IMG/VR virus record: IMGVR_UViG_3300033149_002138 | Location: 1 to 37,300 of that record | Length of the DNA stretch: 37,300 nucleotides | Direction: 5' to 3' (one strand) | Origin: a virus | Part shown: positions 1 to 37,300 of the stretch, in pieces | How the letters are laid out: the number at the start of each line of letters is the position of its first letter | Position numbering within the stretch: position 1 is the stretch's first letter | Made by a program: the position numbers and the translations under genes | Notes under the pieces: generated by a model | The model's input: only the letters and a program-made list of their open reading frames with translations | What the model was told of the DNA's origin: nothing | Databases searched by the model: none

Positions 1-114
1 GATACTTGTAATATAGCTAATACAGGAACATTAGATGGTTATGAGGCATCTGATTTATTAGATGATACTGATACTAATGCCACAACAGAATGTGGTGATG
101 GAGAGTATTTAGAT
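1..114. repeat. Terminal direct repeat, left copy (contig closure)
   Basis: The first 114 bases are identical to the last 114 (37187-37300). The reading frame entering from the right end continues in phase here, so the two copies are best read as one sequence seen twice at the closure of a circular or terminally redundant genome. The repeat lies inside an adhesin gene made of repeated modules, so a real internal duplication that fooled the assembler is the main alternative. Confidence 0.9.
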
Positions 115-1464
115 GGAAGTGGAAATTGTTATGATTTCAATGATTCAGTTACAACATTAATAGAGACAAAATATTATAATGCAACGCAATCACAAATAAT
201 TGCAGGGAATATTGATGCTGGAACCCTGGAAGATACTAAACATTCAGATGGACAGTATGATGGAGTGACCTTTAATTTCTCAGAAGTTTCATCAACTCCA
301 GGCTTAGACTTGAGGATTAATTTTACTGGAATTGACGAATTTAATTCTGGTGTTATGAGATTCAAAACAAGCACTGGACTGAAGGGAGAATATCCTATAG
401 TGCAAATGTGGAATTATAATACAGGAAATTGGGAAGATTACCCTCCATTAGCAGAATCAATCACTTTCGCAACTATGACACAGCCAGTATTTAATGCAGA
501 TAATTATATTGATGGTGGGACAGCACAAATGAGAATATATAAAGCAACTAAAGGAAACACAGGCAATCATTATTATGTTGATTGGATAGCAATAGCCAAG
601 GGTGTTGGAGTTCCGAGTGGAGAGGAAATAGACCCCCACTCAATTCATAGAGACGGTAGTGTTTATTTAACAGATAATTGGGATGCTGGGGATTATAACA
701 TAACTGCTGAGAGTTTTATTGGAGATGGAAAATATTTAACAGGACTAACAAACCATACAGATGAAGTCTATAACACATGGGGAGAATGGTTCTATAATCA
801 GACTCAAGCAGTTTATGATTTATGGAATGGTATATGGAGCAGTTCTTATGACCCAACCAATATAGTTTTTAGTAATGGAACTAACTTACCGTCTACATGG
901 GATATAACAAACTATACAGCAGGTACAGATATATCTATTAGTGGACATGTAATTGCATATACAGGAACTGGAGGAGCAATGGACTACACTAATCTTGCTT
1001 TAACAAATCAATCAGAAGAATTTGAAAAAGATTTAAATATTTCTGGAAATCTTAGTGTTGGCACTGGAGATAACTTTTTAGATATATTCTTAAGTGAGGG
1101 TGATGTTATTTTCCAAACAGATTATGTTGCTAATTTCTCAAGTATTAGAATAAATGCAACTAATTGTGATACTATAGATACAGATTCTGAGGGAATGTTA
1201 ATTTGTGGAACTGATGAAACTGGTGCTAATGGAATGGATTATACTAACCTAGTTTTATCAAATGATTCTTCTACTTTGGCTCCTGAGTGGGATGTTACTA
1301 ATTATACTGCTGGTGATGGAAATTTAACAATAACAGGTCATATTATTTCATTAGTTTATACAGAACTTAAATCCTGGTTGGATAATTTATATCAGCCAAT
1401 AGGAGCTTATTTGACTTCAACTCAGTTGAATGCCTCTTATTTGAGAACAATTCACTTCATTTAG
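1..1464 (+). CDS. Secreted adhesin / fibre-like glycoprotein, 3' part (gene begins at 36344)
   Basis: This is the continuation of the gene that starts at 36344. The frame is open from base 1 and in phase with the right end, giving 768 residues in all on the closed molecule. A GTG at 265 is an internal codon, not the start. The protein is rich in Asn, Thr, Ser and Asp with many N-x-S/T sequons. It contains repeated segments: W-D-(I/V)-T-N-Y-T-A-G followed by an I-(S/T)-G-H-(V/I)-I motif occurs at about 898-957 and again at about 1288-1350, each paired with an M-D-Y-T-N-L segment. It has fibre/adhesin-like low-complexity character and is likely virion or cell-surface exposed. It stops at TAG 1462-1464, but sensible sequence continues in the next frame (1445-2203), so the gene looks frameshifted. 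Receptor binding is an inference from composition and position. Confidence 0.8.
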   Translation, partial: DTCNIANTGTLDGYEASDLLDDTDTNATTECGDGEYLDGSGNCYDFNDSVTTLIETKYYNATQSQIIAGNIDAGTLEDTKHSDGQYDGVTFNFSEVSSTPGLDLRINFTGIDEFNSGVMRFKTSTGLKGEYPIVQMWNYNTGNWEDYPPLAESITFATMTQPVFNADNYIDGGTAQMRIYKATKGNTGNHYYVDWIAIAKGVGVPSGEEIDPHSIHRDGSVYLTDNWDAGDYNITAESFIGDGKYLTGLTNHTDEVYNTWGEWFYNQTQAVYDLWNGIWSSSYDPTNIVFSNGTNLPSTWDITNYTAGTDISISGHVIAYTGTGGAMDYTNLALTNQSEEFEKDLNISGNLSVGTGDNFLDIFLSEGDVIFQTDYVANFSSIRINATNCDTIDTDSEGMLICGTDETGANGMDYTNLVLSNDSSTLAPEWDVTNYTAGDGNLTITGHIISLVYTELKSWLDNLYQPIGAYLTSTQLNASYLRTIHFI

Positions 1465-2203
1465 TGGAGAAGTCTCTGGAACCTATGATAATATTGTAAT
1501 AGATGATGATGCTTTGGATGACCAATACTATGATAGCGAGAGTGACTTGACTGGACTATTAGATGATAATTATGCAGATATTCAATGGGATTATAACCAA
1601 ACAACACCAGCAGAAACCTATGCAGATACAGAGGATGCAAAACAAGATGAGTGTTCAGAAATTACTGGATGTGTAGAGAATGCTGTAAGTTCAGCTGATT
1701 TGAATGCTACTTATATTGTAGATGCAGATTTAGATACTCTATCTGAATTGAACACACAAATAACAGATGCAACATTTTATGATGTATGTTCAGCAAATAA
1801 TGCAAGAGTGGGAACTGGATGCTCAGATGTTTTAACTGAAACAGAACTTGATAGTATATCAGAATTAAATACTCAGATAACAGATGCAACTATATTAGTT
1901 AGTGGAGGAACATTAACAAATACTAATCTATGTGTAGCAGATGGTACTGGAGGAGCAATTGATTGTAATATAGCTCAGACAACTTATTTAACAGAACTTA
2001 AGGATGACACATCACCACAGCTTGGAGGATATTTAGATACTAATGGGCAGAACATAGGTTCAACAACAGATGAGATAGAAAATATTTATCAGGCAACAAA
2101 CCAAAAATTATACCAGGGAGATGGACAGGAAGGAAGCTATTATTATAATGGAAGCTGTATATTGATTGGTATTTCAGGAGGATCTACTTTGGAGATATGC
2201 TGA
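1445..2203 (+). pseudogene. Frameshifted C-terminal part of the adhesin gene
   Basis: The +1 frame is open from 1445 to TGA 2201-2203 (252 codons) and continues the same kind of protein. Skipping one base near 1442 joins N-A-S-Y-L directly to E-Q-F-T-S-F-S-G-E-V. A segment W-D-Y-N-Q-T...D-E-C-S-E-I-T-G-C-V-E-N-A at about 1587-1682 matches one in the 5' part of the gene at about 36966-37075. Two copies of L-S-E-L-N-T-Q-I-T-D-A-T lie at about 1741-1776 and 1858-1893. The first ATG in this frame is at 1514, with no clear ribosome-binding site before it, so independent translation is less likely than a broken or frameshifted reading of one long gene (about 1,020 residues). A base-calling error, a true mutation and programmed +1 frameshifting cannot be told apart here. 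Confidence 0.65.
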
Positions 2204-3366
2204 TGAACAATAAAATAAAATTGATTATGGTATTAGGAGTGATATGTTTGTTAGTTGGGATTATCTCTATAGAAACAATAAGAGCAAGTCCTGGCTGGCC
2301 TGACACGGATTTTACTAAATGTACGGATTTTACTAAATGTAAGGATATAACAATAACTAATGTCGGAGATTCAACTTTAACAGATTTTCCAGTTTATGTT
2401 AATGTAACCAAGGATGATGATATGCAATCTGATTATGATGATTTGAGATTTTATAGTGCTGGTTGTGGTGATGGTGGAAGTTTGTTAGCTTATGAAATAG
2501 AAAACTATACAGATATTAAAGCAGATATTTGGGTAAAAACAACTTTATCTCCTGGAGATAATGTAATTTCTGTTTATTATGGAAATGCAGGAGCAAGTTC
2601 TGGAGAAAATCCAACTGGTTATAAAATGGTTCAACACATGGATGATTTGACTACTTCTACAATAGAAGACAGCACACAATATAATAATGATGGAACAAAG
2701 AAAGGAGCAAATGAACCTATAGAAACAACAGATGGGAAGATAGATTCTGCTCAAGATTTTGATGGGGTGAATGACTGGATTGAACACCCCCCAGGAATGT
2801 GCATTGACCCAGTAACCTTTTCTTGCTGGCTTAACTTCTCAAGTTCTGGAACACTTGTTCCATTCATAGATAAACAGTACTGGAATAGCGACGCTGGGAT
2901 GTATCTTGTTTTTATAGATGGAAGGCTCTATATCAGGGGTTCTGGTGGGACAGCGGCTATACTTACCCCAAAATTTAATGATGGTGAATGGGTAAAACTC
3001 GATATAGTTTTGGATGGCACGGTTGCACAGGTATACAAAAACGGACAGGCAACTAAGATGGATTCTTCGACCATTGAGGCTGTAAAAGAAAGCACATACC
3101 CCAGCTTGGTCGGAATTTACAGCGATAAAATTCAATATCCTTTTCTCGGACTTATTGACGAAGTCCGCATCTCAAACACATCAAGAACAGCAGACTGGAT
3201 AAATCAATCTTATACAGTTGTTCAATGGCAGAATGAATACTTGACTTTCGGAAGCGAGGAAACTTATTCACCACCACCTGTAGCTGAATTTATTCCAACA
3301 TTACAATTAAAAGAAGGAAGCCATTTAAAATTTGAAACTGATGGGAGGATGATATTAAAATCATGA
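2203..3366 (+). CDS. Secreted DUF2341/LamG-like lectin-fold protein
   Basis: The ATG at 2203 overlaps the previous stop (TGATG); an ATG two codons earlier (2197) is in the same frame. The first about 28 residues are a signal peptide (basic start, then a run of V/L/I ending near I-R-A). Residues about 40-140 resemble the DUF2341 beta-sandwich (D-F-P-V-Y-V-N-V...D-L-R-F-Y...V-Y-Y-G-N-A). Residues about 145-345 are a LamG/concanavalin-like jelly roll (D-F-D-G-V-N-D-W-I...I-D-E-V-R-I-S-N-T-S-R-T-A-D-W-I). Such pairs bind glycans in archaeal and bacterial surface proteins. The middle part (about 2760-3200) is visibly richer in G+C and uses CGC and CTC, unlike its surroundings, which suggests module acquisition. 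It is probably a virion or cell-surface carbohydrate-binding protein. Confidence 0.8.
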   Translation: MNNKIKLIMVLGVICLLVGIISIETIRASPGWPDTDFTKCTDFTKCKDITITNVGDSTLTDFPVYVNVTKDDDMQSDYDDLRFYSAGCGDGGSLLAYEIENYTDIKADIWVKTTLSPGDNVISVYYGNAGASSGENPTGYKMVQHMDDLTTSTIEDSTQYNNDGTKKGANEPIETTDGKIDSAQDFDGVNDWIEHPPGMCIDPVTFSCWLNFSSSGTLVPFIDKQYWNSDAGMYLVFIDGRLYIRGSGGTAAILTPKFNDGEWVKLDIVLDGTVAQVYKNGQATKMDSSTIEAVKESTYPSLVGIYSDKIQYPFLGLIDEVRISNTSRTADWINQSYTVVQWQNEYLTFGSEETYSPPPVAEFIPTLQLKEGSHLKFETDGRMILKS

Positions 3367-4688
3367 AATGGTATTATTTAATAATAATAGGAATGATTGT
3401 AATGATGTTAGCTGGATGTGAAGTTGGATGTGAAAGAGAATCAGAAGTTGTTAGGAAAGAGATGGAGAAAGCTAAAGATGTTTCTATTGATTATAAAGAT
3501 GATAATATAACTATTGAATTTAAAAAAGATGGAATAATTATGGGACAAATGACATTAAAATCACATAAAACTTATGATGAAATTAGAAAAGTTACAACTG
3601 GAAAAAATAAGACTGTTGTTTGGTATGAATTTTCAGATTTTAAAGATATTAAAAGAGATGCTTTAAAAGAAGTTGAATTTATTGATATGAGAAAAATGAT
3701 AGAAAATAAGACTTATACTGAGATGTTCAAAGGTGATATTGAATTGATGGATGAATCTAAAATATTAATTCCAAATCCAAATTATTTATTACCTATAGAA
3801 AAAGATTATTCCTTTGTTTATTTAGATGAAAAAGGAAATTGGATTCCCTATAATTCTTTTGATATTCCAAAAAAAAATATAATTATTGGTGTTCAAACTA
3901 ATTTAGGATGGGGTGAATTTCTGGATGTTAGATTTAATGTTTTTGGAAATAAATTAGACAGACATGCCGTAGTTTTAGGAACAAATGCAGGATTTGTTAC
4001 AGAAGCACCAACAGAAGACCCTGGCGGATTAAGTGAAGCCAATATAAATGAGATAGCTTATGCTGTGAAAGATGTAGCTCCTGTAGGAGCAGTTAAAATA
4101 ATAGAAATAGGATGGTATTGTAGTCTGTCTGCTGGAGTAGCAGATACAACAGTGGGAATTTATACTCATAATATAAGTGATGATGAACCAGAAGAACTTT
4201 TAGGTTCAGCTACTTTGTCGACAGGAGGCGCAGAAGGATGGAAAGTAGCTACAGGGTTAGACATCCCAATTACACCTGGAAACACTTATTGGATAGCAGC
4301 GCAATGTGATGATGCAACCCCAGAAAATACAGTAGATTTTTCCATGGCTACAGCAAGAATCGCATATAAATCCGGACAAACAGATTTAACTAATCCTTGG
4401 GGAACAACAGACTCATTCTATACAAATATCATAGTTGCAATTTATGCAGTTGTTGAAATAGCAGTAGACACCTGCACTTACCCAGGCTCAGGAGACTGGA
4501 ATGTAGAATGCTCTGATAATTGCACAATAAGCTCACCAGTAACAGGAGATGGTTCTAATCTAAACATAGGAGGAAGTCCAGGAACATTTAATGTTGGTGC
4601 AGAAATAGATAATTTTAATGTTATCCATATCAGTGATGATTGTGTTGTTACATGCCAAGGAGCAGGAAATTGTTTAATAGGGAGGTAA
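3363..4688 (+). CDS. Lipoprotein-like secreted surface protein
   Basis: The ATG overlaps the stop of the preceding gene (ATGA). Residues 1-19 form a lipoprotein signal with lipobox L-A-G-C (Cys19). Residues about 30-200 are a charged, Lys/Asp/Glu/Ile-rich domain I do not recognise. Residues about 205-370 look like a beta-sandwich carrying A-V-K-D-V-A-P-V-G and P-G-N-T-Y-W-I-A motifs, as in phage and surface carbohydrate-binding domains. The last about 70 residues are Cys-rich (C-T-Y-P-G-S-G-D-W-N-V-E-C-S-D-N-C-T-I). I recall this type from surface proteins of DPANN archaea. The base composition shifts from A-rich codons before about 3960 to more mixed codons after it, so the gene may be a fusion. 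Function unknown; adhesion or host-surface modification is inferred. Confidence 0.75.
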   Translation: MKWYYLIIIGMIVMMLAGCEVGCERESEVVRKEMEKAKDVSIDYKDDNITIEFKKDGIIMGQMTLKSHKTYDEIRKVTTGKNKTVVWYEFSDFKDIKRDALKEVEFIDMRKMIENKTYTEMFKGDIELMDESKILIPNPNYLLPIEKDYSFVYLDEKGNWIPYNSFDIPKKNIIIGVQTNLGWGEFLDVRFNVFGNKLDRHAVVLGTNAGFVTEAPTEDPGGLSEANINEIAYAVKDVAPVGAVKIIEIGWYCSLSAGVADTTVGIYTHNISDDEPEELLGSATLSTGGAEGWKVATGLDIPITPGNTYWIAAQCDDATPENTVDFSMATARIAYKSGQTDLTNPWGTTDSFYTNIIVAIYAVVEIAVDTCTYPGSGDWNVECSDNCTISSPVTGDGSNLNIGGSPGTFNVGAEIDNFNVIHISDDCVVTCQGAGNCLIGR

Positions 4689-4690
4689 GA

Positions 4691-4939
4691 ATGAAACATA
4701 AAAATAAAGGAATAGTAAATAAATATACTGTAGGGATAGGGATTGTTATTATCCTAATTATTCTATCAGTAATATTTGTACCAAAAGGATTAGACGCACT
4801 TAAAACAAAATACAGAGTAGAGGGATATAATATTTGTATTAATAATGTTGTTACAGGGATTATGAAAGATATTAATGAAAAAGGATATACTGAATTAAGA
4901 GTTGGTGATCAAGTAATAAAATTAGGAGTAATTGAATAA
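4691..4939 (+). CDS. Small single-pass membrane protein
   Basis: The start is chosen at ATG 4691, preceded by a good GGGAGG site at 4680-4685. An upstream extension to 4640 would overlap the previous gene needlessly. The 82-residue protein has a basic N-terminus (M-K-H-K-N-K) and one hydrophobic segment (about residues 13-31, V-G-I-G-I-V-I-I-L-I-I-L-S-V-I-F-V), then a soluble tail of about 50 residues. That order fits an N-terminal anchor or uncleaved signal. It sits between the surface-protein genes and the tail-completion gene, whose ATG overlaps its stop. No family recognised. Confidence 0.7.
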   Translation: MKHKNKGIVNKYTVGIGIVIILIILSVIFVPKGLDALKTKYRVEGYNICINNVVTGIMKDINEKGYTELRVGDQVIKLGVIE

Positions 4940-5280
4940 TGCCATCAGCTATAACTGTTAAAGTGGATCTAAAAGGATTGAATGTATTAGAGCCAAAAGT
5001 AAGAGGAGCAATAGGGAAGGGATTGGATAAGACTGGGAGAGATATTGAAAGAGATGCTAAAATTATGGCTCCAGTAGATACGGGAAGATTAAGAGCTTCA
5101 ATTTCACCGACAAGAAAAGGATTTATTTTAAGGGTTATAGCAAATGTTCATTATGCAATTTATCAGGAATTAGGAACCAGATTTATGAGGGGAAGACATT
5201 ACATGAAGAAAGCATTAGAAAAGAATATTTCTAAGATACCAAGAAACATAGTAAATGAAATAAGGAGAGTGTTGAGATAA
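4939..5280 (+). CDS. HK97 gp10-like tail completion / neck protein
   Basis: This 113-residue protein overlaps both neighbours by one base (TAATG on both sides), so it is part of a tightly coupled tail operon. The pattern is that of the HK97-gp10 family: an N-terminal strand (I-T-V-K-V-D-L-K-G-L), a helix of alternating charged residues, the hallmark A-P-V-D-T-G-R-L-R-A-S-I at about residues 46-57, then V-H-Y-A-I-Y-Q-E-L-G-T and a Lys-rich C-terminal helix. Members act at the head-tail junction during tail completion. The length is usual for the family and the downstream tail terminator and tube genes support the call. Confidence 0.88.
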   Translation: MPSAITVKVDLKGLNVLEPKVRGAIGKGLDKTGRDIERDAKIMAPVDTGRLRASISPTRKGFILRVIANVHYAIYQELGTRFMRGRHYMKKALEKNISKIPRNIVNEIRRVLR

Positions 5281-6089
5281 TGCCACAGAATCCATTAATA
5301 GTTGCTGGAAAAGTATATGATGAGGACAGCAATCCAATACAGGGAGCTGTTGTTTATGTTTATAATAAAACATTGGATGAAGTCAGGAGTGGTTATGATG
5401 AAAAATTTACAGAGCTTACAACAAATTCTGCTGGTGAGTATCAGTGCAATTTAGCTAACTTCGACGGAGAATGGAATAATGATGATGAGATGTGGGTCAG
5501 TGCATTCTATCTGGATAGGGCACAATCATTAACATTTAAATTAACGGGATCTTCAGTCAGCGACAAGGATTTGACTTTAAAGAATCTGGAGCCTGCTGTT
5601 GCTATTCAGAAGCTGTTGAGGGCTAAATTAGATAATCCTAATTCAGACAGAACAGCAACACAATTAGTTAAACTGAAATACAATAAGAATGTTTTATCAA
5701 AAGATGATTATCCTATTATAGAGATTGTTGATATAGACGAAGATTCGGCACTGGCAGGGATTAGTTCTGATAGAGCAGAAGAGAGAACCCATCGATTGTT
5801 GATTACAATCCATGTATGGGCCAAATATAAGGATGAACAGATCCTTACAATTAATGGAGTCAATTATGAGGGAACCAAATTAAGAGATTATTTGGCCAGA
5901 AAGATAACTGATGCTTTGAGAAAAGAATTTTATCGAAAGCCTGATTATACAAAGGATGCTGTTATCCACAAGTTTTATGATTATACAAAAGAGAGAATGG
6001 AATCCATGCCCTATGATGATGAGGCTGATGAGGGGGTTATGGATAAGGAGATTGAGATTACTTTCAAAAGTATTAATCAAGAAATATAA
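5280..6089 (+). CDS. Tail terminator with N-terminal Ig-like domain
   Basis: 269 residues, starting at an ATG overlapping the gp10-like stop. Residues about 5-105 form an Ig-like domain of carboxypeptidase-regulatory type (V-A-G-K-V-Y-D...I-Q-G-A-V-V-Y-V...T-T-N-S-A-G-E-Y-Q-C-N-L-A-N-F). It is nearly identical in its core to the N-terminus of the 35380 protein. Residues about 110-265 are an alpha/beta domain with L-V-K-L-K-Y, E-I-V-D-I-D, H-R-L-L-I-T-I-H-V-W and a last strand K-E-I-E-I-T-F-K-S. Size and position between the gp10-like and tail-tube genes are those of a tail terminator (minor tail U-type) protein. The terminator role is inferred from synteny and fold pattern. The N-terminal fusion is unusual and would place an Ig ring at the neck. 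Confidence 0.75.
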   Translation: MPQNPLIVAGKVYDEDSNPIQGAVVYVYNKTLDEVRSGYDEKFTELTTNSAGEYQCNLANFDGEWNNDDEMWVSAFYLDRAQSLTFKLTGSSVSDKDLTLKNLEPAVAIQKLLRAKLDNPNSDRTATQLVKLKYNKNVLSKDDYPIIEIVDIDEDSALAGISSDRAEERTHRLLITIHVWAKYKDEQILTINGVNYEGTKLRDYLARKITDALRKEFYRKPDYTKDAVIHKFYDYTKERMESMPYDDEADEGVMDKEIEITFKSINQEI

Positions 6090-6104
6090 TTATGGAGGTT
6101 TAAG

Positions 6105-6314
6105 ATGGTAGAAGAAAAACTAACAAAGCTAACATACATAGGAGAGAATCCTCTAAAGTTTTACATTATTAAAACCAGAAGGACAGTGACTGTAAAGAAA
6201 GGAGATGTTATCTCTGTCAATAAAGAGGAGCTGGCAGAGATCAAGAAGGCTAGATTCAGGAATTTCATCAAGGAATTGAAAGAATCTAAGCAGGTAAAGG
6301 GAGGTGAAGAGTAA
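6105..6314 (+). CDS. Small basic protein between tail terminator and tail tube
   Basis: 69 residues preceded by GGAGG at 6094-6098. The 20-base leader ATATAATTATGGAGGTTTAA is repeated exactly before the gene at 17295. The protein has a beta-rich N-terminal half (L-T-Y-I-G-E-N-P-L-K-F-Y-I) and a V-K-K-G-D-V-I-S-V-N-K-E-E-L segment, then a basic helix. Small proteins with such K-G-D/V-S...E-x-L patterns often accompany capsid or tail genes. No family can be named with confidence. Its stop overlaps the tail-tube start, so the two are probably co-translated. Confidence 0.7.
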   Translation: MVEEKLTKLTYIGENPLKFYIIKTRRTVTVKKGDVISVNKEELAEIKKARFRNFIKELKESKQVKGGEE

Positions 6315-7393
6315 TGGCAGATATAACATTTTTCAGGGGAGAGGAAGTTTTAGTGGAATATGGATTTCAGGGAGTGAGCATAGACAAGACAGAAGTTTCA
6401 ACTGCTGTGACCCCAACAGAAGCACTTAGATATACCCAGAGTTTGGTAGTTAGAGCTAATGAGAATGTAACTAGAAACAAATTCATAGGTGCTGGTGGTG
6501 GAAGAAATTCTACTGTTGATTTGAAAGGAATACATGAATCAAGCGCAACATGGAGTTTCTGGATAGCAAAGGATATGGGTCAGGCAGATGCACAGGAAGG
6601 ATATTTATTGAAGGCGCCGATAGACAGCACAGATACAGATTCAAGTAATCTTTACACAATTCCAGACACGGCAGATGAGTATGGTGATGATGATTTGTTA
6701 GTATTCACTTTAGAGGCAGGATGGAATAAACCAGGCAACCTGATTCCTTTGAGATTAACTGGATGTATAGTGAACACCATGACATTCCATGCAGAAGAGG
6801 GAACTAATTGCTTGTGGACCTATGATATCTTAGCAGTAAAGACAGAATCTATGGACACCACAGGGTTTGGTGGTGGATCAGTATCAGAATCCACCGAGGA
6901 GCCATTTAGATGGGGAGATGTATTGGTTGAATATGGAGATGCGGGAAATGTCGCAACATTAGATGGTATTGAGATGATTGAATTTATAATAAATAATAAT
7001 GTGACACCAGTAAGAGATTTGGCCAATTCAACAGGAACAAGATTTCCAACAATGTATGAGCTTGGGAGTAGAGATATAAATGGAACAATGAGAATCAAGA
7101 TGACTACTGCTACAGAAAACGGACAGGATTTATGGGAAGACTTGTTTGGAGATACATCAGATCCAGCACCAAAAGAAACAATTATACCAAAGGATATTGC
7201 AATAACTCTGTATGTTGATGGAACTTATTATGTAAAATATGTATTGCATGATGTAGTTATTGGAGAATTGGCACCTGAATTTACTGGAAGTGGAATAAGC
7301 AGGATAGTGGTTCCATTTACTGCACAGGCATGTGTATTAACTATGAAGATGAATGCTTCAGCTACAGAGCCTGCAAATTGGGCTGAATCGTAA
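6314..7393 (+). CDS. Major tail tube protein, internally duplicated
   Basis: 359 residues. Two halves begin with the same motif, E-V-L-V-E-Y-G at residues 11-17 and D-V-L-V-E-Y-G at residues 202-208. Each is followed by a beta-rich domain with a strand-loop-strand pattern (N-S-T-V-D-L-K-G...; R-D-I-N-G-T-M-R-I-K-M...). This fits a tail tube protein with two tandem tube domains, as known for some long-tailed viruses such as T5 (pb6), in which trimers make pseudo-hexameric rings. The position directly before the frameshifting chaperone and tape measure gene is standard. Assignment rests on position, length and the duplication. Confidence 0.8.
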   Translation: MADITFFRGEEVLVEYGFQGVSIDKTEVSTAVTPTEALRYTQSLVVRANENVTRNKFIGAGGGRNSTVDLKGIHESSATWSFWIAKDMGQADAQEGYLLKAPIDSTDTDSSNLYTIPDTADEYGDDDLLVFTLEAGWNKPGNLIPLRLTGCIVNTMTFHAEEGTNCLWTYDILAVKTESMDTTGFGGGSVSESTEEPFRWGDVLVEYGDAGNVATLDGIEMIEFIINNNVTPVRDLANSTGTRFPTMYELGSRDINGTMRIKMTTATENGQDLWEDLFGDTSDPAPKETIIPKDIAITLYVDGTYYVKYVLHDVVIGELAPEFTGSGISRIVVPFTAQACVLTMKMNASATEPANWAES

Positions 7394-7424
7394 AAATAAG
7401 GAGAGAATTCCTTAGGAGGATAAA

Positions 7425-7739
7425 ATGAATCCAAGAGATTGGGTTGAAATAGAAGTGGCTGGACTAAGATTTAGAACAAGAAGGGAGAGAACTCTCTTGG
7501 CAGACAGCATTATTGAAAAGGTATTTAGCAAGGGACAGGGACTTGGAGCAAGTGACATAATTAAGGCAGATTGTGAGATATTTGATATGGGATCTAAAGA
7601 ATGGAGGCCCGTATTGGATAGTGATTTAGAGAAGATTGGCAGATATGAGGGAAGAGAAATACTATACAATAAGATTATAGAACTTAGGAAGGCTGAGAAG
7701 GATTTTCGGAAAGTCCAGCAGAAGAAGCAAAAAGGCTAG
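7425..7739 (+). CDS. Tail assembly chaperone, short form (gpG-like)
   Basis: 104 residues with a strong AGGAGG site at 7413-7418. The small, mainly helical protein lies between the tube and tape measure genes and ends in a Gln/Lys-rich stretch (K-V-Q-Q-K-K-Q-K-G). This is where tailed viruses encode the tail assembly chaperone made in two lengths by ribosomal frameshifting. A short A-run (7729-7733) sits just before the TAG at 7737-7739, and the -1 frame stays open beyond it to 7930. Sequence similarity to a named family is not visible; the call rests on synteny and the frameshift arrangement. Confidence 0.75.
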   Translation: MNPRDWVEIEVAGLRFRTRRERTLLADSIIEKVFSKGQGLGASDIIKADCEIFDMGSKEWRPVLDSDLEKIGRYEGREILYNKIIELRKAEKDFRKVQQKKQKG

Positions 7740-7930
7740 AATGGTTTTACAAAGATTATCTAGCTGAGACTTATGGCTGGACTTTGGAATATATTGAATC
7801 ATTACCCAAAAGAACAATTAAGATATTATTGGAGAGGAGAAAATTGAACAATCAAATAAGAGAAGAAAATGCTAAAATAAAAGAGCAAGAGATCATAACT
7901 AAAGCTACATCAAGGAGGATGTTAAAATAA
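7727..7930 (+). CDS. Tail chaperone -1 frameshift extension (gpGT-like)
   Basis: In the -1 frame the sequence is open from 7697 to TAA 7928-7930. It reads E-A-K-R-L-E-W-F-Y-K-D-Y-L-A-E-T-Y-G-W-T-L-E-Y-I..., a sensible helical protein without its own start codon or ribosome-binding site. Slippage on G-CAA-AAA at 7727-7733 would give a fusion of about 168 residues starting at 7425. Only the second (AAA) codon re-pairs perfectly after the slip, so the exact site is uncertain. The tape measure ATG follows one base after the stop. This matches the gpG/gpGT arrangement of siphoviruses. Confidence 0.7.
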   Translation, partial: AKRLEWFYKDYLAETYGWTLEYIESLPKRTIKILLERRKLNNQIREENAKIKEQEIITKATSRRMLK

Positions 7931-7931
7931 A

Positions 7932-9185
7932 ATGGAAGCAGGAAGAGCCACAATTATTATAGATGCTGATACAAAGAAATTAAAAAAAGGAACAGATCAG
8001 GCTAGGAAGGAAGTTAGTAAGTTTAGTGATGTAGTAAAAAAGATGGGTGTAGCATCCATGATTGGTTGGGGAGTAGCAACAGCAGCAGTCACTAGTTATC
8101 TCAAGGATGCAACAGCAGCCTCTATTGCTTTCGAACAAAGATTTGCTTCATTTACTAGATTAATTGAGGGTGACTCTCAACGGTTTTTAAGACAATTACA
8201 AGAAGCATCAGAAGGAACTGTTAGTAGTTTACAATTAGTTACTCAAGCAAATAATGCTATTCTTTTAGGGATTGAACAAAAGCAATTACCAGAATTATTG
8301 AAAGCAGCAAGAGTATTAGGAGCAGCAGTAGGGAGAACTACTGAAGAAGCTTTTGCTGATTTAACCATTGGTATTGGTAGACAATCCCGGTTAATATTGG
8401 ATAATTTAGGTATAATTGTAAAAGCTGGAGATGCTTATGAGGAATATGCAAAAAAGATAGGGAAATCAGTAGATGCATTAAGTGGTCTTGAAAGACAACA
8501 AGCATTTAATATAGCAGTAATGGAAGGACTAGAAGAAAGCACAGGAAAGCTAAAGGGATCTATTACAGATGCAACAACTGCTTCTCAACAATTCAAAGCC
8601 CAGTGGGAAGATTTTAAAATCAAGGCTGGAGATCCTGTTAAAAAAGTTCTAACTACTTGGTTACAAGGATTTAATGAATTGGTTGACATAATGGAAAATT
8701 TGAGAGAAGCAGGAACTCCAGGAGAAAATATGACGCGTTTAGAAGCTTTATTTGGAAGAGAAAATATATTCAGAAGACTAACCCCTGAAGAAGCAGCTGC
8801 AGCAGAAGAAGCAGGAAGAGCAGAAAGAGAGGAAGCTGCAGAAGCTGAAAGAAGAAGATGGGAGATGGTTCGGGAGGGTGCTAATGAGGTCATTAGAATA
8901 GAGGAGGACATTAAGGAAATAATTAGAACTAAGGATTTAACACAAATAGAAAACATGAAAGAATTAGCTGCATTAGAAGGCCTACTAAATACCAGAAGAC
9001 AAGAGGGTATTGATATTATGGGAAAATCGTTTTTAATGGTATTAGAGCAAATAAGAAGCAAGGCTCGGGATGTAGAAGATGATATCAGATTTGGAACAAG
9101 AGGGAGAATGACCTATGCTGAATTCCAAGCCAAAAGGCAGGAGCAGATAGAGGCTGGACTAGTAACTCCAGCATCAACATTTTAA
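7932..9185 (+). CDS. Tape measure protein (short)
   Basis: 417 residues. The N-terminus (I-I-I-D-A-D-T-K-K-L-K-K-G) and following long helix are typical of phage tape measure proteins. A small hydrophobic stretch (about residues 38-55) and the segment R-Q-S-R-L-I-L-D-N-L-G-I-I-V also occur in that family. The C-terminal third is Ala/Glu/Arg-rich coiled coil. Tape measure length sets tail length; at about 1.5 angstrom per residue this predicts a tail of about 60 nm, which is short. It follows the frameshifting chaperone, as usual. No peptidase domain is seen. Confidence 0.85.
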   Translation: MEAGRATIIIDADTKKLKKGTDQARKEVSKFSDVVKKMGVASMIGWGVATAAVTSYLKDATAASIAFEQRFASFTRLIEGDSQRFLRQLQEASEGTVSSLQLVTQANNAILLGIEQKQLPELLKAARVLGAAVGRTTEEAFADLTIGIGRQSRLILDNLGIIVKAGDAYEEYAKKIGKSVDALSGLERQQAFNIAVMEGLEESTGKLKGSITDATTASQQFKAQWEDFKIKAGDPVKKVLTTWLQGFNELVDIMENLREAGTPGENMTRLEALFGRENIFRRLTPEEAAAAEEAGRAEREEAAEAERRRWEMVREGANEVIRIEEDIKEIIRTKDLTQIENMKELAALEGLLNTRRQEGIDIMGKSFLMVLEQIRSKARDVEDDIRFGTRGRMTYAEFQAKRQEQIEAGLVTPASTF

Positions 9186-9187
9186 AA

Positions 9188-9544
9188 ATGGTAAGTCAAT
9201 ATGCAAATACTATTCAATTTGGATCTCTTACATTATCTGTAGATAGATTAACGGCTGTAAAAGTGCCTCATACTAGTAAACAAGTAATAGGTACAAGTTT
9301 GAGACAAAGAGAAATACCTGGAACAACCTTGCAGGACTGGAGCATAATTATTGAAGGAAGGCATGTTGATGCTAACAGGCACACAGACAGGGAAACCTTA
9401 GAGGGATATGATGATCTTACAACCCATACTCTGACTGATGGGATTCATGATGGAGAATATTTTATAGTGAGATTAGAGTATAATGATGTTTCAAACAAAC
9501 CAACAAGTTATAGTTTTAGATTAGTATTGATTCAGGACCAATAA
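9188..9544 (+). CDS. Distal tail / tail-tip protein candidate
   Basis: 118 residues and beta-rich, with Q-F-G-S-L-T-L, R-E-I-P-G-T-T-L-Q-D-W-S-I-I-I-E-G and a closing strand pair (Y-F-I-V-R-L-E-Y...Y-S-F-R-L-V-L-I). It lies directly after the tape measure gene, where siphoviruses encode the distal tail (Dit) ring. The size fits only the N-terminal ring domain of Dit. No decisive motif; the call is from position and strand pattern. Confidence 0.55.
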   Translation: MVSQYANTIQFGSLTLSVDRLTAVKVPHTSKQVIGTSLRQREIPGTTLQDWSIIIEGRHVDANRHTDRETLEGYDDLTTHTLTDGIHDGEYFIVRLEYNDVSNKPTSYSFRLVLIQDQ

Positions 9545-9545
9545 A

Positions 9546-12149
9546 ATGAAAGGTATATGGATATTTATAGGGATTTTAGCATTTTTGATTTTAATTAATG
9601 GTGGATGTATTAAGGGGAAAGAGCCTTTGGTTCCTGAGGAGAAAGAGAAGCAGTTGAGACAATTGGGAGGGGGAGAGCCAGGTAAGAACATAACTATTTA
9701 TTTGGATGGAGAGCCAATAGATAGAAAATATGAATATGAAACTTATTCTAATATAACTGCTATCGTGGATAATTCATCAATAAGTTTATGTATAGATTTA
9801 GATGCTCCTGATTATGGAGATAATTATACTTGTGGTACTCTAGGAGAATCAATAAACATATCTTATCTTGTTGGAGATTTAAGTTCTGATAATTGGACTG
9901 TTGATGAGAGCGAGACTTTAGATTTTACTCTAAGTAAAACTCAACAAATTAATATGACTTCAAAAGAGAATGTGACAATAACACAATTAGAGTTTAATAT
10001 AACTGGCAAAGATAATTCAGGATATCCAATAGATCTATTTTGTGATGTTGCTAATGATGGAAGTATTGATTTCTATCTTGTAGGAAATTTAACTGGAAAT
10101 ATAATACATCAAAGTTATTCAGAAGGATTGCAGACAAATACAATTACTTATCCTACAGCAGGAAGCAGTATAATTTATGTTAATTTATCAAGTTTTGATT
10201 TAACAAATATGGCTATTGAGAATGGTACTATAAACTTAACTGGGGGCACTGCAAATCCAGAATCTTATGATTATACAGAATACTACTGGAATGATTCTTA
10301 TATCTATGATGTAGAATCAACAGTTACAAATCAGTGGCAATATGAGAATTTCAGTTTAGGAGATATAAGTGGAAGATGGAGTGGAAGTTATTCTGTTAGT
10401 ACAGGAAAGTATGTTGGTACTTCATCATCTTGTACTTGTTCTGGAACAGGAAATTGTGATAATTCAAATACAGATAGTAAATCAAGTAATTTCTATTCAC
10501 AAACATTAGATTTTACAGAATATGGTAGTATGTTTATTAAAGTTAATGTTCAAGGAAGTGGTAGTTATGATTCTAATCCTTGTACAGAAACTGCTGGAGG
10601 AAGTGGTTCAGGCTCTCTTAGTATTAGAGATAAAACCTTAGGTTCTAATGTGTTGAGTGTCCATAGTGAATCATGTGGAGATAGTGGAGTGGGTTCTGGT
10701 AGCAGTACTGGATGTAGTGATACATCTATTTGGGAATTTAGAAAGGTTGGAAATAAAATAATGGTTTATGATGATGGAGTTTATGATAGTGAAGTTGCAT
10801 TTGATTCTACTCACCAATATGAGGTTTATCTTTCTACTTCTTGCTCTTGTGAATCTTGGAAATATGATGCTGGAGGAAGTGGGAGTGCATATATTTATAA
10901 TATTAACATGACTGGAATTACTGGAGAGATGACTGGTGACTTTACATGGGGCAATGGTTCAGTAACATCAGAAATGTTAGCAAACTTCTCAAGCAATATA
11001 ACATCAGCAACTCTAACAGCAACAGAATCAGTGCCAGACAATACAGAAACCCATTATTATCTTTCAGCAGATAATGGAACAACTTGGGAATCAGTTCAGA
11101 GCGGAATCAATCATGTATTTGCAGTCGGAGGACAATACTTAAAATACAGAGCCAATGCAACAGGAACAAGTGTTCAGGATAGTGATGGAGATTTAAGTGA
11201 ACAAGCAATAATCAAGGATATTAGAATACAAGTTATTGCCGGAACCCCAGAAAATATAAGTTTGGATATTGGAGCAGACGGAGTTAATGAGTGGGAGATG
11301 AATGGTACTCTTTATTCTAATGAAAGCATTGTTGCTAACTGGATTGGAAGTTCTGTAACTGATTATATGAGTGATAATTGTATAGGGGAATTAACATGCT
11401 TGTTTCCAATAAAATTAACCACAGAGGCTCCCGGAGCAATAGTCTGGAATTTACTGGATCAGAATCAAACAATAGAAAAGATAGTAGTTAGTGAATTAGA
11501 TAATCTTACTATACAAACAACTGAGAATTCAACACTGCCAATTGCTTGTTCAACAACAGCATTACAGGGAGATGTCAATTTTACTAGTTTAGATCTAAGA
11601 TATATTGCTGACGGGAATGTAACAGTATTTGCTTATGATGCAAACGATGTAACTGTTAATGATACAAAAACAATAATGGTAAGATATAGTGATTTTGAAT
11701 TTAATTGGCCACTGCATATTCCGGGATTTTATTTGATACCTACAAATTTGACAGACTATAATGTGACTCCAATCAGGCAGACTATTGAATATTGCGATAA
11801 TGATAACAGAAGCTTGGGCTATTGCGAGAATGAGAGCATACCAATATTTAATGTAACTAATCTAGCCAAGACAGATCCCATTGATATTTATCTTAAATAT
11901 GATATGAGTGCTGGATGCATTAACATTACTGCTGATGATGATATAAATAAAACAGGGGGAATCATGCTGAATAATGAAACATCCCAGAAAATAATAGACA
12001 ATTTGCAGATTAACTCAAACCAAGGGATATGGACATGGGTTGATCTGATTGGATGCAGTATTTCTGATTTTGTTTGGTATAATATTACATTCAAATTTGA
12101 TTCCCTCTGCGATGAATGTGTCGTTACATCAGACGCATTCAGGGATTAA
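9546..12149 (+). CDS. Large secreted glycoprotein inside the tail-tip cassette
   Basis: 867 residues. Residues 1-20 are a strong hydrophobic signal followed by Cys21 (I-N-G-G-C), an imperfect lipobox, then a charged segment. The rest is rich in Asn/Thr/Ser with very many N-x-S/T sequons. Residues about 265-455 form a Gly/Ser/Cys-rich beta domain (C-T-C-S-G-T-G-N-C...S-C-S-C-E-S-W). Residues about 460-560 resemble surface beta-sandwich repeats (T-H-Y-Y-L-S-A-D-N-G-T-T-W). It sits between the distal tail candidate and the tail hub, one to two bases from each. That suggests a tail-tip adhesin, yet its signal peptide predicts export. It could be a tail-tip receptor-binding protein assembled at the membrane or a host-surface protein that shares the operon. 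Confidence 0.7.
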   Translation: MKGIWIFIGILAFLILINGGCIKGKEPLVPEEKEKQLRQLGGGEPGKNITIYLDGEPIDRKYEYETYSNITAIVDNSSISLCIDLDAPDYGDNYTCGTLGESINISYLVGDLSSDNWTVDESETLDFTLSKTQQINMTSKENVTITQLEFNITGKDNSGYPIDLFCDVANDGSIDFYLVGNLTGNIIHQSYSEGLQTNTITYPTAGSSIIYVNLSSFDLTNMAIENGTINLTGGTANPESYDYTEYYWNDSYIYDVESTVTNQWQYENFSLGDISGRWSGSYSVSTGKYVGTSSSCTCSGTGNCDNSNTDSKSSNFYSQTLDFTEYGSMFIKVNVQGSGSYDSNPCTETAGGSGSGSLSIRDKTLGSNVLSVHSESCGDSGVGSGSSTGCSDTSIWEFRKVGNKIMVYDDGVYDSEVAFDSTHQYEVYLSTSCSCESWKYDAGGSGSAYIYNINMTGITGEMTGDFTWGNGSVTSEMLANFSSNITSATLTATESVPDNTETHYYLSADNGTTWESVQSGINHVFAVGGQYLKYRANATGTSVQDSDGDLSEQAIIKDIRIQVIAGTPENISLDIGADGVNEWEMNGTLYSNESIVANWIGSSVTDYMSDNCIGELTCLFPIKLTTEAPGAIVWNLLDQNQTIEKIVVSELDNLTIQTTENSTLPIACSTTALQGDVNFTSLDLRYIADGNVTVFAYDANDVTVNDTKTIMVRYSDFEFNWPLHIPGFYLIPTNLTDYNVTPIRQTIEYCDNDNRSLGYCENESIPIFNVTNLAKTDPIDIYLKYDMSAGCINITADDDINKTGGIMLNNETSQKIIDNLQINSNQGIWTWVDLIGCSISDFVWYNITFKFDSLCDECVVTSDAFRD

Positions 12150-12151
12150 AA

Positions 12152-13678
12152 ATGGTGGCCAGATTAACAAGAGAGGAAGGATCAGGAATTATTTTATTAC
12201 CAGTCGATACAAAATATCCCAAATGGAAGATTACTATTGGAGGTGAGGATGTTACACCATATGTTATTTTTGCAGAGGTTGTATTGGTGGCAACGCACAG
12301 ATTAAGCTATGCTAATCTAATGCTGGATAATGACAAAGGAAGATTTAATGATAAATGGGATCCTACAACAGAAAGGGTGGCTATTAAAGTTTATTTTGAT
12401 TATGCGACTGCCTCTACATTTACAACCCATGTCCCTACTAATCAAATATTTGAGGGGAAATTAGACAAGAATCCAGTATCACTGACTTCGGATGGGTGGA
12501 TTATGAATTTGAGTGCAAGAGACAGGCCTGAATTGTTTGATATGACCACAACTATTGAATTTGATTCTGAAAATGTAGATTCAGCAATAAAATCAGTTAT
12601 TGCAGATGTTAATTCCCAGGCAGGCTATACAGTAATTTCAGAAGGAAGTATAGAAGCAACCTCTACAAAGACATCAAGATCATACAGGGACGAGAGATAT
12701 ATAAATATTTTGGCTGACTTATGCGACAGAGCAGGATTTGATGCAAGGATAAATACTGACGGGACTTATGATGCATTCACAAGAGGATCAGAAATATGTT
12801 TAAGAGAGGGGATTGCATCAGGAGCAAATCTATTCTTATGCCCTCCAATAGGGCCTGATGCAACAGAGATCAGGAATTATATTAAAGGATACGGCCCTGA
12901 TAAAGAGGGATGCTTGTTATTGTGGACTAAAAAAAGCTCTACCTTAACCCCATGGAGAAAGGATGAAATTATCAATGATACTTCTATACAGAATTTAGAG
13001 CAGCTTAAAGACAGATTAACAAAAGAGTATGATAATTTGAGTGATGCAGAATCCAAAGGATCCTTAATAACAATAGGGCTGCCTTATTTGAAACCAGGAC
13101 AGGCACTGCCTGTTTTTGTAGAATATGTTTATAATGGAACTCCCAGCGTTGAGCAGGTTTCTCATATATTCAGCATGGGAGGAGTAGAATCCAGAGTATC
13201 TATTAATGAGCTGGAGAAAGATGGCTTAAAGATGATAAGAGATAATGACAGGGACATAAGGGAAAAATCTACATTTAACAATCCGAATAACATGACGCAT
13301 TCATATCACTTTACATTCGATAATGATGATGATATTGAAACTCATTCAGGGACAGAAACAGCCAATGGAAAACTAAAACTAACAACAGGCAATGATACAG
13401 GAACTGCAATTTCCAAGGAATTATCAGTTGATGAAAATATGAATTATGCTGAAATCAGATTTAATGGCAATGATGACTGCGACTTATGTACCTTCGATGT
13501 AAGCACTGATGGATCTAATTACGAGGAGAATGTATCTTTTGGCACCAAGGGAGAGCCAGGAGATATTATTAACATCACCAACCCTGGGAAGAAAATCAAA
13601 GTCAAGATTCACATGAAGTCCAGCACTGCAAAGCCAACACCAGAAATTGAGAGCTGTGTTGTTTTGAGTAAAACTTAA
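12152..13678 (+). CDS. Tail hub / baseplate hub protein candidate
   Basis: The start is chosen at ATG 12152, two bases after the previous stop; an in-frame ATG at 12116 would overlap that gene. 508 residues. Residues about 20-115 have the pattern of hub N-terminal domains (W-K-I-T-I-G-G-E-D-V-T-P-Y-V...L-M-L-D-N-D-K-G-R-F). Residues about 140-240 carry S-A-I-K-S-V-I-A-D-V and Y-I-N-I-L-A-D-L-C-D-R-A-G-F-D-A-R-I, typical of gp27/gpD-like tail hubs. The C-terminal about 110 residues are a separate beta-sandwich, possibly glycan-binding. Position after the tape measure and tip genes supports the call. Confidence 0.72.
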   Translation: MVARLTREEGSGIILLPVDTKYPKWKITIGGEDVTPYVIFAEVVLVATHRLSYANLMLDNDKGRFNDKWDPTTERVAIKVYFDYATASTFTTHVPTNQIFEGKLDKNPVSLTSDGWIMNLSARDRPELFDMTTTIEFDSENVDSAIKSVIADVNSQAGYTVISEGSIEATSTKTSRSYRDERYINILADLCDRAGFDARINTDGTYDAFTRGSEICLREGIASGANLFLCPPIGPDATEIRNYIKGYGPDKEGCLLLWTKKSSTLTPWRKDEIINDTSIQNLEQLKDRLTKEYDNLSDAESKGSLITIGLPYLKPGQALPVFVEYVYNGTPSVEQVSHIFSMGGVESRVSINELEKDGLKMIRDNDRDIREKSTFNNPNNMTHSYHFTFDNDDDIETHSGTETANGKLKLTTGNDTGTAISKELSVDENMNYAEIRFNGNDDCDLCTFDVSTDGSNYEENVSFGTKGEPGDIINITNPGKKIKVKIHMKSSTAKPTPEIESCVVLSKT

Positions 13679-13704
13679 ATATATGGAGGTATTAATAAAA
13701 AAAA

Positions 13705-14526
13705 ATGGCCCCAAACCAACTTATGAAGAATTTCTTAGATTTTCTAAATAGATTTATTATCTTGAGGAAGAAGAGAAGGAAGTATGAGAAGAGGAAAAGA
13801 CCCTCTAATACTAAAAAAATAAAAGCATTGGAAGCAGAGATTAGCAGATTAAAAAAAGAGATTACAAAACTTACAAATCAATTAAAAATATATCTGAAAG
13901 AAATAGATTTATCCTTTATACCGAATAGCTGGACTAAGGTAAAGCAGGAGGATGTAGTCACCAACAAAACACAACAGGATGGTATTGCTCTCCAGTTGGA
14001 TATCAGGGACTTATTCAACTCCACAGTATATTCAAGGACATGGGCTGAACAGGTAATATCAGAAGTAGGCCCGATGAGATCAAGAGAATCCCTAGATTCT
14101 TATTTTAATAGACTAGCTTTGTCTGCTGCAAATTTGGTAGTTTTAAATATATATTATGAAACCAACCAATCCCAGTTTAAGGTTGCTGACAGATGGAATA
14201 ATGGAGATACTGCAATAGTCACCAAAAAGGGAGACTGCGACCTTTCTGTGAGGGTTTTTGTAAGAGTTCTGAATGATGTTTTGGATGAATTAAAGATGTA
14301 TGGATACAAGAAATATGTGTTCCAGTGCATTGGAATCTTTGCTAAAGTGGGGCATAGCTGGGGAATGGTTTACAATCCGGTAGATAAGAAATTCAAGCTG
14401 ATTGAATGCACAAGAGACGAAAGATATAATTCATTACCGACGATGCCATCTAACTATGATATGTGGTTCTGTTTGAATTTCAAGAACATCTGGTATTTGA
14501 ATCAAAACTGGAGGCAGTTCCTATAA
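13705..14526 (+). CDS. Transglutaminase-like cysteine protease (candidate cell-envelope lysin)
   Basis: 273 residues. Residues 1-35 are very basic, and residues about 35-70 form a coiled coil. A transglutaminase-like core follows, with Cys178 in K-G-D-C-D-L-S at the start of a helix, His217 in V-G-H-S-W-G-M-V-Y and Glu234 in F-K-L-I-E-C-T. The usual third residue is Asp, so Glu would be a conservative change. Transglutaminase-fold cysteine peptidases include the pseudomurein endopeptidases of methanogen viruses (PeiW/PeiP). The gene is followed by two small membrane proteins, so it may be the lysis enzyme or a tail-borne entry enzyme. The GGAGG site is at 13684-13688. Confidence 0.72.
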   Translation: MAPNQLMKNFLDFLNRFIILRKKRRKYEKRKRPSNTKKIKALEAEISRLKKEITKLTNQLKIYLKEIDLSFIPNSWTKVKQEDVVTNKTQQDGIALQLDIRDLFNSTVYSRTWAEQVISEVGPMRSRESLDSYFNRLALSAANLVVLNIYYETNQSQFKVADRWNNGDTAIVTKKGDCDLSVRVFVRVLNDVLDELKMYGYKKYVFQCIGIFAKVGHSWGMVYNPVDKKFKLIECTRDERYNSLPTMPSNYDMWFCLNFKNIWYLNQNWRQFL

Positions 14527-14681
14527 TGGAGCAGTTAATAAAAATAGAGGTTGGGAAGTTAAAAAGGCATCATAAAAAGAAGTTCGATTTACTAGAAAAA
14601 GCAATAAAGAGATTGGACTTCTGGATCAGAATAGGCATGATTGTGGTTATTCTGCTTCAAATAATAAGTTTATTAACATAA
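14526..14681 (+). CDS. XhlA-like small membrane protein (lysis accessory candidate)
   Basis: The start is chosen at ATG 14526, overlapping the protease stop (TAATG). The in-frame extension to 14463 lies wholly in the protease gene. The 51-residue protein has an amphipathic basic helix (residues 1-33, K-L-K-R-H-H-K-K-K-F-D-L-L-E-K-A-I-K-R-L) followed by one C-terminal membrane segment (I-G-M-I-V-V-I-L-L-Q-I-I-S-L-L). This is the layout of XhlA/haemolysin-type phage lysis accessory proteins. The role is inferred from topology and its place between a protease and a second small membrane protein. Confidence 0.65.
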   Translation: MEQLIKIEVGKLKRHHKKKFDLLEKAIKRLDFWIRIGMIVVILLQIISLLT

Positions 14682-14694
14682 GGAGGTTAAAAAT

Positions 14695-14955
14695 ATGGAA
14701 GAGGTTGTTATAACTTTGGGGGCAGGCCTTGGAGCCTCTATGGTAAGAAGTTTTGTGGGATGGCTGGAAAATGCTATGGAAGATTCCAAGATTACAGCAT
14801 ACGAGTTAGGCCAGTTGGGAGCAACTATTGCTAGATTATTAGTATTGACTTTGGGTGCTAAATATGCATTGAATTTAGAGCCACTAGCTGCTGCAGGATC
14901 AGCAATAATAGCAGACTTTATCATAATGGCCATCAAGAAAATTAGAAGGAAATAA
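14695..14955 (+). CDS. Holin-like small membrane protein
   Basis: 86 residues with GGAGG at 14682-14686. Glycine- and alanine-rich hydrophobic stretches occur at about residues 4-22 and 40-80, separated by an acidic loop (W-L-E-N-A-M-E-D-S-K-I). The protein ends in a basic tail (I-K-K-I-R-R-K). Two or three short membrane segments plus a positively charged C-terminus is a holin-like layout. It is the last gene of the late operon, followed at once by a T-rich terminator. Holin function in an archaeal virus is inferred, not shown by homology. Confidence 0.6.
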   Translation: MEEVVITLGAGLGASMVRSFVGWLENAMEDSKITAYELGQLGATIARLLVLTLGAKYALNLEPLAAAGSAIIADFIIMAIKKIRRK

Positions 14956-14976
14956 TCTCTTTCTTTTTTTATTTTT
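14956..14976 (+). terminator. T-rich terminator after the late operon
   Basis: Directly after the stop of the holin-like gene the sequence is CTCTTTC followed by T7 (14964-14970), A and T5 (14972-14976). Archaeal RNA polymerase terminates on such coding-strand T-runs without a hairpin. It closes the long structural/lysis operon. Confidence 0.7.
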
Positions 14977-15016
14977 ATCGGTTTTACTAATGGTTTTACT
15001 TATCTATTTACTTACG

Positions 15017-15069
15017 AATTGAAGTAAGGGGCAGTTTATGAAGTAATTGAAGTAAGGGGCAGTTTATGA
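15017..15069. repeat. Tandem 25-base direct repeat, period 28
   Basis: Two perfect copies of a 25-base sequence (15017-15041 and 15045-15069), starting AATTGAAGTAAGGGG and ending GTTTATGA, are separated by AGT. Copy 1 overlaps an inverted pair CTTAC...GTAAG (15011-15028). A 28-base period is a little under three helical turns. Regulator binding sites or minimal iterons are possible. Confidence 0.85.
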
Positions 15070-15091
15070 CACTTTGTGGTGTATAACAAAT

Positions 15092-15100
15092 TTTATATAT
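15092..15100 (+). promoter_or_regulatory. TATA box, early promoter candidate
   Basis: TTTATATAT lies just after the tandem repeats. Transcription would start near 15120-15125, giving a leader that contains the CAGACAA motifs and the hairpin at 15169-15220 before the first early gene. Confidence 0.5.
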
Positions 15101-15138
15101 CAGTTATGCTTTCCTAGATAAAAATGTAAAGGAGGTGT

Positions 15139-15157
15139 CAGACAAGAAGTCAGACAA
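15139..15157. promoter_or_regulatory. Operator-like CAGACAA pair
   Basis: CAGACAA occurs at 15139-15145 and 15151-15157, spaced 12 bases start to start. The inverted form TTGTCTG lies at 15330-15336, ten bases before the first early gene. Repeated short sites near a ribbon-helix-helix-like gene suggest autoregulation. The partner protein is inferred. Confidence 0.45.
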
Positions 15158-15168
15158 TTCAACCTAAA

Positions 15169-15220
15169 AGAAGTTAAAATATCCCAACAACTCAACCTGT
15201 TGTAGGGATGTTTTACTTCT
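15169..15220 (+). ncRNA. Long hairpin in the early leader
   Basis: The left arm from 15169 (AGAAGTTAAAATATCCC...) pairs with the right arm ending at 15220 (...GGGATGTTTTACTTCT). There are about 19 paired positions, including one T-G wobble, plus one bulged T, one A-A mismatch and a 7-base loop. The wobble suits a + strand RNA. It may be a structured leader, an attenuator or a protein-binding site; the T-run expected of a terminator is absent. Confidence 0.6.
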
Positions 15221-15228
15221 ATATAAAG
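15219..15228 (+). promoter_or_regulatory. TATA box before the first early gene
   Basis: CTATATAAAG directly follows the hairpin. Transcription would begin near 15250 and read the regulator gene at 15346 with a leader of about 95 bases. The overlap with the hairpin's 3' end means that structure and promoter share bases. Confidence 0.5.
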
Positions 15229-15328
15229 GTTTTGGTTATTGAATGATTTTGGTAGATAGCAGTAGATAAAAAAAGAGTTAAAAGAGAGGATTTATCGACG
15301 ATAAAATAAAAAAGATTCAAGATCTAAA

Positions 15329-15337
15329 ATTGTCTGA
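15329..15337. promoter_or_regulatory. Inverted CAGACAA site before the first early gene
   Basis: ATTGTCTGA is the reverse complement of the CAGACAA motif seen twice at 15139-15157. It lies within the last 20 bases before the ATG at 15346, where a bound protein could block transcription or translation of that gene. Confidence 0.4.
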
Positions 15338-15345
15338 TTTAAAGT

Positions 15346-15645
15346 ATGACAATTATTAAAATGGGGGAGAAAAAAGTGAGAATAAGTTTTAGACCAACAA
15401 TCAAGACACTATATGTCTTAAAGCAGCTTGGTTTTTTGGATGGCAAGGGAAGAGTTAAATCCAAATGGGGAATGTTAAGCGACTTTATAAATAGGAGAAT
15501 AACAGCAACCTATGATCACAGCACAGACTTCCAGATTGAGAGCAGAAGATTTTTGATAGTAAAATATCAGGCAGAAATAGAAGAGCTTAAATCAAAGATA
15601 GCAAATCTAGGAAAAGAGATTTGTGAGATAAAAGTGGAGGCTTAA
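15346..15645 (+). CDS. Small DNA-binding protein candidate (ribbon-helix-helix-like)
   Basis: 99 residues from ATG 15346; ATG 15361 (five codons on) is an alternative. The N-terminal strand K-V-R-I-S-F-R-P-T-I is followed by helix I-K-T-L-Y-V-L-K-Q-L-G-F, a turn, then M-L-S-D-F-I-N-R-R-I. This strand-helix-helix order resembles MetJ/Arc (ribbon-helix-helix) repressors. The C-terminal 35 residues are coiled coil, likely for oligomerisation. As first gene after the control region with repeated operator-like sites, it may be the main viral regulator. Confidence 0.6.
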   Translation: MTIIKMGEKKVRISFRPTIKTLYVLKQLGFLDGKGRVKSKWGMLSDFINRRITATYDHSTDFQIESRRFLIVKYQAEIEELKSKIANLGKEICEIKVEA

Positions 15646-15647
15646 AA

Positions 15648-15773
15648 ATGGATGAAGATATAATAAAGGTATTGAAACACATCAGAGCAATAGGTGGATG
15701 GATCCTGGCATTGATGGTCCTGTCTATGTTTGCAGGATGTATTAGTTTTATGGATTCTTTGGCAGGAATCTAA
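15648..15773 (+). CDS. Small membrane protein, 41 residues
   Basis: ATG 15648 follows the previous stop by two bases. The stop is TAA 15771-15773. It has a charged N-terminal helix (M-D-E-D-I-I-K-V-L-K-H-I-R), then one membrane segment (G-W-I-L-A-L-M-V-L-S-M-F-A-G-C-I-S-F). Cys32 in F-A-G-C looks like a lipobox, so a tiny lipoprotein is possible. The tight spacing supports it as a real gene. Confidence 0.5.
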   Translation: MDEDIIKVLKHIRAIGGWILALMVLSMFAGCISFMDSLAGI

Positions 15774-15819
15774 AAGAAAGAGAAAGGTTCCCCCAAACCC
15801 CCTCCAAAGAGAAAGAAAA

Positions 15820-16146
15820 ATGGATAGATACAAAAAACTCGTCAAAAAAGAATTTAAAGAACAAGGAAAGATAACAGAATTAGTCCTCGATGGTATAAGA
15901 TGGAAATTAAAAAAGAATGGAAAATATAGATGTCCTTATTTGAAGAGAAACAAATGCACTGTTTTCGGTAAGCCAGAAAGACCTAATTTGTGTATATTAT
16001 TTGAATGTGCTGATTATATAAAAAATAAAGGATGCAAGGGATGTAAGAATATCTGTTGTGATGATATGAGATTACAATTTCAATATGATGGTGATAAAGT
16101 AAAATATTATATGATAAGAGATACTAATAAGAAGAAAGAAAAATGA
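15820..16146 (+). CDS. Cys-rich metal-binding protein, YkgJ-like in permuted order
   Basis: The start is chosen at ATG 15820; an in-frame ATG at 15730 would overlap the preceding membrane-protein gene. 108 residues. The central motif C-P-Y-L-K-R-N-K-C-T-V-F-G-K-P-E-R-P-N-L-C-I-L-F-E-C resembles the second half of YkgJ-type (UPF0153) metal-cluster proteins. The C-K-G-C-K-N-I-C-C cluster that normally precedes it lies after it here. Nine cysteines suggest zinc or iron-sulphur binding. A C-rich stretch (CCCCCAAACCCCCTCC, 15790-15805) lies just upstream. Function unknown. Confidence 0.65.
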   Translation: MDRYKKLVKKEFKEQGKITELVLDGIRWKLKKNGKYRCPYLKRNKCTVFGKPERPNLCILFECADYIKNKGCKGCKNICCDDMRLQFQYDGDKVKYYMIRDTNKKKEK

Positions 16147-16268
16147 GACGGCGTCGCAAATGTATCCACTGTGGGAAACCAAGCTATGGAACACGATGCA
16201 TGGAATGTTATCTGAAACCGTTAAGAAATAAAAAGAAGTACCGACGACAAAAACCGAAAGGTATATAA
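16143..16268 (+). CDS. Tiny basic zinc-ribbon protein, 41 residues
   Basis: The ATG overlaps the previous stop (ATGA). It starts M-R-R-R-R-K-C-I-H-C-G-K, has a second pair C-M-E-C and ends in a Lys/Arg-rich tail. Two CxxC pairs 12 residues apart make a zinc finger; the charge suggests nucleic-acid binding. The codons are richer in CG (cgg cgt cgc) than its neighbours. Its 3' end overlaps a good TATA promoter. Confidence 0.6.
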   Translation: MRRRRKCIHCGKPSYGTRCMECYLKPLRNKKKYRRQKPKGI

Positions 16269-16269
16269 G
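16254..16269 (+). promoter_or_regulatory. BRE/TATA promoter for the LSm-like gene
   Basis: CCGAAAGG (16254-16261) is followed directly by TATATAAG (16262-16269), a BRE-TATA arrangement. Transcription would start near 16290, upstream of the hairpin at 16336-16380 and the LSm-like gene. Confidence 0.65.
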
Positions 16270-16335
16270 TAAGCTCATCTTTACATTATTGTCCCGACGA
16301 GGATAATTATAATCATAATAAAAAGAAAAGAGAAG

Positions 16336-16380
16336 GAAGCAAGACACCTCCCCAAACCCAGAGTGGAGGTATCTTACTTC
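16336..16380. ncRNA. Long inverted repeat with G-U pairs only on the minus strand
   Basis: The arms 16336-16351 and 16365-16380 match at 14 of 16 positions around a 13-base loop. Both mismatches are C-A on the + strand but G-U on the - strand. An RNA from the minus strand could therefore pair all 16 positions. The right arm contains GGAGGT, so on the + strand the hairpin would also hide a ribosome-binding sequence. It may be an antisense ncRNA or a translation control element. Confidence 0.55.
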
Positions 16381-16395
16381 TTTTTAAACTTATTG

Positions 16396-16611
16396 GTGGT
16401 TAAAATCGAAAACCCAGACCATAGAAATAATGCATATATTAATAACCTAAGAGATTTTGTTGGCAAGGAAATAATTGTGAAGGATTCTCTAGGCAAGTCT
16501 GTCAAGGGAACATGCCTGGCTATCTGGTTTGCTCATCTGAATGTCATTCTGCAGACCAAGACTGAGATCATAATTCTGAAGAATATCTCTAGTATTAGGA
16601 GGAAGATATAA
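16396..16611 (+). CDS. LSm-like (Sm-fold) protein candidate
   Basis: The start is uncertain: GTG 16396 gives 71 residues, and GTG 16363 adds 11 residues encoded in the hairpin arm. The sequence reads N-L-R-D-F-V-G-K-E-I-I-V-K-D-S-L-G-K, then V-K-G-T-C-L-A-I-W-F-A-H-L-N-V-I-L-Q, then I-I-I-L-K-N-I-S-S-I. This follows the Sm1 pattern (V-G-K-x-V...G-x-L-x-x-x-D-x-x-M-N-L-x-L) and a degenerate Sm2 (I-x-R-G-x-x-V-x-x-I). Such proteins form rings that bind U-rich RNA. The T-rich hairpin directly downstream could be a partner. The fold call is from pattern only. Confidence 0.55.
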   Translation: MVKIENPDHRNNAYINNLRDFVGKEIIVKDSLGKSVKGTCLAIWFAHLNVILQTKTEIIILKNISSIRRKI

Positions 16612-16626
16612 TGATCACCTCTTTTT

Positions 16627-16668
16627 CCCTTTCACACGCTGGGCTCAAATCCCAGCGAAAGGGTTTTT
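16627..16668 (+). ncRNA. tRNA-like acceptor/T-arm minihelix or terminator hairpin
   Basis: CCCTTT (16627-16632) pairs with AAAGGG (16658-16663). CGCTGGG (16637-16643) pairs with CCCAGCG (16651-16657) around the 7-base loop CTCAAAT. The loop matches the tRNA T-loop (T-T-C-R-A-N-Y) except at its first base. Together the stems make a 13-bp rod like a tRNA acceptor plus T-arm, with no D or anticodon arm. T5 follows at 16664-16668 and more T-runs to about 16692, so it may simply terminate transcription. A tRNA 3'-end attachment site is another possibility, but no integrase is visible. Confidence 0.6.
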
Positions 16669-16761
16669 CATGCTTCTCTCTTTCTTTTTTTTGTTATAAC
16701 CATTTAGTTGAGAATGGAAAAATTTTTTGCGACTTTTTGGTTTTTTGAGTTTAACAAAAAA

Positions 16762-16778
16762 GCGAAAGCTTTATATAC
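16762..16778 (+). promoter_or_regulatory. BRE/TATA promoter
   Basis: GCGAAAG (16762-16768) followed by CTTTATATAC (16769-16778) is a strong archaeal promoter, similar to the one at 16254-16269. Transcription would start near 16800 and read the small genes from 16837 on. Confidence 0.65.
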
Positions 16779-16836
16779 TTACTATACTTTATGTAATAAG
16801 GCTTTATTAAGCTTAAATAAAAGAGGTGATAACAAA

Positions 16837-16959
16837 ATGCAAATATTGATAACAAACGCAGACCCTGACGAGGTCGAAAGGAACACATCGAAGGTTTTAC
16901 AGAACCTTCCTTTTTCCTTAAATTTTTTTGAGGAGTCAAACATCGAGGTGATAGCATGA
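16837..16959 (+). CDS. Small protein of 40 residues
   Basis: The start is chosen at ATG 16837, about 60 bases after a strong TATA box and behind GAGGTGAT (16823-16830). The upstream in-frame region contains the promoter and is not coding. Sequence M-Q-I-L-I-T-N-A-D-P-D-E-V-E-R; mixed alpha/beta, no family recognised. It overlaps the next gene by ATGA. Confidence 0.55.
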   Translation: MQILITNADPDEVERNTSKVLQNLPFSLNFFEESNIEVIA

Positions 16960-17174
16960 AAGTCAAGAAGAAGCCAAAGGCTACCAAACCATTGGTATCA
17001 GATATTGTTAAAAAATATCTCAAGGATCACAAGGACAGATGGACAGCAATTTCTACTATTGCAGAGGATCTAAATATTTCAGACAGAGAGGCTAGGAACG
17101 CAATAAAAACTTTGAAAAGAAGGAAAGAAAACAATCTGAAATCAATGAAGATAACAGTCTATAGCTATGGATAG
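16956..17174 (+). CDS. Winged-helix DNA-binding protein candidate
   Basis: 72 residues. The N-terminus is basic (M-K-V-K-K-K-P-K-A-T-K). Residues about 12-62 read as a winged helix: I-V-K-K-Y-L-K-D-H, W-T-A-I-S-T-I-A-E-D-L, then the recognition helix S-D-R-E-A-R-N-A-I-K-T-L-K and a final strand. Likely a transcription regulator. It is the second gene of the operon from the promoter at 16762, with GAGGTGATA as its ribosome site (16945-16953). It is followed by two hairpins. Confidence 0.6.
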   Translation: MKVKKKPKATKPLVSDIVKKYLKDHKDRWTAISTIAEDLNISDREARNAIKTLKRRKENNLKSMKITVYSYG

Positions 17175-17187
17175 TCCTGCAAGGGAT

Positions 17188-17214
17188 AAAGCAGTTCTTA
17201 GCAAGGACTGCTTT
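17188..17214 (+). other. Strong hairpin (12-bp stem, 3-base loop)
   Basis: AAAGCAGTTCTT (17188-17199) pairs with AAGGACTGCTTT (17203-17214) around AGC, with one T-G wobble. No T-run follows, so a simple terminator is unlikely. It lies between two small-gene operons and may be a processing or regulator site. Confidence 0.6.
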
Positions 17215-17231
17215 CAATAATAGATTCCATT

Positions 17232-17270
17232 CCAGGAAGGCAAGAGGTTCCCTCCTCAAACCTTTCCTGG
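17232..17270 (+). other. Hairpin before the 17295 gene
   Basis: CCAGGAAGG (17232-17240) pairs with CCTTTCCTGG (17261-17270) with one bulge. The interior GAGG...CCTC (17244-17256) can form an inner stem. It ends about ten bases before the GGAGG of the next gene, so it may affect its translation. Confidence 0.5.
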
Positions 17271-17294
17271 GATATAATTATGGAGGTTTAACAG

Positions 17295-17480
17295 ATGAAA
17301 AATAGAATATTTAAAATGGTTATAATATACAAGGAAGAGGACTGGGAAGATTTCAAGCTTGCAGTAAAATCATTAAACTCGACAATAACTGCAGAGATTA
17401 ATGATTTTATAAAGAAGTTCAATAGAAGATACCGCACCAATATTAATCTTATGAAGGGGAGGAGGAACAAACTAAATTAA
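17295..17480 (+). CDS. Small ribbon-helix-helix-like protein
   Basis: 61 residues behind a GGAGG site, with the same 20-base leader as the gene at 6105. The strand F-K-M-V-I-I-Y, helix E-D-W-E-D-F-K-L-A-V-K-S-L and T-I-T-A-E-I-N-D-F-I-K-K-F-N-R-R-Y follow a strand-helix-helix order, so a small DNA-binding dimer is plausible. No definite homology. Confidence 0.5.
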   Translation: MKNRIFKMVIIYKEEDWEDFKLAVKSLNSTITAEINDFIKKFNRRYRTNINLMKGRRNKLN

Positions 17481-17501
17481 AATCAATAGGAGGATAAATA
17501 A

Positions 17502-17642
17502 ATGAACATACCAAATGATACAGGATTATATTTAATATTATTATCAGGATTAATTTCATTGATATTAGTTAGTGGGTTATATTTTAAATTAATTTATTTT
17601 ACAATAAAAGATTATTTGAAAGGAAAGGAGTTGGGATTATGA
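17502..17642 (+). CDS. Small membrane protein, 46 residues
   Basis: ATG 17502 is behind AGGAGG (17488-17493). It stops at TGA 17640-17642 and overlaps the next ATG (17639). One long hydrophobic segment (L-Y-L-I-L-L-S-G-L-I-S-L-I-L-V-S-G-L-Y-F) is followed by a short basic tail. Function unknown. Confidence 0.55.
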   Translation: MNIPNDTGLYLILLSGLISLILVSGLYFKLIYFTIKDYLKGKELGL

Positions 17643-18022
17643 CAGAAGCCTCAGATTATTTAAAAGAAGAGATAGTAAAGATACCCACGGAGATAAGAGA
17701 TTGTGAAGTTGAATTGATGAGACTAAATAACGAGATAAAAAAGATAGAGGACAATATGGAGGAGATAAAATCCAGGACCATGATCAAGATTGCAGAAGAA
17801 ACTTATAATGGAGACAAGAAAGTATTCACTAATGAGACAGCAAGGCAGGCAGAATTGAAGCAGAGACTGAAGATTAATGAGTTGTATCAGACCCAGGAAA
17901 AGAAGTTGAAGCTTCTTAAGAAGGATCTGTCAGAGGAGAGCATCAAGCTAAATCTGTTAAAGAACAAGAAATGGTCGCTTGGGAACCTTGTAAAGATATT
18001 ATTATGGGAGCATGAGGAATGA
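17639..18022 (+). CDS. Coiled-coil protein, possible recombination/replication accessory
   Basis: 127 residues, almost all helical with heptad-like Leu/Ile spacing (residues about 18-50 and 72-118). The segment Y-N-G-D-K-K-V-F-T-N-E-T-A-R-Q-A-E-L-K resembles small coiled-coil proteins that phages carry beside single-strand annealing or ssDNA-binding genes. Next to a cold-shock protein, a nucleic-acid role is plausible. The resemblance is a pattern match only. Confidence 0.5.
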   Translation: MTEASDYLKEEIVKIPTEIRDCEVELMRLNNEIKKIEDNMEEIKSRTMIKIAEETYNGDKKVFTNETARQAELKQRLKINELYQTQEKKLKLLKKDLSEESIKLNLLKNKKWSLGNLVKILLWEHEE

Positions 18023-18216
18023 AAGGAAAAGTAAAGTGGTATTCTGAAACAAAGGGATACGGATTTATTATAGGGGAAGACAATCAGGAGTATTTTATGC
18101 ACATCACTGAGATATATTCTGCAAAGCCCTTGAAGAAAGGAGAGGAAGTAGAGTTTCAGGAGTCAAGATCAAAAAAAGGATTACAAGCTGTAAAGGTTAA
18201 AAAATCAGGAGAGTAA
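18019..18216 (+). CDS. Cold-shock domain protein (CspA-like)
   Basis: 65 residues, the canonical length. Starts M-K-G-K-V-K-W-Y-S-E-T, with RNP1 K-G-Y-G-F-I at residues 12-17 and RNP2 Y-F-M-H-I at 25-29, then the G-E-E-V-E-F and A-V-K-V strands. OB-fold proteins of this family bind single-stranded RNA or DNA. The start overlaps the preceding gene (ATGA). CspA-like proteins are patchy in archaea, so its presence is notable. It may melt RNA structure or serve as a single-strand binding protein during replication. Confidence 0.92.
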   Translation: MKGKVKWYSETKGYGFIIGEDNQEYFMHITEIYSAKPLKKGEEVEFQESRSKKGLQAVKVKKSGE

Positions 18217-18218
18217 GA

Positions 18219-18569
18219 ATGAAAATAAAAGAAATAACTGCTGGGCTAAAGATGGCTATCAAGGAAGGAGATAATTTTGTATCTCATTCATGCAGTCTTA
18301 CAGCAGAATTGGAATCAGGAGACACAGAGTATATTGTTGGTGCAGAGCTACTAAGCAAAGCCAATAATATAATTACAAAGAGAATAGATGTTTCCAAGAA
18401 GGGAAACAAGTCTAAAACAGAGGTTAAGACATCTGAGGAAAAAACACTCGAGAAGTGCGAGGATTGTGGCACAGAAAAGATGGCTAAATCAGTAATAGAA
18501 TATAGTAGGAAGAATTTTGGTGGAAAGGTTTATTGCTTTGAGTGCCAAAAGAAGCATAAGGAGAAATAA
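18219..18569 (+). CDS. Small protein with C-terminal zinc ribbon
   Basis: 116 residues. The N-terminal about 50 residues (I-K-E-I-T-A-G-L-K-M-A-I...S-L-T-A-E-L-E-S-G-D) look like a small phage domain often found with recombination or ssDNA-binding genes. A charged linker follows, then C-E-D-C-G...C-F-E-C (residues about 80-110), a zinc ribbon. It starts two bases after the cold-shock stop. A nucleic-acid role is inferred. Confidence 0.55.
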   Translation: MKIKEITAGLKMAIKEGDNFVSHSCSLTAELESGDTEYIVGAELLSKANNIITKRIDVSKKGNKSKTEVKTSEEKTLEKCEDCGTEKMAKSVIEYSRKNFGGKVYCFECQKKHKEK

Positions 18570-18570
18570 A

Positions 18571-18687
18571 ATGGCCTGGATATCTAAAAAAGAAGTAGAA
18601 TCAGAACTGATGGAGCATGTTGCAGCAATAAAAGACATCGCTAACAAAAAACAGATCAAGATGGTTATTGAGGAGCTGAAAAAATGA
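18571..18687 (+). CDS. Tiny helical protein, 38 residues
   Basis: ATG 18571 follows the previous stop by one base, and its own TGA overlaps the next ATG (ATGA at 18684). Charged helical sequence (M-A-W-I-S-K-K-E-V-E-S-E-L-M). Kept because both junctions fit the operon; no function recognised. Confidence 0.5.
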   Translation: MAWISKKEVESELMEHVAAIKDIANKKQIKMVIEELKK

Positions 18688-19034
18688 AACAAATGAATTA
18701 CAGGTTTCAGGAAATAACTCAAGAAGAAGGACTTGAGTATATGGGGGATCCTGATTTAATAACCATCAACAATTATCCTGGGAATCCGAGAATATTGGGA
18801 GGAGAGATAGGATTTCATAAAAAACTACACAGGAGACTAGTAATTAGATATCTTAATGATCCTGATGAGTCTGTTTTTGATATGAAAAGAAAAGGAATGC
18901 CTGACAGAGAGATAGCAAAAAAAGTAGGCCTGAATCTAAAATCAATATTTTATCCTATTGGAAAGAAATTAGTAGAAGTAAATAGTGTTATGAATAAAAT
19001 AATAGAACCAGAACAAAGAATGGAGGAAATCTAA
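18684..19034 (+). CDS. HTH-containing small protein
   Basis: 116 residues. The middle part M-K-R-K-G-M-P-D-R-E-I-A-K-K-V-G-L-N-L-K-S-I reads as a helix-turn-helix (residues about 72-93). The N-terminal half (T-I-N-N-Y-P-G-N-P-R-I-L-G-G-E-I-G-F-H) is not recognised. Probably a DNA-binding protein of the early operon. Confidence 0.5.
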   Translation: MKQMNYRFQEITQEEGLEYMGDPDLITINNYPGNPRILGGEIGFHKKLHRRLVIRYLNDPDESVFDMKRKGMPDREIAKKVGLNLKSIFYPIGKKLVEVNSVMNKIIEPEQRMEEI

Positions 19035-19421
19035 ATGAAACCAATTAATACAAATGTAAGTTTTAAACTGTTTAAGAAACTAGGAAAGTTTCACAATGTA
19101 AGGGATCAGGAGTATGACAAGGCAGAGGATGTTTATTCTCATTATGTCCAGCTGATGCAGATAAGAGGGAATCTTGCAACGCTAATTAAACAAGCAGAGA
19201 AAGACATAGAGCTTAAATTCATGCAGATAGAGGAAGTTGATAAAGAGATAAAGGCCATGGGAATTCACATACCTGAAATTACTAAGATGGCAAAGGAAGA
19301 GTATGAGAGGAGGAAAAAGGAAAGGGACAAGAAGATAGATCAGGGGCCAAAGCAGAAGCCAGTATTTAAAAGAGAAAGGGATGATCCTAAGGACCAGCTA
19401 AGGAAGGGAAATGAAATTTGA
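19035..19421 (+). CDS. Coiled-coil hypothetical protein
   Basis: 128 residues behind TGGAGG, starting directly after the previous stop. Helical residues about 25-85 (Q-L-M-Q-I-R-G-N-L-A-T-L-I-K-Q-A-E-K-D-I) are followed by a Lys/Arg/Glu-rich, probably disordered tail. No family recognised. Overlaps the next gene by 11 bases. Confidence 0.55.
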   Translation: MKPINTNVSFKLFKKLGKFHNVRDQEYDKAEDVYSHYVQLMQIRGNLATLIKQAEKDIELKFMQIEEVDKEIKAMGIHIPEITKMAKEEYERRKKERDKKIDQGPKQKPVFKRERDDPKDQLRKGNEI

Positions 19422-19743
19422 AGAAGATTTTCCAAGTTTGAAGGGGAAACATCATATTCTACAAATATTACAGAATGCATATACAGGAGATACTTTTTAT
19501 GTAGATTCAGAATCTAATGAAGAGGAGAAATATTCAGATGAAGATGAATCTCTTTCAGAAGAAGAATTAATAGAGTTTAAAGGCATAGAATATCAAAAAG
19601 TTAGAGTTATAAAATTTAAAGATATCCAAGAGAATTGTTTGGATAAGCAGAGAGTTAGGGATATTCTTGTGAGCGAATTTAGTAGAAGGATTCCAAAAGA
19701 TAAAGAGTTGCTTGGAAGAATACAGAAGGAGTTGGGATTATAA
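19411..19743 (+). CDS. Acidic hypothetical protein
   Basis: 110 residues with an acidic middle (E-S-N-E-E-E-K-Y-S-D-E-D-E-S-L-S-E-E-E-L), then F-K-G-I-E-Y-Q-K-V-R-V-I-K-F and a helical C-terminus. The acid stretch could mimic DNA, as in some viral inhibitors, but that is a guess. No homology recognised. Confidence 0.5.
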   Translation: MKFEEDFPSLKGKHHILQILQNAYTGDTFYVDSESNEEEKYSDEDESLSEEELIEFKGIEYQKVRVIKFKDIQENCLDKQRVRDILVSEFSRRIPKDKELLGRIQKELGL

Positions 19744-19774
19744 AGTTCGCTGAATATTAGTTATAAGTAATGAA

Positions 19775-19790
19775 GAACATGGAGGTGTTC
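19775..19790 (+). promoter_or_regulatory. Hairpin showing the ribosome-binding site in its loop
   Basis: GAACA (19775-19779) pairs with TGTTC (19786-19790), with TGGAGG in the loop. The ATG follows at 19793. The stem may present or mask the site. Confidence 0.4.
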
Positions 19791-19792
19791 AA

Positions 19793-20092
19793 ATGTTAAA
19801 TAAAAAAACAAAGTATAAAGATGTTAAAACATCTGAATTATTGGATTTTACATCCAAAGAAATACCTTATGAAAAAGATAAGGAAAGAGATAAACAACAA
19901 GATTATAAGGATGAGTTGGAAAATAGACACCCCTTTAATCAATTAAAAGGAGAGATTGAAAGACAAAACGAAGAAATTAAAGATATTAAAAAAGTATTAT
20001 CTGCTTTAGTGAAACACAAGCATGATAATGAAGGGAATGTGGTAATACCAATAAGAGTATTAGAAGAATACATGAGGAGATTAATGCTATGA
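19793..20092 (+). CDS. Charged coiled-coil hypothetical protein
   Basis: 99 residues after a 49-base gap that contains TTATAAGTA (19761-19769), a weak TATA candidate. Charged and helical (residues about 48-70 coiled coil, I-E-R-Q-N-E-E-I-K-D-I-K-K-V). Stop overlaps the next start (ATGA). No function recognised. Confidence 0.5.
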   Translation: MLNKKTKYKDVKTSELLDFTSKEIPYEKDKERDKQQDYKDELENRHPFNQLKGEIERQNEEIKDIKKVLSALVKHKHDNEGNVVIPIRVLEEYMRRLML

Positions 20093-20373
20093 GACTCAAA
20101 ATTCATGAATATTCAACCGTAATATGTGAGGATTGTGGTAGAGAAGTAAGTTCAGATGATAATTATGGATGTGTAGATATTCCTCTATGTTCTGGATGTG
20201 CAGCAAGAAGACATCAGGAATTTGTAAAGATAAAATGTAAATTATGTAAGAAACCATTAGGAGATAAATCGGTTTGTTATAATATAGAAGACTATGATAT
20301 TTTTGCCCATAGTGATTGTGTAGATAAATTATCAGATGAAGAAGCAGAAAATTGGAGTGATGATTGGGGATAA
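20089..20373 (+). CDS. Double zinc-ribbon protein
   Basis: 94 residues with two metal sites: C-E-D-C-G (residues 13-17) with C-S-G-C, and C-K-L-C (about residues 51-54) with a later H-S-D-C. An acidic tail ends the protein (D-E-E-A-E-N-W-S-D-D-W-G). This treble-clef or LIM-like spacing suggests protein or nucleic-acid binding. One of several small zinc proteins in this region. Confidence 0.6.
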   Translation: MRLKIHEYSTVICEDCGREVSSDDNYGCVDIPLCSGCAARRHQEFVKIKCKLCKKPLGDKSVCYNIEDYDIFAHSDCVDKLSDEEAENWSDDWG

Positions 20374-20381
20374 ACTTTACT

Positions 20382-20588
20382 ATGAAAATAACAGAAAAAG
20401 AATTTAGGGAATTTTGTAAAGACTGCCATACTCCAGAGTTTTATATTGTTTTGAAAGAAAGTTATGATGTTCCGTTATATCTTAGAAGATATTTTGAACT
20501 GATTGGAAGAAAAGCAGTGCTAAAAAAAATCAAGCCATTAGTTTCAAAAGTTGAGTATAAGGAGATAGTTGAGGCTGTTAAAAGATAG
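20382..20588 (+). CDS. Small helical hypothetical protein
   Basis: Start chosen at ATG 20382; an in-frame TTG at 20364 would overlap the preceding gene. 68 residues, helical, with one Cys pair (F-C-K-D-C-H). No family recognised. Confidence 0.5.
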   Translation: MKITEKEFREFCKDCHTPEFYIVLKESYDVPLYLRRYFELIGRKAVLKKIKPLVSKVEYKEIVEAVKR

Positions 20589-20603
20589 ATTAAGGGAAGG
20601 AAA

Positions 20604-20876
20604 ATGCAAGAACCAAAGAAAGGGAAATGTAACGGATATTATGCAGTTTGTCAGTACAAAGGAACTCCTATGTATGAATTGGACTTTAGTGATGGAGTTA
20701 AGGGATATTTTTGTTATAGATGTTTCAAAATGTATAAGGCACTTAGAGATATTCCACCAGAGGATAATGATAAAAGAGATAAAATATTTAATGAGATGTT
20801 AGAGAAATTAAGAAATATAAAAGATGTTGATATTAATAAAATCTTAAAATCTGCTCTAAAAAAGGAGGAAAGATAA
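20604..20876 (+). CDS. Small zinc-finger-like protein
   Basis: 90 residues behind GGGAAGGAAA. Cys residues in K-C-N-G-Y-Y-A-V-C and Y-F-C-Y-R-C-F (about residues 8-41) make a plausible zinc site; the C-terminal half is helical and charged. An overlapping frame (20569-20802) was rejected because it lacks these features. No function recognised. Confidence 0.55.
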   Translation: MQEPKKGKCNGYYAVCQYKGTPMYELDFSDGVKGYFCYRCFKMYKALRDIPPEDNDKRDKIFNEMLEKLRNIKDVDINKILKSALKKEER

Positions 20877-20975
20877 ATGAAATCAAATAAAAAAATAGGA
20901 ATATTAAGCAATTGTCCAGTTTGTGCAGGACATAAAATGTTATGTGATTGTAGAGAAGATAAAAATGAAAGATAA
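20877..20975 (+). CDS. Tiny zinc-knuckle-like protein, 32 residues
   Basis: ATG 20877 abuts the previous stop, with GGAGG at 20864-20868. Sequence includes N-C-P-V-C-A-G-H and C-D-C, a compact metal site. It stops at TAA 20973-20975 inside the start of the next gene. Confidence 0.45.
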   Translation: MKSNKKIGILSNCPVCAGHKMLCDCREDKNER

Positions 20976-21237
20976 AATCACAGAAGAAGTTTTGAAAGAG
21001 TATAATAAATTAGATGATGTAGCTTTTGATAAGATGGCTGAAAAAGATAAATTGGATGGGTTTTTAATAGACCTAACAATACAAAAAACAGCACAGGAGA
21101 TATTTGAAGAGATTGAAAAGGGGTTATTGACAAAAGAACAGGTAAATAAAACTCCTTATGAAAGTCAGTTGTTTATCTCATTTCAGTTTATTAAAGAACT
21201 AAAGAAAAAGTATGTAGAAGGGAAATGGAGCAAATAA
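20965..21237 (+). CDS. Small helical hypothetical protein
   Basis: Start chosen at ATG 20965 (M-K-D-K-I-T-E-E); the in-frame extension to 20923 would overlap the zinc-knuckle gene fully. 90 residues, helical and charged. Overlaps the next gene by 13 bases. No family recognised. Confidence 0.5.
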   Translation: MKDKITEEVLKEYNKLDDVAFDKMAEKDKLDGFLIDLTIQKTAQEIFEEIEKGLLTKEQVNKTPYESQLFISFQFIKELKKKYVEGKWSK

Positions 21238-21464
21238 CAAAAGAGGATATAGAAAAAAACTTGAAAAGGGTTGATGAAGGAAAACCTCTGACAATTCCTT
21301 TGGCAATCCTTAATGGTATATTTAAGCAGAAATACTTTTCAAAACAATACTATAAACAATACAGAGAGAAAAACAAAGAAAAGATAAAACAATACAGAGA
21401 GAAAAACAAAGAAAAGATAAAACAATACTATGAAAGAAAGAAAAAGTATGGAGTTGAAAAATGA
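21225..21464 (+). CDS. Basic protein with tandem 11-residue repeats
   Basis: 79 residues. After a helical N-terminus the C-terminal half has two exact copies of Q-Y-R-E-K-N-K-E-K-I-K, then a partial Q-Y-Y-E-R-K-K. Similar Y-R-E-K-N-K-E repeats precede HNH domains in some phage endonucleases, but no HNH follows here. It may be a decayed fragment or a basic nucleic-acid binder. Confidence 0.5.
   Translation: MEQITKEDIEKNLKRVDEGKPLTIPLAILNGIFKQKYFSKQYYKQYREKNKEKIKQYREKNKEKIKQYYERKKKYGVEK
21357..21422 (+). repeat. Two exact 33-base tandem repeats in coding sequence
   Basis: Copies at 21357-21389 and 21390-21422 are identical, starting CAATACAGAGAG and ending AAGATAAAA, with a third partial copy after them. 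Being multiples of three, they add 11-residue units and could vary in number by slippage. Confidence 0.85.
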
Positions 21465-21673
21465 AATGTGAAGATTGCGGTTTCAAATCAGAGAATTTAA
21501 CCAAATTTGTAATCGGAACAGATCATAAAATAAGATGCAGAAAGTGTGCAGGATGCATTCTTTTTACTGATAAGATAAATCTGGAGGAGTTATGGAAGGA
21601 TGAGCCGATACAAGAAGAGCAAGGAGAGATTCTGGAGGACAGATTTCCCCTTCTTAGAGAAGAAGGAGAATAA
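21461..21673 (+). CDS. Small zinc-ribbon protein
   Basis: 70 residues, start overlapping the previous stop (ATGA). C-E-D-C-G at residues 3-7 and C-R-K-C-A-G-C about 20 residues on form a zinc ribbon; the C-terminal half is acidic. Part of the cluster of small zinc proteins at 20089-21673. Confidence 0.55.
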   Translation: MKCEDCGFKSENLTKFVIGTDHKIRCRKCAGCILFTDKINLEELWKDEPIQEEQGEILEDRFPLLREEGE

Positions 21674-21710
21674 GACTCTTGATGAGTATTTTGAGATAGA
21701 GGAGGAATAA
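21600..21710 (+). CDS. Possible overlapping small ORF, 36 residues
   Basis: ATG 21600 to TAA 21708-21710 lies mostly inside the 3' end of the zinc-ribbon gene, in another frame. It reads M-S-R-Y-K-K-S-K-E-R-F-W-R-T-D-F-P-F-L-E-K-K-E, which looks protein-like (aromatic and charged). TGGAGGA lies 23 bases upstream of no use here, so translation is doubtful. Confidence 0.25.
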   Translation: MSRYKKSKERFWRTDFPFLEKKENKTLDEYFEIEEE

Positions 21711-21723
21711 TGTTGCGCTCCCG

Positions 21724-21743
21724 ACCGAAATATATTTATATAA
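21724..21743 (+). promoter_or_regulatory. BRE/TATA promoter, leaderless
   Basis: CCGAAATATA (21724-21733) followed by TTTATATAA (21735-21743) lies just over 20 bases before the ATG at 21765. A start of transcription at or near the ATG would give a leaderless mRNA for the HTH protein, methyltransferase and terminase genes. Confidence 0.65.
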
Positions 21744-21764
21744 CTATGGGTTTATAATTATATA

Positions 21765-21980
21765 ATGAGAAAAAGCGTGACTTTAAAGACTTTAAACAAA
21801 CTGAAGGATTTCTTAAGGAAAATAGACAAGCCAATAAACAAATGCGATATCACTTACAAGTTAAAAATAGATTACAATTCCTTAAAGATAGCAATAAATC
21901 ACCTTCCCAACTATCTGAAGAAAAAAATCAAGGAGAATAATAATGCAAAAAGAATTAAAAATAGAGCAAATAGATATTAA
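21765..21980 (+). CDS. Small winged-helix-like protein
   Basis: 71 residues, very basic C-terminus (K-R-I-K-N-R-A-N-R-Y). Residues about 8-55 read as helix-turn-helix: L-K-D-F-L-R-K-I-D, I-N-K-C-D-I-T-Y-K-L, N-S-L-K-I-A-I-N-H-L. First gene after a strong leaderless promoter, overlapping the methyltransferase gene by 38 bases. Possibly a regulator of the packaging operon; role inferred. Confidence 0.5.
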   Translation: MRKSVTLKTLNKLKDFLRKIDKPINKCDITYKLKIDYNSLKIAINHLPNYLKKKIKENNNAKRIKNRANRY

Positions 21981-23148
21981 CAAGTTAAAGATATATGCAG
22001 AAAATCCGAGAGTTAATGATAACGCAGTAGAGCCGGTAATGAATTCTATAAGAAGATTTGGTTTTAACAATCCCATTCTAACAGATAAGGATCTAAAGAT
22101 AGTTGCAGGGCACACAAGATTAAAGGCAGCTAAAAAATTAGGATTAGACAAGGTTCCTATTATTAGATTAGATATCAGTGGTAATGATTTCAAGGCATAC
22201 AACATAGCAGATAATAAGACTGCATTAATTGCTGACTGGAATTATGCAGGACTGGTTAATATTATGAAAGAGTTGGAGAAAGAGGATAAGGAGATTCTAA
22301 AATACACTGGATTTGATGAAGAAGAATTACAAAAACTACTATTTGAAGAGAAGCAAGGATTAACTGATGAGGATGATGTCCCACCCATTCCTGAAGAGCC
22401 AAAATCTAAATTAGGCCAGATATATCAATTAGGAGAGCATAGGTTGATGTGTGGAGATGCTACAAAGAAAGAGGATGTTGAGAAATTGATGGATGGGAAG
22501 AAAGCAGATATGGTGTTTACTGACCCACCTTATAGAATGAAATCTGAGAAGTTTGGAAGAAAGGGTGATTGTCAGTATGGTGAATTAAAATCTAATGAGG
22601 TATTCCATTATGATGAATGGATTAAAAATATAGAATTTGTTAGAAAAGAAGATTTTAATATTATTGTATTTGAACAGTGGTATAATGTTAAAGATTTATG
22701 GGATGCTCTATCAAAAAGTTATATAGTAAGGAATTTAATGATATGGCACGCAACAAATAGATTTACACATGCAAATAGGTGTTTTATAAACAGATATGAT
22801 ATCTTCATATATGCAACTTCTGGAAAATATTACTTTAATGCTAAAGGTATTGGAAGATTAGACACCATAATAGATTCACCTGTTGCTAGTTTTAAAGAAA
22901 CAGGAAGTAAAGAAAAGATGGGCTCAAAACCTATCAAAATAATGACTCCATATTTAAAGGTTCTAACAAGGCAAAAAGATATAGTATTGGATTTGTTTGG
23001 AGGGAAAGGTTCTACATTAATTGCTTGCGAGAAGCTAAATAGAAAGTGTTATATGATGGAAATAGAGCCAAGATATGTAGATGTTATCATAAAGCGTTGG
23101 GAGGCTTTTACAGGAAAAGAGGCTAAACTACTTAATAGTGAGGAATAA
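21943..23148 (+). CDS. ParB-like / DNA methyltransferase fusion
   Basis: 401 residues behind AGGAGAA. Residues about 5-110 form a ParB/Srx-like domain (L-K-I-Y-A-E-N-P-R...I-V-A-G-H-T-R-L-K-A-A). The methyltransferase has D-P-P-Y at 194-197 and the cofactor site D-L-F-G-G-K-G with Phe352. The D-P-P-Y-before-F-x-G order is that of beta-class N4-cytosine/N6-adenine enzymes. Such fusions are common in phages, usually without a partner restriction enzyme, and likely protect viral DNA. Target sequence unknown. The gene precedes the terminases; whether methylation marks DNA for packaging is speculation. Confidence 0.9.
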   Translation: MQKELKIEQIDINKLKIYAENPRVNDNAVEPVMNSIRRFGFNNPILTDKDLKIVAGHTRLKAAKKLGLDKVPIIRLDISGNDFKAYNIADNKTALIADWNYAGLVNIMKELEKEDKEILKYTGFDEEELQKLLFEEKQGLTDEDDVPPIPEEPKSKLGQIYQLGEHRLMCGDATKKEDVEKLMDGKKADMVFTDPPYRMKSEKFGRKGDCQYGELKSNEVFHYDEWIKNIEFVRKEDFNIIVFEQWYNVKDLWDALSKSYIVRNLMIWHATNRFTHANRCFINRYDIFIYATSGKYYFNAKGIGRLDTIIDSPVASFKETGSKEKMGSKPIKIMTPYLKVLTRQKDIVLDLFGGKGSTLIACEKLNRKCYMMEIEPRYVDVIIKRWEAFTGKEAKLLNSEE

Positions 23149-23171
23149 ATATAATAATAATAGGACTTAAG

Positions 23172-23645
23172 ATGTCACGAAATAGACCAACAGAGCGTAT
23201 AAAGGCTCTTAGGAGGCAGGAAGGGGTAGCAGAACTGTATTATTTAGGAAACTATACTATTCATGAAATATCTCAGGTCTTGGGATGGAGTGAGAGAACA
23301 ATAATAAGAGATCTTAAATCTATGAGGAAGAGATTTGCTAAAGATTTGAAGTATTTGGATGTAAGGAATATACTGGATGCAAGATTAAGGTCCAGAAAGG
23401 CCATTCTAAAGAATATGCATAAGCAGTATTTAAAGGAATCAGATCCATCTAAAAAAGCAAAGATTATGGAGATGATGGACAATATAGACCGGGAAATCAT
23501 AAGGGATTTGCAGGAATTAAGCTTTATAGAGAAACCAAAAGAAAGAGTGGAGGTTGAGAAAACAGACTATGAATTCAGGATTATTAAGAACGGAAAAAAG
23601 AAATCTTCTAAGGATAAACTGGACTCCGACCGAGAAACAGGCTGA
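23172..23645 (+). CDS. Terminase small subunit candidate
   Basis: 157 residues with an N-terminal helix-turn-helix (A-E-L-Y-Y-L-G-N-Y-T-I-H-E-I-S-Q-V-L-G-W followed by S-E-R-T-I-I-R-D-L), then a long helical, probably oligomerising region and a charged tail. It lies directly before and overlaps the large terminase, the standard place for the DNA-recognising subunit. The call is from motif and position. Confidence 0.75.
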   Translation: MSRNRPTERIKALRRQEGVAELYYLGNYTIHEISQVLGWSERTIIRDLKSMRKRFAKDLKYLDVRNILDARLRSRKAILKNMHKQYLKESDPSKKAKIMEMMDNIDREIIRDLQELSFIEKPKERVEVEKTDYEFRIIKNGKKKSSKDKLDSDRETG

Positions 23646-24957
23646 GGCCTTTGAATTACTTGAAGATGATGAAACAACAGAATTATTCTTTGGTGGTGGT
23701 GCTGGTGGAGGAAAATCATATCTCGGTTGTGTATGGCTCTTATATTGCTGCCTAAGATATCCAGGATCAAGATGGCTTATGGGCAGAGCAATATTAAAGG
23801 ATTTAAAGAATTCTACCCTATTAACTTTCTTTTCAGTATGCAAGGAATGGGGGATTAAAAAAGATAAACAGTTTGAATACAGGGCACAGGAGGGGATTAT
23901 AAGATTCTTTAATGGCTCAGAAATATATCTAAAAGACCTCTATGCATATCCATCTGACCCAGAATTTGATAGTTTGGGTTCAACTGAATATACAGGAGCG
24001 TTTATTGATGAGGGAAGCCAAATAACAGTAAAAGCATGGAATATCCTTAAAAGCCGTATAAGGTACAAATTAGAGGAATTTGGTTTAATTCCAAAAACAC
24101 TGATAGCATCAAACCCCTCAAAGAATTTTTTATACTATGACTTTTATAAGCCATATAAAGAGGGTACACTGCCTGTTTATAGGAAATTCGTAAGAGCATT
24201 AGTAAAGGACAATCCATTTATTTCTAAGTATTATATTGAAAACTTGAAGAAATTAGACAAAATCAGCAAGGAGAGGCTCTTATTAGGCAATTTTGAGTAT
24301 GATGATGATCCATACAAACTAATGGAATATGATGATATCTTATCATTATTTACTAATACGCCAGAGAAATCAAAGGACAAATACCTCATAGTGGATGTGG
24401 CCAGATTTGGGGATGACAGAACTGTAATCACTTATTGGGAAGGATTATTTATGAAGAATGTCTGGGTTTATAGCAAACAGGACTTATTAAAGACAGAGAA
24501 ACTGATTGAGGAGAAGGCAATACAATATCAGGTCAAGAGAAATAATATTCTGGTTGATGAGGATGGAATTGGCGGTGGCATAGTTGATCACATGATAGGT
24601 GTGAAGGGCTTTGTTAATAATTCCAAACCAATTGAGAATGAGGATAAAGACAGGGAGCATATTACTCATAATTTTATCAATCTCAAATCACAATGCTATT
24701 TTAGATTAGCAGAATATGTAAGGCTGGGAAAAATTGGAATCTACAAGGATGTGAGTGAGCAGATCAAGAATGAATTGATTGAAGAGTTGGAGCAGATCAA
24801 AAGAAAGGATCCAGACAAGGACGGTAAGTTGGCTGTCGTCGGTAAGGATGTTATTAGAGAGAATATTGGAAGGTCAACTGATTTAGCAGATGCATTTATG
24901 ATGAGAATGTATTTTGAATTGAAAAAGAAAGCAACAGGATTGATAGATTGGGATTAG
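23569..24957 (+). CDS. Terminase large subunit
   Basis: Start chosen at ATG 23569 (462 residues); an in-frame TTG at 23554 is an alternative. Either overlaps the small-subunit gene by over 70 bases. ATPase: Walker A G-G-G-A-G-G-G-K-S at 42-50 and Walker B A-F-I-D-E-G at 144-149. RNase H-like nuclease: D276 in I-V-D-V-A-R-F-G-D-D, then L-V-D-E-D-G-I-G-G-G and S-T-D-L-A-D-A-F near the C-terminus. Complete for the family. It drives DNA packaging through the portal. Confidence 0.95.
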   Translation: MNSGLLRTEKRNLLRINWTPTEKQAEAFELLEDDETTELFFGGGAGGGKSYLGCVWLLYCCLRYPGSRWLMGRAILKDLKNSTLLTFFSVCKEWGIKKDKQFEYRAQEGIIRFFNGSEIYLKDLYAYPSDPEFDSLGSTEYTGAFIDEGSQITVKAWNILKSRIRYKLEEFGLIPKTLIASNPSKNFLYYDFYKPYKEGTLPVYRKFVRALVKDNPFISKYYIENLKKLDKISKERLLLGNFEYDDDPYKLMEYDDILSLFTNTPEKSKDKYLIVDVARFGDDRTVITYWEGLFMKNVWVYSKQDLLKTEKLIEEKAIQYQVKRNNILVDEDGIGGGIVDHMIGVKGFVNNSKPIENEDKDREHITHNFINLKSQCYFRLAEYVRLGKIGIYKDVSEQIKNELIEELEQIKRKDPDKDGKLAVVGKDVIRENIGRSTDLADAFMMRMYFELKKKATGLIDWD

Positions 24958-24965
24958 ATAGAAAG

Positions 24966-24973
24966 TTATAAAT
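24966..24973 (+). promoter_or_regulatory. TATA box, leaderless portal promoter
   Basis: TTATAAAT lies about 30 bases before the portal ATG (24999) with no ribosome site in between, fitting a leaderless transcript. A second TTTATAAAT at 24985-24993 is too close to the ATG to serve it. Confidence 0.5.
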
Positions 24974-24998
24974 AGATAAAGGAATTTATAAATAAAAA

Positions 24999-27158
24999 AT
25001 GGCTAAAACCACCAAACCCACTACTAAAATAGAAAAGACTTCTAAAGCAAAGCCCAAAGAAACTACAAGACTTATTGATGGGGCTACAAATATCCAGGGT
25101 TTGAATTATGAGTTTGATCCTTATTTGATATTTGACTTTGCTCGAAGAGATCCAATTATCAGAGCAGCCAAGAACAAGAAAGCACTGAAAGTTATGGCTG
25201 GAGGCTGGAGTATAGAACCTACACTGGATGAGCCAGATGCAGAGGCGCAGGCAGATGCTTTCATGGAATTCACGAAGACAGCAGGGGGAAGGATACCTGA
25301 TTCAGGAGAGCAAATCAATTTTGATGGAGTTCTATTCAAGGCATTACTCTCGTTAATAGAGGGTGATGAGATTTATATTGAGGTGAGAAACACAGTATTA
25401 GGGGTTCCTGGAGAACTGCATGTCCTTGATTGGGAGGACATGAGGATTAAACTGAATGATAAGAAGACAAAGATAGAGTCTTATAATCAGATAATTAATG
25501 ACAGAGTTGTGACTAAATTCAGGCCAGAAGAAATAATACACAGGAATCTATTCGCTCAGGGAACAAGAAAGTATGGAAGGAGTTTGATTGAATCAATCAT
25601 GCATCAGGCAGCAGGAAGGATGTTTGCTGTGAGATATGCTAATGATCTATTTGTCAATCAGAAGCCGAAGGGAATATGGACCTTCAATATGGACGATGAG
25701 GAGTTTGAGAAAGCCAAGGATTTAATCAAAGAGGGTAAGAGAAAGGCATGGAATGATTTCTATATACAGGGGAAAGAAGATAAGATAACATACAAGAATA
25801 TGGATATTGGGACAGAGATGGCCTACAAGGATTTTATTCAAGACAACAGGGTGGAAATATTAATTGGTATGGGTGTGCCACCCGGCTCTGTTTATCTCTC
25901 AGGAACAGCAAGGGGCTGGGAATCAGATGTTGAACTGAGCGAGTTTGATGAGGAGATTAATTTTATAAGGACATTTATAGAGAATATTATTAATGATATG
26001 CTTCTTCCTAGATTTGGTTTTAATGCTATAAAATTCAGATTTAACAGATCAAATAAGAGGGATGAGGAAAGAGAAGCCAAAATAGTTGATATACTTTCAG
26101 ATATTCTTACTGTTAATGAGAGGAGAGAGATGATTGGTAAGCAGGCTATAGAGGGTGGAGATGTTATAATCCCAAAAATGAAAGGTGGAGGAATGGGAGT
26201 TGGTTTGCATCCTTCTCCAGGAGGGCATAGTGAGTTAGATCAGACAGAAATGGAGGGTGTTGGTGTTGGAAGAGAGACTTATAAGATTAATACTAATTTG
26301 AAAATGAGGAATTATTTCAGGAAGACTGGAGGTGGTGGTAATTTATTATTTGCTAAAGCAGTAGCAAGAAGAATCCCACAGAAACAGGCAAAGAAGATTA
26401 CTCATAAGAATGTCCAGAAGATAGAGCAACTTGAAAAGGAATATATGAATGAATTGAATGAGTTGTTGAAGAATTATATCAACAAGATTGGAGAGGTTGT
26501 CCATACAATAGATGAAAGAAGATTTTTATTCAAAAGAGGAAAGATTAATGCTTTAAAGAAGGTTGCAGATCCAACCAGGGAAATAGAGGAATTGGAAGCT
26601 ATTAGAAGGGAGTTTATTGGAAAATCAAGATTATTGAGTGCTCATTTTGTAACCAAGGCATGGGATTATGGAATTGATTCTGCACAGATAGAGCTGGATA
26701 TGCCCCTTAATAAGATAGCGATAGGGGCTGAAACTATTGATTTGCTAAAAAATATGAATATAGATATTGTAGAGGGGGCTATGAGTGAATTGGGGCAGAA
26801 AGCCAAGTTCCATATAAGAGAGGGAATTCTTGCTGGTGAATCAATCCCTGATATTACTAAAAGACTTGAAAAGGTTAAGGGCTCTGTTGAATTAGTTTAT
26901 AAGAATAGGATGAGGACTATCGCTAGAACAGAGGTTTCAAGAGCCATGAATATGGGGAGTATTGAGGCTTATAAAAATTCTAATGTTGTTAGAAAGGTTA
27001 GGGTTCTAATTGGTAAGGACCCAGACGGAACATGCTCAGCAGCATTTGGTGGAAGACCGGGACAGCTTGGAAAAGAATTCAGCCTCGATGATCCTCCATC
27101 ATTACCTAATCATCCAAATTGCACATGTGTAGTTGTGCCGGTTACGGAGGAAATATAA
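24999..27158 (+). CDS. Portal protein fused to MuF-like head morphogenesis domain
   Basis: 719 residues, larger than a lone portal. Residues about 25-410 are the portal (D-P-Y-L-I-F-D-F-A-R-R-D-P-I-I...G-G-W-S-I-E-P...L-H-V-L-D-W-E-D-M). A Gly-rich linker follows (G-G-G-M-G-V-G-L-H-P-S-P-G-G). Residues about 480-719 are helical, ending in the SPP1 gp7/MuF signature (R-T-I-A-R-T-E-V-S-R-A...L-P-N-H-P-N-C-T-C-V-V-V-P). MuF proteins are minor capsid proteins inside the head. The fusion fixes one MuF copy per portal subunit. Confidence 0.9.
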   Translation: MAKTTKPTTKIEKTSKAKPKETTRLIDGATNIQGLNYEFDPYLIFDFARRDPIIRAAKNKKALKVMAGGWSIEPTLDEPDAEAQADAFMEFTKTAGGRIPDSGEQINFDGVLFKALLSLIEGDEIYIEVRNTVLGVPGELHVLDWEDMRIKLNDKKTKIESYNQIINDRVVTKFRPEEIIHRNLFAQGTRKYGRSLIESIMHQAAGRMFAVRYANDLFVNQKPKGIWTFNMDDEEFEKAKDLIKEGKRKAWNDFYIQGKEDKITYKNMDIGTEMAYKDFIQDNRVEILIGMGVPPGSVYLSGTARGWESDVELSEFDEEINFIRTFIENIINDMLLPRFGFNAIKFRFNRSNKRDEEREAKIVDILSDILTVNERREMIGKQAIEGGDVIIPKMKGGGMGVGLHPSPGGHSELDQTEMEGVGVGRETYKINTNLKMRNYFRKTGGGGNLLFAKAVARRIPQKQAKKITHKNVQKIEQLEKEYMNELNELLKNYINKIGEVVHTIDERRFLFKRGKINALKKVADPTREIEELEAIRREFIGKSRLLSAHFVTKAWDYGIDSAQIELDMPLNKIAIGAETIDLLKNMNIDIVEGAMSELGQKAKFHIREGILAGESIPDITKRLEKVKGSVELVYKNRMRTIARTEVSRAMNMGSIEAYKNSNVVRKVRVLIGKDPDGTCSAAFGGRPGQLGKEFSLDDPPSLPNHPNCTCVVVPVTEEI

Positions 27159-27159
27159 A

Positions 27160-27288
27160 ATGGCATTTAGATGTGAATGTATAAAATGTGGTTATAGGAT
27201 GACCACAGATGAGCACTGCATAGATGTTAAGTGTCCTAAATGTGGTGGTGAAATGCGCAGGTGGAATCGTCCTGGTCCGGGAAGATGA
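27160..27288 (+). CDS. Rubredoxin-like zinc-ribbon protein, 42 residues
   Basis: ATG 27160 is behind GGAGG (27146-27150) and one base after the portal-MuF stop; TGA at 27286-27288. Two metal pairs, C-I-K-C-G and C-P-K-C-G-G, and a closing R-P-G-P-G-R. Small proteins with this C-P-K-C-G-G-x-M-R-R...R-P-G-P-G pattern are familiar next to phage portal/MuF genes. Exact role unknown. Confidence 0.75.
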   Translation: MAFRCECIKCGYRMTTDEHCIDVKCPKCGGEMRRWNRPGPGR

Positions 27289-27872
27289 ATATTAAAAGAG
27301 ATTTAAAAGGTAGATTTGTTAAAGGAGTAAAAATCCCTAAAGAATGGTATAAACATCCAAAAGGATTTACTAATTCTGGAAGTTTTACTTCTGAAAGAAT
27401 GAAAGGAAAAAACAATCTTTTTTATGGAAGAAGACATACAAAAGAATCAAAAAAGAAAATAAGTAAAAACAGTGCTATGAAAAATAATCCAGAAGTTAGA
27501 GAAAAAGTAAGTAAAGCATTGAAAGGAAGTAAACATACTGAAGAATCAAAAAAGAAACAAAGAAAAGCAATGAAAAGAAGAGTTAGATTAGGAATACATA
27601 ATTTTTGGAAAGGAGGAATTTCAAAGTATTATCAACAATTAAATCATAGTTTAAGAAATTCTGAATGGAAACACTGGAGAGAAGCAGTATTCAAAAGAGA
27701 TAATTATACTTGTCAGAAATGTGGATTAAGAAGTGGTAATGGAAAAGCAGTTTATTTAGAACCACACCATATAGTTTCTGTAAAGGATTGTGTTGATATG
27801 AATTTTATGGAATTAATATACGATATTGAAAATGGATTAACACTTTGTAAAGAGTGTCATAAATTATCATAA
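27285..27872 (+). CDS. HNH homing endonuclease with NUMOD3-like repeats
   Basis: Start chosen at ATG 27285 (ATGA overlap); 195 residues. Two NUMOD3-like DNA-binding motifs lie at about residues 40-70 and 80-100 (L-F-Y-G-R-R-H-T-K-E-S-K-K-K-I; G-S-K-H-T-E-E-S-K-K-K). The HNH domain follows (F-K-R-D-N-Y-T-C-Q-K-C-G...L-E-P-H-H-I-V-S...G-L-T-L-C-K-E-C-H). It is free-standing between the zinc-ribbon and protease genes, markedly more A-rich than both, and followed by an A/T-rich gap. It is probably a mobile, selfish gene that cleaves intron-less or virus-free relatives. Confidence 0.9.
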   Translation: MNIKRDLKGRFVKGVKIPKEWYKHPKGFTNSGSFTSERMKGKNNLFYGRRHTKESKKKISKNSAMKNNPEVREKVSKALKGSKHTEESKKKQRKAMKRRVRLGIHNFWKGGISKYYQQLNHSLRNSEWKHWREAVFKRDNYTCQKCGLRSGNGKAVYLEPHHIVSVKDCVDMNFMELIYDIENGLTLCKECHKLS

Positions 27873-27902
27873 ATATATAATTATAAATATATAACCAAAT
27901 TA

Positions 27903-27911
27903 TTTATATAA
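27903..27911 (+). promoter_or_regulatory. TATA box, leaderless protease-capsid promoter
   Basis: TTTATATAA is about 25 bases before the ATG at 27936 with no ribosome-binding site between. It would restart transcription of capsid genes downstream of the HNH insertion. Confidence 0.6.
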
Positions 27912-27935
27912 CAGTTCTGTATTTTATTTAAAAAG

Positions 27936-29411
27936 ATGCCATATACTATCCAAAACCCACCCGAGAGGATTAAATCTTTGCCTAAGCATGCACAGGAAAT
28001 CTTTATTTCTGCTTTCAATAATGCAATCAAACAATACAAGGGTGATGAGACAAGAGCAAATAAAGTGGCATGGGCAGCTGTCAAGAACAAATATAAAAAG
28101 GTAGGTGATAGATGGTTGGCAAAGACTTTGGTTAATAGATTAAAGAAAGCATTGCCGAAGAAGCCACCAGAGAAGAAGCCATTGCCCCCTGGAGCGCATA
28201 GAACTCCGCCAAAAGGATATCCTTCTTCTAAAGAAGACTATGCTATTCCAAATGAATTCAAGTATCCATTAAAACCAAAATCCAGATGCTTGGCTGCTTG
28301 GAGATACTTCATGAAGCCTGAGAACCAAAGGTTCTATTCAAGCTCTGAAATAGCATCGATAAAAGCAAGGATAAAGAGCTATGCAAAGAAACATTATAAT
28401 TTAGAATTGAAGGAAGGAATTAAAAAAACAGGACCTTTTAACTTATATTTCTCATTACAAAAGACATTCAACAAAGATATGGAGGTGTTGGCAAAGGAGC
28501 TGAATATTGCAGAGGGAATTCCAGAAGAGTTTGCTGGTATAGAAATGGAGCCAGGATTATACTCATATGGTATTGCATCTACAGAAGAGATAGACACTGA
28601 CGGAGAGAAGATTGTGATTGATGACGAAATTATTAATGGATTATCTAACCCTCCTTACAACAAGATATTTCTTTCTCATGATAACAAAGATATTGCTTCA
28701 GGAGTGATTAAATTTTCAGGAAGAATACCTGAATTGGATAATCAGTTCTACATAGTAGAAAGGATTAATGAGCATCATCCTATGTTTAAGAATATAGTTG
28801 GCTCAATACAGAATGGTTATTTGGACAGCTATTCTGTTGCAGGAGAAGCTTCACTTGAATATGATCCTGTATCTGGTTCAAGGGTCAGGAAAGTAACATC
28901 GCTGAGAGAAGTCAGCAGAACTTCTTATCCTGCGAATCCTGATGCTGGGATACAAGGCATGTTCTTTGTTAAGACCGCTAATGGTGGATTTTTAATAAAA
29001 AAGGAGGATATAGCAGAAATGAATGAAGAAGATTTAAACAAAGCATTAGAACCTCTGAATAAAACATTAGAGGAACTAAAGAAACGGTTGGAATCCGTAG
29101 AAAAATTCCAGAAAGACTTAGAAGATAAGCCTGATACTCCTGCTGCTGATGAGAATAAAGGAAGTGAAGAGGGATCAGGTGAAGAAACAGGAGATGAAGA
29201 AACAAAAGAAGAAGAAAAGAAAGAGGATATTGAAAAGATGATTGACAAGAAGTTAGAGGAATTTAAGAAATCTCTAGGTAGTAAGTTAGAGGAAAGAAAG
29301 TCAGAAATCAAGGATGAGAGCAAAGAGTTTGAGAAGACATCTAAAGAAGGAAATAGTCTATTTGGTTTCCTAAAGGATCCAAGCAAGACTCAATTTGTGG
29401 GAGGTGCATAA
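27936..29411 (+). CDS. ChaB domain - prohead protease - scaffold-like fusion
   Basis: 491 residues in three parts. Residues about 1-62 are a ChaB-like domain (L-P-K-H-A-Q-E-I-F...A-W-A-A-V-K-N-K-Y). A Pro/Lys linker and a helical segment (F-Y-S-S-S-E-I-A-S-I-K-A-R-I) run to about 160. Residues about 165-360 are an HK97-type prohead protease, with His248 in F-L-S-H-D and a Ser298/Ser300 pair in L-D-S-Y-S-V-A-G, then E-V-S-R-T-S-Y-P-A-N-P. Residues about 365-491 are Glu/Lys-rich coiled coil, like a scaffolding domain. It overlaps the capsid gene region tightly. Confidence 0.85.
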   Translation: MPYTIQNPPERIKSLPKHAQEIFISAFNNAIKQYKGDETRANKVAWAAVKNKYKKVGDRWLAKTLVNRLKKALPKKPPEKKPLPPGAHRTPPKGYPSSKEDYAIPNEFKYPLKPKSRCLAAWRYFMKPENQRFYSSSEIASIKARIKSYAKKHYNLELKEGIKKTGPFNLYFSLQKTFNKDMEVLAKELNIAEGIPEEFAGIEMEPGLYSYGIASTEEIDTDGEKIVIDDEIINGLSNPPYNKIFLSHDNKDIASGVIKFSGRIPELDNQFYIVERINEHHPMFKNIVGSIQNGYLDSYSVAGEASLEYDPVSGSRVRKVTSLREVSRTSYPANPDAGIQGMFFVKTANGGFLIKKEDIAEMNEEDLNKALEPLNKTLEELKKRLESVEKFQKDLEDKPDTPAADENKGSEEGSGEETGDEETKEEEKKEDIEKMIDKKLEEFKKSLGSKLEERKSEIKDESKEFEKTSKEGNSLFGFLKDPSKTQFVGGA

Positions 29412-29412
29412 A

Positions 29413-30579
29413 ATGGAAAGATTTGTTAATCCTATGGGAAGAGAATACTACGCAGCCATCAAGGCACAGGCAGAAGGCACCTACAAAGATGATGAGCATA
29501 ACTTCTTTAGGAAAGCTTTAGGTTCAGACTCAACAACATCTGGTGGGGAATTTATTCCAGAAGGATATTCAGCCAAAGTTATCTGGCAGATATATGAGAA
29601 TTCCTGGGCAAGACAATTGTTCGGGACATGGGTTGTAACTCAGGGAACAAAAGAGAATATTCCTAAGTTCAGCACCAAATTAGTTGAAGCCAGCAAAGTA
29701 TCAAGTCCAACAGACGCACTGCCAACTGAATTGACATCAACAACTGCCATAGAAAAAGCAGACTTCACAACAACAGAAGTGGAGATTGAATTGAAGACAT
29801 TAGCTATCAGATTACAGATACAGAATAAGTTCTTGGCATATAATGTTAATCCCCAGATTGAGTCTCAATTAAGGGAAGAGATTGCTAATGCCATGACAGA
29901 GACAGAGGAAGATTTGATTGTTAATGGAGATACGGAAACTACAAGCGCAGACAATATTAATTATACATACAATTCCACAACCAACACACACGGAGTTAAT
30001 ACAGCAACAGGAGATAATGAGCACTTATTGTTGTTTAATGGAATTAGAAAATCTGCAACAGGAACAGCAGTAACCAATGCAGGGGCAGCATGGGATGAAT
30101 CTGATTTTAGGGAAGCAATTAAGAATCTTGGAATATATGCAAGAAAGGGAAGAGATAAGTTAGTATTCTTGGTAAGCCCTGATCTATATGCAACAATGCT
30201 TGGATGGGATGTAATTGAAACCATGGAAAAATACGGACCTAATGCAACAATAGTTTCAGGAGAGGTTTTCAAGATCTATGGAATCAGGGTTGTAGTTACA
30301 GACAAGATGCCAAACTCAACTTTCGGTGGAGGAACTGATGGTACACTAACATCCTCAACAGGAAAAAGAGCAGCATCAGGCAATGATTATACAGAGTTTG
30401 CATTAATATATGTAGATACAGTAATTCTTGGAGTGCCAAACAAGGCAGAGAGAACATTCAACATCAAGAAAAAGGAATGGCCAGAATATGACAGGATTGA
30501 CTTGATAGCAATAGAGGACTTTGGAGTTGCATTCAAATATACAGATGCAATAGTTCGGGGATATTATGGCACAGCCTAA
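29413..30579 (+). CDS. Major capsid protein (HK97 fold)
   Basis: Start chosen at ATG 29413 (388 residues), one base after the protease-scaffold stop; an in-frame ATG at 29395 lies within that gene. Typical of phage major capsid proteins after a protease-scaffold gene: S-G-G-E-F-I-P-E-G-Y-S-A-K-V-I near residue 45, a central A-domain (L-V-F-L-V-S-P-D-L-Y-A-T-M), and a late F-G-V-A-F-K-Y-T-D-A-I-V. No separate propeptide is needed because scaffold sequence is in the upstream protein. A T-run terminator follows. Confidence 0.9.
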   Translation: MERFVNPMGREYYAAIKAQAEGTYKDDEHNFFRKALGSDSTTSGGEFIPEGYSAKVIWQIYENSWARQLFGTWVVTQGTKENIPKFSTKLVEASKVSSPTDALPTELTSTTAIEKADFTTTEVEIELKTLAIRLQIQNKFLAYNVNPQIESQLREEIANAMTETEEDLIVNGDTETTSADNINYTYNSTTNTHGVNTATGDNEHLLLFNGIRKSATGTAVTNAGAAWDESDFREAIKNLGIYARKGRDKLVFLVSPDLYATMLGWDVIETMEKYGPNATIVSGEVFKIYGIRVVVTDKMPNSTFGGGTDGTLTSSTGKRAASGNDYTEFALIYVDTVILGVPNKAERTFNIKKKEWPEYDRIDLIAIEDFGVAFKYTDAIVRGYYGTA

Positions 30580-30600
30580 TTTCCTTTTTTTTATTTATTT
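30580..30600 (+). terminator. T-rich terminator after the major capsid gene
   Basis: T8 at 30585-30592 followed by ATTTATTT begins right after the capsid stop. It would partly limit read-through and keep capsid mRNA in excess over downstream minor genes. Confidence 0.55.
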
Positions 30601-30615
30601 TAAAGAGGCAGGAAA

Positions 30616-31167
30616 ATGTATGTAAGACTAAAACAAGATGCATGCGGACAGCGAGGAATCACAATAGATAAAATTCCTTTTAAGATATTCTTTAAAGGAC
30701 ATATTGTAGAAATCTCAAAAGAAGATTATGATCATATCAAGAAAATAGGTTATGGTGATAAGTTTGATAAAATCTCTGATGAAGAGATGAAGAAGCTCAG
30801 AGCAAATTTATCTAAGAAAGCTGAGAAAGAATTATCTAACAAAACAAAATACTGGGAAGTCCCAGAGGATAAGCAGTATCAAGAGCTTCCTGAGAAAGAG
30901 AGGGAGAAGAAGAGAAAGGAAGTTGAGGCAGAGCAACAGAGATTATTGAAGGGATTAGAAAAGCCGGCAGAGCCAGAGAAGCCAAAAGAGCCATCACCAA
31001 CTACGCCAAGCGTTGGTGAATCTAAAGTATTTACAGAGAAAGAAGCATTTGATCTAACAAGGGCTGAGCAGATATTCATACTCAAAAAGAGAGGATTCAA
31101 AATTCAAGATATAGGTAAAAAAGAAAAGGATCGAGTTAAGCAGATATTAGATTCCAATCCAGCTTAA
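30616..31167 (+). CDS. Capsid-associated hypothetical protein
   Basis: 183 residues. The N-terminal about 55 residues are mixed alpha/beta (Y-V-R-L-K-Q-D-A...K-G-H-I-V-E-I-S-K-E-D-Y). Residues about 55-115 are Lys/Glu-rich helix, then a Pro-rich linker (P-A-E-P-E-K-P-K-E-P-S). The C-terminal about 40 residues (L-T-R-A-E-Q-I-F-I-L-K-K-R-G-F-K-I) resemble small SAP/HeH or Rho-N-type helical domains. It may link capsid and DNA or connector. Function not established. Confidence 0.6.
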   Translation: MYVRLKQDACGQRGITIDKIPFKIFFKGHIVEISKEDYDHIKKIGYGDKFDKISDEEMKKLRANLSKKAEKELSNKTKYWEVPEDKQYQELPEKEREKKRKEVEAEQQRLLKGLEKPAEPEKPKEPSPTTPSVGESKVFTEKEAFDLTRAEQIFILKKRGFKIQDIGKKEKDRVKQILDSNPA

Positions 31168-31188
31168 TAAGATTCTGGGAGGAATTAA

Positions 31189-31998
31189 ATGCCAACACAG
31201 AGTTATCCAGTAGGTGGGAAGGTTAGAGATAACAATCTTGTTCCTATTGAAGGCGCCACTGTTTATTTGATTGATACTACAACTGGCGAGCAACTAAATT
31301 CTGAATATTATGCTACCACTAATTCTGCAGGAGAGTATATTCTTAATATGCAGAATTTATCAACATATTCTGATGGAGATGGTTATGAAGTTATAGCAAC
31401 ATATCCGGGATATGAGGATGGAAAGATCACAGGAACAGTAGTTCAATCAGGAGGAGGGGATAGTGATAAGAATATATTTATGGATGTTGATTTAAATAAA
31501 TTTAAGGAAGGAACCTCAAGGGAGAATACAAGGGAATCTATATTGAAAGGATTTCTATCAAGATTCAAAAAATCATTTAATGTATGGGTTAATAACAAGA
31601 CACTGTCAGGCTCTGCAGAAGTCTTAACATCTGGAGGAGATGGATGGGGTAAGGGATATACCTCTTCTGGAAAACCCTTAATTAATCTGAATGTAGGAGA
31701 AGTCTGCTATGTCGAGCAGATTACATTCAAGTTGAGAACTGCAAGCGATAATGTTACTGTTGAGGTTGTTAAATGCCCTAATGCAGACGGAGGAGGGACT
31801 GCAGATCCAGTGAGCCCACAATATTATGAAGCCACTGGAAGTACAGTAGACGGGGCAGTTAGAGTAATTCCATTTGCTAATCCTATAAGGATAGAGTATA
31901 ATTCATCAAGCGCCAAGTCAGTAGCCATAAGAGTAAATGGTAATGACTCTTCAGCAAAGCTTGATGTCTCAATGGAAGGTTATGTTATAAATGAATAA
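31189..31998 (+). CDS. Ig-like domain capsid decoration / head fibre candidate
   Basis: 269 residues behind GGGAGGAA. Residues about 5-100 are the recurring carboxypeptidase-regulatory Ig-like domain (G-G-K-V-R-D...I-E-G-A-T-V-Y-L...T-N-S-A-G-E-Y-I-L-N). A short linker helix and a C-terminal beta-rich domain (residues about 125-269, jelly-roll-like, ending L-D-V-S-M-E-G-Y) follow. No signal peptide, so it stays in the cytoplasm for assembly. Its place after the capsid gene suggests a decoration protein; that role is inferred. Confidence 0.6.
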   Translation: MPTQSYPVGGKVRDNNLVPIEGATVYLIDTTTGEQLNSEYYATTNSAGEYILNMQNLSTYSDGDGYEVIATYPGYEDGKITGTVVQSGGGDSDKNIFMDVDLNKFKEGTSRENTRESILKGFLSRFKKSFNVWVNNKTLSGSAEVLTSGGDGWGKGYTSSGKPLINLNVGEVCYVEQITFKLRTASDNVTVEVVKCPNADGGGTADPVSPQYYEATGSTVDGAVRVIPFANPIRIEYNSSSAKSVAIRVNGNDSSAKLDVSMEGYVINE

Positions 31999-32021
31999 GA
32001 AAATGGAGGATATAATTTAAA

Positions 32022-33770
32022 ATGAGAAAATTCAATTATATAATATTTGGAGTTCTATTAATGGTCCTTGCAGGATATGTTTACGGAGCAGGAGAAGCGG
32101 ATGATGTTCCTGTTGTGACAATAGTATCACCAGAAGCATTGTCAACAATAGAGGAGAGAGAGGGATATTTCACGCCTTCAGCATCAGCTGTTATTCCTAG
32201 CGGGGATTTGGACTCAGAGATAGTGAATTTTACATTATTTGAGAATATAACAGACAATATTAATTATACCAGATTTGTTAATGATAGTGATGAATTCTTT
32301 AATGATTTATTGGTTCCATGGGGAGAAAATCAGACATCCGATAGAACAGGAGTCGGCAACACATCAGAATTTGCCAGCGCACTCAATCTTCCAGATGATT
32401 ATTATATTAATTGGTATGTGATGGTTTGTAATGAGAATAATAATTGTAGTAATTCAAGTATGAATTCAGCAGTAATGAATAGAGATTATGATACCACTGC
32501 CGGATCTGTAGGAATAACTTATCCAGCCGATAATGCCTTGGTAAAGGATTCTCCGGCATATATTAATTTCACAGCGACAAATGGGGTTTATGTTCAGAAT
32601 GTAACACTATTCTTTAATTACTCCAGCCAGGATTTAGAAGGAGCAGATTTCAATTATACAGATTTGGAAAGCAATATAACATATATTGAGAACGAAACTC
32701 TAACCAATACAGGAGATGTTGCTCCATTTGAGGAGAATACAGGAAACATAACTTTGGTAGGAAACTTCACAGACTGGGGAACTAGTGCAGAGGATGGATT
32801 TTATATTGGATATGTTATGACTTGTGATTATGTTGGTAATTGTGTTAATTCAAGCAAGATATCTTTTGAGTTAGATACAACAGAGCCATATATTTCAGAT
32901 GCAATAGTAAATGCTTCTGTATCTAATACATGTGATACTGTTGGATTAACATTTAATGCAAGCGAGCCAGTAAGCATAACTGTTAATTGGGGATTAGTCA
33001 CAGATGCTTTGAATGAAACAGCAAGCATAAGCGGTTATGCAAATGATACTAATGAAATTAATATGACTGGTTTATTATCAAACACAGTATATTATTACAA
33101 TTTAACAATTTGCGATGAGGCCAATAATTGCAATTACACGGCAACAGGGACAGGAACAACCTCAGAATCTTTCTTGAAAGAGCATAGTGCTTGTGATGGA
33201 TGGAATGCTTACGGCATATTGAATACAAGTGTTAAACTTCAAGATATAAGATATGGATTGAATGATGACAATGCATTGACAATATCATGGTTTAATAGAA
33301 CAAGCCAAACATTTTTGAATTATGTAACAAGCCTGCATACAAATGAAAATCATACAATTCCAAGAGGGGACGCAGTTTTAACTAATGTTAATGGGTCTAC
33401 ATTTGTTAAATTCAGCACATTCATGGAAACTAGCAATACAACAATAAATGATATTTATGTATATACACTGAACAATACAAACGGAAACTGGACAAACATA
33501 GGAGTATTGCAGGATTGGCAGATGGGGAATATTACCCAAGCTACAGAACTTTTGGGGAATATAACTTATTTATCCTACTTTGATAATTCACAGCACAGGT
33601 ATGTGGATCATATATATACCTGGCAGTGGAACAATGAGACCTTATTAGAGGCAGGAGACAGCTTGTGGATGTGGGGAGACCAGAATCTAGGAAAGTGGTG
33701 GAGAAACGAGACTTATAATGCAACATTCTATGATGCGCCAGCAACAGAGTATTTAGACCTATATGTATAA
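32022..33770 (+). CDS. Secreted multi-Ig glycoprotein
   Basis: 582 residues behind GGAGG. Signal peptide at residues 1-23 (basic start, V-L-L-M-V-L-A-G-Y-V-Y-G-A). Beta-sandwich repeats follow: V-T-I-V-S-P-E near residue 35, I-T-Y-P-A-D-N-A-L-V near 165 and a fibronectin-like part (A-S-E-P-V-S-I-T-V-N-W-G...N-T-V-Y-Y-Y-N-L-T-I-C) near 310-370. More than twenty N-x-S/T sequons can be counted. Such chains occur in archaeal cell-surface proteins. It lies between two Ig-domain genes of the capsid module. It ends eight bases into the in-frame upstream extension of the next gene. Surface adhesion is inferred. Confidence 0.75.
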   Translation: MRKFNYIIFGVLLMVLAGYVYGAGEADDVPVVTIVSPEALSTIEEREGYFTPSASAVIPSGDLDSEIVNFTLFENITDNINYTRFVNDSDEFFNDLLVPWGENQTSDRTGVGNTSEFASALNLPDDYYINWYVMVCNENNNCSNSSMNSAVMNRDYDTTAGSVGITYPADNALVKDSPAYINFTATNGVYVQNVTLFFNYSSQDLEGADFNYTDLESNITYIENETLTNTGDVAPFEENTGNITLVGNFTDWGTSAEDGFYIGYVMTCDYVGNCVNSSKISFELDTTEPYISDAIVNASVSNTCDTVGLTFNASEPVSITVNWGLVTDALNETASISGYANDTNEINMTGLLSNTVYYYNLTICDEANNCNYTATGTGTTSESFLKEHSACDGWNAYGILNTSVKLQDIRYGLNDDNALTISWFNRTSQTFLNYVTSLHTNENHTIPRGDAVLTNVNGSTFVKFSTFMETSNTTINDIYVYTLNNTNGNWTNIGVLQDWQMGNITQATELLGNITYLSYFDNSQHRYVDHIYTWQWNNETLLEAGDSLWMWGDQNLGKWWRNETYNATFYDAPATEYLDLYV

Positions 33771-33783
33771 GGAGGAAAGCAAG

Positions 33784-34659
33784 ATGAAGAAAGCATTAAC
33801 TTTAATATGGAATTTATTATTGATTTTATCCTTGTTTAATGCTAATGCAGAGGATACAGGGGCTCCATTCCCTTATCCAGTCTATGGAATTATGTATCTG
33901 GATGGGGATGTAGCTAATGGTATGCAGGTTAATTTAGAGAACACAAATACGGGAGAGATAGTTACAAGATATACCTCTGGTGGGGAATTTGTTCTTGACT
34001 TGTCAGAATTTACACAGGGATGGGATTCTGGCACAACATTCAGATTTACATATTGCATAAGTGATTCGAGATGCAGAGAGGCATCAGAAACATTCACTCC
34101 AACAGGAGATCATAAGGATTTGGGCAGGAATGTTCCTTTAGAGCCTTCTGGATTATCAGCACCATTTATAGTTTCAGGAAAGATTTACAAAGATGGTGTA
34201 TTGCAGAGCAATGTTGAGATAACTATTGAGGATTTAGATCAAGAATATTCTAAAACTATGAAGACCAATGAGGCAGGAGAGTATATATGGAATCTTGCTA
34301 ATTGGGGAAGATATGATACTGGAGATACAATAAGAGTAACTTGGGATGGAACCTCTGTTATAGGATATGTTACTAATATTGGGCATTTATCACTAGATAT
34401 CAATAAAGTGACCCCTGAATATGTGCCACCAAGTGAGGAAAGGAGGGGTGGTGGAGGCTCAGGCCAAGACCAACAGAGAGGAACACCTTCTACTCCTACA
34501 GAGCCAAGAGAGGAGCCAACTGAACCTACAGAGCCCAAGGAAGAAGAGAAACCAGAATTGCCACTTCCAGAGCCAGTAAAGGTTAATTGGTTATGGATAA
34601 CGCTGGGAATAGCTGTGGCGGTTGTGGCTGTTGGTTATTATGTGTTTAAGAAGAAATAA
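33784..34659 (+). CDS. Membrane-anchored protein with two Ig-like domains
   Basis: Start chosen at ATG 33784 behind GGAGGAAA; an in-frame ATG at 33763 precedes that site. 291 residues. Signal peptide at 1-22 (L-I-W-N-L-L-L-I-L-S-L-F-N-A-N-A). Two carboxypeptidase-regulatory Ig domains lie at about 28-115 and 122-210 (T-N-E-A-G-E-Y-I-W-N-L-A-N-W in the second). A Gly, then Pro/Glu/Thr-rich stalk (about 215-265) follows, and a C-terminal membrane helix (W-L-W-I-T-L-G-I-A-V-A-V-V-A-V-G) ends in K-K-K. This is a classic type I surface protein. It could coat the host cell, block superinfection or meet Ig domains on virions; these are guesses. Confidence 0.75.
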   Translation: MKKALTLIWNLLLILSLFNANAEDTGAPFPYPVYGIMYLDGDVANGMQVNLENTNTGEIVTRYTSGGEFVLDLSEFTQGWDSGTTFRFTYCISDSRCREASETFTPTGDHKDLGRNVPLEPSGLSAPFIVSGKIYKDGVLQSNVEITIEDLDQEYSKTMKTNEAGEYIWNLANWGRYDTGDTIRVTWDGTSVIGYVTNIGHLSLDINKVTPEYVPPSEERRGGGGSGQDQQRGTPSTPTEPREEPTEPTEPKEEEKPELPLPEPVKVNWLWITLGIAVAVVAVGYYVFKKK

Positions 34660-34674
34660 ACCCGAGAATGGGAG

Positions 34675-35361
34675 GTGATTATTATTGCAGATGGAGACCA
34701 TGGAGCAAGCTACCAGGATGTAAGAGATATTAATAAGTTAGATAGTTCTGATGTGCCAGATACAGTCCTTGAAAAGCATTTAGACAGAGCACTAAATATG
34801 GTCAAGAGATTATTAAAGACTGATTTTAGTTCTTCACAACCCACTTTTACAGAAACATTGTTCAATAGCAGGGATTTAGTTAATGGAATATTTGGCAGTA
34901 TTCTTTATTTCTCTGAATTTGAGGATTATAATTATATTAATTCAATTACAAAAGTAGAATATAAATCATCCACCAATGGCACATGGGAGACATTAACAGA
35001 GGGTATGGAGAGTGATTATGTTGTTGATAAGAGGACAGGTTCGATTAAATTCAATTTTTATCTTGTAGGTGATGGAATTGACAACTTGAGAGTGACAGGA
35101 ACATATGGTTATACAATAGAAAATATGCCAGAGTGGATAAAACAATGGATAGCCTTATTATCTGCGCTCCAAGGCGTTGTATATGCGTCTGGTGGCTCAT
35201 TTACTGATGTTCAAACGCATTCAATAGGCAATGTTTCAATTTCAAGAGGACAGTATTCAGTCAATTTAAAACAGCAGTATGAATTGATTAAAAGATTACT
35301 GGATCAGCATATGCTTGCTCATGGGGTCAGGGAAGAGAGAACTCAAGTAGCTTTATCATAA
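34675..35361 (+). CDS. Head-tail connector (adaptor) protein candidate
   Basis: 228 residues from GTG 34675. The start is awkward because GGAGGTG overlaps it and no ATG exists in frame nearby. N-terminal helices (D-V-R-D-I-N-K-L...L-E-K-H-L-D-R-A-L-N-M-V) and a C-terminal helical bundle (M-P-E-W-I-K-Q-W-I-A-L-L-S-A-L...Y-E-L-I-K-R-L-L) flank a beta insertion with Y-V-V-D-K-R-T-G-S-I-K-F. This matches gp6/gp15-type connector proteins that dock on the portal. CCGAGAATGG recurs before this gene and the next. Confidence 0.65.
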   Translation: MIIIADGDHGASYQDVRDINKLDSSDVPDTVLEKHLDRALNMVKRLLKTDFSSSQPTFTETLFNSRDLVNGIFGSILYFSEFEDYNYINSITKVEYKSSTNGTWETLTEGMESDYVVDKRTGSIKFNFYLVGDGIDNLRVTGTYGYTIENMPEWIKQWIALLSALQGVVYASGGSFTDVQTHSIGNVSISRGQYSVNLKQQYELIKRLLDQHMLAHGVREERTQVALS

Positions 35362-35379
35362 TCAATCCGAGAATGGAAA

Positions 35380-36333
35380 ATGGCAACACCTTTGATTATT
35401 TCAGGACACTGTTATGTGCATGGAAGCACCACCCCTATAGAGAATGCAGTAATAACTGTTGAGAACATGAATACAAATGAGGAGCATAATGGTGCAGAAA
35501 CACCAAAATTTACAGAATTAACTACAAATTCTGAAGGAGAATTCCAGTGTAATCTAGCTAATTTTGATATCGCTTATTCTGATGGTGATGTAATTAAAGC
35601 TTCTGTAAATTATAATGGCCAGAGAGATGAGACTTTCTTTACAATTAGTGGAACAACATCTACAAATGCATTGGTTTTAACCCCTATGCCTAATGAGGAT
35701 GTTTATGATTATGAAAGAGCTTTAGATAAAATAGGATCACAAGTTGTTATTTATCATTCTACTATAGATACATTGGATGATGATCACGGAAGTGTTGAAA
35801 CAGAAACAATTACTCAGGATTCAATAGGTGGGCATGTTTATGCATCAATACAGATAGAAGAAGATGAAGAAACCATGGAAGAGCAGGGAATAGTTAAGCA
35901 TGGAGTAGCTAGAGGGTTTTTTAAAGTAAGATATAATATTTCTAAAGGAGATAAAATTAGAGTGCCTTCTAATTCAGATAATTATTGGGCTGTTGCTGAC
36001 AAACCAATAAGACACTATTACAAGAATCAACCACATCATGATGAAGCTAGATTAGTTAGATTAGAGGCAGAGGTAACTATTGCAGCAGGAACAACCCCTG
36101 TAATAATATACAAGGATGGAAGTGATTGTAGTGGAAGTGATGGAGAACTCAATAGAGTTTTAACAATTACTACAGATTCAACACCTTCAAACATAAAAGT
36201 TACTGTGGATGGGACAAGAGTAAGGCCTGATGTGCATTATACTGTATCAACCACATCTACAAGCATTATTTTAACTTTTGATAATATCAGAATATTTGAT
36301 ACTCAATATATAAGCGTGGATTATTTTATATGA
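35380..36333 (+). CDS. Head closure/neck protein with N-terminal Ig-like domain
   Basis: 317 residues. Residues about 4-105 are the Ig-like domain; its T-E-L-T-T-N-S-E-G-E-F-Q-C-N-L-A-N-F-D core differs at two positions from that of the tail terminator at 5280. Residues about 115-235 (Q-V-V-I-Y-H-S-T...K-G-D-K-I-R-V-P...Y-W-A-V-A-D-K-P-I) look like a head-closure (gp16-type) barrel. The last about 80 residues form another beta domain (I-K-V-T-V-D-G-T-R-V-R-P-D). Neck role inferred from order and fold pattern. Confidence 0.65.
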   Translation: MATPLIISGHCYVHGSTTPIENAVITVENMNTNEEHNGAETPKFTELTTNSEGEFQCNLANFDIAYSDGDVIKASVNYNGQRDETFFTISGTTSTNALVLTPMPNEDVYDYERALDKIGSQVVIYHSTIDTLDDDHGSVETETITQDSIGGHVYASIQIEEDEETMEEQGIVKHGVARGFFKVRYNISKGDKIRVPSNSDNYWAVADKPIRHYYKNQPHHDEARLVRLEAEVTIAAGTTPVIIYKDGSDCSGSDGELNRVLTITTDSTPSNIKVTVDGTRVRPDVHYTVSTTSTSIILTFDNIRIFDTQYISVDYFI

Positions 36334-36343
36334 GAGGTGAAAA

Positions 36344-37300
36344 ATGAAATTAGGAAATGGAATCTTAATCTTATTATTTATGTTAGCATTAGTTAGTTCA
36401 GCACTTGCTATAAGTTGGACTCCAATAGGAGATATAGACATGAGGGGATATTATGCTATGTATGGAGCAACAAATGTTACAACTGTTATGATGTGTATTG
36501 GAAGTGATTGTAGAACTGCATGGCCAGGACCTGCCGAAGGAGGAAGAATAGGGGATGGACCTTATTTGTATAATGATACTGATACTATTTACTTTAATGA
36601 AACATTCTTGAATCAAACTATAAGGGCATTAGATACTAACGCTAGTACGCAATGTTCTGGTGATGAAGTACCTTTGGGTAATGGAAGCTGTGCACCCGAG
36701 ACTAGATATATTCAATCAGCAATAGAAGTGGATCCTCACTTTGGAACCATGATTTTAGATTATCCTAATTGGACTGATAGCAATAATACTTTCTTAGCAA
36801 TAGCAGATTATTCTGCACAAATAATTGATTACTTAAATATTTCTGATTATGAAGCCCAAATTGTAGATTATCTTAATATCACTTCTTTTTGGACACATAT
36901 TGATAATATAATTGTGGATTATTATAATAAAACCGAAGCTGACGCAACTTTTGCCGGGATTGAATGGGATTATAACCAGACAGAAGGAGCAGCTGTTTAT
37001 ACTGATGAACAAATAGCAACAAAAGATGAATGTTCTGAGATTGCTGGTTGTGTAGAGAATGCTATTACTTCTTATGTAGATACATCAGCACCAGTTAATT
37101 GCTCTTCTGGGGAGGTATTATTAGCTAACTGGACTTGTGTAGACCCAGCTACTTATGATACTGACACTGATACAACTTGTGATGGAGATACTTGTAATAT
37201 AGCTAATACAGGAACATTAGATGGTTATGAGGCATCTGATTTATTAGATGATACTGATACTAATGCCACAACAGAATGTGGTGATGGAGAGTATTTAGAT
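36344..37300 (+). CDS. Secreted adhesin / fibre-like glycoprotein, 5' part (continues at base 1)
   Basis: ATG 36344 is behind GAGGTG (36333-36338). Signal peptide at residues 1-22 (G-I-L-I-L-L-F-M-L-A-L-V-S-S-A-L-A). Then W-T-P-I-G-D-I-D-M-R-G-Y-Y-A-M-Y-G-A-T-N, a phrase I associate with DPANN and viral fibre-like surface proteins, followed by Cys/Asn/Asp-rich repeats. Two Q-I-(I/V)-D-Y-L-N-I copies lie near 36823-36880. The frame is open at the right edge and resumes in phase at base 1. On the closed molecule the protein has 768 residues before the frameshift at about 1442. Receptor binding is inferred. Confidence 0.85.
   Translation, partial: MKLGNGILILLFMLALVSSALAISWTPIGDIDMRGYYAMYGATNVTTVMMCIGSDCRTAWPGPAEGGRIGDGPYLYNDTDTIYFNETFLNQTIRALDTNASTQCSGDEVPLGNGSCAPETRYIQSAIEVDPHFGTMILDYPNWTDSNNTFLAIADYSAQIIDYLNISDYEAQIVDYLNITSFWTHIDNIIVDYYNKTEADATFAGIEWDYNQTEGAAVYTDEQIATKDECSEIAGCVENAITSYVDTSAPVNCSSGEVLLANWTCVDPATYDTDTDTTCDGDTCNIANTGTLDGYEASDLLDDTDTNATTECGDGEYLD
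37187..37300. repeat. Terminal direct repeat, right copy
   Basis: Exact copy of bases 1-114. Removing one copy gives a 37,186-bp circle that keeps the adhesin reading frame. Confidence 0.9.

Follow-up and report, generated by a model that had tools for sequence, protein, structure and literature searches.

A divergent LSm-like protein and a putative U-tract terminator in a tailed virus of likely archaeal host

Here we describe a viral locus in which a 71-residue open reading frame (16396-16611, + strand) very probably encodes a divergent LSm protein of archaeal type, judging from its sequence and predicted fold, and in which the best reading of the hairpin and T-run block behind it (16627-16746) is that the LSm transcript ends there, at a U-tract terminator. 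Taken as a whole, an LSm protein of an archaeal virus with a hairpin/U-tract terminator closing its transcript is the explanation that we consider probable. The window analysed is the entire IMG/VR record IMGVR_UViG_3300033149_002138 (37,300 nt). Because both ends of the record share a direct terminal repeat of 114 bases (1-114 and 37187-37300), the virus genome is best read as complete and circular, at 37,186 bases. Pfam and PHROGs scans recover the gene set of a tailed virus, namely terminase, portal with head-morphogenesis domain, capsid protein and tape measure. The larger assigned genes are all encoded on the + strand, and the LSm locus has the structural genes on one side and a group of small genes on the other. 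Elsewhere in the genome, a cold-shock-domain protein (18019-18216; Pfam CSD, E 1e-17) is a possible second viral RNA chaperone, and a homing-type endonuclease of the NUMOD3/HNH kind (27261-27872) is found just downstream of the portal gene.

The LSm-like reading frame

The frame opens with GTG, lacks a clear Shine-Dalgarno sequence ahead of its start and closes with TAA (16609-16611); its Sm1 half falls within residues 18-58. Its assignment to the LSm proteins rests on the agreement of several methods, though each E-value is weak. Curated family models (Pfam, PHROG, NCBIfam) return no convincing match, with the Pfam LSM model below its cut-off, and the two best PDB sequence matches are both Sm proteins, though their E-values (0.44 and 0.64) are weak. 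A profile built from the LSm genes of Nanoarchaeota-type (DPANN) genomes, with the window sequence left out, ranks the frame first among 2279 viral ORFs (E 0.012), a score that shuffled versions of the protein equal in 2 of 20,000 cases. Searches by tblastn into DPANN genomes likewise lead to their LSm genes, mostly via residues 18-58, and the pairwise alignment with the best-matching archaeal LSm lies 10.5 sd above shuffles. At the level of single residues, His47 and Asn49, which form the H-x-N motif of Sm1, are invariant across the nine DPANN LSms aligned, and the viral protein further shares with archaeal LSm/SmAP proteins (PF01423) an N-terminal helix and the Sm1 stretch (GKEIIV, KGT, H-L-N-V-I-L).

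Structure prediction for the single chain, where the earlier note had proposed one of the protein as a hexamer or heptamer, gave an Sm-like result. The single-sequence AF2 model, of moderate confidence (pLDDT 73.6), has a short helix followed by four called sheet strands, in the expected helix-then-strands order; no fifth strand could be resolved, and confidence is low at the C-terminus. When the model was searched with Foldseek, the first 23 matches were all Sm, LSm or Gemin Sm folds, led by the SmAPs of Halobacterium and Methanococcus and with 6tfl, 5mkn and 1i8f as matching SmAP structures, none of the matches reaching E 0.001. Model and matches point to the Sm fold, which is defined by an N-terminal helix and a five-strand bent sheet.

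What sets the viral protein apart from archaeal LSm/SmAP proteins, besides being virus-encoded and below Pfam detection, is its second half: the RGD of Sm2 is replaced by IILKNISSI, with LKN at the RGD position, and the loop-4 insert is missing in the alignment to DPANN LSms. The LSm-like designation hence holds for the Sm1 half, the predicted Sm fold and the likeness to the DPANN profile, and has to be qualified for the degenerate Sm2 half. A short loop 4 is also found in Hfq, the bacterial Sm protein (PF17209), with which the viral LSm has its fold class in common. Membership in the Hfq family was considered and rejected, as the viral protein aligns with the core of E. coli Hfq no better than shuffles do (z 0.6). 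In archaeal LSms, Sm1 residues mainly contact RNA and Sm2 residues mainly other subunits (PMC10221803); with Sm1 kept and both Sm2 and loop 4 lost, RNA contact by the viral protein may persist, whereas its assembly into a ring is uncertain.

A cellular archaeal LSm is the most likely source of the viral one. No relative of the frame was found in IMG/VR or among phages, nor in the viral relatives recovered through terminase, capsid and tape-measure queries, and scans with the structural and neighbouring genes did not lead to this locus in any other virus. The closest relative, L014 (capsid 70%, portal 59%), is represented by a 10-kb fragment, which ends short of the LSm region. A further related viral contig, L025 (IMGVR_UViG_3300033127_000022, 36 kb), carries 23 tRNA genes within 2.6 kb (6338-8911).

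Hairpin and T-runs behind the LSm gene

The anatomy that the earlier note had described behind the frame, a 15-base gap, a 13-bp rod with a CTCAAAT loop and a T-rich tail, was confirmed in its coordinates, as were those of the frame itself. The rod (16627-16663, + strand) consists of 7 and 6 bp separated by a 4-nt bulge: CCCTTTC (16627-16633), the bulge ACAC (16634-16637) and GCTGGG (16638-16643) lead up to the 7-nt loop (16644-16650), and CCCAGC (16651-16656) and GAAAGGG (16657-16663) lead down from it into TTTTT (16664-16668). Its folding energy is -18.7 kcal/mol, against a shuffle mean of -8.4 (z -4.3; 0 of 200 shuffles as stable), and it ranks fourth in strength among the 50-nt folds of the + strand. 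As shuffled genomes contain about 1.4 folds of this strength each, the rod taken alone is unremarkable and its strength only mildly surprising; what chance does not predict is its placement directly behind a gene and the block of T-runs that surrounds it.

These T-runs are dense. Nine of the genome's 41 runs of at least five Ts fall within 16381-16929, a span of 1.5% of the genome, and six lie in 16622-16746, in a block that stops just short of an archaeal TATA box. Five tracts on the + strand (16664-16668, 16685-16692, 16723-16728, 16734-16738 and 16741-16746) make up a putative archaeal-type poly-T terminator, beyond which a BRE/TATA-like element, GCGAAAGCTTTATATA (16762-16777, + strand; element at 16770), would serve the next transcription unit. 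The archaeal termination signal consists of U-tracts, of which two or more work best and for which a hairpin is not strictly needed (PMC8716108). Behind the LSm stop codon, two or more tracts of at least four Us are present as that rule describes. Since the rod sits inside a six-T-run block that ends before a TATA box, a U-tract terminator is the best reading of the region, with the rod as its hairpin, and among the options raised by the earlier note "only a terminator" fits best. With the aCPSF1-dependent terminators of archaea the block has in common several U4+ tracts after the stop and ahead of the next promoter, and it differs from them in the strong hairpin that precedes the tracts. An automatic terminator scan did not list the rod, probably owing to the bulge.

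Similar tracts occur at other gene ends. The tract behind the rod, TCTCTTTCTTTTTTT, recurs right behind the stop of ORF 14695-14955, there with no hairpin, and a T8 run is located at the end of the major capsid gene; L014 has a T-rich tract and a small hairpin at the same place behind the capsid gene. When T-runs behind gene ends were counted in the relatives, no clean signal emerged.

Under the explanation that we favour, a tailed virus of archaea, probably with a DPANN-type host, would encode a divergent LSm descended from a cellular one, and the hairpin and U-tract block would end its transcript and separate it from the next, TATA-driven unit. The viral LSm may in turn act as an RNA chaperone that binds the U-rich 3' ends of viral or host RNAs, perhaps that of its own transcript among them. 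The earlier note's argument that an Sm-type protein binds exactly such a rod with a T-rich tail does not help to choose between readings, since the same holds for every hairpin with a U-run behind it.

Alternative readings of the hairpins

The rod is one of six strong, mostly intergenic hairpins found in 15169-17274 around the LSm gene (z -3.8 to -7.6). Upstream, a strong intergenic hairpin with the loop UCAACCU (15169-15220, + strand; z -7.6 against shuffles) is followed, just ahead of the LSm start, by a second strong hairpin running into TTTTT at 16381-16385 (16333-16385, + strand), which could be the terminator of the upstream unit or an element of the LSm 5' UTR. Downstream lie the hairpin GAAGGTTTTACAGAACCTTC (16890-16929, + strand), with CTTTTT and T7 behind it, and two adjacent intergenic hairpins at 17182-17216 and 17225-17274 (+ strand). 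A perfect tandem repeat of the 25-base unit AATTGAAGTAAGGGGCAGTTTATGA (15017-15041 and 15045-15069) belongs to the same intergenic zone, where it lies in a stretch of 390 bases, and could represent origin iterons or an operator. The zone from 15.2 to 17.3 kb has the look of the virus's main control region.

Perhaps, then, the LSm protein and the hairpins of this zone work together as a regulatory ribonucleoprotein, with the ring binding small RNAs or mRNA elements. That the six hairpins crowd into 2.1 kb around the gene speaks for such a system, and so does the excess of folds at or below -18 kcal/mol in the genome (7 against 2.1 expected), five of which belong to this cluster, 6% of the genome. 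The motif CTCAA(A/C)(C/T) is common to the loops of three hairpins (15191, 16644 and 17255) and has seven copies on the + strand, three of them in hairpins, a pattern that was chosen after seeing the loops and serves as a lead only. Several of the cluster hairpins, however, end in T-runs as terminators do, and the hairpins do not align as a single family; antisense matches of the hairpins within the genome are limited to scattered 11-14-mers. Because no relative carries the locus, there is no covariation to draw on and the system is unproven. We judge it unlikely, and we give a similarly low probability to the wider proposal of an archaeal virus with its own Sm-type RNA chaperone and six structured RNAs as a hub of ribonucleoprotein regulation. 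A coding role for the rod is less likely still. A 45-aa frame (16611-16748), Phe-rich, has an ATG at 16611 that overlaps the LSm stop (TAATG) and spans the hairpin; the overlap, together with AGGAGG about 8 bases ahead of the ATG, a good Shine-Dalgarno spacing, would suit translation of the peptide, but AGGAGG doubles as the Arg-Arg codons of the LSm tail, and the peptide, about 17% Phe, crosses the T-tracts. The frame is probably non-coding.

The resemblance to a tRNA, on which the earlier note had built its "tRNA-like minihelix", proved loose. Rod and acceptor/T-arm minihelix share a 7-nt loop with the identities T55, C56 and A58, and the rod departs from the minihelix in its 4-nt bulge between the acceptor and T sides, a T-stem of 6 bp in place of 5, a C at position T54 and a U-run where CCA would stand. 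ARAGORN does not match the rod to a tRNA, and no tRNA covariance model of Rfam matches it at gathering score or even at E<=10. Other Rfam near-matches of the rod (GAIT, SECIS_5 and others) were set aside as far below their gathering scores. A remnant of an attachment site, with the rod as a host tRNA 3' end taken up in a past integration, could account for the three loop identities and the G53-C61 closing pair, and chance seldom produces T-loop-like hairpins of this kind (3 in the window against 0.3 in shuffles). Against it, an attachment site would not include the 5' strand of the rod, the ORFs scanned with Pfam and PHROGs include no integrase, and the 3' strand could not be traced to a cellular tRNA as the earlier note had suggested it might: its 22-mer is absent from about 85,000 species genomes, a set from which the true host may be missing, and the exact strand is likewise absent from viral contigs. 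Allowing up to three mismatches, 371 DPANN genomes yield three matches, none of them a tRNA, in agreement with the roughly two that we estimate would arise by chance. An attachment-site origin is already largely refuted and, in our assessment, very improbable. Even harder to credit is a decoy for tRNA-processing or tRNA-modifying enzymes, for which the superficial acceptor/T-arm likeness could be cited; the bulge inside the stack, the 6-bp T-stem, C54 and the missing CCA leave the proposal unsupported, and neighbouring hairpins that are not tRNA-like carry a similar loop motif. A hairpin with a U-tract terminator is the most likely identity of the element.

Host and significance

The host is likely, though not proven, to be archaeal, perhaps of the DPANN group. 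TATA boxes precede the start codons at 21765 and 27936 by 29 and 32 bases, a spacing that fits archaeal transcripts with short leaders or none. N-glycosylation sequons exceed expectation in exported proteins (39 against 14, 36 against 13 and 16 against 7 expected), and terminase, portal and capsid show no such enrichment; sequon-rich predicted exported virion proteins are encoded at 9546-12149, 32022-33770 and 265-1464. The nearest cellular terminase is that of a Nanoarchaeota MAG, but CPR and Bacteroidota have members of the same family, and the archaeal assignment stays tentative as a result.

All domains of life have cells in which Sm-family proteins organise the regulation of RNA. In the open-access literature that we searched, with a limited library and set of terms, we met no report of an archaeal virus that encodes an LSm protein. 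If it works, the viral LSm would exemplify an Sm protein that lacks a normal Sm2 half, and would be a small tool with which a virus redirects the RNA handling of its archaeal host.
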